Assembly: GCF_030412265.1 (NCBI RefSeq)
Contig: NZ_JAUHLN010000001.1
Span: 992,001-1,056,000, forward strand
Reading direction: 5' to 3'
DNA length: 64,000 nucleotides
From: Fictibacillus terranigra
GTDB taxonomy: Bacteria > Bacillota > Bacilli > Bacillales > Fictibacillaceae
Shown: piece by piece, positions 1-64,000 of the stretch
Layout of the letters: every line of letters begins with the position of its first letter
How positions within the stretch are numbered: position 1 is the stretch's first letter
Position numbers and translations under genes: made by a program
Notes under the pieces: model-generated
Databases searched by the model: none
What the model was told of the DNA's origin: nothing
Seen by the model: the letters and a program-made list of their open reading frames with translations, nothing else

Positions 1-1
1 A

Positions 2-1042
2 CGCGACAAGAAGCTCACTGAAATTACGGTTTACAGTTCAAACAGCCAGACGGGGGCCGGGCTTGCCACGGGCCATGCCTTTGGTGCGGGGATTAATACG
101 GCACGAGATCTTATCAATACTCCGGGCAATCTTATGACGCCGACAGATCTTGCTCGGGCAGCGATGGAGATTGCCATCAAATTCGGTATGGAATATGAAG
201 TTTTAGATAGGGAGGACATGGAGAGGCTGGGCATGGGTGCGCTCCTAGCCGTATCACAAGGTTCAGATGAGCCTCCTAAGATGATCACGGTGAAATATAA
301 AGGAAGGGATACGTGGGATCATGTTCTTGCCCTGGTCGGTAAGGGGCTGACGTTTGACTCAGGCGGCTATTCCATTAAACCGGGTGCCAACATGCATGAA
401 ATGAAAAGTGATATGGGAGGAAGCGGGGCCGTACTTGGTGCGATGGAAGCGGTCGGCCGGCTGAAACCGAAGACCAACCTACTTTTTGTCGTGCCATCGA
501 GCGAGAATCTTATCAATGGAAAAGCAATGAAACCCGGAGATGTGTTTACATCGCTGAGCGGGAAAACGATTGAAGTACGTAATACAGATGCGGAAGGCAG
601 GCTGATCCTTGCTGATGCCATCACTTATGCGAAAGAAATGGGAGCAGACTATCTGGTTGACGTGGCGACGCTCACTGGAGGAGTGGTCGTTGCTTTAGGA
701 GATTGTACGACGGGTGCACTAACAAATAACGAGGAGTTATTCGGCCAGGTAAGCCGGTCCGCAGGGAGTGAAGGAGAGCTGATATGGCTTTTGCCCAGCC
801 ATCAACCGTTTAAAGATATGCTGAGATCAAGCGACATGGCCGATTTGAACAACTCCACAGGGCGGTTGGGCCATGCCATAACCGGCGGGCTTTTTGTCGG
901 AGAGTTTGCTGGGAAAACCCCTTGGGTTCATCTGGATATTGCGGGTACAGCCTATTCCTCCAAGGCCTCGAGCCTCGGCCCCAAAGGAGCAACAGGGGTA
1001 ATGGTACGTACGTTAGCCAGGCTGGCATTGGATTTTAAATAA
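2..1042 (+). CDS. pepA: Leucyl aminopeptidase (M17), 5' truncated by window edge
   Basis: Cytosolic metallo-aminopeptidase of family M17 that removes N-terminal residues from peptides. The reading frame is open from base 2, so the start lies outside the window; 346 codons of the roughly 500-residue family remain, covering the whole catalytic domain. The M17 signature [13 protein letters not shown] is present, together with the upstream metal-binding stretch [16 protein letters not shown] (Lys and Asp ligands) and the later Asp/Glu-rich metal site. A GTG/ATG call at 134 would be internal. It ends just before a hairpin terminator, so it is the last gene of its unit. Family assignment is secure; its peptide preference cannot be read from sequence. 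Confidence 0.95.
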
Positions 1043-1050
1043 TATTGCAG

Positions 1051-1078
1051 AAAAGCATGGCACCTGTCATGCTTTTTT
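1051..1078 (+). terminator. Intrinsic terminator of pepA
   Basis: AAAGCATG and CATGCTTT arms around a short loop, followed by a T run, nine bases after the pepA stop codon. Confidence 0.8.
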
Positions 1079-1102
1079 ACATACTCTGAAAGAAAAAGAG
1101 GA

Positions 1103-1157
1103 TTGCGGGATGATTCGATCTGTATTATAATATAATTATTATTACTTTATAATTATT
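1103..1157 (+). promoter_or_regulatory. Putative czcD promoter with direct repeat
   Basis: A perfect -10 TATAAT lies at 1126-1131, 17 bases after a poor -35 TTGCGG. A 10-base direct repeat TATAATTATT occurs at 1131-1140 and 1148-1157, exactly 17 bases apart, between the -10 and the ribosome site. It could be an AT-rich operator of an ArsR/CzrA-type metal sensor, as is common for CDF exporters; that role is inference. Confidence 0.4.
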
Positions 1158-1188
1158 TTAAAATACATAAAGGAAAGGGGATTGTACA

Positions 1189-2127
1189 ATGGCGGATTAC
1201 GATTATCACCATCTCCCTCATGTAAAAGTGCAGAGCCGGTCAAAAAAAACGTTGTGGATTACCCTCTTGCTGACCCTGTTTTTTACGATCGTTGAAGTAA
1301 TCGGCGGGCTGATCTCCAACTCTCTTGCGCTGTTATCGGATTCCGCCCACATGGTCTCAGATGTACTGGCACTCAGCTTAAGTATGCTGGCCATTTACCT
1401 GGCTACCCGGCAGCCGAATGCCAAATTCACTTTTGGTTTTTTGCGTTTTGAAATCATCGCTTCCTTTTTAAACGGGCTTGCCCTGGCCATCATTGCCATT
1501 GGTATTTTTATTGAGGGCATCAAACGTTTCATTAAACCGGAAACCATCGACTTTAAATTGATGCTCATCATTGCAGTGATCGGCTTCACCGTAAACCTTG
1601 TGCTGACCATAGTGTTAAGCCGAAGCATGAAGGAAGAGGAAAACTTAAATGTAAAAAGCGCCCTCTGGCATTTTATCGGTGATCTGCTCAGCTCGATAGG
1701 GGTAATTATCTCTGCGATTCTCATTAAGTTTACGGATCTATATTTCTTTGATCCTTTAATTAGCTTAATCATTGGCGGGATTATATTTACAGGCGGTTAC
1801 AAGATCATTAAAGAATCCTATTTGATCCTGATGGAATCTGTTCCGGACGATTTGAACCTGGAAGCGATCAGATCCGATATATATAAAGTGGAAGGGGTGG
1901 AGGATGTTCATGAACTGCATCTATGGACGGTAACCACCGATCATCACTCTTTGACCGCTCATGTTTTCATTAATGAAAACATCCAGCCGTTCTGCGTCAT
2001 TCTAGCCATTAATGAAATGCTGAAAGATAAATATAAACTTAAGCATTCGACCGTTCAAATCGAGCACGCTACCATTCACCATCATGGAGAATACGGAAAG
2101 CAGTTCTTAGAAACACATAAATCATAA
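1189..2127 (+). CDS. czcD: Cation diffusion facilitator (Zn2+/Co2+/Cd2+ exporter)
   Basis: Inner-membrane proton-coupled antiporter exporting divalent transition metals. At 312 residues it has the family length: a His-containing N-terminus, six predicted membrane segments (about residues 20-210) and a cytosolic C-terminal domain with many His residues (TTDHH, EHATIHHHGEYG). The transport-site residues are visible as SDSAHMVSD in segment 2 and HFIGD in segment 5, the two His/Asp pairs of CzcD/ZitB-type CDFs. The start ATG follows AAAGGAAAGGGG. It is monocistronic, between terminators. Zinc is the likeliest substrate, but the metal specificity is inference. Confidence 0.93.
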   Translation: MADYDYHHLPHVKVQSRSKKTLWITLLLTLFFTIVEVIGGLISNSLALLSDSAHMVSDVLALSLSMLAIYLATRQPNAKFTFGFLRFEIIASFLNGLALAIIAIGIFIEGIKRFIKPETIDFKLMLIIAVIGFTVNLVLTIVLSRSMKEEENLNVKSALWHFIGDLLSSIGVIISAILIKFTDLYFFDPLISLIIGGIIFTGGYKIIKESYLILMESVPDDLNLEAIRSDIYKVEGVEDVHELHLWTVTTDHHSLTAHVFINENIQPFCVILAINEMLKDKYKLKHSTVQIEHATIHHHGEYGKQFLETHKS

Positions 2128-2136
2128 AATACTAGT

Positions 2137-2168
2137 GAGGCCTTCATAATGATGAAGGTCTTTTTTAT
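2137..2168 (+). terminator. Terminator of czcD
   Basis: GGCCTTCAT/ATGAAGGTC hairpin followed by seven T residues. Confidence 0.85.
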
Positions 2169-2269
2169 ATTTTATACAAGGAATGAAGGGTGCAGGGAAA
2201 TGGACATAGCTGCTGCATTTTGATTAAAATGAGGACAATACTAATGTTACAACCGTAAAGGGGTTCGTT

Positions 2270-2380
2270 ATGAGCGAAAAGAAATCATTGGCAGCACGTA
2301 TTTTTTGGTACATCATTTTAGCTATACCTATTTTAATCATTGTATTTACGATCGTAGCGTTATTCAGGAACGTATTTTAA
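2270..2380 (+). CDS. Small single-span membrane protein
   Basis: A 36-residue ORF starting MSEKKSLAARIF, with one hydrophobic segment (about residues 11-31) and a charged N-terminus. AAAGGGG sits seven bases before the ATG and a strong terminator follows the stop by about 20 bases, which argues for a real transcribed small gene. I do not recognise the family; function unknown. Confidence 0.55.
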   Translation: MSEKKSLAARIFWYIILAIPILIIVFTIVALFRNVF

Positions 2381-2400
2381 CCTAACCAAGGTATGTACTA

Positions 2401-2446
2401 TCCCGAATGATGGACACTATAAAATGTCCTTCATTCGGGATTTTTT
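2401..2446 (+). terminator. Long hairpin terminator
   Basis: A 16-base stem (TCCCGAATGATGGACA at 2401-2416 against 2425-2440, one mismatch) followed by TTTTTT. It terminates the small membrane-protein transcript; the decayed YrdB-like gene on the other strand ends just 3' of it. Confidence 0.85.
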
Positions 2447-2462
2447 ATGAAGAGAATAGGGA

Positions 2463-2783
2463 TTAGTCCAAGAGACCGGATGTGCAACTGGCGGTCCGGA
2501 AAAAAAGGGCTGATTTAGTGTGTCCGGAGGAATAAAGCGCAATAGTACCAGTGGCAAACACAGTGAGCTGAAGCAAAGTACGCAAAGAGATAGGGACCGG
2601 TATCGATGCCTTTGGAGAAAGAAATGTTCCCCTAAAGACAGCCGCCAGAAGGGGAGCCACAAGGCAGAGAACATATTTTGAAAATCAGCTGACCATGTGA
2701 AATCCCCAGAATCCAAAGGCTACTAATACAAAGAGCTCAGAGAGGAAAAGCACACCTAAAAGAATGGGCCCCAGGATGGCCAT
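2463..2783 (-). pseudogene. YrdB/DUF2568-like membrane protein, nonsense-mutated
   Basis: Read on the minus strand from the ATG at 2783, the frame gives a YrdB-type (DUF2568) small membrane protein: FLSELFVLVAFGFWGF near the N-terminus, then PLLAAVFRGTFLSPKA and LTVFATGTIALYSSGH, all characteristic of that family. Codon 33 is TGA (2685-2687), and the frame otherwise continues to TAA at 2463 with family-like sequence throughout, so one point mutation interrupts it. It starts 18 bases after the end of the decayed MBL gene and shares its orientation. Inferred third gene of a TetR-MBL-YrdB operon. The DUF2568 match is from memory of the family pattern. Confidence 0.7.
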
Positions 2784-2801
2784 GGATGATTCCCCGCTTT
2801 C

Positions 2802-3455
2802 TTATTGAATTCCTGACTTTAAACGATAGTCAGCCATTTGTGCTTCGGGTTGAAGAACGCTGTTTCCATGGCAAACCTCTAGACGTTTCGGCTTGAGATG
2901 GCTGACGATGGAGCTGCTCTTGAAGGCTTCTTCCATATCTGCCGTGAACATGGGCATCGGCTTTTTCAGTCTTCCTTTCTTAGACGTGAACAGCTCACCC
3001 GCGAGAAGGACTTGATCTTCTGTGTCCGGGAGAGTGTCCCGGAGTAAGGTAGGGTCTTAGTCCATCAATGAGTTCAAGTTCACCTTCGGTTCCGGCAGAA
3101 AGGGGCAGGGTAATGCCTTTAGAGACCGATGAAACAGCCTTCTTTCTTCGAGGATAGGCAAGGTCACCCTCCAGATAAGGGATTTCAACGGAATGGGCAT
3201 AGACCGGAATGTTATGGTCTTTCAAGATGGCTGAAATAGAGCCCGTATGATCCGAATGGCCATGTGTCAACAAGATTTTTGAAGAGGTCCAGCATTTAAT
3301 TGATGAATTGTATTTAAAATTCCTTTGGCCATCAAAGGGATCCCAGCATCAACGAGGGTGATCCCTTCTTTACCGCGAACAGCCCAGACATGGATCGGTA
3401 TGATCATCCATGTTTTCAGGCTCCAAATATGAGGGGAGATTTGTTCAACTTTCAT
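2802..3455 (-). pseudogene. MBL-fold metallo-hydrolase, frameshifted and internally deleted
   Basis: Three reading-frame pieces together make a metallo-beta-lactamase-fold protein. Piece one (3455-3267) has the N-terminal strands and VDAGIP. Piece two has the metal motif THGHSDHTGS and then TPGHSPGH. Piece three, in another frame, runs from about 3020 to TAA at 2802 with EDQVLLAGELFTSKKGRLKK and a normal C-terminus. The first shift fits loss of one A in an A run just before the HxHxDH motif (five A where six restore frame). The second removes several residues expected after TPGHSPGH. Start overlaps the end of the TetR gene by 11 bases. Two independent lesions make this a real pseudogene rather than a sequencing slip. 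Confidence 0.85.
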
Positions 3456-4086
3456 TGTTTGCTCCTTGTTTTATGATTTCTTGAAAACCGAGATAGAGGG
3501 CATCGATGCTTTGTTCAAAGGTGGATGACAGACGGTCCAGCAGCTTTTGAAGCGGCTCTTTATGATTGAGGTAAGTGCTCACCATGCCGTGCAGGTTATA
3601 GAAAAGAATACGAGAAAAGGCAAGAGACTGTGCATTTTCAGACAGTGTGAGGGCATTGTTCAGCACATCCTTTAACAGCTGAAAAAGTTCAATCCGTACT
3701 TTGTTGATCTGCAGTTTCGGATCCTGTTCATCCACTCTGGATGCATTGGCACTGATAAATGTGATGTACATGCTTTGATGCAGGAGACAAAATTCAATGA
3801 ATGTTAGACAGATCGCTTTTAATTTGGCAGGACCATTCAGATTTGTTTGTTGATCAATTTTCTCCAGCAGCTCCTTAAGTTCATGTAAGAGCGGCATCGC
3901 CAAATGATGGAGCAGTGATTCTTTATCTTTGTAATACAGGTAGATAGCCGTATGCGAGCATCCGGCTTCCTTTGCAATTTCTCTGATGGTTACAACGTCA
4001 TATCCGCGCTTTCCGAATAGTTTACCAGCAGCCTTGAGTATCTTGTTCTTTGTTTCTTCCGAACGCAAATCTTGTTTGCTTACCAT
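3445..4086 (-). CDS. TetR/AcrR-family transcriptional regulator
   Basis: 213 residues with an N-terminal HTH (about residues 10-56: KILKAAGKLFGKRGYDVVTIREIAKEAGCSH region, then AIYLYYKDKESLL), typical of TetR repressors, and a variable helical ligand domain. It is intact, while both genes that follow in the same orientation are decayed, so its local targets are probably lost. The ATG at 4086 is used, with a weak AAAGG further upstream. The ligand is unknown. Confidence 0.9.
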   Translation of the reverse strand: MVSKQDLRSEETKNKILKAAGKLFGKRGYDVVTIREIAKEAGCSHTAIYLYYKDKESLLHHLAMPLLHELKELLEKIDQQTNLNGPAKLKAICLTFIEFCLLHQSMYITFISANASRVDEQDPKLQINKVRIELFQLLKDVLNNALTLSENAQSLAFSRILFYNLHGMVSTYLNHKEPLQKLLDRLSSTFEQSIDALYLGFQEIIKQGANNES

Positions 4087-4115
4087 TACTGATCGGCTGA
4101 CCTTTTGTACGAAGC

Positions 4116-4160
4116 ATAAAAAAGAGGTACACCCTGCTTTCGGGATGTACCTCTTTGTTT
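4116..4160 (-). terminator. Terminator of bioY
   Basis: AGAGGTACA(C/T)CCC arms with a GAAAG-type loop and a T run on the minus strand, immediately after the bioY stop. It isolates bioY from the tetR unit. Confidence 0.8.
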
Positions 4161-4751
4161 TTATGCTGCATTTGAATTCGATGTGCGGCGGTTTTTAGAG
4201 ACTGCCTTATAGATTCGTGGTGAAATCACTGCAGTAACCGCGGTCAGAATAATATCTTTTGGGAGGAACAAAAGCATTCCTTTCCAAGTGCCCAGATAGG
4301 TGACACCATCAACCGCAGCCCAGTTGGTCAGCGCGGCGTAGAGAAGCGTCGTTCCTACAAAGTAGTTCACGATCAAACCTGCAAAAGAAGCAGTAAAGAA
4401 AACCGGCAGACTTGGTTTTTTCGCAAGTTCAAGGATTTTTCCGGCTACATAAGCAGCAAGTATAAATGATAAAATAAATCCAAAGGTCGGTTTGAAAATG
4501 ATGGAAGGTCCGCCGGAGAATCCTGCAAATACAGGAGCGCCAGCCAGACCGACAAGCGTGTATACGATCATGGAAACAGCACCGAGACGGCTTCCGAGCA
4601 GCAGACCTGCCAAAATGCAAAAGAAGGTTTGAAGGGTAACAGGCACTGATCCGAAGACGAGGGCAGGCATCCATGCTGTAATATTTCCTCCTACGGCCAT
4701 CAAGGCTGCAAACATCGCAGCTAGGGTTAAATCAATCGCTCTAAATTTCAT
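4161..4751 (-). CDS. bioY: Biotin ECF transporter S component BioY
   Basis: Membrane substrate-binding (S) subunit of an energy-coupling-factor biotin importer. About 196 residues with six predicted hydrophobic segments, including the conserved N-terminal GSVPVTLQTFF region and the glycine-rich PVFAGFSGGPSIIFKPTFGFI that is characteristic of BioY. The ATG at 4751 is preferred over the GTG at 4760 because the GTG forms part of the GAGGTG ribosome site. No EcfA/T genes are adjacent, as usual for BioY proteins that share a module encoded elsewhere. A BirA-type operator lies in the divergent region upstream. Neighbourhood matches bioY-yuiH of B. subtilis. Confidence 0.95.
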   Translation of the reverse strand: MKFRAIDLTLAAMFAALMAVGGNITAWMPALVFGSVPVTLQTFFCILAGLLLGSRLGAVSMIVYTLVGLAGAPVFAGFSGGPSIIFKPTFGFILSFILAAYVAGKILELAKKPSLPVFFTASFAGLIVNYFVGTTLLYAALTNWAAVDGVTYLGTWKGMLLFLPKDIILTAVTAVISPRIYKAVSKNRRTSNSNAA

Positions 4752-4808
4752 TATGTTCACCTCATGTGGTAATTTATCTATATTGATGGTAATTCAGAGA
4801 AGTGATAA

Positions 4809-4840
4809 TTGTCAACTTAATTTTTATACAAGGTTTACAT
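4809..4840. promoter_or_regulatory. BirA biotin operator between bioY and yuiH
   Basis: TTGTCAAC, 16 bases, GTTTACAT: an almost perfect match to the Firmicutes BirA operator (TTGTAAAC, about 15-16 bases, GTTTACAA). It sits between the divergent bioY and yuiH starts, so biotin-loaded BirA should repress bioY and may also affect yuiH. Motif consensus is from established knowledge; regulation is inferred. Confidence 0.8.
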
Positions 4841-4865
4841 ATAAAATCTCATGGAGGTGCAGAAT

Positions 4866-5462
4866 ATGTTTTTTGGAAAAACACCGAAGAAAAAGGATCG
4901 GGAGAGGGTACCGCCCAACCAGAATGTTACGACCCGCTGGCCGGTGCTCCATTACGGCAATGTTCCTTACTATAACAATTTAAATGACTGGAACCTGAAG
5001 ATCTACGGAATGGTGGAAAATCCGACAACTTTTACCTATGAGGAGATCCTGGCACTTCCCAAATCAACGGCTACCAATGATATCCATTGTGTAACCGGCT
5101 GGTCCAGGCTGGATAACGAATGGGAGGGGGTTGCTGTAAAGGATGTTGTGAAGAATGTCGGCATTCATCCGTTGGCCAAATACGTCCTTCTGCATGCGGA
5201 AGAAGGATGGACAACAAATCTTCCATTGAATGATTTTTTGAAAGAAACCAGTTTGCTGGCTCATTCTCACAATGGACAAACGTTAACGCCAGAGCATGGG
5301 TACCCGCTTCGGGCGGTGGTTCCCCATCTCTATTTCTGGAAAAGTGCGAAGTGGCTCCGAGCCATTGAATTCCTGCCCATGGAAACACCGGGCTTTTGGG
5401 AGAAGAACGGGTATCACATGTATGGAGATCCCTGGAAAGAAGAGCGCTTTAGTTGGGACTAG
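4866..5462 (+). CDS. yuiH: Sulfite oxidase-like molybdopterin oxidoreductase YuiH
   Basis: 198 residues of the small bacterial sulfite-oxidase-like family (YuiH), lacking a Tat signal and the dimerisation domain. The molybdopterin ligand cysteine is visible in NDIHCVTGWSRLDN (about residue 80), with the conserved HLYFWKSAKWLRAIEFL near the C-terminus. The first ATG (4851) contains the GGAGG ribosome site, so the ATG at 4866 is the start. It is divergent from bioY, the same pairing as in B. subtilis. The physiological substrate is not established. Confidence 0.92.
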   Translation: MFFGKTPKKKDRERVPPNQNVTTRWPVLHYGNVPYYNNLNDWNLKIYGMVENPTTFTYEEILALPKSTATNDIHCVTGWSRLDNEWEGVAVKDVVKNVGIHPLAKYVLLHAEEGWTTNLPLNDFLKETSLLAHSHNGQTLTPEHGYPLRAVVPHLYFWKSAKWLRAIEFLPMETPGFWEKNGYHMYGDPWKEERFSWD

Positions 5463-5614
5463 AAAATCTTTTTTTGAAAAAAATTACAAAAAAGAAGAAA
5501 AACGCATGTAAATTTTACCACAGGTACCGATGATAGTAATAAAGGTAGTTTATGCTCTATTCGGTAAGGAAAGAAGTGCCTGTGTGCGGTAATCTTCAAA
5601 CCGTCTGTGATCAG

Positions 5615-5755
5615 ATGGAAAAGTAAAAGAAAAGTTGTATCAATCAGGCCGATCGGCAAACAGTTATTCAGATCCTGCCCATTGTAAAAATCAGCCAGGA
5701 GCTGGATGAACTGATCACTCTCTATCAGCGCCACTTGAAACTAAACTATAAATAA
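5615..5755 (+). pseudogene. Decayed Spo0E-like aspartyl phosphatase
   Basis: Three frames in succession give a Spo0E-family protein. ATG GAA AAG is followed by a shifted stretch reading KVKEKLYQSG and then NSYSDPAH, then by another shift reading VKISQELDELITLYQRHLKLNYK before TAA at 5753. The SQELDELI core is the Spo0E signature; intact members are about 45-85 residues and dephosphorylate Spo0A~P. Two single-base indels are needed to restore the frame. A terminator follows directly. Inferred to be a dead gene; small size makes this moderate-confidence. Confidence 0.55.
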
Positions 5756-5758
5756 AAG

Positions 5759-5799
5759 CAGAAAGAAGCAGCTGTTCTATCAGCTGCTTCTTTCTATTT
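5759..5799. terminator. Bidirectional terminator
   Basis: Perfect 14-base stem GAAAGAAGCAGCTG/CAGCTGCTTCTTTC with a 6-base loop, between the convergent spo0E remnant and serine hydrolase; it overlaps the last codons of the hydrolase. Confidence 0.85.
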
Positions 5800-7120
5800 T
5801 GGTATAAGATGTTTTTATTCCGTCCATATCTTCGTGGTGAACGATTATTACCTTGTTATCTCCATTCATCATCATCACTTCCACTTTTTCTGGTGTACAG
5901 CTGGAGATAAATTCATAACCTGCCTCTTTTTTGGATACAAGAAGCAATGGCAATGTATATGGAACACCATACATCTTCGGGATGGTTAGGAGCCATGAAC
6001 CTCCATCCTGCTCAAGTGTGAGTGAAGCATTGTTAATCTTGGAAAAATACGTTCCATGTACAGAAGCAGAAACATCTGTCTCCCTATTAAGCTCTTCGCA
6101 AAATGCTGGACTTTCCACCTCTTCATTAAGCATTAATTTTGCCAGGTCGCGATTGATCTTGGTAACCGGTGTTAAGTTAAAATTACTCAAGACGATCACA
6201 GTAATCTTCTCATCCAAGCTTTTCAGCATCTCAGCACAATATCCGTTCACATCACCAAAATGGCAGGCAACTGCGGTTTCCCCAATTCTGTCAAAACCCC
6301 AGCCGTATCCATAACGGCCTAGATAGGGTGTGAGCATTTTATGCAGTGACTCCTTATTCAAAACTTCTCCGGAAAACAGAGCTTCCGTCCATTTAAACAG
6401 ATCCTCGGCCTCAGAGTATATACCGTAGGCACCGAGCGGAAAACTCATATCAATAAAATCTGCATTTACAACCTCTTTATTTACCGTATAACCAGATGCC
6501 GAATTTTGAACGATGGTTCGACCGTCCAACAAACCGGTGTTCTTAAGACCTAACGGTTTCAACAGATTCTCCTGGAGAAAATGGGCATAGGTTTGTCCCG
6601 ATACTTTTTCAATAATTGCCGTCAGCAAGATGTAATTTGAGTTGCAGTAGCGGTATTGAGTACCAGGCTCAAATTCGAGAGGTTTGTCTTTGATTCGATC
6701 GATCAGTCCGAAAATGCTTGAGGGAAGCCTCATCTCTTTTGTCCAATAATCCGGCATGGAGGTGAAATCAGGAACCCCGGATGTGTTGGAGAGCAAATGG
6801 TGAAGAGTAACCTGTTTAGCATAGGTGAGGTCCTCGAGAAAATAACCAGCGGTATCCTCAAGTTTCAATAAACCTTGTTCTTCAAGCAAAAGAATAGCAG
6901 CTGCCGTAAAGTTTTTAGTCAGTGAAGCAATCGGGAAACGGGTTTGAGGTGAATGGGGAATATTGAACGTCCGGCTGGCTGTGCCATATCCTTCAAGCAG
7001 CAAGATTTCTCCTTGATATGCTGCAAGGACAGTGCCATTAAAATAGCCTAATCGGTCATAAGCCATCATATAATTTTCTAGTCTCGTTTTTATTGTGGTT
7101 TTGTTTCTAAGTTGGGTCAT
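5780..7120 (-). CDS. Serine hydrolase, beta-lactamase class C/PBP-like fold
   Basis: 446-residue member of the serine beta-lactamase-like family. Catalytic motifs in order: SLTK (SxxK, nucleophile Ser and base Lys, about residue 65), YCN (YxN) in TQYRYCNSNYI, and HFGDVNGY (HxG, in place of KTG). No signal peptide is apparent, so it may be cytosolic. The start at 7120 follows AGGAGG with 8-base spacing; the longer frame to 7204 has no ribosome site. Monocistronic, with the terminator overlapping its end. Peptidase versus esterase activity cannot be decided. Confidence 0.9.
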   Translation of the reverse strand: MTQLRNKTTIKTRLENYMMAYDRLGYFNGTVLAAYQGEILLLEGYGTASRTFNIPHSPQTRFPIASLTKNFTAAAILLLEEQGLLKLEDTAGYFLEDLTYAKQVTLHHLLSNTSGVPDFTSMPDYWTKEMRLPSSIFGLIDRIKDKPLEFEPGTQYRYCNSNYILLTAIIEKVSGQTYAHFLQENLLKPLGLKNTGLLDGRTIVQNSASGYTVNKEVVNADFIDMSFPLGAYGIYSEAEDLFKWTEALFSGEVLNKESLHKMLTPYLGRYGYGWGFDRIGETAVACHFGDVNGYCAEMLKSLDEKITVIVLSNFNLTPVTKINRDLAKLMLNEEVESPAFCEELNRETDVSASVHGTYFSKINNASLTLEQDGGSWLLTIPKMYGVPYTLPLLLVSKKEAGYEFISSCTPEKVEVMMMNGDNKVIIVHHEDMDGIKTSYTKIERSS

Positions 7121-7386
7121 AGCACATTCCTCCTGTACAAGGAAGATACATTCTGCAAAAAGGCGAGCTTCTCCTTTTTTAAACTGAAGGGAGTAAGAAA
7201 TCATGGAAATTCTGACAATGTCTGCTGATCGTCAATCTGTGGTATCGGGGCTGTTCTTTCACTTGTATTTATTTTTTAAAAATAATGATGGAAGAAGCAG
7301 GATTTTTGTCCGAAATATCAAACAATAGTATAGAATAAGCAGTCTTCTTTTTTGAATATACTAGGGAGAAGGAGGCGGATTCCATC

Positions 7387-7536
7387 ATGGACTTTGTGAA
7401 CGAAGAAAACCAGCAAGGAGACCAGCTGGCCATGCAGTCCGAGCATTGCATGGTTTGCAACAACGAGCTCACCAGCTGGGAAGAAAGACAAATATCCGTT
7501 TGCGACCACTGCGTCAGCAAAGCCATCGGCGATTAG
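7387..7536 (+). CDS. Small protein with two CxxC pairs (zinc-ribbon-like)
   Basis: 49 residues beginning MDFVNEENQQ. Two knuckles, CMVC and CDHC, about 20 residues apart, suggest a single bound zinc. GGAGGCGG precedes the ATG and a terminator immediately follows the stop codon. No family recognised; likely a conserved small Bacillus protein. Confidence 0.6.
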   Translation: MDFVNEENQQGDQLAMQSEHCMVCNNELTSWEERQISVCDHCVSKAIGD

Positions 7537-7560
7537 CGTTCCGTTTCGGAATGCTTTTTC
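7536..7560 (+). terminator. Terminator of the CxxC small gene
   Basis: GCGTTCCG/CGGAATGC hairpin (one wobble pair) followed by TTTTTC; the stem starts at the last base of the stop codon. Confidence 0.75.
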
Positions 7561-7626
7561 TTTTGGAATCAGATTTCCCTTTTTTTCACAAACTATAGAG
7601 GAAAATAAAATCAGGAGGGATTTATC

Positions 7627-7779
7627 ATGGCTAAAAGAAAACATTCCACGAATGCTGCCGCCAAGAACAATCAAACCCCAACCGAAAGCATGACAGATGT
7701 AGAATTCTCCGACGATAAGTTTGTGGACGATATTCCTAAACGCGATACGAAGAGCCCGAAATCAAAAGGCGAAGCATAA
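7627..7779 (+). CDS. Small hydrophilic protein, possibly spore-associated
   Basis: 50 residues, MAKRKHSTNAAAKNNQ, with no hydrophobic core, polar and probably disordered. AGGAGGG precedes the ATG with normal spacing. The central TDVEFSDD faintly recalls the DVEFS motif of YfhD-type small spore proteins, but the match is too short to assign. A long hairpin follows. Confidence 0.55.
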   Translation: MAKRKHSTNAAAKNNQTPTESMTDVEFSDDKFVDDIPKRDTKSPKSKGEA

Positions 7780-7780
7780 A

Positions 7781-7852
7781 AAGGAGACCCATGTTTGATC
7801 TTCCCCGATTTTTGGGGATACAGTTCAGATCAGACCAGGTCTCCTTCTTCTA
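7781..7852. terminator. Long bidirectional hairpin terminator
   Basis: AAGGAGACC (7781-7789) pairs with GGTCTCCTT (7838-7846), with inner pairings TGATC/GATCA and CCCC/GGGG, between convergent genes. Unusually large for a terminator. Confidence 0.65.
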
Positions 7853-7854
7853 TA

Positions 7855-9006
7855 TTAAAATGAAAACTGAAGCTCAGGTACATATTGGTTCATATGTTTT
7901 TTTATTTCACGATATTGTTTCTGCTGTGTTTTTACGTCCTTCATCGGATGCACCTGCCATGATCGGTCCACCCAGGTTGGGAGAAATGAAGGATTTTCCA
8001 GCTCAATTTTAACGTTATTCCCCTTTTGAATTTTCTTCACCCTAATATCCATCATACCCCCAATGTTTTTATATGGGCCTGTCTGCCCGGAAAAAAAGTT
8101 GCCAAGAGAATAGGCTGCAAAAGCCCGCTCACCGTTCTTTTTCTTGATCCAGGAAACCGGCTGAAGAACATGAGGGTGATGACCGATGATGATATCTGCT
8201 CCTGAATCTGCTGCCACCTGCACAAGCTCTTTTTGTGACTCATTCGGCATCCGCTCGTACTCGTTTCCGAAGTGGAGGCTGATCACGACAACATCAGCGA
8301 TTTTTTTTGCTTTAAGAAGGTCGGCTTTCATGTTCTCCACATTGATCAGATTAACGAGATACGGTTTGTCCTTAGGCACAGGGATCCCGTTCGTTCCATA
8401 GGTATAGCTCAAGAAAGAAAAAATGATCTCATTCCGTTTCAGGATACGGATGATCTTTTGATCCTTGGATGATTGAAAAGCACCGGTATATGGCATTCCG
8501 ATCTCGTTCCAATGGTTGATCGCACTCAAAATCGCTTTTTCCCCGCGGTCCAGCGTATGATTGTTCGCAATGGTCACCAGATCCACACCGCTTTTCTTCA
8601 GCGCATCTCCAACCTCTTGTGGCGAATTAAAGGAAGGGTATGAAGATAGTCCAATTTTCTCCCCGCCGATCATCGTCTCCTGATTTGCCACTGTAATATC
8701 CGGGTTCTCCAAATACGGCTTTACCTCTTTCAGCATCGGATTAAAGTCATAGGAACCATCACGTTTCTTCGCTTTATCGTACACCCTGTCATGTATGAGG
8801 ATATCCCCGACTGCTCCGATGGTTGCCGTATGGACGGTTTCTTTGGGCTGTGCCTTTTTTGGCGGGTTTACGGCTTTTTTATTTTGCCTCTCGCTGCTTG
8901 CAGGCTCATGGCTGCTTTCCTCAGTCAGCTTATTTCTCAGGACCGGAATAAGTATTAAGAGCATGATGACCACACAGATGGTTGAAATAATCGTTATTTT
9001 TTTCAT
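7855..9006 (-). CDS. CapA-family (poly-gamma-glutamate synthesis) metallophosphatase-like protein
   Basis: 383 residues: an N-terminal signal anchor (about 1-25), a short charged/Pro linker, then a CapA/PgsA-type calcineurin-like domain. Visible motifs are AVGDILIHDRV, VANQET, TIANNHTLDRGE, ISLHFGNEYE and IIGHHPHVLQPV, the conserved Asp/Asn/His set of this family. Likely exposed outside the membrane. AGGAGG lies before the ATG. It stands alone, without capB/capC, so a role in poly-gamma-glutamate export is not shown; solitary CapA proteins are common in Bacillus. Confidence 0.88.
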   Translation of the reverse strand: MKKITIISTICVVIMLLILIPVLRNKLTEESSHEPASSERQNKKAVNPPKKAQPKETVHTATIGAVGDILIHDRVYDKAKKRDGSYDFNPMLKEVKPYLENPDITVANQETMIGGEKIGLSSYPSFNSPQEVGDALKKSGVDLVTIANNHTLDRGEKAILSAINHWNEIGMPYTGAFQSSKDQKIIRILKRNEIIFSFLSYTYGTNGIPVPKDKPYLVNLINVENMKADLLKAKKIADVVVISLHFGNEYERMPNESQKELVQVAADSGADIIIGHHPHVLQPVSWIKKKNGERAFAAYSLGNFFSGQTGPYKNIGGMMDIRVKKIQKGNNVKIELENPSFLPTWVDRSWQVHPMKDVKTQQKQYREIKKHMNQYVPELQFSF

Positions 9007-9073
9007 AGTAAGCGTTTTCCTCCTATCTCCATACTAGGTCATTTAGCAAGGAATTCAAGGGAAATTTGCGAAT

Positions 9074-9249
9074 GTTCTTTAAAACGGACGAAATGTTCTT
9101 TGAAAATAACGAAAGATTAAGAAAAAAGGCGATTGAAGAAGTTAACAAGGACGTTTGTACGTTAAAAAGAACAAATTTAACCAATTTTGCAGGTTTTTCA
9201 AATAGTAAAATCGTTCTATACTGAACACGAGTTGTTCGTTAATAAGAAC
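9074..9249 (+). promoter_or_regulatory. Cluster of SinR-type operator boxes upstream of tapA
   Basis: GTTCTTT occurs at 9074-9080 and 9095-9101 (21 bases apart), its complement AAAGAAC at 9166-9172, GTTCTAT at 9213-9219 overlapping a TATACT -10 (9217-9222), and TAAGAAC at 9243-9249 facing GTTCGTT. SinR of B. subtilis recognises GTTCTYT. Five matches ahead of the matrix operon, in a genome segment that also encodes SinR, make SinR repression very likely. Motif from established knowledge; occupancy is inferred. Confidence 0.75.
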
Positions 9250-9315
9250 GAAGTGGACACGAGCAGAGTCTAAGTCCTTAGTAAAAAAGGAGGGAGACAC
9301 ATCAGAAGCAAGCGA

Positions 9316-10134
9316 TTGAGAAAGTTCAGAAAGAAGCATTGGGTATATGTTTTAAGTTTACAAGCTGGCATTATATTTTATTCACTTATGTACTCCCTTT
9401 ACGGTCTGACCGGAACTACAAATGCCTACTTTAATGATACATCCAAAGTTAGCGGAACGATTATGGCAGGGACTTGGGAGACCGATGACGGGAAGTGGGA
9501 TAAAAGCTCACTGACCTTCCTATCGGCATCTAACGAAGCTTCATGCAGCAGTATTAGCGCTGTAATAGTAAACAAGGGTGAGAAGATGCAGGATCCTGTT
9601 AAATACGAAGTTTGGTGGGCTGAACAAGGATATCCGAAGGATGGCAGTAAAGTCGATACTGGAAAAATTGATGCGCTGACAAAGAACCAAAAAGAAACCC
9701 TTACATATTTGCCAACGAAAGATGGTGTTTATAAGTTTAAAGCATTCCAGAGACCAGGACATCCAGGTAAGGGAGAACTTTGGAGTGATGGAATTACAAT
9801 AACTGGGTGTAATCAACAAGATACAGATGAAGATAAAAGTAAGGATGGCAAAAAAGAAAATATAGTGAGCGAGAAAGAAAAGGAACAAAAACCAGCGTCT
9901 GGCGATTCAGGTAATGACAATACAGAGGAAAAACCGGCTGAAAAGCCTGCAGAAGTTAAGGATGAAACAAAAGAACCAGAGCCAGCACCAGATAGTAAAA
10001 CCAATGACGGTGAACAGGACAAAGAAGCTGTAAATAAAGACGCCGAAAAAGATGCCGAGCAAAATTCAATAGATCAAAAAATGACAGTTCCAGATTCAAA
10101 GAAGGGTGATAGTAATGAAGACAATCAAAGTTAA
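9316..10134 (+). CDS. tapA: TapA-like matrix fibre anchoring/assembly protein
   Basis: 272 residues from the TTG at 9316. Basic N-terminus, hydrophobic segment, then TTNAYFNDTS, a SipW-type processing region. The secreted domain has the TapA pattern (W..SSLTF, conserved Cys pair, GVYKFKAFQRPGHPG.GELWSDGITITGC), followed by a long acidic Glu/Lys/Pro/Asp tail, as in B. subtilis TapA. The TTG lacks a ribosome site at proper distance; AAGGAGGG is seven bases from an in-frame ATC at 9301, so translation may begin there (see findings). It overlaps sipW by 20 bases, implying coupling. Located first in tapA-sipW-tasA behind SinR boxes. Confidence 0.85.
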   Translation: MRKFRKKHWVYVLSLQAGIIFYSLMYSLYGLTGTTNAYFNDTSKVSGTIMAGTWETDDGKWDKSSLTFLSASNEASCSSISAVIVNKGEKMQDPVKYEVWWAEQGYPKDGSKVDTGKIDALTKNQKETLTYLPTKDGVYKFKAFQRPGHPGKGELWSDGITITGCNQQDTDEDKSKDGKKENIVSEKEKEQKPASGDSGNDNTEEKPAEKPAEVKDETKEPEPAPDSKTNDGEQDKEAVNKDAEKDAEQNSIDQKMTVPDSKKGDSNEDNQS

Positions 10135-10690
10135 AAAATGGCTTAGCAATATTGTTACAACTGTTTTATTTGCAACCTTGTTGTTTATGGCAGTTATAGT
10201 CATCTCGTCAAAAGCTTCAGGAGGAGATCCTAGTTTTCTCGGTTACCAGCTAAAAACAGTCCTATCCGGCTCCATGGAACCGCGAATCCACACAGGATCA
10301 ATCATTGCAGTTAAGCCTGGTGGTGACATGACCCGTTTTAAAAAGGGTGACGTCATAACCTTTAAGGCTTCTGAAAATAAATTGATTACCCACAGGATAA
10401 ACAAAGTGGAAGGCAGCGGATCAAATACCAGATACGTCACAAAGGGTGATAACAATGATGCCCCCGACCTGGAAACGGTACTTGCTAACAACGTAGTCGC
10501 AGAATACAAAGGGTTCACCGTTCCTTATGTGGGATACGGAATGGAGTTTGCACAATCCAAAAAAGGTACCACTTTATTGATGATCGTTCCCGGAATTCTC
10601 CTTCTTATCTACTCTGTGGTCACCATCTGGAAAGCCTTTCGGGAAATCGAAGTAACAAAAAAAGAAGAGACACCGCCAGTAAGCAATTAA
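10115..10690 (+). CDS. sipW: Signal peptidase I SipW (ER-type)
   Basis: 191-residue membrane signal peptidase dedicated to TasA/TapA-type precursors. Catalytic Ser lies in VLSGSMEPRI (about residue 51) and the general base is His in LITHRINKV rather than Lys, the mark of ER-type enzymes such as SipW. Hydrophobic segments lie at about 12-32 and 155-175. The ATG at 10115 follows AAGGGTG and lies inside the end of tapA. Neighbours encode both known substrates. Confidence 0.95.
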   Translation: MKTIKVKKWLSNIVTTVLFATLLFMAVIVISSKASGGDPSFLGYQLKTVLSGSMEPRIHTGSIIAVKPGGDMTRFKKGDVITFKASENKLITHRINKVEGSGSNTRYVTKGDNNDAPDLETVLANNVVAEYKGFTVPYVGYGMEFAQSKKGTTLLMIVPGILLLIYSVVTIWKAFREIEVTKKEETPPVSN

Positions 10691-10779
10691 CGGTTGCAAC
10701 TCTGCAGAGAAATCTCTTTGCAGGTTCAATATAAAACACTACATACCCATGGAAAATGGGGAAGGGGAGGAAGTTGAAC

Positions 10780-11376
10780 ATGAGTTTGAAAAAGAAATTA
10801 GGTTTAGGGGTAGCCTCAGCAGCATTAGGATTGTCTTTAGTAGGTGGAGGGACGTATGCATACTTTAGTGATTCAGCTAAAACAAATGGCACATTTGCAG
10901 CGGGAACATTGGATTTAAATGCTAATCCCACAACGATTATTAACGTAGATAAAATCAAACCTGGAGACACAATGCTTCGATCTTTCAAACTAGCGAATGC
11001 TGGAAATCTAGACATTGCGACTATTAACTTAGCTACAGATTATACAGTTAATGATGCTAAAGGTGACAATGCAGGAGAAGACTTTGGTAGCCATATCCGC
11101 GTTAACTTCTTGATAAATGCTGATAAGCTTGATGCCCCGATTTATTCAACTACACTTGCACAACTTAAAACATTGTCACCAGATGTAATAAAAGGCAACA
11201 TCTTTGGTGGCTGGTTAGCAGAAAGAGGCGGAAAACTTGCAGCTGGTACAGATGATACACTTTATGTACAATATGAGTTTGTTGAGAATGGTGCTGACCA
11301 AAACAAATTCCAAGGTGATTCTTTAACTCTTAATTGGACATTTGAAGGCAAGCAGGGTGCTGGCGTAGCAAAGTAA
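10780..11376 (+). CDS. tasA: TasA/camelysin-family matrix fibre protein
   Basis: 198 residues. SipW-type signal: LKKKLGLGVASAALGLSL followed by GGTYAYFSDSAKT with the YFSD processing site, then a camelysin/TasA domain (GTFAAGTLDL, IKPGDTMLRSFKLANAGNLDI, LTLNWTFEG). It is the main biofilm amyloid-like fibre protein in Bacillus; B. subtilis TasA is longer (261). GGGGAGG sits nine bases before the ATG at 10780, better than the upstream GTG/TTG options. Third gene of the operon, 89 bases after sipW, closed by a terminator. Confidence 0.92.
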   Translation: MSLKKKLGLGVASAALGLSLVGGGTYAYFSDSAKTNGTFAAGTLDLNANPTTIINVDKIKPGDTMLRSFKLANAGNLDIATINLATDYTVNDAKGDNAGEDFGSHIRVNFLINADKLDAPIYSTTLAQLKTLSPDVIKGNIFGGWLAERGGKLAAGTDDTLYVQYEFVENGADQNKFQGDSLTLNWTFEGKQGAGVAK

Positions 11377-11388
11377 TTTAAATTAAAA

Positions 11389-11418
11389 GGGAAGGTGGGG
11401 CATCCCACCTTTCTTTTA
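11389..11418 (+). terminator. Terminator of the tapA-sipW-tasA operon
   Basis: AAGGTGGG/CCCACCTT hairpin and TTCTTTT run, about 13 bases after the tasA stop. Confidence 0.8.
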
Positions 11419-11482
11419 TAGTATAGATGTTATGCGAGGAACAAAGTCAGACCTCCAATTTAAAAGCGAGGAGGTACAGATC

Positions 11483-12199
11483 ATGATATTTAACTCAAAT
11501 AAATTTAAAATTGTGTTTGTATATTCCATTTCACTGCTGCTTACCCTTATTGTTTTTTTTCCTTTTGGGAAAACAGATGCATCGAATACAACCTCAAAAA
11601 TAGATTTTGCAACCTCTCCAACCGAGTCTCTTTTTGATGTGAACAACATGAAACCCGGAGACTGGGCGACCAGAACATTAGTGGTAAAAAACAAAGGAAA
11701 TGTTCCTTTTACTTATAATACAAAATCCAATTACAAGAACGGTTCTAAAAAATTCTTTAATCAGCTTTTTCTTAAATTAAGTGATAAAAATGGAGTTGTT
11801 TATGAAGGAAAACTCAGCGGCTTCAAGAAACTACAACCGCGTAAACTACAACCACGAACAGAAGAACAACTAACAGCAACGATTTCATTTCCCTGGGAAT
11901 CCGGAAACGAATTTCAAGGATTGAAAACTGAATTTGAACTTGTACTATTGACATCAGACACTAATATCAATAACCCGCCAAGCAATCAAGATGACACCAC
12001 AACAGACAACAACACACCGCCGTCCAAACAAACTGATCCACCATCAAACAATACAACACCAGGCATTTCAACCTTGCCGAAAACCGGTGAAAGCAGTCCT
12101 TATCCTATCATGATTCTAGGCTTTTTCATCTTCTCATCAGGGTTAATTCTTCTGCTTGTGAAGAAGTCTGTAATCCCGAATCCTTTTAAAAGGGAGTAA
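11483..12199 (+). CDS. LPXTG-anchored TasA/camelysin-like protein
   Basis: 238 residues: N-terminal signal segment (about 7-33), a TasA/camelysin-like domain (KIDFATSPTESLFDVNNMKPGDWATRTLVVKNKGNVPF parallels the IKPGD..FKLANAGN stretch of TasA), an Asn/Pro/Thr-rich spacer (about 165-200), then the wall-sorting signal LPKTG at about 205, a hydrophobic span and a basic tail. So it is likely exported and covalently attached to peptidoglycan. GAGGAGG precedes the ATG at 11483. Only three bases separate it from the sortase gene, so the pair is an operon. Confidence 0.85.
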   Translation: MIFNSNKFKIVFVYSISLLLTLIVFFPFGKTDASNTTSKIDFATSPTESLFDVNNMKPGDWATRTLVVKNKGNVPFTYNTKSNYKNGSKKFFNQLFLKLSDKNGVVYEGKLSGFKKLQPRKLQPRTEEQLTATISFPWESGNEFQGLKTEFELVLLTSDTNINNPPSNQDDTTTDNNTPPSKQTDPPSNNTTPGISTLPKTGESSPYPIMILGFFIFSSGLILLLVKKSVIPNPFKRE

Positions 12200-12202
12200 G
12201 TT

Positions 12203-12826
12203 ATGAGGTGGCTAGCATATGTGCTGATCACTGCTGGAATCTTAACGATGTGTTATCCAAAGCTAAAGAGCTATTATTACACGAACCAGGAGAACCAATT
12301 ACTTAAGTCATGGAATCACCCGCCCAACGAACAAGCAAAGGACAACTACAAAAAGTTAAATCAAGTTTTCACTGAAACAGAAAAACCTGTGAACCCCTCC
12401 ATGAGAAGTCCACAGCCCAACCGTTTACTTGGAACACTGGAGATCAAAAGAATTCACCTCCGTTTACCGATTCTGGAAGGTGCCAGTCTGGCCAATTTGA
12501 AAATTGCCGCTGGACATATCTCCGGCACCTCTGCCATCGGTGAAAACGGAAATGCGGCCATTGCTGCCCATAGAAGCTATACGTATGGTAAACAGTTTAA
12601 TAGATTGACGGAAGTGAAAATGGGAGATTTCATCACCATTGCAACAAAAGAAAAAGCCCTCACGTATCGGATGTTCGCTAAAGATATCGTCAAACCGACT
12701 GATCTGTCTGTATTACATAGTAAAACAAACGAAAACATCATCACTTTAATTACCTGTCATCCCTTCAAAAACCCGACACACCGGTATATTGTGAAGGCTA
12801 AGTTAATAAAGATTGTTAACCAGTAA
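12203..12826 (+). CDS. Class D-type sortase
   Basis: 207-residue membrane-tethered transpeptidase. N-terminal anchor (about 3-20), then the sortase fold with catalytic His in AAHRSYTYG, Cys in TLITCHPF and Arg in THRYIV, in the order of sortases. The TLITC motif and short length suit class D/E-type enzymes. Translation starts at the ATG after AAGGGAG, which overlaps the end of the LPXTG gene, implying coupled expression; the neighbouring LPKTG protein is the obvious substrate (inference). Confidence 0.9.
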   Translation: MRWLAYVLITAGILTMCYPKLKSYYYTNQENQLLKSWNHPPNEQAKDNYKKLNQVFTETEKPVNPSMRSPQPNRLLGTLEIKRIHLRLPILEGASLANLKIAAGHISGTSAIGENGNAAIAAHRSYTYGKQFNRLTEVKMGDFITIATKEKALTYRMFAKDIVKPTDLSVLHSKTNENIITLITCHPFKNPTHRYIVKAKLIKIVNQ

Positions 12827-12914
12827 CGGAAGCAAAATGGGTATCCATCAAGAGGAGACTCCGTTGTTACACCTATAAACGCTGGAAACAGCAGCCAAAG
12901 GATGATGCAGAGAA

Positions 12915-13154
12915 ATGATACGGCTCGAAAGTGGAATCTATTTAAGTGAAGTGGCTGGAAATAAAGTGAAGGTGATTTACTGTGGAAAAAACGTATGTGA
13001 ATTATATATTAATAATGAATTTAAGGGAAGAGCACCTTTTGATTATGTGAGAGAGCGATTGATGATATGGGAAAACAAGAAGGACCTGCTTACAGCTTAT
13101 ATTATACCTTATCCATTTAAGCAACTCGTTCCACTCATCGATGTTTATGTATAA
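12915..13154 (+). CDS. Hypothetical protein, 79 aa
   Basis: Small protein with alternating hydrophobic strands (IYLSEVAGNKVKVIYC, VCELYINNEFKG), suggesting a compact beta-rich fold, and an aromatic C-terminus. AAAGGATG lies upstream with long spacing. It lies between the sortase and sinR and converges on sinR through a shared terminator. No family recognised. Confidence 0.5.
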   Translation: MIRLESGIYLSEVAGNKVKVIYCGKNVCELYINNEFKGRAPFDYVRERLMIWENKKDLLTAYIIPYPFKQLVPLIDVYV

Positions 13155-13188
13155 AAAACCGGAGTCCATCCAGACGCCGGTTTAACTT
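13154..13188. terminator. Bidirectional terminator between hypothetical gene and sinR
   Basis: AAACCGG (13156-13162) and CCGGTTT (13177-13183), with GTC/GAC extending the stem; overlaps the sinR stop codon. Confidence 0.75.
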
Positions 13189-13511
13189 TGGTTCTTATTT
13201 TTCCATTTGTTGAATTCAAGGAATTCTTTGAATTGGTCTTTGCTGACACCAGACTGCATAGCTTCCTTTACGAGCTCTGCCCATTCATAATCCAGCTCCG
13301 CCTCATTGACCTCAGCTTTTTCATTCAGCAATTTTTCAACAGGAATATCCAGGACGGCGGCCAGCTTTTCGAGCAGCTGTACAGAAGGATTGGTTTGTAT
13401 GTTTCGCTCAAGGGAGCTGAGGTAGGATTTGGCGATACCTGCTCGTTCTGCTAGTGCGGATAGAGATAGACCTTTTTCTTTTCGATATTTTTTCACAAGT
13501 TCACCAATCAT
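13182..13511 (-). CDS. sinR: Biofilm master repressor SinR
   Basis: 109 residues. N-terminal XRE-type HTH (IGELVKKYRKEKGLSLSALA, then AGIAKSYLSSLERNIQTNPS) followed by a linker and the C-terminal SinI-interaction hook (DYEWAELVKEAMQSGVSKDQFKEFLEFNKW). Length and layout equal B. subtilis SinR (111 aa). DNA-binding repressor of matrix genes, controlled by sequestration with SinI. A ribosome site AGAGGGATC precedes the ATG. It follows sinI with an 80-base gap and a hairpin in between. GTTCTTT-type boxes ahead of tapA are its presumed sites. Confidence 0.97.
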   Translation of the reverse strand: MIGELVKKYRKEKGLSLSALAERAGIAKSYLSSLERNIQTNPSVQLLEKLAAVLDIPVEKLLNEKAEVNEAELDYEWAELVKEAMQSGVSKDQFKEFLEFNKWKNKNQS

Positions 13512-13578
13512 GATGATCCCTCTTTTTTACTCCAAATTTGATTTCATTATACATTTATGGACTATAGGCTGTAAATAG

Positions 13579-13609
13579 AGCAAAAGCGACATCACCCTGA
13601 TGTCGCTTT
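13579..13609 (-). terminator. Hairpin terminator/attenuator between sinI and sinR
   Basis: Perfect 12-base stem AAAGCGACATCA/TGATGTCGCTTT with a 3-base loop, overlapping the sinI stop, followed on the minus strand by a short TTTTG run. It could end part of the sinI transcript, giving unequal SinI and SinR levels, or protect the sinI mRNA. Confidence 0.65.
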
Positions 13610-13747
13610 AACTAAAGGCATATTTTGTTGTATGTAGGATTCCTGCAGATACTTTCGTACTTCCTCCAGGCTTAATCCTAATTTTTTAGCTTGTAAAATC
13701 AAAACTACCCATTCTTGATCAAGATGTGTTTCGTTTAGGTTTTGCAT
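13592..13747 (-). CDS. sinI: SinR antagonist SinI
   Basis: 51 residues, MQNLNETHLDQEWVVLILQA followed by KKLGLSLEEVRKYLQES. The LDQEWV..I..AK...S.EE.RKYL pattern is the SinI dimerisation domain that binds SinR one-to-one and releases it from DNA (B. subtilis SinI is 57 aa). GGAGGG lies six to seven bases before the ATG. The leader carries a c-di-GMP-I aptamer whose 5' flank can pair with this GGAGGG, and a Spo0A-like box upstream. Precedes sinR in the same orientation. Confidence 0.95.
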   Translation of the reverse strand: MQNLNETHLDQEWVVLILQAKKLGLSLEEVRKYLQESYIQQNMPLVKATSG

Positions 13748-13776
13748 GTTTCCCTCCTGAAATTGGTGGTTTTCTA

Positions 13777-13872
13777 GGTAATCCAGCCGACATAGTTATT
13801 TCCCTTAGACCTGTGATTTTGCGTCCATGCTTTTCAGCCATGTTTGCCCTTTAACTGGAGGGTGGCGTTACC
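13777..13872 (-). promoter_or_regulatory. c-di-GMP-I (GEMM-I) riboswitch in the sinI leader
   Basis: On the minus strand the leader contains every conserved block of GEMM-I. AAAGGGCAAAC is followed by a hairpin with a GAAA tetraloop (CAUG-G-CU/AGCAUG), GGACGCAAA, then ACAGGUCUAAGG with a second arm ending CUAUGUCGGCUGG, matching the tetraloop-receptor CUAAG/UAUG pair. The closing stem is UCCAG/CUGGA. The G in GGGCAAAC fits c-di-GMP rather than cGAMP selectivity. The 3' end is 29 bases before the sinI ATG. CCCUCC, just 5' of and overlapping the closing stem, is exactly complementary to the sinI GGAGGG, so ligand binding would be expected to free the ribosome site (ON switch, inference). Confidence 0.9.
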
Positions 13873-13928
13873 GACAGGCAGTTGATGATACAAATTTAAC
13901 CAATTCATAGTGCTTAATTCACATTTTT

Positions 13929-13962
13929 ATTATAGGATGTTATTCTCTAGTAATATGTCGTA
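13929..13962 (-). promoter_or_regulatory. sinI promoter with Spo0A-like box over the -35
   Basis: Perfect TATAAT -10 at 13929-13934 (minus strand). No good -35 lies at the right distance; instead TACGACATA at 13954-13962 resembles the 0A box (TTCGACAAA, 7 of 9). A 0A box replacing the -35 is the arrangement of Spo0A-activated sigma-A promoters, including B. subtilis sinI. The start would fall about 50 bases upstream of the aptamer. Confidence 0.55.
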
Positions 13963-13996
13963 ATTTGCCTGTTATGTAATTGTAATATAACAGTAA

Positions 13997-14039
13997 AGAA
14001 ACCGCTTACATTGATAGTTTGCTCCCAGTTGTTTAATAT
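13997..14039 (+). promoter_or_regulatory. kynU promoter with upstream cre site
   Basis: TTGATA (14011-14016), 17 bases, TAATAT (14034-14039) form a sigma-A promoter. The 15-mer at 13997-14011 on the minus strand reads ATGTAAGCGGTTTCT, a full match to the CcpA cre consensus WTGNAANCGNWNNCW. Lying directly upstream of the -35, it could activate or repress under CcpA control. Confidence 0.65.
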
Positions 14040-14072
14040 AAAATAATAAAACAGAATAGGAGCGAAGCGTTG

Positions 14073-15338
14073 ATGGATAAAGAGAAATGGAAAGAATTGG
14101 ACAGTAAGGATCCATTGCATCATCTTAAAAGTGAATTTTATACCCATCAAAACGTTCTATATTTAGATGGAAATTCGTTGGGGCTTCTGTCGAAAAGAGC
14201 AGAGAAAACACTGATGGAGTCGTTAAAAGATTGGAGAGATTTCGGAATTGACGGCTGGATGAACGGAAAACATCCGTGGTTTACGTTAAGTGAAGCGCTT
14301 GGGGAAAAAATCGCGCCCTTAATTGGCGCTTACCATGATGAAGTGATTGTTACTGGTTCAACAACAGTCAACCTCCATCAGATGGCCTCCACTTTTTTCA
14401 AGCCGTCAGCAACACGAAAGAAAATATTGGCAGATGAATTAACGTTTCCATCCGATATTTATGCTTTGAAAAGCCAGCTGTCATTGCTAGATCTGAATCC
14501 CGGCCAGCATTTAATCAGAGTGAAAAGCCGAGACGGAAGATTAATTGAGGAAGAAGATATTATTGATGCAATGACAGATGAGATTGCGCTCATTGTGCTG
14601 CCCTCTGTTTTGTATCGAAGCGGCCAGCTTCTCGATATAAAACGTTTAACAGAGGAAGCACATCAGCGTGGAATACTCATCGGGTTCGACTTATGCCATT
14701 CCATTGGTGCTGTTCCTCATCAGCTGTCAGAGTGGGAAGTGGATTTTGCGTTCTGGTGCAATTATAAATACCTCAATGCTGGACCAGGAAGTGTGGCAGG
14801 ATTGTACGTTAATCGAAAGCATTTTGGAAAGGAGCCTGGCCTTGCCGGCTGGTTTGGTTCGAATAAAGAAAAGCAGTTTGATATGGATCACGATTTTATT
14901 GCAGCTGAGTCTGCAGGTGCCTATCAGATCGGAACGCCTCATGTTTTAAGTATGGCTCCATTAATCGGGTCGCTCGAAATTTTTGCTGAGGCCGGCATGG
15001 ATCGGCTGAGAGAAAAATCTCTTAAGCTGACAAACTATATGATGGAACTGATTGAAACAGAGCTTTCGGGTTTTGGTTTTTCCATTGGGAACCCAAAAGA
15101 TGACGATCGGAGGGGAGGACATGTGTGCCTCGAGCATGAGGAGGCAGCCAGGATCTGCAAAAGTTTAAAAGAAAACGGAATTGTGCCTGATTTCCGGGCA
15201 CCGAATGTGATCCGCCTCGCACCTGTAGCGCTCTACACTTCATTTGAAGATGTCCATTCAGCTGTTCATCGGTTAAAGAAAATTATGAAAGAGAAACAGT
15301 ATGAAAAATTTTCAAACGTACGAGAGGTGATCGCTTAA
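14073..15338 (+). CDS. kynU: Kynureninase
   Basis: PLP enzyme cleaving kynurenine to anthranilate and alanine in tryptophan catabolism. About 421 residues, aligned to the family from [15 protein letters not shown] onward; the PLP-lysine motif is [13 protein letters not shown], with [12 protein letters not shown] upstream and [10 protein letters not shown] late. Start is the ATG at 14073 or the adjacent TTG at 14070, after AGGAG. Its stop overlaps the kynB start by one base (TAATG), so they are an operon. No tryptophan dioxygenase gene is in the window. Confidence 0.96.
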
Positions 15339-15964
15339 TGTGTGGAAAACTGATTGATATCTCCATGCCATTAACTCCTTCTGTTCCGGCCTGGCCAGGA
15401 GACACTCCGTATTCGTTCGAGTTAGCCTGGAAGAAAGCGGATTCAGGATCCGTGAATGTCGGCAAAGTGCAAATGAGCACACACACAGGAACCCATATCG
15501 ATGCACCGTACCACTTTGACAATGAAGGAAAACGTGTGCTGGATCTGGATATAGAGCTCTATGCCGGGAAGGCTCTGTTGGTGGATGTTACGGGTAAGGA
15601 TACAGTTGGGCCTGAGGAGCTGGCGGACATCCCACTGGAAGGAATGGAACGCGTGCTTCTTAAGACGGGGTCTTGGAAGGACAGAAGTGTTTTTCCAGAA
15701 CGCATTACTTATCTTGATGAAAAGCTGGCTGCCTTTTTAGCAGAAAAAGGAATAAAGCTCATTGGCGTGGATGTTCCATCAGTGGATCCTCTCGACAGCA
15801 AAGAGCTTCCTGCTCACCATGCATTTCGCCAAAACGGCATTCATATTTTAGAGGGTATAGTCCTTGATGATGTAAAGCCAGGAGAATATGAGTTGATCGC
15901 GCTGCCTTTGCCGCTAAAAGAAGCGGACGGAAGTCCCGTTCGTGCCGTATTAAGAAAAATATAA
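15338..15964 (+). CDS. kynB: Kynurenine formamidase (arylformamidase)
   Basis: 208-residue cyclase-family metal-dependent hydrolase converting N-formylkynurenine to kynurenine, the step before KynU. The metal-binding motif HTGTHIDAPYHF is present, as are GVDVPSVDPLDS and the His-containing PAHHAFRQNGIHILEGI, all typical of bacterial KynB. Translationally coupled to kynU through the TAATG overlap. Supports a tryptophan-to-anthranilate route if a dioxygenase exists elsewhere. Confidence 0.95.
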   Translation: MCGKLIDISMPLTPSVPAWPGDTPYSFELAWKKADSGSVNVGKVQMSTHTGTHIDAPYHFDNEGKRVLDLDIELYAGKALLVDVTGKDTVGPEELADIPLEGMERVLLKTGSWKDRSVFPERITYLDEKLAAFLAEKGIKLIGVDVPSVDPLDSKELPAHHAFRQNGIHILEGIVLDDVKPGEYELIALPLPLKEADGSPVRAVLRKI

Positions 15965-15974
15965 GGAATCACGC

Positions 15975-16017
15975 GAAGAGTTGATCGAAGTCAAAGGACC
16001 TTGATCAACTCTTTTTG
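15975..16017 (+). terminator. Terminator of kynUB
   Basis: GAAGAGTTGATC and GATCAACTCTT arms followed by TTTTT. Confidence 0.85.
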
Positions 16018-16124
16018 TGTCAGAGCCGAAAACTGTAAAACGTAAGAAAAACCGCTATCTTTGTTTCAACTCTGACGATTGTTTATAATAGAAGTGAAGC
16101 TTAAAGCAAATACGGGGGAACATT

Positions 16125-16412
16125 ATGTATAAGTATGGATTTCAAAATTATTTCGAAGCGGATTTTGGCGCGTTTTATCCTGAAGTGATGGAGGGCGAGC
16201 ATTGGATTAATGTATATTTGAATTTTGATCTGTCAAGACAGACGAAGCTTCCTGCTGATCTGCATGATCCAAGCGCACTTGTTGTATTCGATCGTGATGG
16301 CGAGGTTCAGGATTTTATCGTTCATGATGAAGGTGTAGACTGTGAATATAAGTTTACTGACCGTGAAAAGCAACAAATGCTTTCCTATATAAAAGAACAG
16401 AATTTGATTTAA
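16125..16412 (+). CDS. Hypothetical acidic protein, 95 aa
   Basis: Begins MYKYGFQNYFEADFGAFYPE; rich in aromatic and acidic residues, no signal or membrane segment. GGGGGAA precedes the ATG. It ends 11 bases before ypgR, so probably shares its transcript. I do not recognise the family. Confidence 0.65.
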   Translation: MYKYGFQNYFEADFGAFYPEVMEGEHWINVYLNFDLSRQTKLPADLHDPSALVVFDRDGEVQDFIVHDEGVDCEYKFTDREKQQMLSYIKEQNLI

Positions 16413-16423
16413 GGGGTGAGCGT

Positions 16424-17563
16424 ATGAAAATTAAGGGCATTGAACCAACACCGAGTCCAAACTCCATGAAAATTAACATGGACGAAACGCTGCCGGGGAA
16501 TGAACGCTACAACTACACGAAGGACAACCTGGAGGGTGCACCTGACTATATCCAAAAAATTTTCAAAGTGGAAGGCGTGAAAAGCGTTTACCATGTGGCT
16601 GATTTCATCGCACTTGACCGCCATCCGCGGGCAGATTGGGAAGAGGTGCTGGCTGGTGTCCGGGAAGTTTTCGGAGATTCAGATGAACAGCTGTCTGAAG
16701 CTGCCGGACAGGAGAAAAAGGAAGAAGAATACTTGGAAATTACAGTCCTCATTCAAATGTTCAGGGGCTTGCCGATGCAGGTGAAATTGAAAACCGAAAA
16801 TGAAGAACGGCGCGCCGGCCTTCCGGAGCGTTTTATGAAAGCTGCGCTCGAAGCTCAAAAAGCGTCTGATAACCTTGTGATGGAACGTCAATGGGTAGAG
16901 CAGGGTGTTCGCTACGGAACGTTTGAACAAATCGCACAGGAAGTGGTAGAAGAGATTGCGGCCGCTTATGATCAAGATCGGGTTCAAAAACTAGTGGAAC
17001 AGGCCTTTGCCATGGAATCCGGAAAAGAAGCACCAAAAGAGGAAGTATCAACATCCGAAGTCGCTGAAAAAATGCAGGATGAAGATTGGCACACCCGGTA
17101 TGCCGCTTTGGAACGAATGAATCCAACCGTTAATGATATTATGGTGTTAAAGCAGGCATTGAAGGATCCGAAACCTTCCATCCGCCGCCTGGCCGTTGTT
17201 TATCTTGGCATGATCGAAGATGAGGCAGTACTTCCTCTCCTATACGCGGGATTGAAGGACAAGAACGTCGCGGTTCGCCGGACGGCAGGAGATTGTTTAT
17301 CCGACCTTGGGAATCCGAGTGCCATTCCTGCCATGTGTGACGCGCTTCATGACAAGAACAAGCTCGTTCGCTGGCGCGCTGCACGATTCCTGTTTGAAGT
17401 AGGAGATGAAACGGCCATCCCGGCACTAGAAGACGCAGAAGACGATCCAGAGTTTGAAGTGCGACTGCAGGCAAAGATTGCTCTCGAACGCATCCAAAGC
17501 GGTGAGGAAGCTGCAGGTTCGGTTTGGCAGCAGATGATGAAGAGCCGGGAGAACAACCAATGA
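16424..17563 (+). CDS. ypgR: YpgR/CvfC-family protein (Nfu-N plus HEAT repeats)
   Basis: 379 residues matching B. subtilis YpgR (377 aa) and the 'conserved virulence factor C' family. N-terminal Nfu_N-type scaffold domain (KIKGIEPTPSPNSMKINMDE to about residue 85), a middle region with the conserved IQMFRGLPMQVKL and ERQWVEQGVRYG, and C-terminal HEAT repeats (about 215-365: WHTRYAALERMNP, RRLAVVYLGMIEDEAVLPLL, VRRTAGDCLSDLG, VRWRAARFLFEVGDETA). Cytosolic; probably Fe-S or protein-protein scaffold role, biochemical function not established. Starts after GGGGTGAGC. Confidence 0.93.
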   Translation: MKIKGIEPTPSPNSMKINMDETLPGNERYNYTKDNLEGAPDYIQKIFKVEGVKSVYHVADFIALDRHPRADWEEVLAGVREVFGDSDEQLSEAAGQEKKEEEYLEITVLIQMFRGLPMQVKLKTENEERRAGLPERFMKAALEAQKASDNLVMERQWVEQGVRYGTFEQIAQEVVEEIAAAYDQDRVQKLVEQAFAMESGKEAPKEEVSTSEVAEKMQDEDWHTRYAALERMNPTVNDIMVLKQALKDPKPSIRRLAVVYLGMIEDEAVLPLLYAGLKDKNVAVRRTAGDCLSDLGNPSAIPAMCDALHDKNKLVRWRAARFLFEVGDETAIPALEDAEDDPEFEVRLQAKIALERIQSGEEAAGSVWQQMMKSRENNQ

Positions 17564-17566
17564 ACA

Positions 17567-17606
17567 AAGAAGCGCTCAGACAGACGTCTGCAGCGCTTCT
17601 TTTTCG
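17567..17606. terminator. Bidirectional terminator, ypgR/hydrolase
   Basis: AAGAAGCGCT/AGCGCTTCTT with inner CAGAC/GTCTG pairing and a T run on each side; overlaps the last codons of the convergent hydrolase. Confidence 0.85.
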
Positions 17607-18448
17607 TTTGAAATGAATTGTTTGATGTCTCTCGCTAAATCTAACGGCTTTTCCTCCATGATGAGGTGTCCGGCATCTTTATAAACGATGAGCTTCGAAT
17701 TTTTTAAATCACTGTGAAGCCGTTTACCGGTAGTTAATGGGATGACTTTATCATCGTTGCCGTGAATGAGAAGAATGGGATGAACGATAGTATTCAGTTC
17801 AAAAGGCTTTAAGTCTCCTTCTCGGTGGCGGAGGAGACGAATCAAGCTGTCAAAGAATCCTTCCTCTAAAAATTGTGCTCTATAATCCTTGATTAAATCG
17901 TCCGTAACAAGGTCGATATTATGGAGGACCCCGCTTAAATTATGGCGAAGATCCTTTTTCAGCACCCATCTTTTTAATCCCCAAGAGAAAAAGGGCAGAT
18001 AGGAGCAGCAGATCATGGTGGTTTTCGCCCGTTTAACATACCCGCAGCAGCCGAGGAGTACAATCTTCTTGATCCATTTTCCATCTTGCATCGAGGCATG
18101 GAGTGCGACCTGGCCGCCCATGGAATGACCAATAAGTACGACATCTTTCCATCCCATCTCTTTGATGAACGCGAGCACGAGCTTTCCGTAGCTTTCCAGT
18201 GAGTATTTAAAGGTTTTTGATTTTTCGCTTTTACCAAACCCCGGCAAATCAATGGCCACCACGCGATAATCTTCTGTTAAATGGGGAATCAGCTGCCGAA
18301 AACTGATGGTGGAAGAAAGAAACCCATGAATTAAAATGAGGACTTGGGCATCAGAATTCTTATGCTGAAAATCTTCATAATAAAGTTCGACTTCGCCTAT
18401 TCTTTTCCGATATGCCGGAGTAAGCAGCGGCTGTGTTTTCGTTTCCAT
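17576..18448 (-). CDS. Alpha/beta-fold hydrolase
   Basis: 290 residues. Oxyanion region LIHGFLSSTISF, nucleophile elbow GHSMGG (about residue 109), acid in HGNDDKVIP and His in DAGHLIMEEKP: a complete catalytic triad. No signal peptide. Resembles the YugF group of Bacillus hydrolases, but the substrate cannot be assigned. AGGA(A)TGC before the ATG. Confidence 0.9.
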   Translation of the reverse strand: METKTQPLLTPAYRKRIGEVELYYEDFQHKNSDAQVLILIHGFLSSTISFRQLIPHLTEDYRVVAIDLPGFGKSEKSKTFKYSLESYGKLVLAFIKEMGWKDVVLIGHSMGGQVALHASMQDGKWIKKIVLLGCCGYVKRAKTTMICCSYLPFFSWGLKRWVLKKDLRHNLSGVLHNIDLVTDDLIKDYRAQFLEEGFFDSLIRLLRHREGDLKPFELNTIVHPILLIHGNDDKVIPLTTGKRLHSDLKNSKLIVYKDAGHLIMEEKPLDLARDIKQFISNEKEALQTSV

Positions 18449-18624
18449 TGCATTCCTCCATCATCCTTGCGTCACCATTATTTTGTCCAATCTTTTTCCA
18501 TTTACAAAAGAAATAATTTCCTTGAACATGCACAAAATCCGCGCTTGCCGCTATTCCTTTTTACCTTGGTCCAACATATTTTATTAGTGTGTAGGACGCA
18601 ACAGATGAAGGAGGTTTGTAATAT

Positions 18625-18792
18625 ATGGCATATCCTTATGGTGGTGGCTTTCCGTACTATGGCTACGGCTACGGCTATGGCGTAGGCGGCGGTGGCGGCG
18701 GTGGATATGGTTACGGCTGGATTTGGGCTGTCTTGATTATCATATTTATACTTCTCCTTATCTTTGGAGGTTTATGGTGGTTCTTTAGATAA
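18625..18792 (+). CDS. YjcZ-family sporulation protein
   Basis: 55 residues: an N-terminal Gly/Tyr-rich stretch (MAYPYGGGFPYYGYGYGYG then seven Gly) and one membrane span (WIWAVLIIIFILLLIFGGLWWFF). This is the layout of the YjcZ-type small sporulation membrane proteins, in which a Gly-rich head precedes an IV..FILLLI..G span. GAAGGAGG is well spaced before the ATG. Function unknown; expression during sporulation is inferred. Confidence 0.7.
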   Translation: MAYPYGGGFPYYGYGYGYGVGGGGGGGYGYGWIWAVLIIIFILLLIFGGLWWFFR

Positions 18793-19221
18793 GGAAGTGA
18801 AGGGCTTGAAGATCTAAACTTCAGGCTCTTTCCATGAATAATGCGGATAAAAAAGGGGATAATGTATCAAAAAATGGAGCGAAAAACGGATGCATAGTAA
18901 ACACACCGTATTATATATATGTGAAGAATACTTAAGCGGGAATTGCTATTATTATAAAACTGAGCTGATCACCCATGATTCCTGGAGAAACCCGGAGTCT
19001 ATTTCGTGGTCCCGTCCCCGCCCCATTTCAAAAGCGACTTTCATGAAACAAAAAAAAGCCGGTTTCAGGACTGAGCACCGAAAAATTAATAAATCTCCTG
19101 CCAGGGTCATCTCCTTACATAAAAACAGGACGAACCGGGCGGCTTCTGAATGATTTGTATTGCTGTACAAGGTCTCTGTGTTTAGGAGGCTTTTTTTATT
19201 TTCTGCGATGCAAGAAAAGAC

Positions 19222-19253
19222 AAAAAAGACAGGCATGTGGTGGCATGCCTGTC
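19222..19253 (-). terminator. Orphan minus-strand terminator
   Basis: Perfect 10-base stem with 6-base loop, followed on the minus strand by TTTTTTG. No minus-strand gene lies upstream of it; it may end an antisense or small RNA, or be a relic. Confidence 0.6.
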
Positions 19254-19361
19254 AAAAGAAAAAGGGGGAATATTGAATGCTGCCTTATCATTATGGACAG
19301 CTCTCCAAAAGTTAAACCATAAAAGAAGGAAAAAAGGGAATACAGAGACTGTGTAGATTAT

Positions 19362-19425
19362 GGTGCCTGGATTACGGTGCCTGGCACCCCTTTTTGACAT
19401 GTTTGTAATCGTGGTGCCAGGCACC
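19362..19425. repeat. GGTGCC palindromic repeat cluster, copy A
   Basis: GGTGCCTGG (partial) at 19362-19370, GGTGCCTGGCACC at 19376-19388 and GGTGCCAGGCACC at 19413-19425. The last is preceded by GTAATCGT, as is the right-hand unit of the 34111-34160 copy. REP-like intergenic palindromes. Confidence 0.8.
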
Positions 19426-19451
19426 GATAATAGAAAGGAGATGTGCCAAGG

Positions 19452-20834
19452 ATGACAGAATATCGGATAGCGAAGGATACGCTAGGAGAAGTGAAGGTGC
19501 CCAAGGAGGCATACTATGGGGCCCAGACCCAGCGGGCGGTGGAGAATTTTCCGATCAGCGGGCAAACATTGCCTTTTGCTTTTGTTAGGGCACAGGCGAT
19601 CATCAAAGCGAGCGCAGCTGCAGCCAACCGGGACTGCGGAGAGCTCGATGAAAAACGAGCCAATGCCATTGTTCAAGCAGCAGAGGAAATTATGGAAGGC
19701 AAACTGAAAGATCAGTTTGTCGTTGATGCTTATCAGGCTGGAGCAGGAACATCACAGAATATGAACGCCAATGAGGTAATCGCCAGCCGTGCTTCTGAGC
19801 TTCTCGGCGGTTCAAAAGGAGATTGGAGCAAGGTCCATCCGAACGATCATGTAAACATGGCCCAGTCTACCAATGATACGATCCATGTTGCCATCAATGT
19901 CGCAGCAGCACAGGAACTGTATGAGAAGCTTTATCCTGCGCTCGAGGAAACGATAATTGCGCTGAGGAATAAGCAGGCGGAATTCCACCATATCATCAAA
20001 TCAGGAAGAACCCACTTGCAGGATGCTGTTCCGATGCGGCTCGGACACTCATTTGGGGGATATGCGGAAAGCCTGCAAAAAGCATATGAGGCCTTCAAAC
20101 AGAGTGAGCCTTTCCTCTTTGAGATCGGACTTGGGGGAAATGCAGTAGGCACGGGAATCAACGCCCACCCTGAATATGCGGACCGCGCGATCAAGGAGGT
20201 TGCCGACAGAACCGGCCTGCCGTTCAGAAACCCGACGGACCGCTTCCGATTCATGCAGAATAACGGGGCTGCCATCCAGATCAGCTCCCATCTGAAAGAG
20301 CTGGCGATCCATCTTATTAAAATTTCCTCTGACCTGCGTCTCCTTAGCTCAGGACCCCGGACAGGAATAGCAGAGCTTATCCTGCCTGCTGTTCAGCCGG
20401 GTTCATCCATCATGCCTGGAAAAGTAAATCCCGTGATTCTTGAAAACATGTATATGATCTGTGCCCAGGTCATCGGCAATGATACATGCATTACTACAGC
20501 CGGGATCGGCAGCCAGCTTGAGATTAATGTCATGATGCCGGTCATCGGCTTCAACCTTCTTCATTCCATCACCATTCTGTCTTCGGGGATGAAGGTCTTT
20601 ACCGAACGCTGTCTCAGCGGCCTTGAAGCGAATGAAGGCCGTATTAACGCATTGATGGAACAAAGCCTGGCGATAGCTACCGCATTAAATCCAAGAATAG
20701 GATATGAAAAAGCGGCAGAAGTAGCAAAGGAAAGCTATCAATCGGGCAAAACAGTAAAAGAAGTAGCTGTAGAAAAAGGATATGTGACCGAAGAACAAGC
20801 AGAAGCTTTGTTAAATCCGGAGAACTTAGTCTGA
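19452..20834 (+). CDS. Class II fumarase/aspartase-family lyase
   Basis: 460 residues of the fumarase/aspartate ammonia-lyase superfamily. Signature GSSIMPGKVNPV (about 315-326) with catalytic Ser, SGRTHLQDAVPM, SSGPRTG and the HPNDHVNMAQSTNDT substrate loop are all present. Mixed features: DAYQAGAGTSQNMNANE and LLSSGPR recall aspartase, MPGKVNP fumarase. I therefore cannot choose between fumC and aspA. ATG at 19452 has AAGGAG 11 bases upstream; the GTG at 19443 is too close to it. Monocistronic, preceded by a GGTGCC repeat. Confidence 0.9.
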   Translation: MTEYRIAKDTLGEVKVPKEAYYGAQTQRAVENFPISGQTLPFAFVRAQAIIKASAAAANRDCGELDEKRANAIVQAAEEIMEGKLKDQFVVDAYQAGAGTSQNMNANEVIASRASELLGGSKGDWSKVHPNDHVNMAQSTNDTIHVAINVAAAQELYEKLYPALEETIIALRNKQAEFHHIIKSGRTHLQDAVPMRLGHSFGGYAESLQKAYEAFKQSEPFLFEIGLGGNAVGTGINAHPEYADRAIKEVADRTGLPFRNPTDRFRFMQNNGAAIQISSHLKELAIHLIKISSDLRLLSSGPRTGIAELILPAVQPGSSIMPGKVNPVILENMYMICAQVIGNDTCITTAGIGSQLEINVMMPVIGFNLLHSITILSSGMKVFTERCLSGLEANEGRINALMEQSLAIATALNPRIGYEKAAEVAKESYQSGKTVKEVAVEKGYVTEEQAEALLNPENLV

Positions 20835-20862
20835 TTTTTTGTAAAAAAAGTTTCCATTTCAT

Positions 20863-20912
20863 GCAAATATGGGTATGGGAATGATGCAAATGTCATTCTT
20901 ATGCCCTATTTG
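20863..20912. repeat. Long inverted repeat downstream of the lyase gene
   Basis: GCAAATA-T-GGGTATGGGAATGA (20863-20884) pairs with TCATTCTTATGCCC-TATTTGC (20892-20912): about 21 base pairs with three G-U wobbles and one bulge. No T run follows on the plus strand, so it is not a canonical terminator; wobble pairs favour a plus-strand RNA structure. Confidence 0.6.
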
Positions 20913-21018
20913 CTCGGAAACAGGCATGGGCAGGAGGTTTTATCCTGTTTCATTCGTTTTATTTTATTTCCTGTATGTGTTATACTTAATAGGTTAAAAA
21001 ATAGTTAGGAGTGTTTTC

Positions 21019-21417
21019 ATGAATTTTGAAGTTGGTAGCATCGTTGAAGGTAAAGTAACAGGAATTAAACCGTTTGGTGCTTTCGTCGCTTTAAACGACG
21101 AAGTTCAGGGATTAGTTCATATCTCTGAGGTTTCTCATAGCTTTGTTAAAGATATTAACGACGTATTAAAAGTGGGGGATGTTGTTCAGGTTAAAATCCT
21201 TTCTGTTGACGAGGATTCTAAGAAGATCTCTTTGTCCATCCGTCAAACTCAGGAAGCTCCGGCACAAGCTCCTAAAAAGGAGCGCCGTCCTGCACCGAAG
21301 AAGCAAGCGGCTCAAGATTCTTCCAAAGGCTTTAACACACTTGAAGCTAAACTTAAAGAGTGGTTGAAAGAGTCTACAGACCGTCAAGCTCAACTGAACA
21401 AACGCCTTAAGAAGTAA
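21019..21417 (+). CDS. yugI: S1-domain RNA-binding general stress protein 13
   Basis: 132 residues. N-terminal S1 RNA-binding domain (about 1-75: FEVGSIVEGKVTGIKPFGAFVAL...GLVHISEVSHSFVKDINDVLKVGDVVQVKILSVDEDSKKISLSI), a Pro/Lys linker, and the C-terminal GFNTLEAKLKEWL motif typical of YugI/GSP13. Ribosome-associated in B. subtilis. TAGGAG precedes the ATG; a TATACT -10 lies at 20981. Followed by a shared terminator with yuzA, as in B. subtilis. Confidence 0.95.
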   Translation: MNFEVGSIVEGKVTGIKPFGAFVALNDEVQGLVHISEVSHSFVKDINDVLKVGDVVQVKILSVDEDSKKISLSIRQTQEAPAQAPKKERRPAPKKQAAQDSSKGFNTLEAKLKEWLKESTDRQAQLNKRLKK

Positions 21418-21455
21418 TAAAAAAGGTTCTTCCCTTAGAGGAAGAACCTTTTTTA
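21418..21455. terminator. Bidirectional terminator, yugI/yuzA
   Basis: AAAAAGGTTCTTCC/GGAAGAACCTTTTTT, T runs on both strands. Confidence 0.9.
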
Positions 21456-21471
21456 TATTTCAACGTACATA

Positions 21472-21708
21472 TTACACGCGGTTGGTTTCAATGCTGTCTT
21501 CTCGTTCAACTTCATGTGACGGTTTGAAAAGGAGAGTCAGGCAGTATAAGCCGGATAATCCAACCAGCCCGTAAACAATGCGGGAAAGAGCTGCATCTTG
21601 TCCGCCGAAGACCGCCGCCACCAAGTCGAATTGGAAGAAACCGATAAGACCCCAGTTAATGGCACCAATGATAACTAATGCTAATGCCGTGCGCTGTAAT
21701 CCATTCAT
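21472..21708 (-). CDS. yuzA: DUF378 membrane protein YuzA
   Basis: 78 residues with two membrane spans. The DUF378 pattern (LALVIIGAINWGLIGFFQFDLVAAVFG ... RIVYGLVGLSGLYCL) is unmistakable. GGAGGTAATGCC lies before the ATG. Same position next to yugI as in B. subtilis. Function unknown. Confidence 0.93.
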   Translation of the reverse strand: MNGLQRTALALVIIGAINWGLIGFFQFDLVAAVFGGQDAALSRIVYGLVGLSGLYCLTLLFKPSHEVEREDSIETNRV

Positions 21709-21790
21709 GGCATTACCTCCCTTAGGGATTAAATAGATAGCAGTAATAGGATGACATCTTTCTGTTAGGATTATACATTTCCACCTACCA

Positions 21791-21848
21791 CTTAAACATA
21801 AACATCGTTCCCTATGAAATTTAATGTTTGTTTAAATGTTTGTTTAAG
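21791..21848. promoter_or_regulatory. AT-rich inverted and direct repeats upstream of the ADH gene
   Basis: CTTAAACATAAACAT at 21791 faces two tandem ATGTTTGTTTAA units (21824-21848) in inverted orientation. Possible operator for the divergent yuzA/ADH region; no regulator can be named. Confidence 0.35.
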
Positions 21849-21949
21849 TTTTGCTAAGGTATCAGTGCTTTAAGCCGATTACTTTACTTTTAATTTCCAT
21901 CTGATAGATAATACTAACGAAGTATTGGAAATGAAGGAGGAAAAAATAA

Positions 21950-23113
21950 ATGAATTCATTTACGTACTATAATCCGACAAGATTAGTTTTCGGTAAAGGG
22001 CAGCTTAGCCAGTTATCTTCTGAAATGGAACCCTACGGGAAAAAAGTACTGCTTGTTTATGGGGGCGGAAGCATTAAACGGAGCGGACTTTACGATCAAG
22101 TAACCGGCGAGCTAAAAAAAATGGGTGCTGAAGTTCATGAATTATCCGGTGTAGAACCAAATCCCAGATTGACTACGGTTAAAAAAGGGATTGAGATCTG
22201 CAAAGAGAACAATGTTGAATTCATCCTTGCAGTGGGCGGAGGAAGTGTTATTGACTGCACAAAGGCGATCGCAGCAGGAGCCAAATACGATGGGGACGTT
22301 TGGGATTTTGTAACCAAAAAAGCCACTCCTAAAGATGCGATTCCGTTCGGTACGGTTCTTACCCTGGCCGCTACAGGCTCTGAGATGAACGCTGGTTCTG
22401 TTATCACAAACTGGGAAACGAATGAAAAATATGGATGGGGAAGCCCGCTGGTGTTCCCTAAGTTCTCTATTCTTGACCCAGTGAATACATTTACAGTGCC
22501 AAAAGACCATACGATCTACGGAATGGTGGATATGATGTCTCACGTTCTTGAAACGTACCTTAACCATACAGAGAACGCACACCTTCAAGACCGTTTTGCT
22601 GAATCCATCCTTAAAACGGTTATGGAAGCAGCTCCTAAATTAGTAGATGATCTTGAAAATTATGATTTGCGTGAAACGGTTCTTTATAACGGGACAATGG
22701 CACTGAACGGAATGATTGCTATGGGGGTAAAAGGTGACTGGGCGACTCATAATCTTGAGCATGCGGTCTCGGCCGTTTATGACATTCCTCATGCCGGCGG
22801 ATTAGCGATCCTGTTCCCGAACCTGCTTCGCCACGTGATTGATCAAGGACCTGAACGCTTGAAGCAATTAGCTGTCCGTGTGTTTAACGTAGATCCACAA
22901 GGCAGATCAGACCGTGAAGTTGCGCTCGAAGGTATTGACAAGCTGTCTGCATTCTGGACTTCTATCGGTGCACCTCATCGTCTTGCAGACTATGACATCG
23001 ACGATTCAAAGCTTGATCTCATTGCAGACAAAGCCATGGCAAATGGTGAATTCGGTAATTTTAAAAAGTTGAATAAAAAGGATGTACTCGAAATTCTTCG
23101 TATGTCTCTATAA
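21950..23113 (+). CDS. yugK: Iron-containing (NAD(P)H-dependent) alcohol dehydrogenase
   Basis: 387 residues of the group III Fe-dependent alcohol dehydrogenases (BdhA/YqhD type). Nucleotide-binding [15 protein letters not shown], and metal ligands in [12 protein letters not shown] (Asp, His) and in [20 protein letters not shown] (two His). Probably reduces aldehydes. B. subtilis has two such genes (yugJ, yugK) at this place between yuzA and pgi; here only one remains, so yugJ versus yugK is a guess. GGAGG precedes the ATG. Confidence 0.92.
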
Positions 23114-23115
23114 GG

Positions 23116-23144
23116 AAAAAGAGGGGAGTTCCCTCTCTTTTTTT
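23116..23144 (+). terminator. Terminator of the ADH gene
   Basis: AGAGGG...CCCTCT hairpin with a run of seven T. Confidence 0.85.
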
Positions 23145-23187
23145 ATTCAGAGGATTCGCATTTTTTCTAAATATTACGACTACTTGG

Positions 23188-23202
23188 AGTAAACGTTTTC
23201 AA
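23188..23202 (-). promoter_or_regulatory. cre site upstream of pgi
   Basis: Minus strand TTGAAAACGTTTACT matches the CcpA cre consensus WTGNAANCGNWNNCW at every position; it lies about 80 bases upstream of the pgi start. Confidence 0.6.
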
Positions 23203-23279
23203 GCGGCCGTTTTCTTGATTAACATTTTTTATTTGGTTAAAGTAAAAGAAACCAGAACAAAAAACGGAGGCGTTTAAAC

Positions 23280-24629
23280 ATGGCCAATAAACTGCATTTT
23301 GATTACAGCAAGGCTTTGCCTTTCTTAGGTGAGCATGAAGTATCTAATTTATCTGCATTAGTAAAAGCAGCACACGAGCAAATCCATGATAAAACTGGTG
23401 CTGGAAGCGACTTTTTAGGATGGGTCGATCTTCCGACAGCCTATGATAAGGAAGAATTTGCGCGTATACAAAAAAGTGCCGAAAAAATCAAAAGTGATTC
23501 TGATGTGCTGATCGTGATTGGTATCGGCGGATCTTACTTAGGAGCCCGTGCGGCGATTGAAATGCTCAATCACTCGTTCTACAATCTGCTTTCTAAAGAA
23601 GAACGCAAAACCCCGCAGGTTATCTTTGCAGGGCAAAACATCTCTTCTACGTATGTTAAAGACTTGTTTCATGTATTAGAGGGCAAAGATGTTTCCGTAA
23701 ACGTGATCTCTAAATCTGGAACAACGACTGAACCTGCCATTGCGTTTCGTATTTTCCGCAAGTTCCTTGAAGAGAAGTATGGCAAAGAAGAAGCACGAAA
23801 ACGTATCTATGCCACAACTGACCGTGCAAAAGGTGCATTAAAAACACTGGCAGATGAAGAAGGCTACGAAAGCTTTGTGATTCCTGATGATGTAGGCGGA
23901 CGCTATTCCGTGCTAACAGCGGTAGGGCTTCTTCCGATCGCAGTCAGCGGTGTAAACATCGAAGAAATGATGAGCGGAGCGGCAGATGCGAGCAAGGATT
24001 ATTCCAATCCGAACCTTGCCGAAAATGAAGCTTACCAATATGCAGCTGCTCGTAACGCGCTTTACAATAAAGGTAAAACGATCGAATTGATGGTGAACTA
24101 TGAACCGAACCTTCATTATGTTTCCGAATGGTGGAAACAGCTGTATGGTGAAAGTGAAGGGAAAGACAACAAAGGCATCTATCCAGCATCTGTTGACTTT
24201 TCAACGGATCTGCACTCCATGGGCCAATATGTGCAGGAGGGACGCCGTGATTTGTTTGAAACTGTCCTGAATGTCGAGAAGGCACGTGAAGAAATGACGA
24301 TCGAGGAAGACGATCAAAACCTGGATAAGCTGAACTTCATTGCAGGACAAACCATGGACGTTGTGAACAAGAAAGCGTTCCAGGGGACATTGCTTGCGCA
24401 TACGGATGGCGGCGTGCCGAACTTGATCGTGAACATTCCGGAAATGACACCGTATCATTTCGGATATCTGGTGTATTTCTTTGAAAAGGCTTGTGCCATC
24501 AGCGGCTATCTTCTTGGAGTAAATCCATTCGATCAGCCAGGGGTTGAAGCCTATAAGAAAAACATGTTTGCGCTTCTCGGTAAACCTGGTTTTGAAAAAG
24601 AAAAGGAAGAACTTGAAAAACGTCTTTAA
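23280..24629 (+). CDS. pgi: Glucose-6-phosphate isomerase
   Basis: 449 residues, the short bacterial Pgi. Substrate-binding [43 protein letters not shown] (family signature), the catalytic Glu in [14 protein letters not shown], His in [14 protein letters not shown] and Lys near the C-terminus ([10 protein letters not shown]). Interconverts glucose-6-P and fructose-6-P. GGAGG before the ATG; cre site upstream. Followed by yugN as in B. subtilis. Confidence 0.98.
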
Positions 24630-24634
24630 ATCAT

Positions 24635-24672
24635 AAAGCTCCTAGCCCGCAGGGCAGGGGCTTTATTTTTTA
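24635..24672 (+). terminator. Terminator of pgi
   Basis: AAAGCTCCT-GCCC/GGGC-GGGGCTTT hairpin with ATTTTTT. Confidence 0.85.
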
Positions 24673-24723
24673 TGCTTTTGGGGGATGATAAAAGGTAAAC
24701 CGTTACCAATAAAGGAGATAAGA

Positions 24724-25131
24724 ATGATTCCGTTACAAAGCAAGCTGGAGAATGAAGTGTTTGCGTTTAATGAACTGGAGGATAAGCTTAAGCAGATTGG
24801 TTATACAATCGGAGGCAACTGGGATTATGACCACGGCTATTTTGATTACAAACTGGATGATGAAGTCGGCTATACATTCGTCAGAGTGCCGTTTACGGCG
24901 TATGAAAAGGAAATCGGTGACGATGGAGCGATGGTGACCTTGGGAGAACCGTTCCTCCTCGCTCACAAATATCAGATCGGTCTCGATGACAATGTCAGTG
25001 CAGGAAACCTGTCAGGAAGCTTAAACCAGTTCTCAGAGCCTCAGGATCCGGATGCATCAATCGATGAGAAATGGATCGGCATCGGCAAAAAACTGATTGA
25101 AAAAACAGAGTCCCAATTGTTGGCTGACTAA
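24724..25131 (+). CDS. yugN: YugN-family protein
   Basis: 135 residues, cytosolic alpha/beta protein of the YugN-like family (IPLQSKLENEVFAFNELEDKL, GGNWDYDHGYFDYKLDDEVGYTFVRVPF). AAAGGAGAT precedes the ATG at 24724, which is preferred to the upstream TTG. Sits between pgi and convergent yugO as in B. subtilis. Function unknown. Confidence 0.9.
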   Translation: MIPLQSKLENEVFAFNELEDKLKQIGYTIGGNWDYDHGYFDYKLDDEVGYTFVRVPFTAYEKEIGDDGAMVTLGEPFLLAHKYQIGLDDNVSAGNLSGSLNQFSEPQDPDASIDEKWIGIGKKLIEKTESQLLAD

Positions 25132-25162
25132 AGGGTAAGGAACCGTTCCTTACCCTTTTCTC
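25131..25162. terminator. Bidirectional terminator, yugN/yugO
   Basis: AAGGGTAAGGAAC/GTTCCTTACCCTT stem overlapping the yugO stop. Confidence 0.9.
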
Positions 25163-25929
25163 ATCGATTGGAAACTAATTTGAGCCATGCAGTCACTGGC
25201 AAGATTTGTTGTATTTATCAATTCATCGGCACCGGCTCTCATGCTGTTGTTATGCTGTTCCGGTGTCAATATTTCAGCCATCACATGAACGGAAGGATTA
25301 AGCCCTTTAACTGTAATAATGGATAGGATGGTGTGCATATCCGCTTCAGCTTCTTTCATATTTTGGTCAGCTGTCAAAAGAACAGCCTTTGCCTCTTTAA
25401 TGTTAGCCTTCTCCCACGTCTCGTCCTTAGCGGGGCTGCCTTTTATAAAAAATACCCCTTGATCGGACAAGGGATTTTCATTCAGTGACGAATCAATGAT
25501 CATGATGGTGAATGAGTCCTGTTCTTGTGATAGAGTACTGATGGTCTGCTTTGCCCGTTCATTCCATCCGACAATACATAGATGTCCTGTTCCGTTAAAC
25601 ATGAGTTTCCCTTCTTTATATTTATTTTGGCTTTTAATAACAGCTGAAGCCGCATTAACGGTAAAAAAAGCGATAAAAGATCCTCCCAAAAAAACAAGAA
25701 GGATGGCGATAAACCGGCCGCTAAAGGATCTGGGAACAAAATCCCCAAAACCAACGGTTGCCGCTGTCATGACCGCCCAATAGATTCCTACAAATACGGT
25801 TGGAAAGTTTTTCGGCTCTAAAAAATGAATGAGGACACCGAATAGAATCATCAGGGATCCGATGATGCTGAATAAGCGAATCAGCATAGGGAGCCGCAAG
25901 TATGAAAAAAAGAATTCTTCAAATTTCAT
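25150..25929 (-). CDS. yugO: YugO-type potassium channel
   Basis: 259 residues from the ATG at 25929. Two membrane segments (about 12-35 and 70-92) flank a pore with selectivity filter TVGFGD, followed by a cytosolic RCK/TrkA-N domain (HLCIVGWNERAKQTISTL, VLLTADQN, HVMAEILTPEQHNNSMRAGADELINTTNLAS). In B. subtilis YugO carries K+ signals in biofilms and is 328 aa; this one ends soon after the RCK-N domain, so the C-terminal part is missing or never existed. AGGATG with 8-base spacing is its ribosome site. No mstX lies upstream, unlike B. subtilis. Confidence 0.9.
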   Translation of the reverse strand: MKFEEFFFSYLRLPMLIRLFSIIGSLMILFGVLIHFLEPKNFPTVFVGIYWAVMTAATVGFGDFVPRSFSGRFIAILLVFLGGSFIAFFTVNAASAVIKSQNKYKEGKLMFNGTGHLCIVGWNERAKQTISTLSQEQDSFTIMIIDSSLNENPLSDQGVFFIKGSPAKDETWEKANIKEAKAVLLTADQNMKEAEADMHTILSIITVKGLNPSVHVMAEILTPEQHNNSMRAGADELINTTNLASDCMAQISFQSMRKG

Positions 25930-26005
25930 AGAGCACATCCTACAAACATGATAGTACAAGTATGTCCCAGAAAAAAATGAGCAAAACATCGAAATCTGCA
26001 AACGA

Positions 26006-26042
26006 GTAAAGCCCTCAGAAGAATTTCTGAAGGGCTTTTGAG
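26006..26042 (-). terminator. Terminator of cotB-like gene
   Basis: AAAGCCCTCAGAA/TTCTGAAGGGCTTT hairpin just after the coat gene stop. Confidence 0.8.
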
Positions 26043-26043
26043 A

Positions 26044-27090
26044 TTACTTGCCAGACTTGCTGGATTTACCTGATTTATTGTTCTTGTTTTTGTCCTTGTT
26101 CTTGTCGTTATTCTTGCTCTTGTCGTTATTCTTGTCCTTGTCATTGTTCTTGTTCTTGTCGTTATCCTTGTTGTTATCCTTGTTGTTGTCATTATTGTTA
26201 TTGTTGTTATTGTTGTTATTATTGTTGTTGTTATAGCTTAAGCTTAGGCTTTTAATATGACGCGGAAGAATACGGTGAATGACATTGTCGCCATACACAC
26301 AGACATAGCCGCCGACGTAATCTGTCAGCATACCTTCAACGCAATCCGGACCGCCGCGGTTGATTTTAACTTTTTTATATTTGAGGCGTTCAAATAAATC
26401 TTTAAAGCCATACTCTCTAAAGTATTCAGGATCTTGCTCGGCTTGGTTTTGAGAGCCGTTCTCATCTTGTTGCTCCCACCATTGTTTTCCGCTGCTTTTT
26501 CCAGATGTTTGGCCTGAAGATTTACCAGAGGATTTGCCAGAAGATTTGCCAGAAGACTTTCCGCTCTCTGAGCCGGATTCAGAATCATTTTCACCGTCTC
26601 CGTCATCATCTGATTGCTGGTTCTGCTGAACCACACTTATGCTTTTTATATGCTTGGTATTAAAATAGACGACACCGTCGTTGTCACTAGATAGGACCAC
26701 ATAATCGTAAGTGCTGTCGAGCAGTTTCCCTTTTCCACATTCAGGGCCCCCGCGGTTGATCTGGATGTATTCGCCAATCATGTTATCCATAATCGCGGAA
26801 AAGCAGGAAGGTGTGAAGTACTCCCAAGTTTGGTTTTGGTTTGAGTTTTGGTTTGAGTTTTGGTTTGAGTTTTCATTGCCGTTTTGCTGTTGATTGTTGT
26901 CATTTTGGACGGCTTCCCCAAAGCTCTTTAAGTGATGGGTCGCATAGTAAACGCACCCTTCATTATTATCTGCACCTACAACAACATAGTTATAGCCCAT
27001 GTGAAGCAACTTTCCTGACTTGGCTTCCGGTCCCCCTTTGTTCACATAGATGTTTTTGCCAACCAATGATTCCATATCAAAGTCAGACAT
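26044..27090 (-). CDS. cotB: CotB-like spore coat protein
   Basis: 348 residues with three copies of a roughly 50-residue module: IYVNKGGPEAKSGKLLHMGY (about 14), IQINRGGPECGKGKLLDSTY (about 112) and VKINRGGPDCVEGMLTDYVG (about 245), each ending in a HHLKS/HIKS-type motif. That triplicate layout matches B. subtilis CotB. Linkers are low complexity: Gln/Asn-rich, a GKSS repeat (SGKSSGKSSGKSSG) and a C-terminal poly-Asn and KDKNKNN tail. The Ser/Lys parts are plausible targets of the nearby CotH kinase. Outer spore-coat location inferred. GAAAGGAG precedes the ATG. Confidence 0.88.
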   Translation of the reverse strand: MSDFDMESLVGKNIYVNKGGPEAKSGKLLHMGYNYVVVGADNNEGCVYYATHHLKSFGEAVQNDNNQQQNGNENSNQNSNQNSNQNQTWEYFTPSCFSAIMDNMIGEYIQINRGGPECGKGKLLDSTYDYVVLSSDNDGVVYFNTKHIKSISVVQQNQQSDDDGDGENDSESGSESGKSSGKSSGKSSGKSSGQTSGKSSGKQWWEQQDENGSQNQAEQDPEYFREYGFKDLFERLKYKKVKINRGGPDCVEGMLTDYVGGYVCVYGDNVIHRILPRHIKSLSLSYNNNNNNNNNNNNNNDNNKDNNKDNDKNKNNDKDKNNDKSKNNDKNKDKNKNNKSGKSSKSGK

Positions 27091-27220
27091 TCATGTTCTC
27101 CTTTCAGAACTGTAGATTGATTTGTTGTTACATAGTAAAAATATATGTAAACAAGCATCCATCGGCGATGGTACAAGTGCCTCTTTCTATGAAAAAACAG
27201 CTATTGCCTACCATCGACAT

Positions 27221-27258
27221 AAAAAACAGATAGAGCAATTGCCCTATCTGTTTTTTTT
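27221..27258. terminator. Hairpin terminator of the cotG-like gene
   Basis: AAAAACAGATAG/CTATCTGTTTTTT around GAGCAATTGCC; T/A runs on both sides; reaches the cotG-like stop codon. Confidence 0.85.
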
Positions 27259-27595
27259 AATGGCAGGAATCGGAGCTGGAACTGCGTTTTTGTTTTACAA
27301 TCACTTTGTTCGCTTTAATCACGATCTTTCGATTCCTTCTGTGTGATCGATGACTGCTACTGCTGCTACTGCTGCTGCTGCTGCTTCTGCGGCCAGATCT
27401 CTTACCAGATCTTCTACTTGAACTTGAACTTGAGCTCGAGCTTGAGCTTGAACGTTTGCTTGAATGTTTGTGTTTACTCGAGCTTGAGCTGGAGCTTGAA
27501 CTTGAGCTTGAACTTGAGCTGGAACGTTTCTTTGAATGTTTGCTTGAACATTCGCTGGAGCTTTCAGATGGATCATTATGCCATACGCTGCCCAT
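27257..27595 (-). CDS. CotG-like Ser/Lys/Arg-rich spore coat protein
   Basis: 112 residues: MGSVWHNDPSESSSECSSKH, then blocks of 11-16 Ser separated by KHKHSSKR and RRSGKRSGRR, then a basic KIVIKANKVIVKQKR segment. Composition and place (between cotB and divergent cotH) are those of CotG, a structural protein heavily phosphorylated by CotH. GGGAGG lies before the ATG. Tandem codon repeats make the region prone to length variation. Named by context, as low-complexity proteins do not align well. Confidence 0.75.
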   Translation of the reverse strand: MGSVWHNDPSESSSECSSKHSKKRSSSSSSSSSSSSSSSSKHKHSSKRSSSSSSSSSSSSRRSGKRSGRRSSSSSSSSSSSHRSHRRNRKIVIKANKVIVKQKRSSSSDSCH

Positions 27596-27787
27596 GAATA
27601 GACCTCCCGTACTTTATTTAGGTGAAAAGAATTCTCTTGTAACCTCTTTTCAAAAATATTGTACGTAAGTTTTTGCGTTATGCTTGGACATCCGTTTAGA
27701 TTTAATGCCACTTTTACAAAATTGGGTTGTAGCGGTGCCGCTCTTTTTGTCATAGAGATAAAGTAAAACGGGAAAGAGGCTGATGGA

Positions 27788-28876
27788 ATGCAGTATAAGG
27801 AGATACCGAAATATTACCTTAAAGTTCCCATTAAAGGAGCAAAGACCATTGAAAAAGGAAAGTGGGCGAAGCAGCCTGTTAAGGGGAAGATCAAAACAGG
27901 CGGGACAACGTGGAGCACCGAAGTAAAGTTCAGGGGTGCGCATATCTTGTCCTTTCCTAAAAAATCCTACGATCTTGAGTTTTCAAAAAAACAAGATTTT
28001 AATGGGGCAGTAAAAATTCATTTGAACGCAGAGTATGTAGATCCATCCCTGATGAGAAATAAGCTTTCCCTTGATTTCTTTCGTGAGATCGGTGTGCTAT
28101 CTCCTGAGGCCGATTATATCGTCCTCTATATCAACAACCTTTATCAAGGTATATATCTAGCGCTGGAGTCGGTGGATAAAAGATTTTTAAGAAAGAGAGG
28201 ACTGCCTGAGGGCAGTATCTATTATGCCATTTCAGAAAATGCCAACTTCTCCAAGTATAACCCCACAACGAAAAAGAAAAAGCGTTCAATAACTGCAGGT
28301 TATGAAATAAAATATGATCAGGACCACTCCTTCAATAATCTGCGGAAACTCATGAAGTGTATTCTTACCGCCTCAGAAAACGATTTCCCCCCAAAAATAG
28401 AAAGACTTCTGGACGTGGAGCAATATTTTAAGTGGCTCGCAGGTGCCGTATGTACTCAAAATTTTGATGGATTTATCCATAATTATGCTTTATATAAAAA
28501 CGGTGATTCTGGCCGCTTTGAGATTCTGCCATGGGATTATGATGCAACCTGGGGAAGGGATATCCACGGGGACATCATGGGAAACAGGTACGTCCCAATT
28601 GAAGGCTATAACTCACTGACGGCACGGCTTCTACTTCATCGTCCATTCAAGCGCCAATATAAGAAAATCATGGAAGAAGTGCTGGAAGACGCGTTTACAT
28701 GCAGGGCTTTAGAGCAGAAAATCTTTCAACTGCATAAAAATTTGCGGCCTTACCTCGTGAAAGATCCTTATAAGCACCGGTCACTTTCTCTTTTTGATGA
28801 TGAGCCCGATTTTATTTTAGATTTTATAAAGAGCAGAAATCGCTATTTAAAGGAACGGCTAACACGCCTTCAATAA
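27788..28876 (+). CDS. cotH: Spore coat protein kinase CotH
   Basis: 362 residues, the same length as B. subtilis CotH. Atypical protein kinase that phosphorylates Ser in CotB/CotG-type coat proteins. Visible features: RGAHILSFPKKSYDLEFSK (ATP-binding Lys region), LYINNLYQGIYLALESVDKRFL, and the catalytic/metal segments NFDGFIHNYALYK and ILPWDYDATWGRD. Divergent from the cotG-like gene, the canonical arrangement. AGAGG before the ATG. Confidence 0.95.
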   Translation: MQYKEIPKYYLKVPIKGAKTIEKGKWAKQPVKGKIKTGGTTWSTEVKFRGAHILSFPKKSYDLEFSKKQDFNGAVKIHLNAEYVDPSLMRNKLSLDFFREIGVLSPEADYIVLYINNLYQGIYLALESVDKRFLRKRGLPEGSIYYAISENANFSKYNPTTKKKKRSITAGYEIKYDQDHSFNNLRKLMKCILTASENDFPPKIERLLDVEQYFKWLAGAVCTQNFDGFIHNYALYKNGDSGRFEILPWDYDATWGRDIHGDIMGNRYVPIEGYNSLTARLLLHRPFKRQYKKIMEEVLEDAFTCRALEQKIFQLHKNLRPYLVKDPYKHRSLSLFDDEPDFILDFIKSRNRYLKERLTRLQ

Positions 28877-28877
28877 A

Positions 28878-28915
28878 AAAATCCTGCTGAACAAAATGTT
28901 CAGGCAGGATTTTCT
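28878..28915. terminator. Bidirectional terminator, cotH/rsgI
   Basis: AATCCTGC-TGAACA/TGTTCA-GGCAGGATT hairpin flanked by A and T runs. Confidence 0.85.
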
Positions 28916-28990
28916 TTTAAGCGGCGGTCGTGATCAACACAGGGCTTTCAGTTTCAAAGGATTCTCCTCTTGCAACTTCTTCAGTATGCT

Positions 28991-30778
28991 CTACCGTGTC
29001 GTCAGCGGAATGAATTCTTTACTTACACTTGAATCCGCCTGTTCTTTTGCCGCCTTCTCTGTTACATTCGTCTCAGAAGCCGGGACTGTTTCATCCTGAG
29101 CCACTGGTGTTTCATTTGCTGCAAGCGGTTCTTCATGCGGTGAATCAACGGATGGAGCAAATCTGTCCTCTGAATCAGGTAACGGTGTTTCATCCGATGA
29201 AGACAGTTCGTCTGGACCTGCAGTGCCGATTTTTTCTGTTGAAGGAGAAGTTTCAGGAACCACCGCTTCAGGGGAGGATGTATCTTCAGACGATAGAGTT
29301 GGTTTTCTTTGACTTTCTTCCTGTCCTGATTCTTTAGACGGCGATTCGTCCGATGTTTTGGTTAATGTGGAATCAGCCCTTCCATTTGCAGGAACAGTTG
29401 AAGCAGAACGATCCGTTTTTGTATCAGTGCCCCCATGTTTTGCTGAGTCCGTATTCTGGTTTTCCTCTTTATTGCATTTTTCTTCTGGTTTTGTTTCTTC
29501 TTTTTCTTTCACCGGAACAGCAGCAGGCTTTTTAATTTCTTCTTTTGCTGGAGGAGGAGCAGGTTTGCCGCTCTCTTTCTCTGTTGCTGCTGGTATTATT
29601 GCATCCGGCTTAGAGCTTGCAGCCGGGGCAGGAACAGGTTCAGCCGGTTTGGCAGTCTCGTTTGCTGATGCTGGAGATGGCGCTGCTCTTTCTGGCACTG
29701 AAACGGAACTCGAAGGCTGAGCAGAAGGTGTTGTGGCCTGTCCGTCTCCATTTGATTTTACTTCATCTGCTGGTGCTTTTACATTTCCTGCATAAGGGGG
29801 AGGCGTGCTGCTTGATGCAGGTGAAGTTTTTTGGTCAGAACTTCCAGAAGGAGCACCAGGCTCGTTTACGGCCGGTACCGGCTCTGCAGCTTTTACGATG
29901 GCTGGATCAGCGACAATTGTCAAAGAGTCATCGTTGACCGTTTTTGGAATGGCAGTTGTTTGTCCTGCAGCAGGTTCAATATGAACATAAACGGCAACGT
30001 CGTGATATTCATTCGATTGTGCCGTTGAGAGAAGGTCGCTAATCGATCCCACTACTTCTGACAGTTCCTGAATGCTTTTTAGTTTAATATCGGCCTTTGT
30101 AATATGGATGCCTGCCTCTTTTGCAGCCATGAAAATCGCATATTTTCCGGGTGAAACGCCAATTTTTTTCGCTTGTTTACGCTCTTGATATGACATGATT
30201 AATGAGGTCATATCAATTTGATTTTCCTGTGCTTTCTTTTCCATCAAAGAATTAATTTTTTGCTCGATCTTTCGCTGTATTTTTTTTGAAACATCTTTGT
30301 TAATGGTGGTTGTAACGATGACTTCCTGATTCGGTTTAATAAATCCTTTTGCTCTGCAGATCTCAAATATCTTTTCTGTAACTTTCTCGATCGGCTGATT
30401 CTTCCAATCTTCGAGTATCGCCACAATTTTTTTTCCATCAGCATTATAAGCATTAATATTCTGTACGAGCAAGTCATCATCGATTTCGAGCTCAATGCTT
30501 GGGTTCATTTCAATCCCTACATAGGCATAGACACCTTGTCCTGTATAAGGAGCAAATTGGAAAAGTAACAAGATCAGGGCCATCACAAACACTGTCGCTG
30601 TTTTCCATCTAATGGCGGGGAGCAGGACCGCCCGTTGTTTTTCCGATTCGTTCGGCAAGTATATATCACTGCCAACACTATATTGTCTGTTTGAAACTTT
30701 AACTTTGCGAAAAATGCCGCCCTCTGACAGAACGATTAAATGGCGGCGTTTAACTTCTACCACAATTCCCTTAGTCAT
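28991..30778 (-). CDS. rsgI: RsgI-type anti-sigma-I factor with long acidic/Pro-rich ectodomain
   Basis: 595 residues from the ATG at 30778 (GGAGG upstream). N-terminal RsgI_N cytoplasmic domain (KGIVVEVKRRHLIVLSEGGIFRKVKVSN, about 3-55), one membrane span (about 72-92), the conserved juxtamembrane YAYVGIEMNPSIELEID domain to about 260, then some 330 residues of Pro/Ser/Glu/Thr-rich sequence likely spanning the wall. Sequesters sigma-I at the membrane. Next to a truncated sigI. The frame after the stop continues in another register with similar composition to 28917, hinting at a late frameshift. Confidence 0.92.
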   Translation of the reverse strand: MTKGIVVEVKRRHLIVLSEGGIFRKVKVSNRQYSVGSDIYLPNESEKQRAVLLPAIRWKTATVFVMALILLLFQFAPYTGQGVYAYVGIEMNPSIELEIDDDLLVQNINAYNADGKKIVAILEDWKNQPIEKVTEKIFEICRAKGFIKPNQEVIVTTTINKDVSKKIQRKIEQKINSLMEKKAQENQIDMTSLIMSYQERKQAKKIGVSPGKYAIFMAAKEAGIHITKADIKLKSIQELSEVVGSISDLLSTAQSNEYHDVAVYVHIEPAAGQTTAIPKTVNDDSLTIVADPAIVKAAEPVPAVNEPGAPSGSSDQKTSPASSSTPPPYAGNVKAPADEVKSNGDGQATTPSAQPSSSVSVPERAAPSPASANETAKPAEPVPAPAASSKPDAIIPAATEKESGKPAPPPAKEEIKKPAAVPVKEKEETKPEEKCNKEENQNTDSAKHGGTDTKTDRSASTVPANGRADSTLTKTSDESPSKESGQEESQRKPTLSSEDTSSPEAVVPETSPSTEKIGTAGPDELSSSDETPLPDSEDRFAPSVDSPHEEPLAANETPVAQDETVPASETNVTEKAAKEQADSSVSKEFIPLTTR

Positions 30779-30791
30779 CGAAAGGGGCCTC

Positions 30792-31214
30792 CTATTCTGG
30801 CAAATAGCCTTTAAGATTATGATAGTCTTCAATCACGATAAGAGCTGTAGCGATAATATAGGGGGCATATCGAGTGATGCTCTTCTTTTGAAACTTTTTT
30901 AAAAGCTGGGAGGTGGGCAGACTTCTTTTGTTAAGAAAAAATGATCGTAGTTCAATGTCGTTTGCTATGTATGATGCGATGATGAAGGCTTCTTTTCTAG
31001 TATTCTTTGTCGGGGGTGTCCACCTAGGCATCTGACAGATATCAATGCCAAATTGCAAAAGCCTGCTGTTATAATGTTCAACTTCTTTGTCAGGTGAAAT
31101 GGATTTTGGCTCCAGACGAGCTGCTGCTGAGGAACGGGAATCAATGGGGTTCCTATCGTTTGGCGATATATATGCATTTGAAATGAATTTCTTTCTTTTA
31201 AGCCATCTGATCAT
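30792..31214 (-). CDS. sigI: Truncated sigma-I: C-terminal DNA-binding half only
   Basis: 140 residues. From about residue 45 it follows the sigma-I C-terminal domain: HYNSRLLQFGIDICQMPRWT, TRKEAFIIASYIANDIELRSFFLNKRSLPTSQLLKKFQ and RYAPYIIATALIVIEDYHNLKGYLPE, which parallel the RKTIERNRKYIIA...GDYIYLRDYL end of SigI. The core-binding and -10-recognition region 2 (about 110 residues in the 251-residue B. subtilis SigI) is absent; the N-terminus is a basic, Ser-rich stretch instead. GGAGGG before the ATG at 31214 supports it as an expressed gene, 13 bases before rsgI. May be a relic, or act as DNA-binding partner. Confidence 0.8.
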   Translation of the reverse strand: MIRWLKRKKFISNAYISPNDRNPIDSRSSAAARLEPKSISPDKEVEHYNSRLLQFGIDICQMPRWTPPTKNTRKEAFIIASYIANDIELRSFFLNKRSLPTSQLLKKFQKKSITRYAPYIIATALIVIEDYHNLKGYLPE

Positions 31215-31510
31215 TAAACACCCTCCATTTCTCCGTTTCCTGTCTATAAACATATATTTAGAAAATATTAACTATCAGATTATAGTATGGAAGTAAAGAA
31301 AAAAACAGGTGCAATAGTCACGCTTTATTGATTTGTGAGGGGGGATAAAGTCTAGTAAATCTGCTTGGTTGAAAGTCTTGTAATTGAAAAAGTTATGGGA
31401 AAATAGGAAATGGAAAAATATAGATCAGGACCTTAGTGGCATGGCTTTTTCAGTGTAACGTGCTACCCTTTAGTTAATGAATTGAATTTTCTGAAAACGG
31501 AGGAGAAGCA

Positions 31511-33175
31511 ATGTTAAGAAGATGGAAACAGCCGGCAGCCATTTTATTAGGGATAAATCTAGCTTTAACTGCAGGAGCGCCTGCGATGGCTAAGGCGCAA
31601 AGCGAAAAGCAGGATCATGAACACCGAGGTGACTGGAATCATCCGGGCTCCTCTTCACCGGTCATTCATAATGGTACCCCGAGAAGTGCAGGGCTCCACC
31701 CGGAATCACTGAGCAGCATCGACACAACGATGAACAAAGCGATGGGAACAAAGATGATCCCTGGCGGTGTTGTATTAATTGCCAGGAAAGGTTCAATTGC
31801 GAAATGGGAGGCTTACGGTTATGCCGCCCGTTATACGGATGATCAATTCACAGAAATGGAGCATCCGGTTCCGATGACGAAAAATACCATTTTTGACCTG
31901 GCATCCATCAGTAAAATCTTTACGGCAACAGCGGCAATGAAGCTGTATGAACAAGGTAAATTTAAACTGGATGACCGAGTGGCTGACTACATTCCTGAGT
32001 TTAAGGAAAACGGAAAGGAAAGCGTGACGATCCGCCAGCTTCTTACACATACTTCCGGCTTTGAGCCGTTCATTCCATTATATAAGATGGGAAGCAACAG
32101 AGAGGATCGTCTCCATATTGCGCTGACTCACCCATTAAAGAATGCACCCGGAACAACCTATACATATAGTGACCTGAATATGATTACACTTGGTGTTCTT
32201 GTCGAAAGGCTTTCAGGAAAAAGGCTGGATCAATACGTTAAAGAAGCAATTACGGGTCCGCTGAAGATGCGAGACACGATGTACAATCCGCCGGCCTACC
32301 TAAAACCCCGTATTGCAGCTACAGAATATGAACCATATATTAACCGGGGCATCGTATGGGGAGAGGTACATGATGAGAATGCCTGGTCGCTTAATGGTGT
32401 TGCCGGCCATGCAGGCGTCTTTTCCTCCGCACACGATCTGGCGGTGTTTGCTCATATGATGCTTCAACACGGAAAGTATGGACATAAGAGGATTCTAAAG
32501 CCATCTACTGTCGAACTTCTTCAAGAAAATCAGCTTCCGCAGTTTCCTTCCAACTCCCATGGGCTGGGGTGGGAGCTGGATCAAGGCTGGTACATGGATG
32601 CTCTATCAGATACGGCGACTCTAGGCCATACGGGCTTTACCGGTACGACGATGGTTGTCAGCCAAAAAAACAAGATGATCGTTCTAACCCTGACCAACCG
32701 CGTTCATCCAACGCGCAATACTCCGTCATTAAATCCTGTACGCCGGGAAGTGGCGCGTTCTGCTGCCGACTCGATTCCTGTTCCATTGAAACGAAATGAA
32801 AAAGCATGGTTTGCTGGCTACGGCGACTCGATTACCCGTCCTGTTGTTTTTGAACTAAGTGAACCTGCTGAAAGCATCAGCTTCCACACCTGGTATGAGA
32901 TTGAAAAGAACAGTGATAACGGAACCGTTGAAGCATCTTCAGACGGCAAGACATGGCAAAAGACGGATATGGCGTTTACAGGAAAAAGTGATGGATGGAA
33001 GCAGCAGACGGCATTTCTTCCGGAAAATTCTAAATTTGTCCGTTTTGTTTATAAAACAGATGCTTCTGTCAACGGCCGCGGCTGGTATGTAAAAGATGTG
33101 AAGGCAATGAACTCATCCGGAAAGAAAATTCAAAGCACCATAACAGAAAATCAATGGTCGGAACGAAACTATTAA
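31511..33175 (+). CDS. Secreted serine hydrolase (beta-lactamase-like) with C-terminal beta-sandwich
   Basis: 554 residues. Sec signal peptide (about 1-28, cleavage near APAMAKAQ). Serine beta-lactamase-like domain about 55-400 with SISK (SxxK), YSD (in TYTYSDLNM, YxN-equivalent) and HTGFTGT (KTG-equivalent), resembling the YbbE/EstB-type group. A C-terminal region of about 120 residues (VVFELSEPAESISFHTWYEIE ... VRFVYKTDASVNGRGWYVKDVKA) looks like a carbohydrate-binding beta-sandwich. Likely acts on wall fragments or esters outside the cell. GGAGGAG before the ATG. Confidence 0.88.
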   Translation: MLRRWKQPAAILLGINLALTAGAPAMAKAQSEKQDHEHRGDWNHPGSSSPVIHNGTPRSAGLHPESLSSIDTTMNKAMGTKMIPGGVVLIARKGSIAKWEAYGYAARYTDDQFTEMEHPVPMTKNTIFDLASISKIFTATAAMKLYEQGKFKLDDRVADYIPEFKENGKESVTIRQLLTHTSGFEPFIPLYKMGSNREDRLHIALTHPLKNAPGTTYTYSDLNMITLGVLVERLSGKRLDQYVKEAITGPLKMRDTMYNPPAYLKPRIAATEYEPYINRGIVWGEVHDENAWSLNGVAGHAGVFSSAHDLAVFAHMMLQHGKYGHKRILKPSTVELLQENQLPQFPSNSHGLGWELDQGWYMDALSDTATLGHTGFTGTTMVVSQKNKMIVLTLTNRVHPTRNTPSLNPVRREVARSAADSIPVPLKRNEKAWFAGYGDSITRPVVFELSEPAESISFHTWYEIEKNSDNGTVEASSDGKTWQKTDMAFTGKSDGWKQQTAFLPENSKFVRFVYKTDASVNGRGWYVKDVKAMNSSGKKIQSTITENQWSERNY

Positions 33176-33185
33176 TAAAAATTAA

Positions 33186-33218
33186 CCAGAACCGCCCTTT
33201 TGGCGGTTTTTTTTGTTT
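33186..33218 (+). terminator. Terminator of the secreted hydrolase
   Basis: AACCGCC/GGCGGTT hairpin and a run of eight T. Confidence 0.9.
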
Positions 33219-33470
33219 TGGAATCGGTTTGCAGTAAAGGAAAAAAGATGAAAATAGAGGCGGTTTACAGGCTGATCTTCGTGTATCAGGTGCAAACCAT
33301 CTTAATCTGGTTGATCTTTCAATGGTTTTTTGAAAAATAGGAACAAATTCATGGTTCAGGAAGCTCATCCTTGAGGTTTTTCTTTTAAAAATTGTCTTTT
33401 CAATTCCTGATTAGGTAATTAGGAGGTATATTGAGGTGGTTTTGGGGCTAATCTTCACTGTGCGGCTGCG

Positions 33471-33608
33471 TTACTCACGGGTTTGGGGCATTTACTCGCG
33501 GTTCAACACATTTTACTCACGGGTTTTCCTCTTTTACTCACGGTTCGACACGCTTTACTCACCAAACGCATCATTTTCAACAAGGAACAAACCTCTTTAC
33601 TCCTCACC
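33471..33608. repeat. 21-bp tandem repeat array (TTTACTCACGG)
   Basis: The motif TACTC recurs at 33472, 33493, 33514, 33535 and 33556, exactly 21 bases apart each time, and again at 33598 (42 = 2 x 21). The core unit is TTTACTCACGGGTT plus about 7 variable bases. Lies in the 500-base gap between the hydrolase terminator and merR. The overlapping 71-codon frame (7-residue repeat) is explained by the repeat and is not called as a gene. Confidence 0.85.
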
Positions 33609-33631
33609 GTATCAACAAATTGACCCTCTAG

Positions 33632-33666
33632 TTACGTTGACGTTAACGTAATCATAAATGTATACT
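33632..33666 (+). promoter_or_regulatory. merR promoter with overlapping palindrome
   Basis: TTACGTTGAC/GTTAACGTAA (33632-33651) is a 20-base palindrome with one mismatch; it covers the -35 TTGACG (33637-33642). TATACT (33661-33666) follows after 18 bases. This is the usual position of an autoregulatory MerR operator. Confidence 0.65.
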
Positions 33667-33687
33667 TTATAATAGGGAGTGATCAGG

Positions 33688-34104
33688 GTGAACTGGATAA
33701 AGATTGATGAAGCAGCAAAGATGACGGGGATAACAAAAAGGGCCATCCGTTACTATGAGGAGATCGGCCTCATACAGCCTCCAGAGCGAAGCGACGGACA
33801 AGTCCGTCTATACACCGAAGAGGACATTGAACAGTTGAAGCGAGTTGTGGATGCGAAGGAAGTGCTCGGCTTTTCTTTACAGGAACTTCAGCATTTTCTT
33901 AGCATTAAAGGACGTGTTCTGGAGCATAAAGTGCAATATGAAACGTCAAGGGACAAGACCTTCAAGCAATCTGAACTTGAAGAAATTGCGGCAGGGCTTA
34001 AAGAACAGCGGGATATGCTTGAGGAGAAAATGGAAAAGATGAAGTCCTTTCAGAATGAATTGAAAGACCTCATCCAAAAAGTCGAAAGCTTGTTAAAGGT
34101 TTAA
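33688..34104 (+). CDS. MerR-family transcriptional regulator
   Basis: 138 residues from the GTG at 33688 (AGGGAG eight bases upstream). N-terminal MerR winged helix (IDEAAKMTGITKRAIRYYEEIGLIQPPERSDGQVRLYTEEDIEQL) and a C-terminal dimerisation coiled coil (about 85-135) without Cys-rich metal loop, so likely a small-molecule or stress sensor. Self-regulation through the palindrome at its promoter is inferred; a downstream target is not obvious. Confidence 0.9.
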   Translation: MNWIKIDEAAKMTGITKRAIRYYEEIGLIQPPERSDGQVRLYTEEDIEQLKRVVDAKEVLGFSLQELQHFLSIKGRVLEHKVQYETSRDKTFKQSELEEIAAGLKEQRDMLEEKMEKMKSFQNELKDLIQKVESLLKV

Positions 34105-34110
34105 GGGCTA

Positions 34111-34160
34111 GGTGCCAGGCACCGCAATTACACACTTGTGTAATCGTGGTGCCTGGCACC
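34111..34160. repeat. GGTGCC palindromic repeat, complete paired copy B
   Basis: GGTGCCAGGCACC (34111-34123) and GGTGCCTGGCACC (34148-34160) flank an inner palindrome ATTACACA/TGTGTAAT, so the whole 50 bases folds as a nested hairpin. It follows merR directly and may also serve as its terminator. Confidence 0.8.
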
Positions 34161-34232
34161 TGTTTTTGTATGTTTTCACCTTTGAAAGATTGGTCATACT
34201 GTGGGTACTTTAGAAAAAGAGAGGAACCGCGC

Positions 34233-34532
34233 ATGGAAGTCTTTCCAGTTATTCATACCAATTTTTGGGACGGAGTGCTCGCTGTTCCCATCGTTGTGAT
34301 CCTGACGCAGCTCGTTAAGCTTTTCACCCCTCTGCCCAGGGCATTAATACCGACAGCAGCTCTGGTGATCGGTCTTGTGCTATCCATTTTTTATAGTCAC
34401 CGGCAGGATTTAATCGCTGGAATCTTTATGGGCTTTTTTTACGGCTATGCAGCCATTGGAAGTTATGCAGCTTCCAGAAATTCTTGGTGTGCGTTTAAAG
34501 CAAAACAGCGTAAAAAAGAACATTTTCGATAA
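34233..34532 (+). CDS. Small holin-like membrane protein
   Basis: 99 residues with three hydrophobic segments (about 12-30, 38-56, 66-84) and a basic C-terminus. The pattern (VPIVVILTQLVKLFTPLPRALIPTAALVIGLVLSIFY...LIAGIFMGFFYGYAAIGSYAA) resembles A118-type phage holins. No endolysin or phage gene is near, so a cellular role is equally possible. GAGGAACC precedes the ATG. Confidence 0.6.
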   Translation: MEVFPVIHTNFWDGVLAVPIVVILTQLVKLFTPLPRALIPTAALVIGLVLSIFYSHRQDLIAGIFMGFFYGYAAIGSYAASRNSWCAFKAKQRKKEHFR

Positions 34533-34612
34533 CCTTGAAGTTCAGTTGCTGGGCAGGACCATGGAATCTCTTGTATGATACAGAAAAATACTATTATAAG
34601 GGTGGGATTGGA

Positions 34613-35158
34613 ATGAAAATTGCAGCGATCATAGGCAGCTCCAGGATCGATGGAAATACCCAGCAGCTGACTGAAATGGCACTTGAGGGTATCGAATATA
34701 CTCCAATTATTTTAAAAGATAAAAAGATAACGCCCATTGATGACTTAAGGCACGCGGACGGGGGCTTTCAGCCTGTAGCGGATGATTATGAAGAAGTGAT
34801 TGATAAGGTGCTTGAACATGATATTTTGATTTTTTCCACCCCGGTTTATTGGTACGGCATGTCTGGGGTTATGAAAAACTTTGTAGATCGCTGGTCACAG
34901 AGCCTTCGGGACAGCCGTTTTGAATTTAAAAAGAAAATGAGCCAAAAGAAGGTCTATGTTGTTACATGCGGTGGAGATCAGCCGAAGATTAAGGCATTGC
35001 CGTTAATTCAGCAATTTCAGCATATTTTCGATTTTATGGGTATGTCCTTTGCAGATTATATGATTGGAACAGCTAATGCACCACATGATATTGAAACAGA
35101 TCAACAGGCGGTTGGAGACGCAAGGCGCTGGAATCAAGCTTTCTCTTCTCTTCAATAA
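34613..35158 (+). CDS. NAD(P)H-dependent FMN oxidoreductase (flavodoxin-like)
   Basis: 181 residues of the NADPH-dependent FMN reductase/YwqN type. Phosphate loop for FMN IGSSRIDGNTQQL at the N-terminus, and PVYWYGMSGVMKNFVDRWS, the conserved flavin-binding loop. The ATG at 34613 follows GGTGGGATTGG. Probably a quinone/azo-type reductase; substrate unknown. Closed by a strong terminator. Confidence 0.88.
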   Translation: MKIAAIIGSSRIDGNTQQLTEMALEGIEYTPIILKDKKITPIDDLRHADGGFQPVADDYEEVIDKVLEHDILIFSTPVYWYGMSGVMKNFVDRWSQSLRDSRFEFKKKMSQKKVYVVTCGGDQPKIKALPLIQQFQHIFDFMGMSFADYMIGTANAPHDIETDQQAVGDARRWNQAFSSLQ

Positions 35159-35165
35159 AAGCAGA

Positions 35166-35213
35166 AATAAGCAAAAGTGAAGATTTGCATCACTTTTGCT
35201 TATTTTTTTCGTG
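35166..35213 (+). terminator. Strong terminator
   Basis: AATAAGCAAAAGTGA/TCACTTTTGCTTATT, 15-base stem and a T run. Confidence 0.9.
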
Positions 35214-35228
35214 ATTTTGCATAAAATA

Positions 35229-35264
35229 TTGCAACAATACTTAGAAATACTTATAATTACTTAG
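35229..35264 (+). promoter_or_regulatory. deoR-type promoter with three 10-bp operator repeats
   Basis: TTGCAA (35229-35234), 17 bases, TATAAT (35252-35257). TACTTA repeats begin at 35238, 35248 and 35258, one helical turn apart, over the spacer, -10 and start region: probable autoregulatory operator of the DeoR protein encoded next. Confidence 0.6.
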
Positions 35265-35281
35265 CGAGGGGTGAAAAAGGG

Positions 35282-36037
35282 ATGTATCAGGATGAACGGA
35301 TGGAAGCCATCGTTAACTATATAAAACAGCATGACCGTGTGGATATGGAAACGATATGCAGAATGAATAAGGTTTCCAGAGATACGGCAAGGAGAGATTT
35401 GATAAAACTTGAGGAAGAAGGAAAAATTGTCCGAACAAGGGGCGGTGCGAAGTTTCCAATTCTTTATCATGAAGTATTTAACTACGATCAGCGCCTGAAA
35501 AAAGATTCTGAGGCAAAAAAACAAATCGGGAAATTTGCCGCTGGACTGATCCAGGATGGAGACCATCTTCTCATGGATGTATCCACCACAGTGCAATATT
35601 TGGCTGAGAATATAAATACTGATCGGAATGTAGTCGTAACAAACTCTATTGATATCGCAGGAATCCTGTCCCGTAAAGGTAACGTGTCGATCCACATGCT
35701 TGGGGGGGTGCTGAACAATGAACACCGGTCCATTTATGGAGCAAGAACGATTCAGCATCTATCTGATATGAGGGTCAACAAACTCTTTCTTGGAGCATGC
35801 GGCATCTCCTCAAACGGGCTGACCATTCCTTTTGAGGAAGAAGGTTTTTTATTGAAGGAAATGATCAAGCGTTCTGATCAAGTCATCGTACTGGCTGATT
35901 CAACGAAATTCAACCGCAGTTATTTTCAGAAGGTGTGCGGGCTGGAGGACATTGACATTTTAGTGACGGACCAGGAAATCGACCGCCGTTTAACGGCATT
36001 ATTTGAACAATCTGATGTAGAAACAATAATTCTGTAA
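35282..36037 (+). CDS. DeoR/GlpR-family transcriptional regulator
   Basis: 251 residues. N-terminal DeoR HTH (RMEAIVNYIKQHDRVDMETICRMNKVSRDTARRDLIKLEEEGKIVRTRGGA) and C-terminal DeoRC sensor domain binding phosphosugars (DGDHLLMDVSTTVQYLA, VVTNSIDIA, GARTIQHLSDMRVNKLFLGACG, DSTKFNRS). Ten bases separate it from the HAD phosphatase gene, so the two form an operon and the effector is probably a sugar phosphate. GAGGGG(TG) before the ATG. Confidence 0.93.
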   Translation: MYQDERMEAIVNYIKQHDRVDMETICRMNKVSRDTARRDLIKLEEEGKIVRTRGGAKFPILYHEVFNYDQRLKKDSEAKKQIGKFAAGLIQDGDHLLMDVSTTVQYLAENINTDRNVVVTNSIDIAGILSRKGNVSIHMLGGVLNNEHRSIYGARTIQHLSDMRVNKLFLGACGISSNGLTIPFEEEGFLLKEMIKRSDQVIVLADSTKFNRSYFQKVCGLEDIDILVTDQEIDRRLTALFEQSDVETIIL

Positions 36038-36047
36038 GGAGGACAAC

Positions 36048-36911
36048 ATGAAATTAATCGCAATCGATCTTGACGGAACACTGTTGATGAGGGAGGGGTT
36101 TATCAGCAGCGAAAATGCGCGGGCCATTAAAGAGGCTCAGGCTCAAGGCAATATCGTAGCCATTTGTACGGGCCGTGCAGTGGAAGATGTTTTGAATCTT
36201 CTTGAGAAGGCAGGCCTAGAATGCCCGGTGATTGGTGCCAATGGAGCTGTCCTATATGATGAAGGGGAAATTGTGCAGGCTTATCCCCTTCAAAAGGAAC
36301 CGGCCTTCAATATCCTCACCCAACTGGAAGAGATGAACGTTTTTTACCATCTTCATACGAATAAAGGAATCTATACCCCGAATTTCGGAGAAAAAGGGGT
36401 TCAGGTTGAAATAGATATGGTTAAATCAGCAAATCCGGAGATCAACTCAGAGGAATTGTGGAAAGCCGCTCAAGGCTACCTGGTGCAGTTCGGTCAAGTT
36501 CCGATCTCTTCCTTCCGGGATATATGGACAGATGACCTGGCCATTAATAAAATTCTTCCGTTCTCATATTCGTTGGATAAACTCGGGGAAATCCGAAAAT
36601 CGGCTTTGGCATATACAGGGCTTTCTATTACGAGTTCAGCAGAACACAATCTTGAAATCAACCATGAAATGGCCAATAAGGGAAATGGATTAAAAGGAAT
36701 GGCGGATCATTTTAGCATACCCTACCAGGACACAGTTGCGATCGGGGACAACTTGAATGACTGGCCGATGATGAAATTTGCGGGCACGAGCATAGCAATG
36801 GGTAATGCCCTGCCTGAAATTAAAGAAATTTGCCATTTTACTACATTGGAAAATGATCAGCATGGAGTGGCTCATGCGATCAGAGAATTTATTCTCAAAC
36901 AAGCGGTATAA
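36048..36911 (+). CDS. HAD-superfamily (Cof-type) sugar phosphatase
   Basis: 287 residues. HAD motif I DLDGTLL at the N-terminus, motif II (CTGRA), motif III Lys region (EMANKGNGLKGMADHF) and motif IV GDNLNDWPMM, with the C2-type cap of Cof/YcsE proteins between. Hydrolyses phosphosugars or FMN-like substrates in the cytosol. Co-transcribed with the DeoR gene. AGGAGG before the ATG. Confidence 0.92.
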   Translation: MKLIAIDLDGTLLMREGFISSENARAIKEAQAQGNIVAICTGRAVEDVLNLLEKAGLECPVIGANGAVLYDEGEIVQAYPLQKEPAFNILTQLEEMNVFYHLHTNKGIYTPNFGEKGVQVEIDMVKSANPEINSEELWKAAQGYLVQFGQVPISSFRDIWTDDLAINKILPFSYSLDKLGEIRKSALAYTGLSITSSAEHNLEINHEMANKGNGLKGMADHFSIPYQDTVAIGDNLNDWPMMKFAGTSIAMGNALPEIKEICHFTTLENDQHGVAHAIREFILKQAV

Positions 36912-36913
36912 CA

Positions 36914-36970
36914 AACAAAAAGGACTGCCGGCGTAACCTCTTTGGGCGTAACGGCAGGCCTTTTTTTGTT
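36914..36970. terminator. Bidirectional terminator, HAD/YitT
   Basis: CTGCCG (36928-36933) with CGGCAG plus flanking AAAAAGG/CCTTTTTTT and inner GCGTAAC pairing imperfectly; between convergent genes. Confidence 0.75.
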
Positions 36971-36971
36971 C

Positions 36972-37817
36972 TCAGGAAACCTCTGTTTTTGGAAAAGTGA
37001 ATCCTTCCCCGAAGACATCACGGACATCGTGGATGACGACAAAGGCTTTTTCGTCAATTCGATGTACTATTTTTTTTAGCTCAAACAATTCTTGTTTATT
37101 GATTACTACATATAAGATTTCTTTTGATTCCTTTGTATAGCTCCCATGAGCCGAAAACACAGTCACACCTCTGTCCATGTCATCGTTTACCTTTTTTGCA
37201 ATTTCATCAGCCTGCTGGGAGATGATTGTGACCGCTTTACGGGTATCGAAGCCTTCAATAATGTAATCAAGCACTTTTGTAGAGATGTAAATGGAGATGA
37301 CGGTATACATCGTGTTTTGTGCTCCGATGACAAAATACGAGCTCAGTACGACCAACAGGTCAAACCCGAGCATGGAACCACTGATGCTCCAGCCCAGATA
37401 CTGGTTTGCCATTCGAGCAAGTATGGTCGAACCTCCGGTGGTCCCCCCAGATCGTAGGACCAGCCCGAGACCTATTCCAATAAAGATACCGGCAAACACG
37501 GAAGCGAGAATCGTATCCTTAACGGGTGAGCCTAATCCTTCTGTCATATGAAGGAAAACCGATGTGAAAACAATGCAGAAGACCGTATACAGTGTCACTC
37601 GCTTGTTAAGGAGCTTATACCCGATCACTAAAAGGATGCCATTCATAATAAAGTTCGTGTAACTTGGCGACCAGGAGAAGAGGTAGTATAAGATCATGGA
37701 GATACCGGTGACCCCGCCTTCCCCCAATTCATTTGGAATGGCGAAGCAGTTTACGCCAAGAGAGAAAAAGAATGACCCAACAATAATTAAGATGAATTCT
37801 TTAATAAAGCTTTTCAT
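36972..37817 (-). CDS. YitT-family membrane protein
   Basis: 281 residues: five membrane segments (about 8-195) with LGEGGVTGISMILYYL and RSGGTTGGSTILARMANQY, the hallmark glycine motifs of YitT/YvjA, followed by a C-terminal DUF2179 cytosolic domain (ESKEILYVVINKQELFELKKIVHRIDEKAFVVIHDVRDVFGEGF). Function unknown; possible transporter. ATG at 37817 follows a weak AAAGGGG. Confidence 0.9.
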   Translation of the reverse strand: MKSFIKEFILIIVGSFFFSLGVNCFAIPNELGEGGVTGISMILYYLFSWSPSYTNFIMNGILLVIGYKLLNKRVTLYTVFCIVFTSVFLHMTEGLGSPVKDTILASVFAGIFIGIGLGLVLRSGGTTGGSTILARMANQYLGWSISGSMLGFDLLVVLSSYFVIGAQNTMYTVISIYISTKVLDYIIEGFDTRKAVTIISQQADEIAKKVNDDMDRGVTVFSAHGSYTKESKEILYVVINKQELFELKKIVHRIDEKAFVVIHDVRDVFGEGFTFPKTEVS

Positions 37818-37989
37818 GTGTTAATGATTAATCCCCTTTCACAGTGAAAATCCATTCAAGCAAATAAACCAACCACAAGGGTTGGCTTATTCAAGCGTCC
37901 AATTTAGCCTGGCTGTTTGCCGGGTGTCAGACTTATTCAAGAAATCAATATATCACGGTGTGATTGGAGTTTCAACACTTCTTCTCTTT

Positions 37990-38025
37990 TTATATAAAGA
38001 ACCTGTGAACCTTTGGTTTCACAGG
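37990..38025 (-). terminator. Terminator of cotD
   Basis: CCTGTGAA/TTCACAGG hairpin (38002-38025) followed on the minus strand by TTCTTTATAT. A second hairpin, AATAAaCCAACC/GGTTGGcTTATT, lies at 37863-37892. Confidence 0.65.
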
Positions 38026-38041
38026 CGGAAAAGTGATCAGA

Positions 38042-38272
38042 TCAGCAACAAGGAGGGGCGCCGCATTGAATGTTTTGGTGATGAACCTGGCAGGTTTCAT
38101 ATTGGGAGACAGGATATTCATGAACGTGCTGATACAGCAGGTGATTGACATGCTGGATCTGCACTGGATGGACGTGAACGACCTCTTCGGTGTGAAAGTG
38201 CTGCTGAACACAGCACTGGGTAGGGTGAATAATAACACGTGGATGATGACAGCCATAGCCGTAATGATACAT
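38042..38272 (-). CDS. cotD: CotD-family spore coat protein
   Basis: 76 residues, His-, Gln-, Val- and Cys-rich: MYHYGYGCHHPRVIIHPTQC then HTEEVVHVHPVQIQHVNHLL and a C-terminal CGAPPCC. The IHPTQCC ... VHPxxxxxVNHxxxQHVHxxP pattern matches B. subtilis CotD (75 aa). Inner-coat location inferred. GAGAG(A)ACG lies before the ATG. Confidence 0.92.
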   Translation of the reverse strand: MYHYGYGCHHPRVIIHPTQCCVQQHFHTEEVVHVHPVQIQHVNHLLYQHVHEYPVSQYETCQVHHQNIQCGAPPCC

Positions 38273-38414
38273 TAAACGTTCTCTCCTTTATATTTAAGTT
38301 TAGCCATTACTCACTTTTCAATTTATGAAGAATGCCGGAAACGGACAGGGTACATGTCTAGAAAAAAGGATTTAGGCATAAAAAAACGGAGATAATGAGA
38401 ACGGGTGATAAAAT

Positions 38415-38684
38415 ATGAAGCTCAACAAAAAAAGCAAGAAGCTCTATAGTGATGCCATTGACCGCATGCAGGAAGGGCTCGAAGCGATGATTGACCTATA
38501 CAATGAAGCAGAAGAGGATGTCCCTTTGATCCAGTTCGAAAAAGAAGTGCAGCAGGAGATTGAGAAGGCTAAAGAGAAGTTCGGTTCTTCTTTTATAGAC
38601 GGGAAAATTAATGCTATTGTGAAAGAAGTTTTGTCCTTCCTGCCGATTGACGATGCACAGGCAGACCAGGATGCGAAAGACTAA
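38415..38684 (+). CDS. mstX: Mistic (MstX) homologue
   Basis: 89 residues, strongly acidic, four helices. AIDRMQEGLEAMIDLYNEAE then EDVPLIQFEKEVQQ and KINAIVKEVLSFL follow B. subtilis Mistic (AIDRMNEGLDAFIQLYNE..., ...LNTIIKQILSIS). Mistic self-inserts at membranes without a signal and helps the YugO channel. Known natural homologues are also shorter (about 84-94 aa). Here it stands alone about 12.5 kb from yugO. The ATG follows a GGTGAT(AAAAT) ribosome-site region of modest strength. Confidence 0.88.
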   Translation: MKLNKKSKKLYSDAIDRMQEGLEAMIDLYNEAEEDVPLIQFEKEVQQEIEKAKEKFGSSFIDGKINAIVKEVLSFLPIDDAQADQDAKD

Positions 38685-38816
38685 TCGTATGATCTGGCAT
38701 ACATCGGGGGAATTATTACTATTTTTATAAAATTTTCTATTTTTTTACCTTTTCTTACAAAAAAACCTTTATACTGAGAGAGTATAAAAGTTATGTAAAG
38801 ATAAGGTGAGGAAACG

Positions 38817-39911
38817 GTGAGAGAATCTATAGGGGAAGCAAGACAAAAGGCCGGCAAAAGAGAAGCTGCGGTTTTATTAGTGTTGACTTTAGTAACGTTG
38901 TTTGTGATTTTCGGAACATGGCATGTGAACAAAATTAAAGCAAACGAGGCCATGGGAAAGCAGCATAAAGAGGAAATAAAGAAAAAGCCATATTCTCAGA
39001 AAACGCCGGCATCGCTTTCATCTCATCCAAAAACCGCCAATGAAAGCAAAAAGCCGAAAGAGAAAACTGCTACAGCTGCCAATGCAGGGACGGAGATTCA
39101 AATAGCCAAGAAGACAACCGCCCACATATCAACCGCTACACAATCACAAAAAGAGACAAATAACATCCAAGAAAAGAATGAAACTTCAGTAAAGAAGCTA
39201 AAAACACCAAAGAGAATAAAGATAGAAAACAAAGAAACGAAAAAAGCCGCAATGGCTCCGGCTGTACATAAATCAGAAACGAAGCAAAAACAAATCGATC
39301 CTTCTGAACGAAAAACAGTCTATTTAACATTTGATGATGGCCCGTCCCATGTATCGGGAGGGATCTTGGATATATTGAACCAGTTCCAAGCAAAAGCGAC
39401 GTTTTTTATGCTGGAACCGAACATCTTAAGGTTCCCCGAGGCCGTTAAACGGATGGATCAAGAAGGACAGGCTCTTGGCCTCCACGGTGTTTCCCATGAT
39501 CCAAAAAAGTTCTACCGCACAAAAGAAACCGTCGTTCAGGAAATGGATCAGGATAATTTGGCGCTTCAGAAGATCACGGGCAAAAAGTCCGTTCTTATTC
39601 GGACGCCATACGGCAGTGCACCTTATATGAAGCCAGCATACCAGGATGCAGTAAGAGAGCACGGTTATCAGCTGTGGGACTGGACCATCGACAGCAAGGA
39701 CTGGTCGTTCCGAAGCCCGCAGTATGTGGAATATTCCATCGTTCAGATAAAAAACATGGAACATCGTAAAGAACCCGTTGTCATCCTGCTGCACGAAAGG
39801 AAAGAAACGTTGGAAAGCCTGCCAAAGCTTCTGGAGTACCTTATGAAAAACAGGTATCAATTCAAACGCATCGAGCCTGCCATGAAGCCTGTGACTTTTC
39901 ATGTTTCTTGA
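38817..39911 (+). CDS. Polysaccharide deacetylase (CE4/NodB), membrane-anchored
   Basis: 364 residues from GTG (AAGGTGAGG upstream). N-terminal anchor (about 17-36), a Lys/Thr/Ala-rich linker (about 45-165), then a NodB domain: TFDDGPSHVSGGILDIL (catalytic Asp and metal Asp), HGVSHDP (metal His pair), RTPYGSAPY, and late LLHERKETLESLPKLLEYL. Extracytoplasmic deacetylase of peptidoglycan or another amino-sugar polymer; PgdA-like, target not determinable. Followed by a GGTGCC repeat and a terminator. Confidence 0.9.
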   Translation: MRESIGEARQKAGKREAAVLLVLTLVTLFVIFGTWHVNKIKANEAMGKQHKEEIKKKPYSQKTPASLSSHPKTANESKKPKEKTATAANAGTEIQIAKKTTAHISTATQSQKETNNIQEKNETSVKKLKTPKRIKIENKETKKAAMAPAVHKSETKQKQIDPSERKTVYLTFDDGPSHVSGGILDILNQFQAKATFFMLEPNILRFPEAVKRMDQEGQALGLHGVSHDPKKFYRTKETVVQEMDQDNLALQKITGKKSVLIRTPYGSAPYMKPAYQDAVREHGYQLWDWTIDSKDWSFRSPQYVEYSIVQIKNMEHRKEPVVILLHERKETLESLPKLLEYLMKNRYQFKRIEPAMKPVTFHVS

Positions 39912-39914
39912 AAT

Positions 39915-39941
39915 GGTGCCTTTGAAATGGTGCCTGGCACC
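39915..39941. repeat. GGTGCC palindromic repeat, copy C
   Basis: Half unit GGTGCC at 39915-39920 and full GGTGCCTGGCACC at 39929-39941, directly after the deacetylase stop. Confidence 0.75.
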
Positions 39942-39945
39942 AATG

Positions 39946-39975
39946 AAAAAACCCTTCATGCGAAGGGTTTTTTAG
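39946..39975. terminator. Bidirectional terminator
   Basis: AAAAAACCCTTC/GAAGGGTTTTTT hairpin between convergent genes. Confidence 0.9.
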
Positions 39976-40118
39976 ATGTCAAAATTATTGTTTTGCTGGA
40001 TGTTGTCTGCCTTCCCTTGCCTGTCCCAAGCGATCAATACGACATCCAGTTCTTTCTCTATCTGATCCAGTTTTGCTTTTTGCTCACTCGTTAAATGAGC
40101 CAAATCAAACTGTTTCAT
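39972..40118 (-). CDS. Small helical protein, 48 aa
   Basis: MKQFDLAHLTSEQKAKLDQIEKELDVVLIAWDRQGKADNIQQNNNFDI: an amphipathic helix, no Cys, no membrane segment. GGAGGTGG precedes the second of two close ATGs with a 9-base gap, so 40118 is the start. Ends at a terminator. Family not recognised; probably conserved among related Bacillaceae. Confidence 0.7.
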   Translation of the reverse strand: MKQFDLAHLTSEQKAKLDQIEKELDVVLIAWDRQGKADNIQQNNNFDI

Positions 40119-40181
40119 CTGCATCCACCTCCGTATCTATCTAAAATGCCCGATCAAGCCGCGAATTATCCTTGAATATGT

Positions 40182-40217
40182 AAAGGCACCTCCCCTTACA
40201 GGAAAGAGGGTGCCTTT
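40182..40217. terminator. Terminator of the Ser/Arg repeat gene
   Basis: AAAGGCACC/GGTGCCTTT hairpin just after the gene at 40231. Confidence 0.75.
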
Positions 40218-40230
40218 GTAATTTTACTGA

Positions 40231-41130
40231 TTAAAATTCATAGTCCCAGTAGTGGCCGTCGTTCATATCGCTTTGTACACCCATCACATCGCCTCTATTA
40301 CCTGGTGATCTCCAGTTAGAGTCATTGTCGTCCATGGTGCCCATCACGCTGCCTCGATCGTCTCGATGGTGTCGATGGTCTCGACACGCAAGACAATCCT
40401 CAATACACTGCTGTCTTCGTCTTCCGAACAAAGAATGACAAACGTTCTCACAGAATCGTCGGCAGCGCGGCCTCTGCCTGTCCATGGCTCCCATTGTAGG
40501 GCCCTGGTTGGAGGGCTGTCCACAGTTACAGTTTTGAGTGACTTGAATCGGACGCTGCCGCATTGGTCTGTTCTGATCCATGGCTCCCATCGTAGGACTC
40601 TGGCCTCTGCCGCAGTTGCAGTTTTGAGTAACTTGAATCGGACGCTGCTGCATTGGTCTGTTCCTGTCCATGGCTCCCATGGTTGGATTCTGTTGACCGC
40701 AGTTGCAGTTTACTTGAATCGGACGCTGGTTTCTTCGATTCTGCTGAGCGCCCTGCACAGGGAACATTGATCTCATTCTTGAGCGGCGGAAGCTGCTTGA
40801 TGAACTGCTGGAGCTGCTTGAACTGCTTGAACTGCTGGATGATGATTCAATATCAACCGTGAAATTGATACTGCTGCTGGATGAAGACTCGTTTCTTCTT
40901 CCTCTTCTTGATGAAGATTCGTTTCTTCTTCCTCTTCTTGATGAAGACTCGTTTCTTCTTCCTCTTCTTGATGAAGATTCGTTTCTTCTTTCTCTTCTTG
41001 ATGAAGACTCATTTCTTCTTCCTCTTCTTGATGAGGATTCATTTCTTCTTCCTCTTCTTGATGAGGAACTTCTTCTCCTTCCTGAGGATTCATCCCTCCG
41101 GTGGCGAGAAGATTCACTTCTTCTTGACAT
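40231..41130 (-). CDS. CotG/SR-repeat-type large spore-coat-like protein
   Basis: 299 residues in three parts. Residues about 1-90: seven degenerate copies of the decapeptide RRGRRNESSS. About 95-115: poly-Ser (18 in a row) followed by FRRSRMRSM. About 130-230: three copies of a unit RPIQV..NCNCGQ..PTMGAMDRNRP, then a Cys/Arg-rich CRRFCENVCHSLFGRRRQQC and an acidic tail with VMGTMDD and VMGVQSDM. SR repeats are the expected substrate for CotH-type kinases; the CNCG repeats could cross-link. AAGGGGTG precedes the ATG. Coat role is inference from composition. Confidence 0.75.
   Translation of the reverse strand: MSRRSESSRHRRDESSGRRRSSSSRRGRRNESSSRRGRRNESSSRRERRNESSSRRGRRNESSSRRGRRNESSSRRGRRNESSSSSSINFTVDIESSSSSSSSSSSSSSSSSSFRRSRMRSMFPVQGAQQNRRNQRPIQVNCNCGQQNPTMGAMDRNRPMQQRPIQVTQNCNCGRGQSPTMGAMDQNRPMRQRPIQVTQNCNCGQPSNQGPTMGAMDRQRPRCRRFCENVCHSLFGRRRQQCIEDCLACRDHRHHRDDRGSVMGTMDDNDSNWRSPGNRGDVMGVQSDMNDGHYWDYEF
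40880..41075. repeat. 30-bp coding tandem repeats
   Basis: About six to seven copies of a 30-base unit (GATGAAGA[C/T]TCGTTTCTTC then TTCCTCTTCTT) encode the RRGRRNESSS decapeptides on the minus strand. Copies differ by only a few bases, so recent expansion is likely. Confidence 0.85.
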
Positions 41131-41336
41131 ATATTAATTCACCCCTTTGAAATACTATATTCATTTCATGGATTGCGAGAAAGGGACAAGAACCTCCTTT
41201 ACGAAAAAAGGGCTCGTTTATGCATATGGTTTTTCTTTACAAATAGGGAGAAAGACAATTTATGTAAAAGAGGGATTGTGCTATGATGAAAGGAAAGAGA
41301 AGCAATCTTTAAAATATTGAGTTAAGGTTGATTTAT

Positions 41337-43196
41337 ATGAAACTAATTGATGAAAGCACGGGTACAGGCTCTGCATACTACACTGCAGAAAATATCAAAA
41401 ATCTATTCAATGCTGTAGCAAGCGGGGTGCTTATCCTTTCTTCCTCAGCAGTTATCGAGCATATCAATTCAGCTGCCTGTCAAATGCTGGGCCTTTCCAA
41501 TGCAAAGGTAGAGGGCTGTTCGTACAAACAAGCAAAATTCATAGCATTGGATGAAACCGGATCCCCACTGGATTTCAACAATTATCCTTCTCAAATTACA
41601 TTAAGGACAGGACAGGCGATCAAGGACAGAATCATTGGCATTGTTTTGTCTGAAAAAATGTCGTACCACTGGTATGTCGTGAGCACAATGCCCGTTTGCA
41701 TGGACAAGGAAAGTGCTCGCCAAGTGGTGGTAACGATTAATCCGATTACAGGGAGAGGCAAAATCGAAGAAGCTCTCCGCAAAAGCGAGGAAAAGTTCAG
41801 GTCTCTCGTCACTTCCATGGAGGACACGGTGTTTACGCTTGATAAAGACTTGATTCACACGGGAATGTACGGGAAATGGATGAAAAAGCATAAAGTGAAT
41901 CCCGATATCTATATCGGCCGGAGTGTCCGGGAAATGTTCGGTCACCTGAAAGCAGGCCATGAGAAAGTCTGCTCTGAAGTGCTGACAACAGGAAAATCCA
42001 GATTTTTCGAATGGGGAAGGTCGGGAGATGGCAAGTCCTTCTACTATCAGGCCATGATTTCGCCTTTGAAGACATCTGATGGAAACGTGTATGGAATTGT
42101 TGGGGTATCGCGTGATGTAACTGAACAAAAGCGGATGGAACTCGGTCTTCTTGAAAGCGAAGAACGTTTTCGCCAATTTGCTGAAAACGCGAACGATGTC
42201 TTTTGGATGAGGGATACAGCGACAGAAAACTATATTTATTTAAGCCCTTCGTTTGAAAAGGTCTGGGGCAGAAATGTCAGGGATATTTTTGAGAAAAGAA
42301 TTACGTTTTATGATACCGTCTACCCTGAAGACATGGATCGAATCTCTGGCACGTTTGAGTCCGTTCCTGAAACGGAATATGAAATAGAGTATCGGATCGT
42401 CCGGCCCGATAATGAATTAAGGTGGGTGCGTTCAAGGGCATTCCCCATTTATGATGAGCAGGGAAACATTTGGCGGGTAGCTGGGATTGTAGAAGATATA
42501 ACGGATTTGAGAGACAAAGAAGAGCTGCTCCGGAAATCTGACAAACTAGCGGTCGTTGGTGAGCTTGCAGCTGGGATTGCGCATGAAATCCGAAACCCGC
42601 TGACAAGTATAAAAGGCTTCATACAGCTCATTAAACCCGATATTAGTCGACATGTGAGCGAAATTATTCTCTCTGAGCTGGACCGGATTGAATCGATTAT
42701 TAATGAATTTCTGATTCTTGCCAAGCCTCACACGGATATGGTCTACAAATGGAATGATATCAACCAATTTATTCGGCAAACGATCGTATTGCTCGATTCT
42801 GAAGCCAATTTGAACAATGTCCAGTTTAAAACATGCCTTTCCGACGATCTCCCACTTGTGAGAAGTGAAGGAAACCAAATCAAACAAGTGCTGATCAATG
42901 TGATCAAAAATGCAATAGAAGCGATGGCCAGTGGAGGAACCTTAAAAATTAAAACCTCACTCCATAAAGAACAGGTGTGTTTAACCATTCAAGATGAAGG
43001 GGTCGGCATCAGTGAGGAGAGGCTTAATCGGCTTGGCGAGCCTTTTTATTCGAATAAGGAGAAGGGAATTGGCCTTGGTCTTATGGTTAGTCTTAAGATC
43101 ATCGAAAATCATAAAGGGATGATTTCTTTCTCCAGTAAATTAAATAAAGGGACGACTGTAACCATCTTGCTGCCTGTCTCGAAGCAAGCAAGGTAA
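41337..43196 (+). CDS. PAS-domain sensor histidine kinase, sporulation-kinase type
   Basis: 619 residues without membrane segments. Three PAS domains (about 20-110, 150-270, 280-400; each after the first ends in a PAC motif such as VYGIVGVSRDVTEQKRME and WRVAGIVEDITDL), then HisKA with phospho-acceptor GELAAGIAHEIRNPLTSIKG and an HATPase domain (NVIKNAIEAM, DEGVGISEERLNRLGEPFYSNKEKGIGLGLM). No response regulator is adjacent, as for KinA/KinE-type kinases that feed the Spo0F-Spo0A phosphorelay; that link is inferred. Start at 41337 rather than the upstream TTG. Confidence 0.93.
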   Translation: MKLIDESTGTGSAYYTAENIKNLFNAVASGVLILSSSAVIEHINSAACQMLGLSNAKVEGCSYKQAKFIALDETGSPLDFNNYPSQITLRTGQAIKDRIIGIVLSEKMSYHWYVVSTMPVCMDKESARQVVVTINPITGRGKIEEALRKSEEKFRSLVTSMEDTVFTLDKDLIHTGMYGKWMKKHKVNPDIYIGRSVREMFGHLKAGHEKVCSEVLTTGKSRFFEWGRSGDGKSFYYQAMISPLKTSDGNVYGIVGVSRDVTEQKRMELGLLESEERFRQFAENANDVFWMRDTATENYIYLSPSFEKVWGRNVRDIFEKRITFYDTVYPEDMDRISGTFESVPETEYEIEYRIVRPDNELRWVRSRAFPIYDEQGNIWRVAGIVEDITDLRDKEELLRKSDKLAVVGELAAGIAHEIRNPLTSIKGFIQLIKPDISRHVSEIILSELDRIESIINEFLILAKPHTDMVYKWNDINQFIRQTIVLLDSEANLNNVQFKTCLSDDLPLVRSEGNQIKQVLINVIKNAIEAMASGGTLKIKTSLHKEQVCLTIQDEGVGISEERLNRLGEPFYSNKEKGIGLGLMVSLKIIENHKGMISFSSKLNKGTTVTILLPVSKQAR

Positions 43197-43225
43197 AAGC
43201 CTATTCTTTATGGATAGGCTTTTTT
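43195..43225 (+). terminator. Terminator of the kinase gene
   Basis: AAAAGCCTAT/ATAGGCTTTTTT hairpin directly after the stop. Confidence 0.9.
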
Positions 43226-43307
43226 GCTGTGTCAAGTAAACTCGCAGAATAGTCAAAGAGGTTGTCACATATGTTAAAAGAAAGAGGTGAAAGAAAAAAA
43301 AGGAGAG

Positions 43308-43778
43308 ATGGCCGTGATCTGTCTCTGTGAAAGTTTAAATGAAGAAATATATGGTGAGCGTATAGCCATTATAGAAGATAAATCCGAAATCATGAGAACG
43401 TTTGGCCTTGAAAACGAGCAATGGCTCCATTTATGGAACATAGATAATCGAATTTTGACGCTGTGCTATTCTTCTCTTGATCCTGAATATGACCGTTTCA
43501 TCGTAGTTTATGATTATGCTTTTTTTTGTAAAGACAGAGACATGAAGCAAGCGATCATTTGGCATGAGATCGGGCATTCACAATACCCTGTCCTTGAAGG
43601 AGAAATCAATCTGCATTCTGAAACAAAGTGTGATGAATTGGCTTTTGTAAAAGGGTGTAAGCCAGGGTTGGAGAAGTTTTTAATGCTGACCTACAAGATG
43701 GCAAAAACACTCAATAACCAGCTGTTGCTTACGATGACGAAGGAACGGATCAAGGCATTGCACCTTCAATATGAATAG
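43308..43778 (+). CDS. Putative HExxH metalloprotein
   Basis: 156 residues. A zinc-protease-like motif HEIGHSQYP lies at about 90 within AIIWHEIGHSQYPVLEGE, followed about 20 residues on by ETKCDELAFVKGC, where Glu/Asp could be the third ligand. No signal peptide or membrane span. Start choice is ambiguous: AGGAG is 2 bases from ATG 43308 and 8 bases from GTG 43314. No named family recognised. Confidence 0.75.
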   Translation: MAVICLCESLNEEIYGERIAIIEDKSEIMRTFGLENEQWLHLWNIDNRILTLCYSSLDPEYDRFIVVYDYAFFCKDRDMKQAIIWHEIGHSQYPVLEGEINLHSETKCDELAFVKGCKPGLEKFLMLTYKMAKTLNNQLLLTMTKERIKALHLQYE

Positions 43779-43782
43779 CAAA

Positions 43783-43818
43783 AGCGAGTGGAATCAGAGA
43801 GAACCACTCGCTTTTTCA
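43783..43818. terminator. Bidirectional terminator
   Basis: AAAGCGAGTGG/CCACTCGCTTT hairpin between convergent genes. Confidence 0.9.
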
Positions 43819-44787
43819 TTAGGGAATAAGCAAAATCTTGCCTGTGCTCTTTCGGCTTTCCAAGAAACGGTGGGCTTCTGCACCTTCAGAAAGCTTAAAG
43901 GATGTGACTTCCGGGATTTTGACAGAGCCGGATTGAATCATATCAAACAACTGACTGGCGCGGAATACTCTCTCGGAATGGGAGGTAATGACATTCCATA
44001 GATCCCCGCCTGTGAGTGTTTTTGAAGTGTCCATCAGCATACGGGGATCAACTGGGAGCGGGTCGCCGCCTGCCATTCCATAAAATACGACGGTGCCCCC
44101 GATTTTTACTGCATTAAAGCTCTCCGAAAGCGTATTTCCTACGGAATCGTAAATCACATCTGCTCCTTTATTTCCTGGAGAGACTTCCTTTACTTTAGAT
44201 ATCCAGTCCTCATCGTAGAGAAATACATGGTCTGCACCAGCGGACAAAGCTGCTTCCCTCTTTGCAGGAGAAGACGTTAGACCGATTACTGAACTTCCCA
44301 ATGCTTTGGAGATTTGAATTAGGAGCTGGCCTACACCTCCTGCTGCCGCATGCACAACAAGAAGGGTGCCTGCAGTAACAGGATAGCTGTCTTTTGTCAG
44401 GTATTGAGCCGTCAGCCCTTGAAGCAGAAGGGAAGAGGCTGCTTCAAATGAGATGCCTTCAGGCAAAGGAATAAGGTGGTCTTTCGGGACAGCGACAAGT
44501 TCGGCATTGGCAAAAGGCACATCAGCAAAGGCCGCCCGGTCTCCTGGTTTTACACCTGTTACATTTTCGCCGACTTCCTCGACCACTCCTGCGCCTTCAT
44601 AGCCGGCAATATAGGGAGGATTGCCTTTTAAGTGATAATTCCCTTTTCTGCGATAAACATCTGCAAAGTTGAGACCGATCGCTTTCATTCGAACAAGTAT
44701 TTCATTCTTTCGCAGTATTGGATCTTGAACATCCTCATATTGCAATACTTCTGGTCCTCCAAATTCATGGAATGTTAAAGCTTTCAT
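43819..44787 (-). CDS. NADPH:quinone reductase-like zinc-type dehydrogenase
   Basis: About 322 residues, medium-chain dehydrogenase/reductase of the quinone oxidoreductase (QOR) group. GroES-like N-terminal half (GPEVLQYEDVQDP, NFADVYRRKGNYH), Rossmann half with LLVVHAAAGGVGQLLIQISKALG and IGLTSSPAKREAALSAGADHVF. Catalytic-zinc cysteines are absent, as in QOR. MKALTF is the usual beginning; GAGG precedes two adjacent ATGs. Confidence 0.92.
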   Translation of the reverse strand: MKALTFHEFGGPEVLQYEDVQDPILRKNEILVRMKAIGLNFADVYRRKGNYHLKGNPPYIAGYEGAGVVEEVGENVTGVKPGDRAAFADVPFANAELVAVPKDHLIPLPEGISFEAASSLLLQGLTAQYLTKDSYPVTAGTLLVVHAAAGGVGQLLIQISKALGSSVIGLTSSPAKREAALSAGADHVFLYDEDWISKVKEVSPGNKGADVIYDSVGNTLSESFNAVKIGGTVVFYGMAGGDPLPVDPRMLMDTSKTLTGGDLWNVITSHSERVFRASQLFDMIQSGSVKIPEVTSFKLSEGAEAHRFLESRKSTGKILLIP

Positions 44788-44949
44788 CATTGTATTCCTC
44801 ATTTCGGGTAGTTGTAATAGGTTCATTGTAAACAAAATGCGGACGCTTCTCTAGAAAAGTTAATTAAATAGGAAAAATGTTTAAATCCTTAAATGATGTG
44901 GAAACTTTGAATGTAATGGAATATTTATCTATTTTGGGAGGCCACATGT

Positions 44950-45267
44950 ATGTTTAAAAAGATTACGTTTGTTTTAGGATTGGTTCTAGCTTTGTCAGCC
45001 TGCTCCTCAGGCGGGGACAACGGAGGCGGAAAGAGCGGCGCAATGGATACAGCTTCTGCGGAGAAAACATATAAACAAAATTGCGCCAGCTGCCATGGAA
45101 ACAACCTGGAAGGCGGTACAGGGCCAGCGTTGAAGGAAGTCGGAAAAGAGCATAACAAGGCAGAAATATTGAAACAGATTAAAAAAGGCGGTGGCGGTAT
45201 GCCCGCAGAATTAATTCAAGGCAAGGATGCGGAAAATGTGGCCCGATGGCTGTCTAAGAAAAAATAA
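44950..45267 (+). CDS. cccB: Cytochrome c-551, lipoprotein
   Basis: 105 residues. Lipobox LALSACSSG (Cys about 18), a Gly/Ser linker, then one heme-c domain with CASCH and axial Met in GGGGMPAEL. Membrane-attached electron carrier for the cytochrome oxidase branch, matching B. subtilis CccB. GGGAGG before the ATG; closed by its own terminator. Confidence 0.95.
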   Translation: MFKKITFVLGLVLALSACSSGGDNGGGKSGAMDTASAEKTYKQNCASCHGNNLEGGTGPALKEVGKEHNKAEILKQIKKGGGGMPAELIQGKDAENVARWLSKKK

Positions 45268-45273
45268 AGGATG

Positions 45274-45309
45274 AAAGAGGCGGAATCATTGGATCCCGCC
45301 TCTTTTTTT
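45274..45309. terminator. Bidirectional terminator, cccB/EamA
   Basis: AAAGAGGCGG/CCGCCTCTTT hairpin with T run. Confidence 0.9.
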
Positions 45310-46210
45310 AGGAAGCACTGATCTTTTTTTGAAGAGTTTGCCGCGTTTTTTTATCCTGTACAACGACTGCGGCAGAAATGACGAGCAGAATACCGGCAGT
45401 CTGCCAGACCGTCAGTGCTTCTTGAAAAAGAAACCATCCGGTGAGTGTGGCAACAACGGGCTCAATCGTAGAAACGATGGCGGCCCTGCTTGGTTCAACA
45501 TGCCTGAGTCCCACTGTGTATAGAAGATACGCAAGGACAGTTGGAAAGATTCCAAGCCCTGCAATATAAAGCAGTGTCTGTCCATTGCCCAGCAGATGGA
45601 AAGAGGCGGACAGGCCGCTGACTGGAAATAACGCCAGTCCTGCAAAAAGAAACGTATAGGTTGTAATAGTCAATGTATGGTATTTAACGGATGCTGCTTT
45701 CCCAAAAATACTGTATAAAGAGTATCCTAACCCAGCTCCCAAACCTGTGAATAATCCGATCAGTGAAACGCCTGCATGCGCAGCAGGCAAATAACCTACA
45801 ACAAACAGACAGCCGAGGAATGTAATAGCGAGAGCTGTTACCTTCTTGGCTGTGATCAAGTCCCTGAAAAAGAAGCGCGACAGTATCAAGACAAAAGCCG
45901 GAGCTGTATATAACAGCACCGCAGCGGCCGAAAGTGACATTTCTTCCATGGCTTTAAAATAGCACCAGTTAAAAAAAGCGATACTGAGCAGGCCGGTACC
46001 TATAAAATAATGGCTGTCCTTTAATTTGATCCTGAGCAGTGAGCGGTTAGAAGAACAAGTGATCATGATAAACACGAGGGAGGCGCTCAATGCCCTTAAT
46101 ACAACAATCTGAATGGGGGTAAACCCGATATGCGACAATTCTTTAATGAAAATACCGATGGTTCCCCATAAAGCGGCTCCGCCTGCGATGCATAGATATG
46201 GCCATTTCAT
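45308..46210 (-). CDS. EamA/DMT-family permease
   Basis: 300 residues from the ATG at 46210, ten membrane segments in two EamA repeats (AALWGTIGIFIKELS... and LGYSLYSIFGKAA...; AAIVSTIEPVVATLTGWFLFQEAL is the conserved repeat end). Drug/metabolite superfamily exporter; substrate unknown. The longer frame to 46300 lacks a ribosome site. Confidence 0.9.
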   Translation of the reverse strand: MKWPYLCIAGGAALWGTIGIFIKELSHIGFTPIQIVVLRALSASLVFIMITCSSNRSLLRIKLKDSHYFIGTGLLSIAFFNWCYFKAMEEMSLSAAAVLLYTAPAFVLILSRFFFRDLITAKKVTALAITFLGCLFVVGYLPAAHAGVSLIGLFTGLGAGLGYSLYSIFGKAASVKYHTLTITTYTFLFAGLALFPVSGLSASFHLLGNGQTLLYIAGLGIFPTVLAYLLYTVGLRHVEPSRAAIVSTIEPVVATLTGWFLFQEALTVWQTAGILLVISAAVVVQDKKTRQTLQKKISAS

Positions 46211-46357
46211 GTATTGCCCGCCTTTCTTCCTTTGGTTTCTCCAAGCGTAACGTAATTCCCCCCCTTTTTGAAGACCCTGCTTCCAAATTTTGCTCGTCAT
46301 CTTCTCGTATAACTGCCATTTCGTAAAGGAAACATAAGGAAAAAAGGAGGTACCGAA

Positions 46358-47527
46358 TTGAAGAAGATTCTCGCAATTACATTTGCACTATCACTGGCAC
46401 TGTCGGGGTGCGGAGGCACGAAAAGCCAGGAGGAGGGCGCTGCGGATGCAGATCAGGCCGGAAAAGAGCATCCGAGGCTGCAGCAGGTAAAATACAATGG
46501 CAGTAAACAAAAAGAGGTAAAACCGTCACAAACGGCTCATAAGAAAACGAAAATCTCCACAATCGGTTTTCTTGAACCGGTTGACCCGAGGGCGGCTGTA
46601 AAAGAAGTTAAAGATGTAGGCCGGCACTTATCCTATGTTGCATTTTTCAGCTATCGGGTGAAACCAGACGGAAATTTGATCGGAATTAAAGACGATCAGG
46701 CATTGGCCGCTGCAAAAAAACAAGGGTCAGTTCCGATGCTCGTCCTGACTAACTTTACAGAAGGAAATTTCTCCCCTGATGTGGCACATAAAATTTTTAC
46801 AGACAAAACCGTATCCGAGCGTTTGATCAAAAATGTCATTCAGACGATGAGAGCAAAAGGATATAAGGCACTCAACATCGATTTCGAGCATATTCGTTCA
46901 AAAGATAGAGAGCTTTACAACGAATTCCTGGCATCCATCTTGCCACGTGTGAAAAGAGCAGGATTTATCACCTCTACAGCACTTGCACCTAAATCGAGTG
47001 ATGAGCAGTCAGGACCATGGCACGGAGCCCATGATTATAAAAGACATGGTCAGCTGGCGGATTTTGTAATCCTCATGACCTATGAATGGGGATGGTCAGG
47101 AGGACCGCCGATGGCGGTGTCACCGATCCCGCAGGTAAGGAAAGTTATTGAATATGCTGCATCCGTGATTCCGCGGAATAAGATTGTAATGGGAGCCCCT
47201 CTTTACGGTTATGATTGGATTCTTCCTTACAAAAAGGATAATCCTTCGGCCAAACGAATCGCTCCGCAGGAGGCCTCTGAACTCGCCATCAAGGAAGGCG
47301 CAGATATCAAGTACGACAACAAAGCTCATTCACCCTATTTCAACTATACAGATGATAAAGGCGTTAAACATGTAGTCTGGTTCGAGAACGAAGAAAGTGC
47401 CCAGGCTAAATTCAACCAGCTAAAATATTATAACCTTCGGGGAATTGCCTACTGGGTGCTTGGTGAGCCGTTCCCTCATAACTGGAGCATGCTTGAAGAT
47501 CAATTTAACATAAGAAAAGGGAAATAA
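46358..47527 (+). CDS. GH18-family glycoside hydrolase lipoprotein
   Basis: 389 residues from TTG (AAGGAGG, 7-base gap). Lipobox LALSGCGG (Cys about 18), spacer, then a GH18 barrel with catalytic acid in ALNIDFEHI (about 175), plus substrate-site MTYEWGWSGGPPM and VWFENEESAQAKFNQLKYYNLRGIAYWVLG, typical of the YaaH/YdhD/SleL-type N-acetylglucosaminidase group that acts on spore cortex or wall. No LysM domain here. Surface-anchored. Confidence 0.9.
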   Translation: MKKILAITFALSLALSGCGGTKSQEEGAADADQAGKEHPRLQQVKYNGSKQKEVKPSQTAHKKTKISTIGFLEPVDPRAAVKEVKDVGRHLSYVAFFSYRVKPDGNLIGIKDDQALAAAKKQGSVPMLVLTNFTEGNFSPDVAHKIFTDKTVSERLIKNVIQTMRAKGYKALNIDFEHIRSKDRELYNEFLASILPRVKRAGFITSTALAPKSSDEQSGPWHGAHDYKRHGQLADFVILMTYEWGWSGGPPMAVSPIPQVRKVIEYAASVIPRNKIVMGAPLYGYDWILPYKKDNPSAKRIAPQEASELAIKEGADIKYDNKAHSPYFNYTDDKGVKHVVWFENEESAQAKFNQLKYYNLRGIAYWVLGEPFPHNWSMLEDQFNIRKGK

Positions 47528-47606
47528 ATCACGAAGGAGATGCTCAAGACGCGGTACAACGCGGATTGGAATCTCCTTTTACATATCGAAAAGTTTAACC
47601 AAAGGG

Positions 47607-47664
47607 TTGAAAGCGCCTTCTCTAAACGTTATAGTATAGACATTATGTTCCCGAAACGTTTTGG
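47607..47664 (+). promoter_or_regulatory. lacI-type gene promoter with cre and operator
   Basis: TTGAAA (47607-47612), 17 bases, TATAGT (47630-47635). TTGAAAGCGCCTTCT at 47607-47621 matches the cre consensus except one base and covers the -35. CCGAAACGTTTTGG at 47651-47664, between the start site and the ribosome site, is nearly identical to the operator upstream of the next gene. Confidence 0.7.
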
Positions 47665-47674
47665 AGGAATGCAT

Positions 47675-48694
47675 GTGGCTACTATAAAAGACATCGCAAA
47701 ACATGCCGGAGTCTCAGTGACAACTGTTTCCAGAGCTCTTAATGGTTATTCCGATGTAAACGAGAAAACGAGAGACAAAATTAAAGCCGTTGCCAAAGAA
47801 CTGAATTACAGCCCGAACCTTTTGGCACGAAGCCTCGTGATGAAAAAGACGAAAACAATAGGGCTCCTTGTTTCAGGGATGCAGATCGAAGGCAGCAAGG
47901 ATAATTTTACGTATGAAGTCCTTTGCGGAATCAATGACTGTGCGGGAGAACGGGGCTATGACCTCATCCTATTCAGTACGAATACTGAATTGCAGCAGGA
48001 AAAAACGTATAATCAGCTTTGCCAGGAAAGAAAAGTAGACGGTGTAATCCTGCAGGGAATCAAAACGGATGACCCTTATCTCAGGGAAGTAGTCGAAAGC
48101 GATATTCCCTGTGTACTCGTCGACATTCCCATTGAAAGCGACAGTGTAGGATATGTGACTACTGACAATAAAGAAGGAGCTAAAAAAGCTGTAGAGCATC
48201 TCATTGGACTGGGGCATCGCCAGATCGGGATGATCAACGGCCACAAGCAGGCATTTGTCAGTCAAGAACGGCTCGAGGGCTACCGTCTCGCATTAGAAGA
48301 AGCAAAGCTGGACTTCAAAGAGGAAAATGTAGTAGATGGTGCGTTTTCTGAATCAGAAGCTCAGGTCCAGGCAGCTGAACTGTTAAAGAAAAATCCCAAG
48401 ATTACCGCCATTTTCTGTGCAAGTGATTTAATGGCTCTTGGAACCATAAAAGCCGCAGCCGGGATGGGGAAACAAGTTCCACAAGCGCTGTCTGTTGCTG
48501 GCTTTGACGACATTATACTGGCTTCCTATTCGTCGCCGACTCTCACAACGATAGCACAGGACCGTTATCAGATCGGCTATGAATCAGCCATTTTACTGAT
48601 CCAGATTCTAGAGGGGAAAGCGGGCAGCCGCAAGAAAGTATTAAACACAAATTTAATTAAAAGAGAATCAACAGCTAAAAACCACGAAGCGTAG
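47675..48694 (+). CDS. LacI-family transcriptional regulator
   Basis: 339 residues from the GTG at 47675 (GGAGG with 7-base gap). HTH ATIKDIAKHAGVSVTTVSRALNGY and hinge YSPNLLARSLVMKKTKTIG, then a periplasmic-binding-like sugar domain (IFCASDLMALGTIKA, LSVAGFDDIILASYSSPTLTTIAQD). Presumed repressor of the downstream glucosidase and ABC importer; the repeated CCGAAACGTTTCGG palindromes before it and before that operon are its likely sites, so it is autoregulated. Confidence 0.92.
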   Translation: MATIKDIAKHAGVSVTTVSRALNGYSDVNEKTRDKIKAVAKELNYSPNLLARSLVMKKTKTIGLLVSGMQIEGSKDNFTYEVLCGINDCAGERGYDLILFSTNTELQQEKTYNQLCQERKVDGVILQGIKTDDPYLREVVESDIPCVLVDIPIESDSVGYVTTDNKEGAKKAVEHLIGLGHRQIGMINGHKQAFVSQERLEGYRLALEEAKLDFKEENVVDGAFSESEAQVQAAELLKKNPKITAIFCASDLMALGTIKAAAGMGKQVPQALSVAGFDDIILASYSSPTLTTIAQDRYQIGYESAILLIQILEGKAGSRKKVLNTNLIKRESTAKNHEA

Positions 48695-48703
48695 TGGTTT
48701 TTA
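48677..48703 (+). terminator. Terminator overlapping the lacI-type gene end
   Basis: AAAAACCAC/GTGGTTTTT stem spanning the stop codon. Confidence 0.8.
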
Positions 48704-48715
48704 AAACGAGCGAAC

Positions 48716-48766
48716 TGAAAACGTTTCGGATTCTATATTTTTTTGACGGGTTCCGAAACGTTTCGG
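48716..48766 (+). promoter_or_regulatory. LacI-type operators upstream of the glucosidase operon
   Basis: Perfect palindrome CCGAAACGTTTCGG at 48753-48766 and a half-degenerate copy TGAAAACGTTTCGG at 48716-48729, centres 37 bases apart; the -35-like TTGACG at 48743 lies between them. Confidence 0.75.
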
Positions 48767-48786
48767 TTCCAATCAGGAGGAGAACG

Positions 48787-50889
48787 ATGGATTACAGAGT
48801 GATCAAAGAAAACGATCTATTTCTACTAACAGACGATAAAGGGAATATCCCTGTTGACAACACGTATGGATTGGGGCTTTACACGAAGGATACACGTTTT
48901 TTAAGCAAGTTTGATTTAAAAATCAATGGTGAAGATCCGATTCTGCTTTCTTCTTCTGCAGATGAAAATTACAGTGCAAGAATTTTGCTGACAAACCCTC
49001 ATATGGAGGAGGACGGTGAGCTGATCCTCTGGAGAGAGTCCATCCAGCTAGAAAGAAAGCGTTTAATCTATAATGGAGTGCTGTACGAAACGATCCAGGT
49101 AAAAAGCTTTTTTCCAAAACCAGTTGAGTTTGATATTAGTTTATTGCTGGATGTTGATTTTACTGACATGTTCATTGTCCGCGGTTTTCAATACGGTGAA
49201 GTTGGGGAGCGTTCTGGGGAAGAGCGAACCGATAATGGAATCAACTACTATTACGAAGGTGCTGATCATGTAAAGCGAGCTACAAAGGTAACTTGGGATC
49301 GGAAAGCAGATACTGTATCAGACACAGAAGGAATTACCTTTCACTTTTCATTGAGCCATTCGGAGGTTCAGTCTGTGACCTTTACCATTATTCCTGAGAT
49401 CGGCGGTCAGTCAGGCAAGGCGATCGCTCCTGATGATGCCCATGAAAAATTAGAAGCTTCTTACCGTGAGTGGGAAGAAGGAACAACGAAAGTCCAATGT
49501 GACAGTCCAGCGCTTCAGAGATTGGTAGAACGCGGAGTCCTTGATCTTCGGGTGCTGCTGACAGACATCGGGTTTGGAAGATTTCCAGTTGCCGGACTTC
49601 CGTGGTTCGGAGTACCGTTCGGAAGGGACAGCCTCATTGCCGCTCTTCAGATGCTTCCTTTTAATCCGGAAATCGCAAAAGGAACATTGATGACGATGGC
49701 TTCTCAACAAGGGACGAAAGCCGATCCATGGCGTGATGAGCAGCCAGGTAAAATCATGCATGAAATCCGCTATGGAGAACTGGCGGCGACAGGACAGATC
49801 CCATTCACACCTTATTACGGAACGATTGATGCGACCCCTCTTTTTTTGATTCTTTTAACGGAATATACAAAATGGACCGGAGATCTTGTGCTTGCTGAAG
49901 AGCTGAAGCAAAATGTTGAAGACGCTCTCAAATGGATTGATCAGTATGGTGACCGGGATGGCGATGGATTTGTCGAATACCATCAAGAGTCCAGCAAAGG
50001 AATCGCGAACCAAGGGTGGAAGGACTCCGACGACTCGGTCGTGCATCGAAACGGGGATTATGCTGAAACTCCAATCGCTTTATCTGAGGTGCAAGGGTAT
50101 GTGTACCAGGCGAAAATGGGGATTGCAGACCTCTACGAAAAATCAGGTAAATCGGATGAGGCAGTAAGACTGAGAGAGCAAGCACAGCAGCTGAAAAGGA
50201 ATTTCCACGATCGGTTCTGGATGGAAGATCAATCTTTTTATGCAATTGCCCTTGATAAAGATAAAAATCAAGTAGGAACGATGACCTCCAATCCGGGGCA
50301 CGTGTTATTTTCAGGTATGATGGATGAAATACATGCACACCAGACGGTAGATCAACTCGTTTCGCCTCGATTCTTTTCAGGATACGGCATCCGAACGATG
50401 GCAGAAGGAGAAGCGGGGTATAACCCGATGAGCTACCATGACGGCAGCGTCTGGCCTCATGATAACAGCATGATTCTCCTGGGGATGAGTAAAACAAATC
50501 ACCAAAAAGAAGCAAATAAGATCATGGATGGTTTAATCCAAGCGGCCCAGGACTTTGAATATGACCGTTTGCCTGAATTATTCTGCGGCTATGGCACATC
50601 AGCCGGCAGAGCAGTAAAATATCCGGTTGCATGTTCACCGCAAGCCTGGGCTGCGGGAACACCGCTTGTTTTTATCCAGACCATGCTCGGACTTTTCCCT
50701 GACGGTTTAAACGGAGTGATCCACTTATCTCCTAGGCTGATCGACCAAGTCAACGAACTGAAGGTAACCCGCATGAAAATTGGACAGGGACATCTGTCTC
50801 TCTCCGTGAAAAAAAAAGACGGAAAGGATGTAGTATCAGTAGACCACAACACAACCGGGTACGAGGTACTACTAAGTGAACAGGCATAA
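48787..50889 (+). CDS. Amylo-alpha-1,6-glucosidase-type (debranching) glycoside hydrolase
   Basis: 700 residues. N-terminal GDE-N-like beta domain (VIKENDLFLLTDDKGNIPVDNTYGLGLYTKDTRFLSKF, about 1-230) and an alpha/alpha-barrel catalytic domain (GLPWFGVPFGRDSLIAALQML, DRDGDGFVEYHQESSKGIANQGWKDS, ARG-like NPMSYHDGSVWPHDNSMI) as in glycogen-debranching/GH15-like enzymes. Cytosolic. Acidic residues in the D-x-D-G-D and SVWPHDN segments likely act in catalysis. First gene of the operon with the ABC importer; probably trims imported branched oligosaccharides. ATG at 48787 follows AGGAGGAG. Confidence 0.88.
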   Translation: MDYRVIKENDLFLLTDDKGNIPVDNTYGLGLYTKDTRFLSKFDLKINGEDPILLSSSADENYSARILLTNPHMEEDGELILWRESIQLERKRLIYNGVLYETIQVKSFFPKPVEFDISLLLDVDFTDMFIVRGFQYGEVGERSGEERTDNGINYYYEGADHVKRATKVTWDRKADTVSDTEGITFHFSLSHSEVQSVTFTIIPEIGGQSGKAIAPDDAHEKLEASYREWEEGTTKVQCDSPALQRLVERGVLDLRVLLTDIGFGRFPVAGLPWFGVPFGRDSLIAALQMLPFNPEIAKGTLMTMASQQGTKADPWRDEQPGKIMHEIRYGELAATGQIPFTPYYGTIDATPLFLILLTEYTKWTGDLVLAEELKQNVEDALKWIDQYGDRDGDGFVEYHQESSKGIANQGWKDSDDSVVHRNGDYAETPIALSEVQGYVYQAKMGIADLYEKSGKSDEAVRLREQAQQLKRNFHDRFWMEDQSFYAIALDKDKNQVGTMTSNPGHVLFSGMMDEIHAHQTVDQLVSPRFFSGYGIRTMAEGEAGYNPMSYHDGSVWPHDNSMILLGMSKTNHQKEANKIMDGLIQAAQDFEYDRLPELFCGYGTSAGRAVKYPVACSPQAWAAGTPLVFIQTMLGLFPDGLNGVIHLSPRLIDQVNELKVTRMKIGQGHLSLSVKKKDGKDVVSVDHNTTGYEVLLSEQA

Positions 50890-50916
50890 CAGATCCTCAG
50901 AAAGGAGCGTATCGCA

Positions 50917-52170
50917 ATGAAGCTGAAAAAATCCATTTCGGCAGCCGGGGTGGCTGCCCTGCTCGCTTCTTCTCTTCTTACGGGATGCAGCCCAAAAGAA
51001 GAGACAGAGTCAAAACATGACAAAACAACAATTACACTAAGCGGCTGGGGAGGTAACCCCATTGAAAAAAAACTTCTGCTGGATGTATTGAGCGACTTTG
51101 AGAAGTCACATCCAAACATCGACGTCAAGTTCAACCAGATCAATGACCAGTACATGGATGTCATAAAGACCCGGCTAATTGGGGGTACAGCGGCTGATGT
51201 GTTTTACCTGGATGCTTTCGAAGCACCTGGATTAATTCAAACAGGAGCGATTGAACCGCTCGACAAGTATGTGGACAAGGACTTTGATATCGGGGATTTT
51301 GAAAAACAGCAGCTGGATGCCTTTAAAGAGAACGGGAAGATTTATGGGTTCCCCAAGGATTATTCAACCCTGGCCCTTTTTTATAATAAAAAAAAGTTTA
51401 AAGAAGCAGGCATCAGCGAGCCTCCAAGAACATGGGAAGAACTTCGCGCTGATGCAAAAAAACTGACGAAAGGCAATAAAGTGTATGGACTGGGTGTCAT
51501 GCCACAGATAGAACGGCTTTATTACATGGCGGAGTCTCAGGGCGGACAAGTAATCACAAAAGACCATGCCACCTTCGCGCAGAACCGTGTCGTCCGCTCG
51601 TTCCAGCCATTTTTAGAGATGCACCTGAAAGACAAGACAGCCGCACAGCCATCCGAGGTTGGTTCTGGCTCCGGCGGTGAAATGTTCGGGCAGGGAAGGG
51701 CAGCGATGGTAATGGAAGGGAATTGGAACATCCCTTTTATGAAAGATACATTTCCAAAGGTGGACTATGGAACAGCAGAACTGCCAACGATCAATGGAAA
51801 AAAAGGAACGATGTCCTTCACCGTCGGCTATGTGATGAATGCAGAATCAAAGCATAAAAAAGCCTCTTGGGAATTGATTCAATATTTGACCGGAAAAGAA
51901 GGAATGAAGAAGTGGACAAGCAAAGGATTCGCCCTTCCGACTCGAAAATCGGTGGCGGCTGAATTAGGCTATGACAAAGACCAATTGCGAGGTCCGCTCG
52001 TTAAAGGAGCGAAGTATGCAACAGTTTGGCAGGACGGACCGATGCTGCCAATCATCATGAATAATTTCAACAACCAGTTCTTAAGTGCCTATCTTGGTGA
52101 ACGGCCATTGAACGAAGCATTAAAGGACGCTGAAAAACAAGCTAACAAAGAAATAAAAGTAACAGAATGA
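50917..52170 (+). CDS. Sugar ABC transporter substrate-binding lipoprotein
   Basis: 417 residues. Lipobox SSLLTGCSP (Cys about 25), then a cluster B/extracellular family 1 solute-binding fold (TITLSGWGGNPIEKKLLLDVLSDFEKSHPNIDVKF, DVFYLDAFEAPGLIQTGAIEPLDKY, YGFPKDYSTLALFYNKKKFKEAG, GRAAMVMEGNWNI). MalE-like; ligand probably a maltodextrin- or related oligosaccharide, inferred from the neighbouring glucosidase. AAAGGAG before the ATG. Confidence 0.93.
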   Translation: MKLKKSISAAGVAALLASSLLTGCSPKEETESKHDKTTITLSGWGGNPIEKKLLLDVLSDFEKSHPNIDVKFNQINDQYMDVIKTRLIGGTAADVFYLDAFEAPGLIQTGAIEPLDKYVDKDFDIGDFEKQQLDAFKENGKIYGFPKDYSTLALFYNKKKFKEAGISEPPRTWEELRADAKKLTKGNKVYGLGVMPQIERLYYMAESQGGQVITKDHATFAQNRVVRSFQPFLEMHLKDKTAAQPSEVGSGSGGEMFGQGRAAMVMEGNWNIPFMKDTFPKVDYGTAELPTINGKKGTMSFTVGYVMNAESKHKKASWELIQYLTGKEGMKKWTSKGFALPTRKSVAAELGYDKDQLRGPLVKGAKYATVWQDGPMLPIIMNNFNNQFLSAYLGERPLNEALKDAEKQANKEIKVTE

Positions 52171-52191
52171 TAAAAGAAAGAGGTGAGGAAC

Positions 52192-53094
52192 ATGAAACGA
52201 GGCAAGTCATTTATTAAACGCACAAGGGAAGCAGGACAGGGTTACTTGTTTATGACACCGGTGTTGGTGATTCTTGGCATTTTTGTAATCGCTCCCATCC
52301 TGTATGCCATCTTCCTTTCTTTCCATAAAGTGCAGCTGCTCGGAGGCTCTCATTATGAATTTCGCGGACTGGATAATTTCTTAAAAGTAACTTTTGACGA
52401 CAGGGCGCATATCGCCTTGAAAAATACGGTCTTATATGTCGTGATTGTGGTTCCATTGCAGACGATGCTCGCTCTTGTACTGGCTGCCTCTCTTAACGCA
52501 GGCATGAAAGGGCAGAAATTTTTTAGAATTGTCTACTTTTTACCCACGTTGACTTCATCGGCAGTATTAACGTTGATCTTTATGTGGATGTACAATCAGA
52601 ACGGATTGATCAACCACCTTCTTAATATCCTTCACCTGCCGACCTATAACTGGATCGGGGATCCGGATGTAGCTCTGATCGCGATCATGATCATGAACAT
52701 TTGGGCAACTGCACCGTTCTTTATGGTGATCTATTTGGCAGCCCTTCAGGATATTCCGGGCAGCCATTATGAAGCTGCAGAGCTGGACGGCGCCAGCGGT
52801 ATGCAAAAATTCTGGCATATCACAGTTCCCAATTTGCGGCCAGTCACTTCTTTCGTTGTCATCATGGGATTGATCGGCACATTCCAGCTGTTTGACCAAT
52901 CGTACATCTTCTCAGCCGGCTCGGGCGGTCCGAACAACTCAACGCTCACTGTCGTGCTTTTAATCTATCAATACGCGTTTAAGTCGCTCGGAACAATGGG
53001 ATATGCGGCTGCACTCGCTTTCCTGCTGGCCATCATCATTTTGATCGCGACCTTGCTGCAGCGGAAATTTTCAAAAGAAGAATCACTTTACTAA
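52192..53094 (+). CDS. Sugar ABC transporter permease, MalF type
   Basis: 300 residues, six membrane segments; the cytosolic coupling loop is EAAELDGASGMQKFWHITVPNLRP, the EAA motif of importers. Starts at ATG 52192 after GAGGTGAGG. Middle gene of the importer set. Confidence 0.93.
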   Translation: MKRGKSFIKRTREAGQGYLFMTPVLVILGIFVIAPILYAIFLSFHKVQLLGGSHYEFRGLDNFLKVTFDDRAHIALKNTVLYVVIVVPLQTMLALVLAASLNAGMKGQKFFRIVYFLPTLTSSAVLTLIFMWMYNQNGLINHLLNILHLPTYNWIGDPDVALIAIMIMNIWATAPFFMVIYLAALQDIPGSHYEAAELDGASGMQKFWHITVPNLRPVTSFVVIMGLIGTFQLFDQSYIFSAGSGGPNNSTLTVVLLIYQYAFKSLGTMGYAAALAFLLAIIILIATLLQRKFSKEESLY

Positions 53095-53105
53095 GGAGGG
53101 ATACC

Positions 53106-53930
53106 GTGAAAAAGCGACCGATCGGCAGAACTATTTTATACGCGATTCTGATCATCTACGCGGTTATAACCATTTTTCCGTTTTTGTGGGCCCTGTCATC
53201 ATCCTTTAAATCACTCGGTGAAATCGTAAGCGGAACCATTTACTTCATACCCGAAAATTTCACACTCGATAACTATAAAGAAATTTTTACAAGGGAGCCG
53301 CTCTTTGGCCGCTGGCTGTTGAACAGTCTATTCATCGCTGCAGCGGGTACCTTTTTGAATCTGATCTTTAATTCCATGGCCGGGTATGCTCTTGCCAGGC
53401 TCACTTTTCCCGGCAAGAAGAGCATCTTCATCATCATTCTGGCTGTTCTCATGATTCCATTTCAGGTCACGCTTATTCCGAACTTCCTCATCCTTAAGGA
53501 ACTGGGGTGGCTGAATACGTACCAGGGCATGATTATTCCTGGAGCTGTCAATGCAACTTTCATCTTTATGATGCGGCAATTTTTCATCAACTTTCCGAAA
53601 GAAGTGGAAGAAGCAGCGGCCATCGATGGATTGGGCAAGTTCGGTACATTCTTCAGAATTGTTCTTCCATTGGCCAAACCGGCACTTGCTGCACAGACCA
53701 TTTTTGTCTTTATGGCATTCTGGAACGACTTCATGCGGCCGCTCGTCATTTTGTCTGATGAAAGCATGTTTACCTTGCCGCTCGGACTGAATTCCTTTAA
53801 AGGACAGTTCATAAGCTTCTGGAATTACATTATGGCCGCATCCATGGTCTTTACTCTCCCTATTCTGGTTCTGTACGCTTTCTTTAACCGCTATTTTGTC
53901 AAAGGCATTAAATTTACAGGAGAGAAGTAA
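53106..53930 (+). CDS. Sugar ABC transporter permease, MalG type
   Basis: 274 residues, six membrane segments, EAA motif EEAAAIDGLGKFGTFFRIVLPLAKPAL, and the family C-terminus NRYFVKGIKFTGEK. GTG start with AAGGAGGG upstream. No ATP-binding subunit follows before the terminator, so an MsmX-like shared ATPase elsewhere is probably used. Confidence 0.93.
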   Translation: MKKRPIGRTILYAILIIYAVITIFPFLWALSSSFKSLGEIVSGTIYFIPENFTLDNYKEIFTREPLFGRWLLNSLFIAAAGTFLNLIFNSMAGYALARLTFPGKKSIFIIILAVLMIPFQVTLIPNFLILKELGWLNTYQGMIIPGAVNATFIFMMRQFFINFPKEVEEAAAIDGLGKFGTFFRIVLPLAKPALAAQTIFVFMAFWNDFMRPLVILSDESMFTLPLGLNSFKGQFISFWNYIMAASMVFTLPILVLYAFFNRYFVKGIKFTGEK

Positions 53931-54005
53931 ATTACTTCCGGAATCTAACTTTGACAATGAGAAGCGTGCTTCACAAAAAACAAAACAAGAAACATTCAAC
54001 CTGCG

Positions 54006-54042
54006 AAAAAACATGCCTAAGTCATTGGCATGCTTTTTTTTT
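54006..54042 (+). terminator. Terminator of the sugar importer operon
   Basis: AAAACATGCC/GGCATGCTTTT hairpin, run of eight T. Confidence 0.9.
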
Positions 54043-54133
54043 CAGTTCATTTTATTTTTAGGATTCATAGAAATTCGCTAATATATTGGTAATGATAAGC
54101 AAGGAAAGCTCTTTGCAGAAAGAAGGAATGCTC

Positions 54134-55132
54134 TTGAGATTAAGTATTCTAGACCAATCGCCGGTGTCCGCCGGCCAGACCGCCCAGCAGGCTCTTGAAA
54201 ACTCATTGAGCCTGGCGCAGGCGGGCGAGAAATTAGGCTACACGCGATACTGGATCGCTGAACATCATGATTTTCCTGGACTGACCTGTCCCGCGCCGGA
54301 AGTGATGCTCGGGTATATCGGCGGTCAGACTGAAACGATCCGCTTAGGTTCTGGAGCGGTTCTTCTGCCTCATTACAAGCCGTATAAAGTGGCAGAAACG
54401 TATAATCTCCTCGCTACATTATTTCCTGGCAGAATGGATATAGGGATAGGAAGAGCTCCTGGGGGATCAGCGGAGGCAACGATGGCACTCTCGGATAACT
54501 ATTTGGAACACGTCCGGAAGATGCCAGAGTCAGTAGAAACCTTGCTTCATTTTTTCAAAAATGACTTTCCGCCCGATGAGATGTTCTCAAAGATTTCTCC
54601 ATCACCTGTGCCGGCGGTTCTTCCTGAACCATGGATCCTGGGGACGAGCAAAAAAAGTGCCATCCTGGCTGCAAAACATGGTTTGTCCTACGCATTTGGA
54701 GAGTTTATGAGTGACCAGGACGCAGTTCATATCATTGATCAATACAGATCCGGGTTTACAAGCAATCATTGGTCGCCGGGTCCAAACACCATTGTGGCAG
54801 TCTCAACCCTATGTGCAGAAACAAAAGAAGAGGCTGATGATTTAGCACTCCCGAATCAAATCTGGAAGATCCAACTGGCAAAGGGAGAGGGAAGAAATGG
54901 TGTTCCTTCTCTTGAGGAAGCAAAGCAATATCCCCTGACTCCAGAAGAACATGAGTGGCTGGATTCGATGAAAAAGCGGTCCATTACCGGAAGTCCAGCT
55001 GAGGTTAAATCACGTTTACTAGAACTGAATCTACGTTATGAAGCCGACGAAATGATGATTGTTACGATTACTCATGATATAAAAGACCGTATTCGTTCCT
55101 ATGAACTGATTGCCGCTGAATGTTTAGCTTGA
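54134..55132 (+). CDS. Luciferase-like flavin monooxygenase (LLM class)
   Basis: About 332 residues. TIM-barrel LLM family marked by LSILDQSPVSAGQTAQQAL, RYWIAEHHDFPGLTCPAPEVMLG, IRLGSGAVLLPHYKPYKVAE and LFPGRMDIGIGRAPGG. TTG at 54134 sits 6 bases after AAGGA and gives the standard family N-terminus; upstream in-frame ATGs at 54092 and 54128 are less consistent. Substrate unknown; a second paralogue follows. Confidence 0.88.
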   Translation: MRLSILDQSPVSAGQTAQQALENSLSLAQAGEKLGYTRYWIAEHHDFPGLTCPAPEVMLGYIGGQTETIRLGSGAVLLPHYKPYKVAETYNLLATLFPGRMDIGIGRAPGGSAEATMALSDNYLEHVRKMPESVETLLHFFKNDFPPDEMFSKISPSPVPAVLPEPWILGTSKKSAILAAKHGLSYAFGEFMSDQDAVHIIDQYRSGFTSNHWSPGPNTIVAVSTLCAETKEEADDLALPNQIWKIQLAKGEGRNGVPSLEEAKQYPLTPEEHEWLDSMKKRSITGSPAEVKSRLLELNLRYEADEMMIVTITHDIKDRIRSYELIAAECLA

Positions 55133-55254
55133 ACAACTTGAGCATAAAATTTAGATACTTTACATTTTGTTGTTACAATCAAAAGTAAGGTTTAGAATAA
55201 TACATCCTTATCTGAAATTTTTATAGCAAGGCGTTTGAAAGGAGGACTACCATC

Positions 55255-56283
55255 ATGTCCCAGGAAAATTCACCAACTGCTAAGAAGCAGCTGAAAGATA
55301 TGCCATTTTCTGTGCTGGACCTTTCTCCTATCGTCATGGGAGGAACCGCTTCAGAATCTCTTCAAAACACCCTTGATTTAGCACAGCACGCAGAAAAGTG
55401 GGGGTATAACCGCTATTGGCTGGCAGAACACCATAGCATGCCTGGAATCGCAAGCTCAGCAACCGCTGTTGTTATCGGACATGTAGCAAGAGGAACGGAG
55501 ACAATCCGCGTAGGATCCGGCGGTATTATGCTGCCGAACCATGCCCCGTTGGTCATTGCTGAGCAGTTCGGAACGCTTGAATCCTTGTTTCCTGGCAGAA
55601 TTGATCTTGGATTAGGGAGAGCTCCAGGAACCGACCAAGTGACGGCTAAAGCTCTCAGGCGGGAAAACATGAGCAACGGGGAGGATTTCCCGGAGCAAGT
55701 GGATGAACTTCGCGCCTACTTAAAACCTGACGGATCAGGCAATCCGGTGAGAGCGATCCCTGGCGAGGGGCTGGACATTCCGATTTGGCTGCTTGGTTCA
55801 AGCGGGTTCAGTGCACGGCTGGCAGCGGAGCTGGGTTTGCCTTTTTCATTCGCGAGCCATTTCTCTCCCGACAATACATTGCCTGCCCTTGATGTATACC
55901 GCAGAAACTTTAAACCTTCACAGGCATTGGACAAGCCATATGCTATGGTAGGAGTTAATGTGATAGCGGCTGATGCAGAGGAGAAGGCCGCTTATCTGGC
56001 AACTTCCATGCAGCAGCAGTTCTTAAATCTTGTCAGAGGCATTCCTTCCAAACTCAAGCCGCCAGTTGAAACAATGGATGGGATCTGGTCCAATTATGAG
56101 AAAGCTTCCGTTGAACAATCGCTTCGAACGACCATCATCGGAACACCAGACACGGTTAAAACAAAACTTCAGGCTTTCCTCGATGAAACACAAGCAGATG
56201 AAATGATTGTCAATGCTCAAATCTTTGATCATCAAGAAAGATTGCAATCCTATGAAATCGTATCTGAAGTTTTTAAAGGATAG
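55255..56283 (+). CDS. Luciferase-like flavin monooxygenase (LLM class), second copy
   Basis: 342 residues, paralogous to the preceding gene: [65 protein letters not shown] and [36 protein letters not shown] lies before the ATG. The two copies are separated by 122 bases with a possible own promoter. FMNH2-dependent oxidation of an unknown substrate. Confidence 0.92.
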
Positions 56284-56290
56284 CATGTGC

Positions 56291-56322
56291 ACCCCCTCTT
56301 CATTTTGGAAGAGGGGGTTTTT
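56291..56322 (+). terminator. Terminator of second LLM gene
   Basis: ACCCCCTCTTC/GAAGAGGGGGT stem with TTTTT. Confidence 0.9.
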
Positions 56323-56411
56323 ATTGTCTAGAACAAATTAGATACTGAGTTTATGAAAAGTATAGATTAAGGCAAAATTCCTGCATCTGCAGCATACGTT
56401 ATATTCGAGGG

Positions 56412-56447
56412 AAAAAAAAAGCGGCCAGCTGATTAATCGAGCTGGCC
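56412..56447 (-). terminator. Orphan minus-strand terminator upstream of katA
   Basis: GGCCAGCT/AGCTGGCC hairpin (56423-56447) followed, on the minus strand only, by GC and nine T. No minus-strand gene is upstream. The rest of the 384-base gap holds a second weak hairpin (GGTGCGG/CCGCGCC near 56467-56490) and the katA promoter. Confidence 0.6.
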
Positions 56448-56576
56448 AAAGAGAATTATTCGGGGGAGGTGCGGCTACCATCCGCGCCTTCTTTTATAGA
56501 TTAACATAAGAACAGGTGTTCGTAAATATTTATTTGGCACTTTTTTGAGAAATCCTACATAATTTCAGTTATTTAT

Positions 56577-56646
56577 TAATAATAATTATAAAAAAGTATT
56601 GATTTTTTACTGAGAAGTGTTATCATTATATTTATAATAATTCTAA
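56577..56646 (+). promoter_or_regulatory. katA promoter with two PerR boxes
   Basis: TAATAATAATTATAA at 56577-56591 and TTATAATAATTCTAA at 56632-56646 each match 14 of 15 positions of the PerR box TTATAATNATTATAA. Between them lie TTGATT (56599-56604) and TATCAT (56621-56626), 16 bases apart. The second box covers the probable start site: peroxide-inducible repression. Confidence 0.8.
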
Positions 56647-56667
56647 ATAACTTTTGGGGGGATACAA

Positions 56668-58125
56668 TTGACGAATAAGAATCATTTGACGACCAGTTGG
56701 GGAGCACCAGTAGGAGATAATCAAAATTCCATCACAGCAGGTTCACGCGGTCCTACCTTGATCCAGGATGTTCATCTATTGGAAAAGCTTGCGCATTTCA
56801 ATAGAGAACGAGTGCCTGAGCGTGTAGTTCATGCGAAAGGTGCAGGGGCTCATGGATATTTTGAAGTGACAAAGGATGTTACAAAGTATACGAAAGCTGC
56901 TTTTTTATCTGAGGTCGGAAAACGCACTCCTCTTTTCGTACGTTTTTCCACCGTTGCAGGTGAAAATGGATCTGCAGATACTGTCCGTGATCCTCGCGGC
57001 TTTGCAGTTAAGTTTTACACAGAAGAAGGAAACTATGATCTTGTCGGGAACAATACACCGGTCTTTTTCATCAGAGATGCCATTAAGTTTCCTGATTTCA
57101 TCCATACACAAAAAAGAGATCCGAAAACCCATCTGAAAAATCCAACCGCCGTATGGGATTTCTGGTCGCTTTCACCTGAATCCCTGCATCAGGTTTCTAT
57201 ATTGATGTCCGACCGCGGTATCCCGGCAACCCTGCGTCATATGCACGGTTTCGGCAGCCATACATTTAAATGGGTTAATGCTGAAGGAGACGGCGTATGG
57301 ATCAAATACCACTTTAAAACAGAGCAGGGTGTAGCAAATCTGGCTCCGGATGCAGCGGCTAAAATTGCAGGGGAGAACCCTGACTACCACACGGAGGATC
57401 TGTTTAACGCGATTGAAAAAGGTGATTTCCCTGCATGGAAACTGTATGTTCAAATCATGCCGCTGGAAGATGCCAATACGTATCGCTTCGATCCATTTGA
57501 TGTCACCAAGGTATGGTCACAAAAGGATTACCCTCTGATTGAAGTGGGAAGAATGGTGCTGGATAAAAATCCGGAAAACTACTTTGCAGAAGTGGAACAA
57601 GCAACCTTCTCACCAGGAACACTGGTGCCCGGTATCGACGTTTCACCCGATAAGATGCTGCAAGGCCGTCTTTTCGCCTATTCGGATGCCCACCGTTACC
57701 GAGTAGGAGCAAATCATCAGGCACTCCCGATCAACCGTCCTAAAAATGAAGTGAACAATTATCAGCGTGACGGGCAGATGCGTTTCGACAGCAATGGCGG
57801 AGGTTCAGTGTACTATGAGCCGAACAGCTTCGGAGGCCCTAAAGAAACACCTGAAAATAAACAGGCCGCTTATCCTGTATACGGCGTTGCCGAAAGTGTT
57901 GGCTATGATCATAACGATCATTATACACAAGCTGGAGACTTGTACCGCCTATTAAGTGAGGAAGAACGCACACGGCTGGTGAACAACATTGTGGAAGCGA
58001 TGAAGCCGGTCGAAAAAGAAGAAATTAAGCTTCGTCAGATCCAGCATTTCTATAAAGCAGATCCTGAATATGGGAAAAGAATTGCGGATGGACTTGGTTT
58101 AGCGATTCCGCAACAAGCGCTTTAA
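56668..58125 (+). CDS. katA: Vegetative catalase (monofunctional, small subunit)
   Basis: 485-residue clade 3 heme catalase. Catalytic His in [17 protein letters not shown], distal Asn region ([20 protein letters not shown]), and heme-ligand Tyr in [17 protein letters not shown]. Breaks down H2O2 in the cytosol. Starts at TTG after GGGGGG with a 6-base gap; no better ATG. PerR boxes at its promoter and a PerR-like gene next door. Confidence 0.97.
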
Positions 58126-58167
58126 TTCGACTTTTTTCTCAATTGTCATAATGAATTCTCAATTAAC

Positions 58168-58198
58168 AAGTATCCGCTGACGAGCGGATACTTGTTTC
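58168..58198 (+). terminator. Terminator of katA
   Basis: AAGTATCCGCT/AGCGGATACTT hairpin then GTTTCC; T run is poor. Confidence 0.6.
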
Positions 58199-58226
58199 CA
58201 AACTAAGAAAAAAGAGGATGTTGACC

Positions 58227-58643
58227 GTGGATGCGGAGCAATTGACCAAACAAAAGTTAAAAGAAAGCGGCTTGCGGGTCACCCCTCAAAGGGTGCTTAT
58301 TTTACAGACGATCATCTCTCCGGGGCAGCATTTAACGGCTGAAGAAATTCATCGGCAGCTTCCGTCGTTCATTACACTGGCTACGGTTTATAATAATCTG
58401 AGATCATTTGTAAACTTAGGCATCATCAACGAGTTATCCTTTGGTAATGGCAGCAGCAAATATGAAGTAGCAGGCGAAAAGCATTACCATGTGATCTGTG
58501 AATCTTGCCATAAGATTGTCGATTTCAATTACCCGAGATTGATTGAAGTAGAATCTGCAGCTTCAAGATTAACGGATTATGTCGTGGACCATCATACGTT
58601 GGAATTCTATGGTTTATGCAACGAGTGCAGAAACAAATCATAA
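58227..58643 (+). CDS. Fur-family peroxide regulator, PerR-like
   Basis: 138 residues. Winged HTH (LKESGLRVTPQRVLILQTII...LTAEEIHRQLPSFITLATVYNNLRSFVNLGIINEL) and C-terminal metal domain: HYHVICESCHKIVDFNYP and GLCNECRN hold the structural Zn site (two CxxC pairs) and regulatory His/Asp residues. Closest to PerR by pattern; the position equivalent to PerR Asp85 appears to be Glu (SSKYEVAGEKHYH), which may alter metal choice or oxidation. GTG at 58227 fits AGAGG (9-base gap) better than ATG 58218, which overlaps it. Adjacent to katA, its probable target. Confidence 0.88.
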   Translation: MDAEQLTKQKLKESGLRVTPQRVLILQTIISPGQHLTAEEIHRQLPSFITLATVYNNLRSFVNLGIINELSFGNGSSKYEVAGEKHYHVICESCHKIVDFNYPRLIEVESAASRLTDYVVDHHTLEFYGLCNECRNKS

Positions 58644-58661
58644 AAAGTGAGGACTGTGATC

Positions 58662-58790
58662 ATGGCTGCTGCCGAACATACCGAATGCCCCAAATGCCAT
58701 AGTGAGATTAAATACCTGAAGCACAGCATGCAGTGCAAATGCGGAATGAGATTAATGACAAAACATCAAATGAAAATAAACACAAAATAA
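58662..58790 (+). CDS. Small zinc-ribbon protein
   Basis: 42 residues: MAAAEHTECPKCHSEIKYLKHSMQCKCGMRLMTKHQ. CPKC and CKC(G) knuckles 20 residues apart form a probable zinc ribbon. AGTGAGGA precedes the ATG, 18 bases after the PerR-like gene, so likely co-transcribed. Function unknown. Confidence 0.65.
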   Translation: MAAAEHTECPKCHSEIKYLKHSMQCKCGMRLMTKHQMKINTK

Positions 58791-58822
58791 ATCCAGCCGG
58801 ATGTAAACGGCTGGATTTTTAT
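58790..58822. terminator. Bidirectional terminator
   Basis: ATCCAGCCG/CGGCTGGAT hairpin with TTTTT; between convergent genes. Confidence 0.9.
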
Positions 58823-58823
58823 T

Positions 58824-59210
58824 TTAACTGCAGATTGTAATCTCGTCATGATCAACACAGCGGGTGTTTTCGCAGATGAGACGTGTTTGGAGGCGGTACG
58901 TAACCGTCGGGGAGGAGCATATAAGGTTTTCGGGCAATTGATAGGACATTGGGATTTCGATGCTGCCATCGGGGGGGAGCTCTTTAGACATATAGATGGT
59001 AGTGACGGATTCAATCATACGCTCTGTATGATCTTCTTCGTTCTGAATAATCAGGTCACATTCGAGCCGTTTGATAATTTGTTTCATCCATCTTCCTTTA
59101 AGAAGAAAAGATCCGTTGACCTTGTCTCCAGGCTTTAATTCATAGGAATCGAGTTTAAGATCGATGGTAGCCTGTCCGAGCTTAAAAAAGCTCATGCATT
59201 TTTTTAACAC
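58824..59210 (-). CDS. Short Spo0M-like (arrestin-fold) sporulation-control protein
   Basis: 128 residues from the GTG at 59210 (GGAGG with an 8-base gap). MSFFKLGQATIDLKLDSYEL, KPGDKVNGSFLLKGRW, KRLECDLII and DGSIEIPMSYQLPENL follow the first arrestin-like domain of Spo0M, but the second half of the usual 258-residue protein is absent; the end CVDHDEITICS is close to where the first domain would close. Could be a true single-domain form. An orphan terminator hairpin stands in its leader. Confidence 0.75.
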   Translation of the reverse strand: MLKKCMSFFKLGQATIDLKLDSYELKPGDKVNGSFLLKGRWMKQIIKRLECDLIIQNEEDHTERMIESVTTIYMSKELPPDGSIEIPMSYQLPENLICSSPTVTYRLQTRLICENTRCVDHDEITICS

Positions 59211-59240
59211 GCAATGTACCTCCAGTAACAATATCAAGTG

Positions 59241-59273
59241 AAAAAACCTTTACTGATGCCCTTCAGTAAAGGT
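59241..59273 (-). terminator. Terminator hairpin in the leader of the Spo0M-like gene
   Basis: Perfect 11-base stem ACCTTTACTGA/TCAGTAAAGGT with a 6-base loop, followed on the minus strand by TTTTTT, 31 bases upstream of the GTG start and immediately before its ribosome site. No minus-strand gene lies further upstream, so attenuation of this gene is possible. Confidence 0.7.
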
Positions 59274-59506
59274 CTCGGTATCCTTTTTATGGCTTGAAAT
59301 TTTTTTCTCAATGATTCGCCTCTCATTGTAAACGGATGGTAATGGGGTGTCAATAAAATTTGTGAGGCAGGATTGTGAAGTTTTTTAGGAGAAAAAATCC
59401 CCTATTCTAAGTTTGTGCTCCTCATGAATATAATCATGCTGATGAGGTTGATTCCGTTCACTGAAAGGTGATTTCGCAGGATGCCTTACAGGGGGTGAAC
59501 ATAGAG

Positions 59507-60487
59507 TTGCAATTTTATGAGATAGCTGACAGATTACAAGGATTGAAGGAGCATTGTGTAATCGCCACACTCCTTCACGTGGAAGGTTCTTCTTACCTGA
59601 AGGAAGGGGCGATGCTGCTATTTCATCAAGACGGCAAAACGGGAATGATCAGTGCAGGGTGTGTAGAAAGCGATCTGGAGGAAAGAAGCCGACAGGTTCT
59701 GTTGGACGGCCAGCCGCAATTTGTTGTCTATAACCAAAAAAGTGATGAAGACCTTTTATGGGGAACGGGATCGGGCTGCAGCGGGATGCTTTATGTTTTA
59801 GTGGAGAGGGTAGACGAAAATCTTCGCGGCCAGCTTCTTGATGTGAGACGGTCCCTGGAAGAGGGAAGGACAGTTCTGCATCGCAAGGAATGTTTGAGTG
59901 ATGGCAGGCGGCTAATCATTAAAAATTTCTTTAATAAAGAGATGAAGAAGGAAACCATTATCAAAAACGGACTTATTAAAACGAATGGAGAACACATGGT
60001 CTTTTCGTATCGGTTTGAACCCAAGCGGCGGCTGGTCATTTTCGGAGCGGGAGAAGATGCGAAGGCGGTGGCTAAATTGGCATCGGAAACGGGATGGTCT
60101 GTAACCGTTTGTGACTGGCGTTCGGCGTTATGCAACCATGATGAATTTCCTTTTGCGGATCACTTAATCGTTGGTTTTCCTTCAGAGCTTTTTGATAAGC
60201 TTGCTCTTAACTCTGAAGATTTCGCGGTAATCATGTCCCACAACTTTCAGCAAGACAAAGAATTTCTGTCTCTGATTCTCAAAGAAAATCTTCGCTATGT
60301 TGGTGTGCTCGGGCCGCGTAACAGGACAGAGGGGCTATTGGAAACGAAACAAATACCAGCATTCCTCTCTTCACCGATAGGACTTCCTATCGGTTCATCA
60401 GGTCCCCATGAGATTGCAGTAAGCATTCTCGCAGAGCTGATCTCGGTTTATCGGCTGGAAAAGCGGTCTGAAGGAAGTATTTTATGA
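59507..60487 (+). CDS. pucA: Xanthine dehydrogenase maturation factor, XdhC/PucA
   Basis: 326 residues. XdhC N-terminal part (HCVIATLLHVEGSSYLKEGAMLLF, GMISAGCVESDLEERSRQVL, WGTGSGCSGMLYVLVE) and XdhC_C Rossmann part (RLVIFGAGEDAKAVAKLASETGWSVTVCDWR, YVGVLGPRNRTE, PIGLPIGSSGPHEIAVSILAEL). Delivers sulfurated molybdenum cofactor to xanthine dehydrogenase. TTG at 59507 lies ~10 bases after AGGGGGTG; the GTG at 59468 lacks spacing. Overlaps pucB by 4 bases (ATGA). Confidence 0.9.
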   Translation: MQFYEIADRLQGLKEHCVIATLLHVEGSSYLKEGAMLLFHQDGKTGMISAGCVESDLEERSRQVLLDGQPQFVVYNQKSDEDLLWGTGSGCSGMLYVLVERVDENLRGQLLDVRRSLEEGRTVLHRKECLSDGRRLIIKNFFNKEMKKETIIKNGLIKTNGEHMVFSYRFEPKRRLVIFGAGEDAKAVAKLASETGWSVTVCDWRSALCNHDEFPFADHLIVGFPSELFDKLALNSEDFAVIMSHNFQQDKEFLSLILKENLRYVGVLGPRNRTEGLLETKQIPAFLSSPIGLPIGSSGPHEIAVSILAELISVYRLEKRSEGSIL

Positions 60488-61167
60488 GAGAAGCAAAGAT
60501 TGTAGCTGTTTTTCTTGCGGCGGGCAAGAGCGAGAGGATGGGTTTCCCGAAGCTGTGGCTTCAGTTAGGCACGGAATGTCTGGGAAACTGGGCGTTCCGG
60601 GCAGCTGTTCAATCGTTGATCGACCATACTATTGTAGTGACGAGAGAGGATGATCGCCTCGACTGGATGGACTGCTCATTCCATAAAAGTCCTTATCACC
60701 GAAAATGGAGTCAGCTGACATGTAAAGATTCAGTACAGGGACAGTCTTCTTCTCTTGTTGCCGGGATAAAAAAAGCAGAAGAGCTTTTACCCGACGGAAT
60801 CATCGTACTTCTTGCGGACCAGCCTTTTATTACGAAAGAAATGATCAATGAACTGATCGTTTACTTTAACAAAGAATCCCCATTGGCGTTTGTGGCAGCA
60901 TGCCATCAAAAACGAATGAGGCCACCGGTGGTTTTTTCAAGGCACCTGGCAGCACAGGTGAAAGGAATATCCGGAGACCATGGTGCACGCCATATCTTTA
61001 GAACTAATAAATATTTAAATGGCAAGATCGTTCATTACAGTAACCCTGCTCTTTTTTCAGATGTTGATACTCAAGAAGATTACAAGGAGGTCAAAGAACA
61101 GATGCGGGGGGAGGATAGCCGTGGACTACATTGGAAAAAGTGTAATCCGGCAAGAAGCCTGGGATAA
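60484..61167 (+). CDS. pucB: Molybdenum cofactor nucleotidyltransferase PucB (MocA type)
   Basis: 227 residues. NTP-binding VFLAAGKSERMGFPKLWLQLG, SVQGQSSSLVAGIK, LLADQPFITKEMINELI and RMRPPVVFSRH, GDHGARHIF: the MocA/PucB cytidylyl- or nucleotidyl-transferase family, making the dinucleotide form of Moco for XDH. Start overlaps pucA; its 3' end overlaps pucD by 47 bases, so the operon is tightly packed. Confidence 0.92.
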   Translation: MREAKIVAVFLAAGKSERMGFPKLWLQLGTECLGNWAFRAAVQSLIDHTIVVTREDDRLDWMDCSFHKSPYHRKWSQLTCKDSVQGQSSSLVAGIKKAEELLPDGIIVLLADQPFITKEMINELIVYFNKESPLAFVAACHQKRMRPPVVFSRHLAAQVKGISGDHGARHIFRTNKYLNGKIVHYSNPALFSDVDTQEDYKEVKEQMRGEDSRGLHWKKCNPARSLG

Positions 61168-63457
61168 AGTGTCAGGCAAGGCAAAATATACGGCGGATGA
61201 CTCTTCGCCAGGTATTCTCCATGCCAAATTGGTCGTCAGCCCTTATGCCCACGCCCGAATCAAGAGCATTAAAACAGAAAAGGCGTCTCATGTATTTGGT
61301 GTGCGGGCCGTTCTTGCCGGGGAGCGTTTTCCGCTTACAGGTGAAGAAATTCGTGACCGTCCGCCTTTGGCAACCGAAAGAGTAAGGTATCACGGCGAGG
61401 CAGTTGCACTTGTTGTAGCTGATACGCCTCATCTGGCTAAAAAGGCTGCGGATCTGATTGAAATCGAATATGAACCATTGCCCGTTGTCAATAATCCGAC
61501 AGAAGCTTTGAAAAAGGACGCTCCCCTCGTACACGAACAATTAGGGACCTATCAAAAAGAAGAAAGAGTATACCCGGTGCCTGGCACCAATATCGCAAAC
61601 CAGACAAAGATCCGGAAAGGAAATATGGAGAAAGGGTGGGCAGAAAGTGAAGTAACAGTGGAAGAATACTTTTCGTTTTCACCCTCTGATCATGCGGCCA
61701 TGGAAACAAGGTGTTCTATGTGTGAGATTCGATCGAACGGGGACGTCGTCATCACGTCTTCTTCCCAGGCTCCTTTTATGATCAAACGGCTGATTCATGA
61801 GTACTTTGAGGTTGATATAGGGAAAGTAATCGTGGAAACTCCGTTTGTAGGAGGCGGTTACGGCGGCAAAGCCTCCATCCAGCTTGAACTGCTCGCCTAT
61901 TTGGCATGCAAAGCGGCAGGCGGGAGAAAGGTAAAGCTGCTTAACAGCCGTGAGGAGGATATACTCACTTCACCAGTCCATATCGGACTGGATGCCAGAG
62001 TGAGATTAGGAAGCACGGAGGAGGGTGAGATCAAAGCCGCCGAGCTTCTTTTCCTATTTGATGGGGGAGCCTATTCCGACAAAGCGGCAGATCTCAGCAA
62101 GGCTGCAGCAGCAGACTGCACGGGCCCTTATGATATCGATAACGTCTGGTGCAATTCACTTTGCATGTATACAAACCATCCATATGCGGCGCCTTTCAGA
62201 GGCTTCAGTCATTCCGAGCTTCTGTTTGCAATCGAACGGACAATGGATTCTTTAGCTGAAAAACTTGGCATGGACCGGCTCCTTCTTCGATATAAAAATG
62301 CGATTAAACCGGGGGACACTACACCAACGCAAGTGCCCTTGAACAAGAGCAATGTGGGGAACCTTCCAGCATGCATCCGCCGTTTGAAAGAAATCATTGA
62401 TTGGGATGAAGGGGTTGCCAAAGACATCGGCAATAACAAAATCCGTGCAAAAGGCGTGAGCTGCATCTGGAAAACCTCCACCATCGAATCAGATGCCGGA
62501 TCTGGTGTTATTTTAACCTTTAACCCTGATGGCAGCATCAATTTAATGTCTGGAATTATTGAGATCGGTACCGGAACAAAAACGGTGCTGGCACAAATTC
62601 TGGCAGAACGGATGAAGATGGAAATCAGCCAGATCCATGTTCAGATGGAAGTGAATACCCAAAGCACCCCCGAACACTGGAAAACCGTAGCCAGCCGGGG
62701 TACTTTTTTAGCGGGAAGGGCAGTCCTGGAAGCGGCAGAGGATGTAATCCGGCAGCTGAAAAACATCGCGTCCTGTGTGTTGCGGGCAAAAGCATCAGAT
62801 CTGACGGTAGCATTTGGCAAGGTGTTTTTACGGGACGATCCAAGCATCGGAATCGATGTGAAGGATATTGCCTACGGATATACGTTCCCTAACGGCAATG
62901 CGATCGGCGGCCAGATTATTGGAAGGGGCCATTACAATCTTCGGCACCTAACCCATATGAATAAAGAAACAGGCGCAGGAAAACCGGGGCCGGAATGGTC
63001 TGTAGGCGCTCAGGCGGTCGAGGTTGAATTTGATAAAAGAGATTTGACGTACCGGATCATCCGGGCGGTTTCCGTTGTCGATATTGGGACCGTCTTGAAC
63101 GAAATGGCCGCTAAGGGCCAGGTGATGGGGGCGATGAGCATGGGTCTTTCATTTGGCAGCAGGGAAACCTTTAAATTCGATGAGTTCGGCAGAGTCATGA
63201 ACTCACAGCTCAGAACGTACAGGCCGATCCGATATAGTGAACATCCGGATTATGTTGTTGACTTTGTCGTTACCCCACAGGTTGATGCTGCGTATGGCGC
63301 AAGAGGAGCAGGTGAGCATGGAATCCTGGGCATGCCCGCGGCTCTTGGAAACGCGCTTTCCATCGCTGCTGGTGTAAAGTTAAACGAACTCCCGCTTACT
63401 CCTGAGCTGATATGGAGAGTTAAGAAAAAAGAAGGATTCAGCGATGCTTTCATTTGA
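61121..63457 (+). CDS. pucD: Xanthine dehydrogenase molybdenum-binding subunit PucD
   Basis: 778 residues from the GTG at 61121 (GGGGGAGG, 8-base gap), an internal start in pucB. Moco subunit: GKAKYTADDSSPGILHAKLVVSPYAHARI, Moco-contact VGGGYGGKASIQLE, PYAAPFRGFSHSE, GIIEIGTGTKTVLAQI and the C-terminal GARGAGEHGILGMPAA holding the catalytic Glu (AGEHG). Hydroxylates hypoxanthine/xanthine. It carries one copy of the GGTGCC repeat (61575-61587) encoding PVPGT. Order here is D before C, unlike pucABCDE of B. subtilis. Confidence 0.92.
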   Translation: MDYIGKSVIRQEAWDKVSGKAKYTADDSSPGILHAKLVVSPYAHARIKSIKTEKASHVFGVRAVLAGERFPLTGEEIRDRPPLATERVRYHGEAVALVVADTPHLAKKAADLIEIEYEPLPVVNNPTEALKKDAPLVHEQLGTYQKEERVYPVPGTNIANQTKIRKGNMEKGWAESEVTVEEYFSFSPSDHAAMETRCSMCEIRSNGDVVITSSSQAPFMIKRLIHEYFEVDIGKVIVETPFVGGGYGGKASIQLELLAYLACKAAGGRKVKLLNSREEDILTSPVHIGLDARVRLGSTEEGEIKAAELLFLFDGGAYSDKAADLSKAAAADCTGPYDIDNVWCNSLCMYTNHPYAAPFRGFSHSELLFAIERTMDSLAEKLGMDRLLLRYKNAIKPGDTTPTQVPLNKSNVGNLPACIRRLKEIIDWDEGVAKDIGNNKIRAKGVSCIWKTSTIESDAGSGVILTFNPDGSINLMSGIIEIGTGTKTVLAQILAERMKMEISQIHVQMEVNTQSTPEHWKTVASRGTFLAGRAVLEAAEDVIRQLKNIASCVLRAKASDLTVAFGKVFLRDDPSIGIDVKDIAYGYTFPNGNAIGGQIIGRGHYNLRHLTHMNKETGAGKPGPEWSVGAQAVEVEFDKRDLTYRIIRAVSVVDIGTVLNEMAAKGQVMGAMSMGLSFGSRETFKFDEFGRVMNSQLRTYRPIRYSEHPDYVVDFVVTPQVDAAYGARGAGEHGILGMPAALGNALSIAAGVKLNELPLTPELIWRVKKKEGFSDAFI
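61575..61587. repeat. GGTGCC palindromic repeat, copy D, within pucD
   Basis: GGTGCCTGGCACC, identical to the intergenic copies, here in frame and read as PVPGT in a surface-like stretch between conserved domains. Confidence 0.75.
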
Positions 63458-64000
63458 CTTTGATTACTATCAGCCGAAAAGCATAGAGGAAGCTGTCCAG
63501 CTTTATCATGCCTTGGACCGGGAAGAGAAGCATCCTCTCTACTACTCCGGCGGAACAGAGATCATTACACTGGGGCGATTGGATCTTGTGTATACGAATG
63601 CAGTTATTGACATCAAAGCGATTCCGGAATGTGAGGTACTGGGAACTCAGGAAGGTTATTTTGTCACCGGTTCCGGTCTTACTCTGACAGCAATAGAGGA
63701 GAATAATGGATTTCCGCTTCTCAGCAAAGCAGCAAGCGGCGTAGCTGATCATACGGCTCGAAATAAAATTACGGTTGGTGGGAACATTTGCGGGCAGATC
63801 TTTTATCGTGAAGCGGTGCTGCCCTTTCTATTAACAGACAGCAAAATTGTGGCTGCTGGCATGAATGGCGTCAGGACAGAGCATATCATGAGTCTTTTCA
63901 ATAAGACGCTAAGACTGAAAAAAGGGGAGCTGCTTGTTCAGCTTCAGACAGAGAAGCGCTATTTAAACGTTCCTTATCGCTGTGTGAAAAAGCGGCCGCA
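63444..64000 (+). CDS. pucC: Xanthine dehydrogenase FAD-binding subunit PucC, 3' truncated by window
   Basis: 185 codons to the window end. MLSFDFDYYQPKSIEEAVQL then YYSGGTEIITLGRLDLV (FAD pyrophosphate-binding GGT motif), VIDIKAIPE, and ARNKITVGGNICGQ match the CO-dehydrogenase/XDH medium (FAD) subunit. Stretch 100-185 continues the domain. AAGGA is 7 bases before the ATG, which overlaps the end of pucD by 14 bases. A [2Fe-2S] subunit is expected just beyond the window. Confidence 0.92.
   Translation, partial: MLSFDFDYYQPKSIEEAVQLYHALDREEKHPLYYSGGTEIITLGRLDLVYTNAVIDIKAIPECEVLGTQEGYFVTGSGLTLTAIEENNGFPLLSKAASGVADHTARNKITVGGNICGQIFYREAVLPFLLTDSKIVAAGMNGVRTEHIMSLFNKTLRLKKGELLVQLQTEKRYLNVPYRCVKKRP

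Follow-up and report, generated by a model that had tools for sequence, protein, structure and literature searches.

The sinI gene of Fictibacillus terranigra is preceded by a c-di-GMP-I (GEMM-I) riboswitch that most likely controls sinI translation as an ON switch, as folding models over the leaders of many relatives predict. The gene lies on the minus strand of the 64,000-nucleotide stretch of DNA that was analysed as a whole (the window). The evidence for what the aptamer is and for its conservation is solid. The computations over relatives also establish a conserved position, a conserved closing helix P1 and a predicted masking of the Shine-Dalgarno sequence (SD) by the P1 strands.

The first-pass annotation had read GEMM-I landmarks in the sinI leader and suggested a search with Rfam RF01051. 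A string check of the minus strand finds these landmarks, namely AAAGGGCAAAC, a GAAA-loop hairpin, GGACGCAAA and CUAAGG...CUAUG. The covariance search returns a significant match over the full model with 61.5 bits (gathering score 35, E 1.3e-9), and the conserved core, P2 and P3 are all represented in the alignment. The aptamer is the sole hit at the gathering threshold within the window. Its 3' end lies 26 nt before the AUG of a short open reading frame (ORF) with the SinI domain PF08671, and 27 of the 31 family genomes with a SinI-domain match have the aptamer directly before that ORF, in keeping with the annotation's choice of sinI as the target. The elements concerned and their neighbours are as follows.

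13774-13858, minus strand: c-di-GMP-I riboswitch aptamer (RF01051, model positions 1-87)
13592-13747, minus strand: sinI, 51 aa (Pfam PF08671, 45.5 bits against a cut-off of 31.4)
13583-13609, minus strand: intrinsic-terminator-like hairpin overlapping the sinI stop (consensus match only)
13546-13575, minus strand: promoter-like site before sinR, TTTACA-18-TATAAT, 11 of 12 (consensus match only)
13182-13511, minus strand: sinR, 109 aa (HTH_3 and SinI-type C-terminal domains)
13885-13890, minus strand: candidate -10 element TATCAT, about 30 nt 5' of the aptamer (read from the sequence)
9074-9172, plus strand: three GTTCTTT matches (two on the plus and one on the minus strand) upstream of tapA (motif search)
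9316-10134, plus strand: tapA-like gene, first of the matrix cluster (TIGR04087, 127.7 bits, cut-off 80)
10106-10690, plus strand: sipW (NF046067, 281.6 bits, cut-off 190)
10756-11376, plus strand: gene for a matrix protein resembling TasA/camelysin (PF12389; score under the cut-off of the TasA equivalog NF046066)

The whole 4.97-Mb genome carries two c-di-GMP-I aptamers. The second (L001, G000:C9:862937-863024) lies upstream of a GGDEF gene whose open frame spans 182 aa here and 369 aa in two other genomes (G004 and G005). This riboswitch-controlled cyclase may be broken in the strain, or the assembly may be in error. A 40-aa ORF (13719-13841, minus strand) starts within the sinI aptamer and extends across the sinI start in a different frame; it is probably a chance occurrence.

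The ORF behind the aptamer encodes the SinI anti-repressor, judging by its short length, its place beside sinR and its Pfam domain above the cut-off; the match to the NCBIfam equivalog NF046031 lies below the cut-off (32.4 of 80). The SinR protein shares 98% identity with its counterpart in Fictibacillus sp. FJAT-27399. Given the terminator-like hairpin at its stop, sinI may be transcribed largely separately from sinR. Upstream of sinI, a promoter scan gave no site on the sinI strand. The candidate -10 element was read by eye, and TATAAT occurs at a similar distance upstream of the aptamer in two further leaders (L044 and L055). Transcription of sinI in Bacillus subtilis is governed by Spo0A. 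The window holds CAAATTACGACATA at 13954-13967 on the minus strand, upstream of sinI, and the same string recurs identically in L065, L066 and L068 and nearly so in L067, which are Fictibacillus sinI upstream regions without the riboswitch. It contains what we take to be a reverse Spo0A-box-like core; if so, the transcriptional and translational inputs to sinI would be separate.

The matrix cluster (9316-12826) adjoins sinR on the opposite strand and is extended beyond the tapA-sipW-tasA-like genes by genes for an LPXTG protein and a sortase. The three copies of GTTCTTT, presumably the SinR-box consensus, fall within 99 bp before tapA; the degenerate form GTTCTYT occurs 31 times in the whole window against 23 expected by chance.

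The annotation had also proposed to look for the element before sinI in related genomes, and there it is common. Within a family set of 34 genomes, 30 carry RF01051 and 31 carry PF08671. The aptamer lies directly upstream of the SinI ORF in 27, which is every family genome with both matches (the two lists were intersected by eye). Named SinR loci give a similar picture: among the best 56 of 70 (L069-L124), an aptamer precedes a SinI-like ORF in 37, on the sinR strand in 34 and on the opposite strand beyond sinR in three. The ORF was found by script or in translation for 33 of the 34 same-strand loci, and its start in L118 was set by hand from resemblance. Fictibacillus accounts for 17 of the 56 loci, 13 of them with the aptamer; these 17 overlap the family set. 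Among the other 39, the aptamer occurs in 24, in Salibacterium, Alteribacillus, Siminovitchia, Heyndrickxia, Thalassobacillus, Lentibacillus, Salsuginibacillus, Evansella and Gottfriedia, among others. The ORF 3' of the Gottfriedia aptamer encodes a divergent SinI-like protein.

Order-wide, 38 of 61 genomes drawn have a SinI-domain match, and the aptamer precedes a SinI-domain ORF in at least 23 of these: 13 among the matches listed, the source genome and G009 from the family search, and eight from a targeted scan. Nine have no aptamer in the scanned stretch, some of them with further SinI-like ORFs beyond it, and six fall outside the scan; the order-wide listing used stricter filters. The SinI match of G055 is below the Pfam cut-off. 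The SinI ORF and its aptamer lie away from sinR in some genomes, for example G035. In the genome of B. subtilis, used as a control, the same covariance search gave no RF01051 match.

Several genomes show variations on the arrangement. One (G032) has a second sinI-like gene (L063, G032:C1:531700-532448) with its own c-di-GMP-I aptamer and a CUGGAAUAC/GUAUUUUAG pair that is absent from the main sinI leader of that genome. Another (G052) has two sinI-like genes, each with an aptamer (L143 and L144). The sinI aptamers of Gottfriedia and relatives (L110-L119) contain a long insertion and give matches of 123-140 nt; their best model is RF03167 (c-di-GMP-I-GGC) for nine of the ten and RF01051 for L115.

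The proposed switch depends on the closing helix P1 and on its overlap with a sequence complementary to the ribosome site.

13855-13859, minus strand: P1 5' strand, UCCAG (register conserved across leaders)
13773-13777, minus strand: P1 3' strand, CUAGA (C.A mismatch at pair 3)
13857-13862, minus strand: predicted anti-Shine-Dalgarno CCCUCC, overlapping the P1 5' strand (complementarity, folding, mask scan)
13752-13757, minus strand: sinI Shine-Dalgarno GGAGGG, four bases 5' of the AUG (13747)

The annotation had closed the aptamer by pairing UCCAG with the CUGGA at 13786-13782. This stem is ruled out by the Rfam alignment, in which CUGGA sits in the 3' strand of P3 and CUGGAUU (13786-13780) pairs with AAUC-A-CAG. 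In the collected leaders, the first base of the conserved closing helix is the second C in the final ACC/GCC. P1 in the window is UCCAG/CUAGA, with four of five pairs and one C.A mismatch, whereas UCCAG/CUGGA, a perfect helix, occurs in L038 and L039, its two nearest relatives. The leader of Fictibacillus sp. FJAT-27399 has a perfect P1. Other forms among the leaders include UUCAG/CUGAA, UUCGG/CUGAA, UCUAG/CUAGA and UUUUG/CAAGA. Over 55 of the 68 leaders (13 near-duplicates left out, and the poor or odd P1 of L115, L139, L144 and L160 kept in), standard pairs fill 85% of the P1 cells in best-fit registers, compared with 20-53% when the strands are slid by one to three positions. With one fixed, unfitted register, applied to 54 leaders, the share is 77% at the canonical spacing, and six other spacings give 23-45%. 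The core anchor is one base off in L140 and misplaced in L160.

The folding model sets the cost of closing P1 in the window at 6.8 kcal/mol, which ligand binding or co-transcriptional folding must pay. The C.A mismatch raises the question of whether the window copy is decaying, such that one P1 pair is lost to the base difference at 13775, leaving a weak or constitutively OFF element, while the switch of its relatives works. The perfect P1 of L038 and L039 speaks for this, as do a score towards the lower end of the range of family matches above the cut-off (60.6 to 86.4 bits) and the shortened GGDEF frame behind the other aptamer of the genome. Against it, the core is intact, the score is well over the gathering threshold, four GGDEF matches are still present in the genome (the short one counted), and the extra cost of closing P1, relative to L038 and L039, is only 0.8-1.5 kcal/mol, with four pairs forced in the window and five in the relatives. 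We consider decay unlikely and a functional translational switch the better reading of the window copy.

CCCUCC pairs with GGAGGG in the unconstrained minimum-energy fold of the leader. The stability of that fold is no better than that of shuffles (z 0.65), and single-sequence fold stability was set aside as uninformative. For the pairing of the P1 5' region with the SD region the predicted duplex energy is -12.9 kcal/mol; when the 5' region is shuffled base by base, 2.8% of 500 sequences reach this value. Over 34 leaders, 184 of 5000 permutations reach the mean of the own anti-SD pairs when partners are swapped, a modest advantage.

Mask scans, in which pairing is forbidden in successive 8-base stretches and the effect on SD opening is scored, point to P1. 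The SD of the window opens best when the P1 5' strand is blocked, which lowers the cost from about 6.0 to 3.2 kcal/mol. In a scan of 18 leaders the best stretch is the P1 5' strand in the window and nine others, and the P1 3' strand in four. Extended to 55 leaders, the scan assigns 18 to design A (masking by the P1 5' strand), 21 to design B (masking by the P1 3' strand) and 16 to neither, with class calls that vary with flank length: L046 has a 5'-strand effect in the 18-leader scan and none in the 55-leader scan. Design A includes nine Fictibacillus leaders, the window among them, two from Salibacterium, and leaders from Lentibacillus and Thalassobacillus. In the commonest form of design B, CUGAAAUAC in the P1 3' strand pairs with GUAUUUUAG, which extends into the SD; this motif pair occurs in 16 of 68 leaders. 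Heyndrickxia provides an example of a design B leader. These platform scans leave out the 13 near-duplicates, L151 (the same as L094), L171 (contig as long as that of L116) and L157 (core pattern not found).

The association between the P1 strands and the SD exceeds chance across the set. A P1 strand masks the SD by either design in 39 of 54 leaders (L160 additionally left out), as opposed to 8-21, with a mean of 14, in 24 dinucleotide-shuffle replicates; the remaining 15 show neither design. For the window taken singly, the modelled masking does not go beyond chance: the SD is held at least as tightly in 10 of 60 upstream shuffles and in 7 of 24 of a second set, and the 5'-strand effect is equalled in 2 of 24. 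The switch drawn around CCCUCC in the first-pass annotation stands in part, since comparative and masking tests and the models support an anti-SD that overlaps P1 and an ON logic, and not the stem with which it was drawn.

Two further models were put aside. A bound-state model on a shortened 3' segment, in which 33 of 40 leaders gained more than 0.5 kcal/mol in opening, favours opening unduly, since less sequence is left to pair, and it was replaced by the mask scans and shuffles. A fold of the window with the whole aptamer forced (-17.3 kcal/mol, compared with -29.6) puts too much constraint on isolated pairs and contains no tertiary energy, and was not used; it also ranks the OFF fold as the more stable one in the model.

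A terminator scan found no terminator-like site between the aptamer and sinI. Attenuation is rejected on this ground, and control is likely translational. P1 closure frees the SD in both designs, so both predict that c-di-GMP turns SinI translation ON. The aptamer could instead bind c-di-GMP and turn SinI OFF, or affect the stability or length of the transcript and not ribosome access. Bacillus c-di-GMP riboswitches of both signs are indeed tabulated, mcpA as 'off' and cbpA as 'on' in B. thuringiensis (table in PMC7793685). The lack of a terminator-like site before sinI and the modelled SD release on P1 closure in both designs argue against such an arrangement, which we regard as improbable.

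A translational ON switch would operate as follows. Without ligand, CCCUCC, which overlaps the pyrimidine-rich P1 5' strand and includes the bases just 5' of it, would pair with GGAGGG, and little SinI would be made. Binding of c-di-GMP would stabilise the aptamer and P1, which would capture UCC of CCCUCC and leave the SD free. SinI could then antagonise SinR, and the adjoining tapA-sipW-tasA-like cluster would be derepressed. We infer ligand binding in the cell, the direction of switching and the effect on SinR targets and matrix genes from the leader and its relatives.

The window aptamer has G at position 20 (13848) and C at position 92 (13778), which we take to be, in numbering and role, the bases that contact c-di-GMP. 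Sensing of another cyclic dinucleotide such as cGAMP is very improbable: variants of the class with A at position 20 bind or prefer cGAMP, but the window has G at this position, G is read there for 66 of 68 leaders, A occurs in L109 only (L160 has a misplaced anchor and its sequence is GGC), and the genome encodes GGDEF domains. The leader with A at position 20 is the sinI aptamer of Lentibacillus populi.

The source genome has four GGDEF matches, counted as domain presence and including one in a short frame, and from these domains the organism should be able to make c-di-GMP. The sinI aptamer is present in three genomes of the genus, which have four to seven GGDEF matches, and absent in four. 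Three of these (G001, G002 and G006) have neither a GGDEF nor an RF01051 match, and the fourth (G003) has two GGDEF matches and has lost the sinI aptamer. A permissive Rfam scan of the four aptamer-free leaders, up to E 10, listed no aptamer. The G003 leader aligns with three intact leaders at scores of 107, 107 and 123, compared with best scores of 80, 74 and 74 among 200 shuffles; GGACGC and the complementary ends are kept and the core is changed. On its sequence, the G003 leader is a degenerate relic of the aptamer. Of the 61 genomes drawn order-wide, three have no GGDEF match (E 1e-20), and these are also without RF01051; it is present in 52 of the 58 others.

A c-di-GMP riboswitch at sinI is not wholly new. 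The annotation knew of none described at this gene, and this needs correcting, as '(c-di-GMP)-sinI' is already listed in Table 4 of a 2015 study of Bacillus methanolicus MGA3 (PMC4342826). That element also lies in the sinI 5' UTR and was found by comparing RNA-seq 5' UTRs with Rfam; it is listed as putative, and the available part of the paper gives no expression platform, comparative analysis or test. A c-di-GMP-I riboswitch has also been proposed computationally at a SinR-like gene of Paenibacillus sp. FSL P4 (PMC9943018); unlike the sinI leader element of the window, it is antisense to the regulator gene, and sinI is unmentioned in the part of that source available. The B. thuringiensis elements are likewise Bacillus c-di-GMP riboswitches, at the collagen-adhesion gene cbpA and the chemotaxis gene mcpA and not at sinI (PMC7793685, PMC7423583, as far as their available parts go). 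The first of these sources cites unpublished microarray data in which sinI goes up on CdgF overexpression, and names no sinI riboswitch in its available part. Order-wide conservation, the platform designs and the loss of the aptamer with GGDEF genes were not found described in the literature searched, as far as its available parts go, nor was a functional study of a c-di-GMP riboswitch at sinI, with subscription journals mostly beyond the coverage. The window element belongs to the known c-di-GMP-I class (RF01051), and what makes it interesting is its target gene together with its expression platform. B. subtilis sinI encodes the same protein with the same partner and differs in that its genome, the control here, has no RF01051 match.

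On balance, the sinI riboswitch is probably old and widespread in Bacillales and absent in B. subtilis, with a platform rebuilt at least once under the same logic and a tendency to disappear with the diguanylate cyclases. The two designs would exemplify expression-platform turnover at constant logic in nature. SinI/SinR is the textbook biofilm decision point of B. subtilis, and we know of no action of c-di-GMP on it in that species. If the proposed switch is true, the second messenger directly feeds the SinI/SinR matrix switch: c-di-GMP would set the dose of SinI at translation in much of Bacillales, atop the promoter inputs, and a c-di-GMP route to the matrix genes of Gram-positive spore formers would become testable with a single leader RNA.
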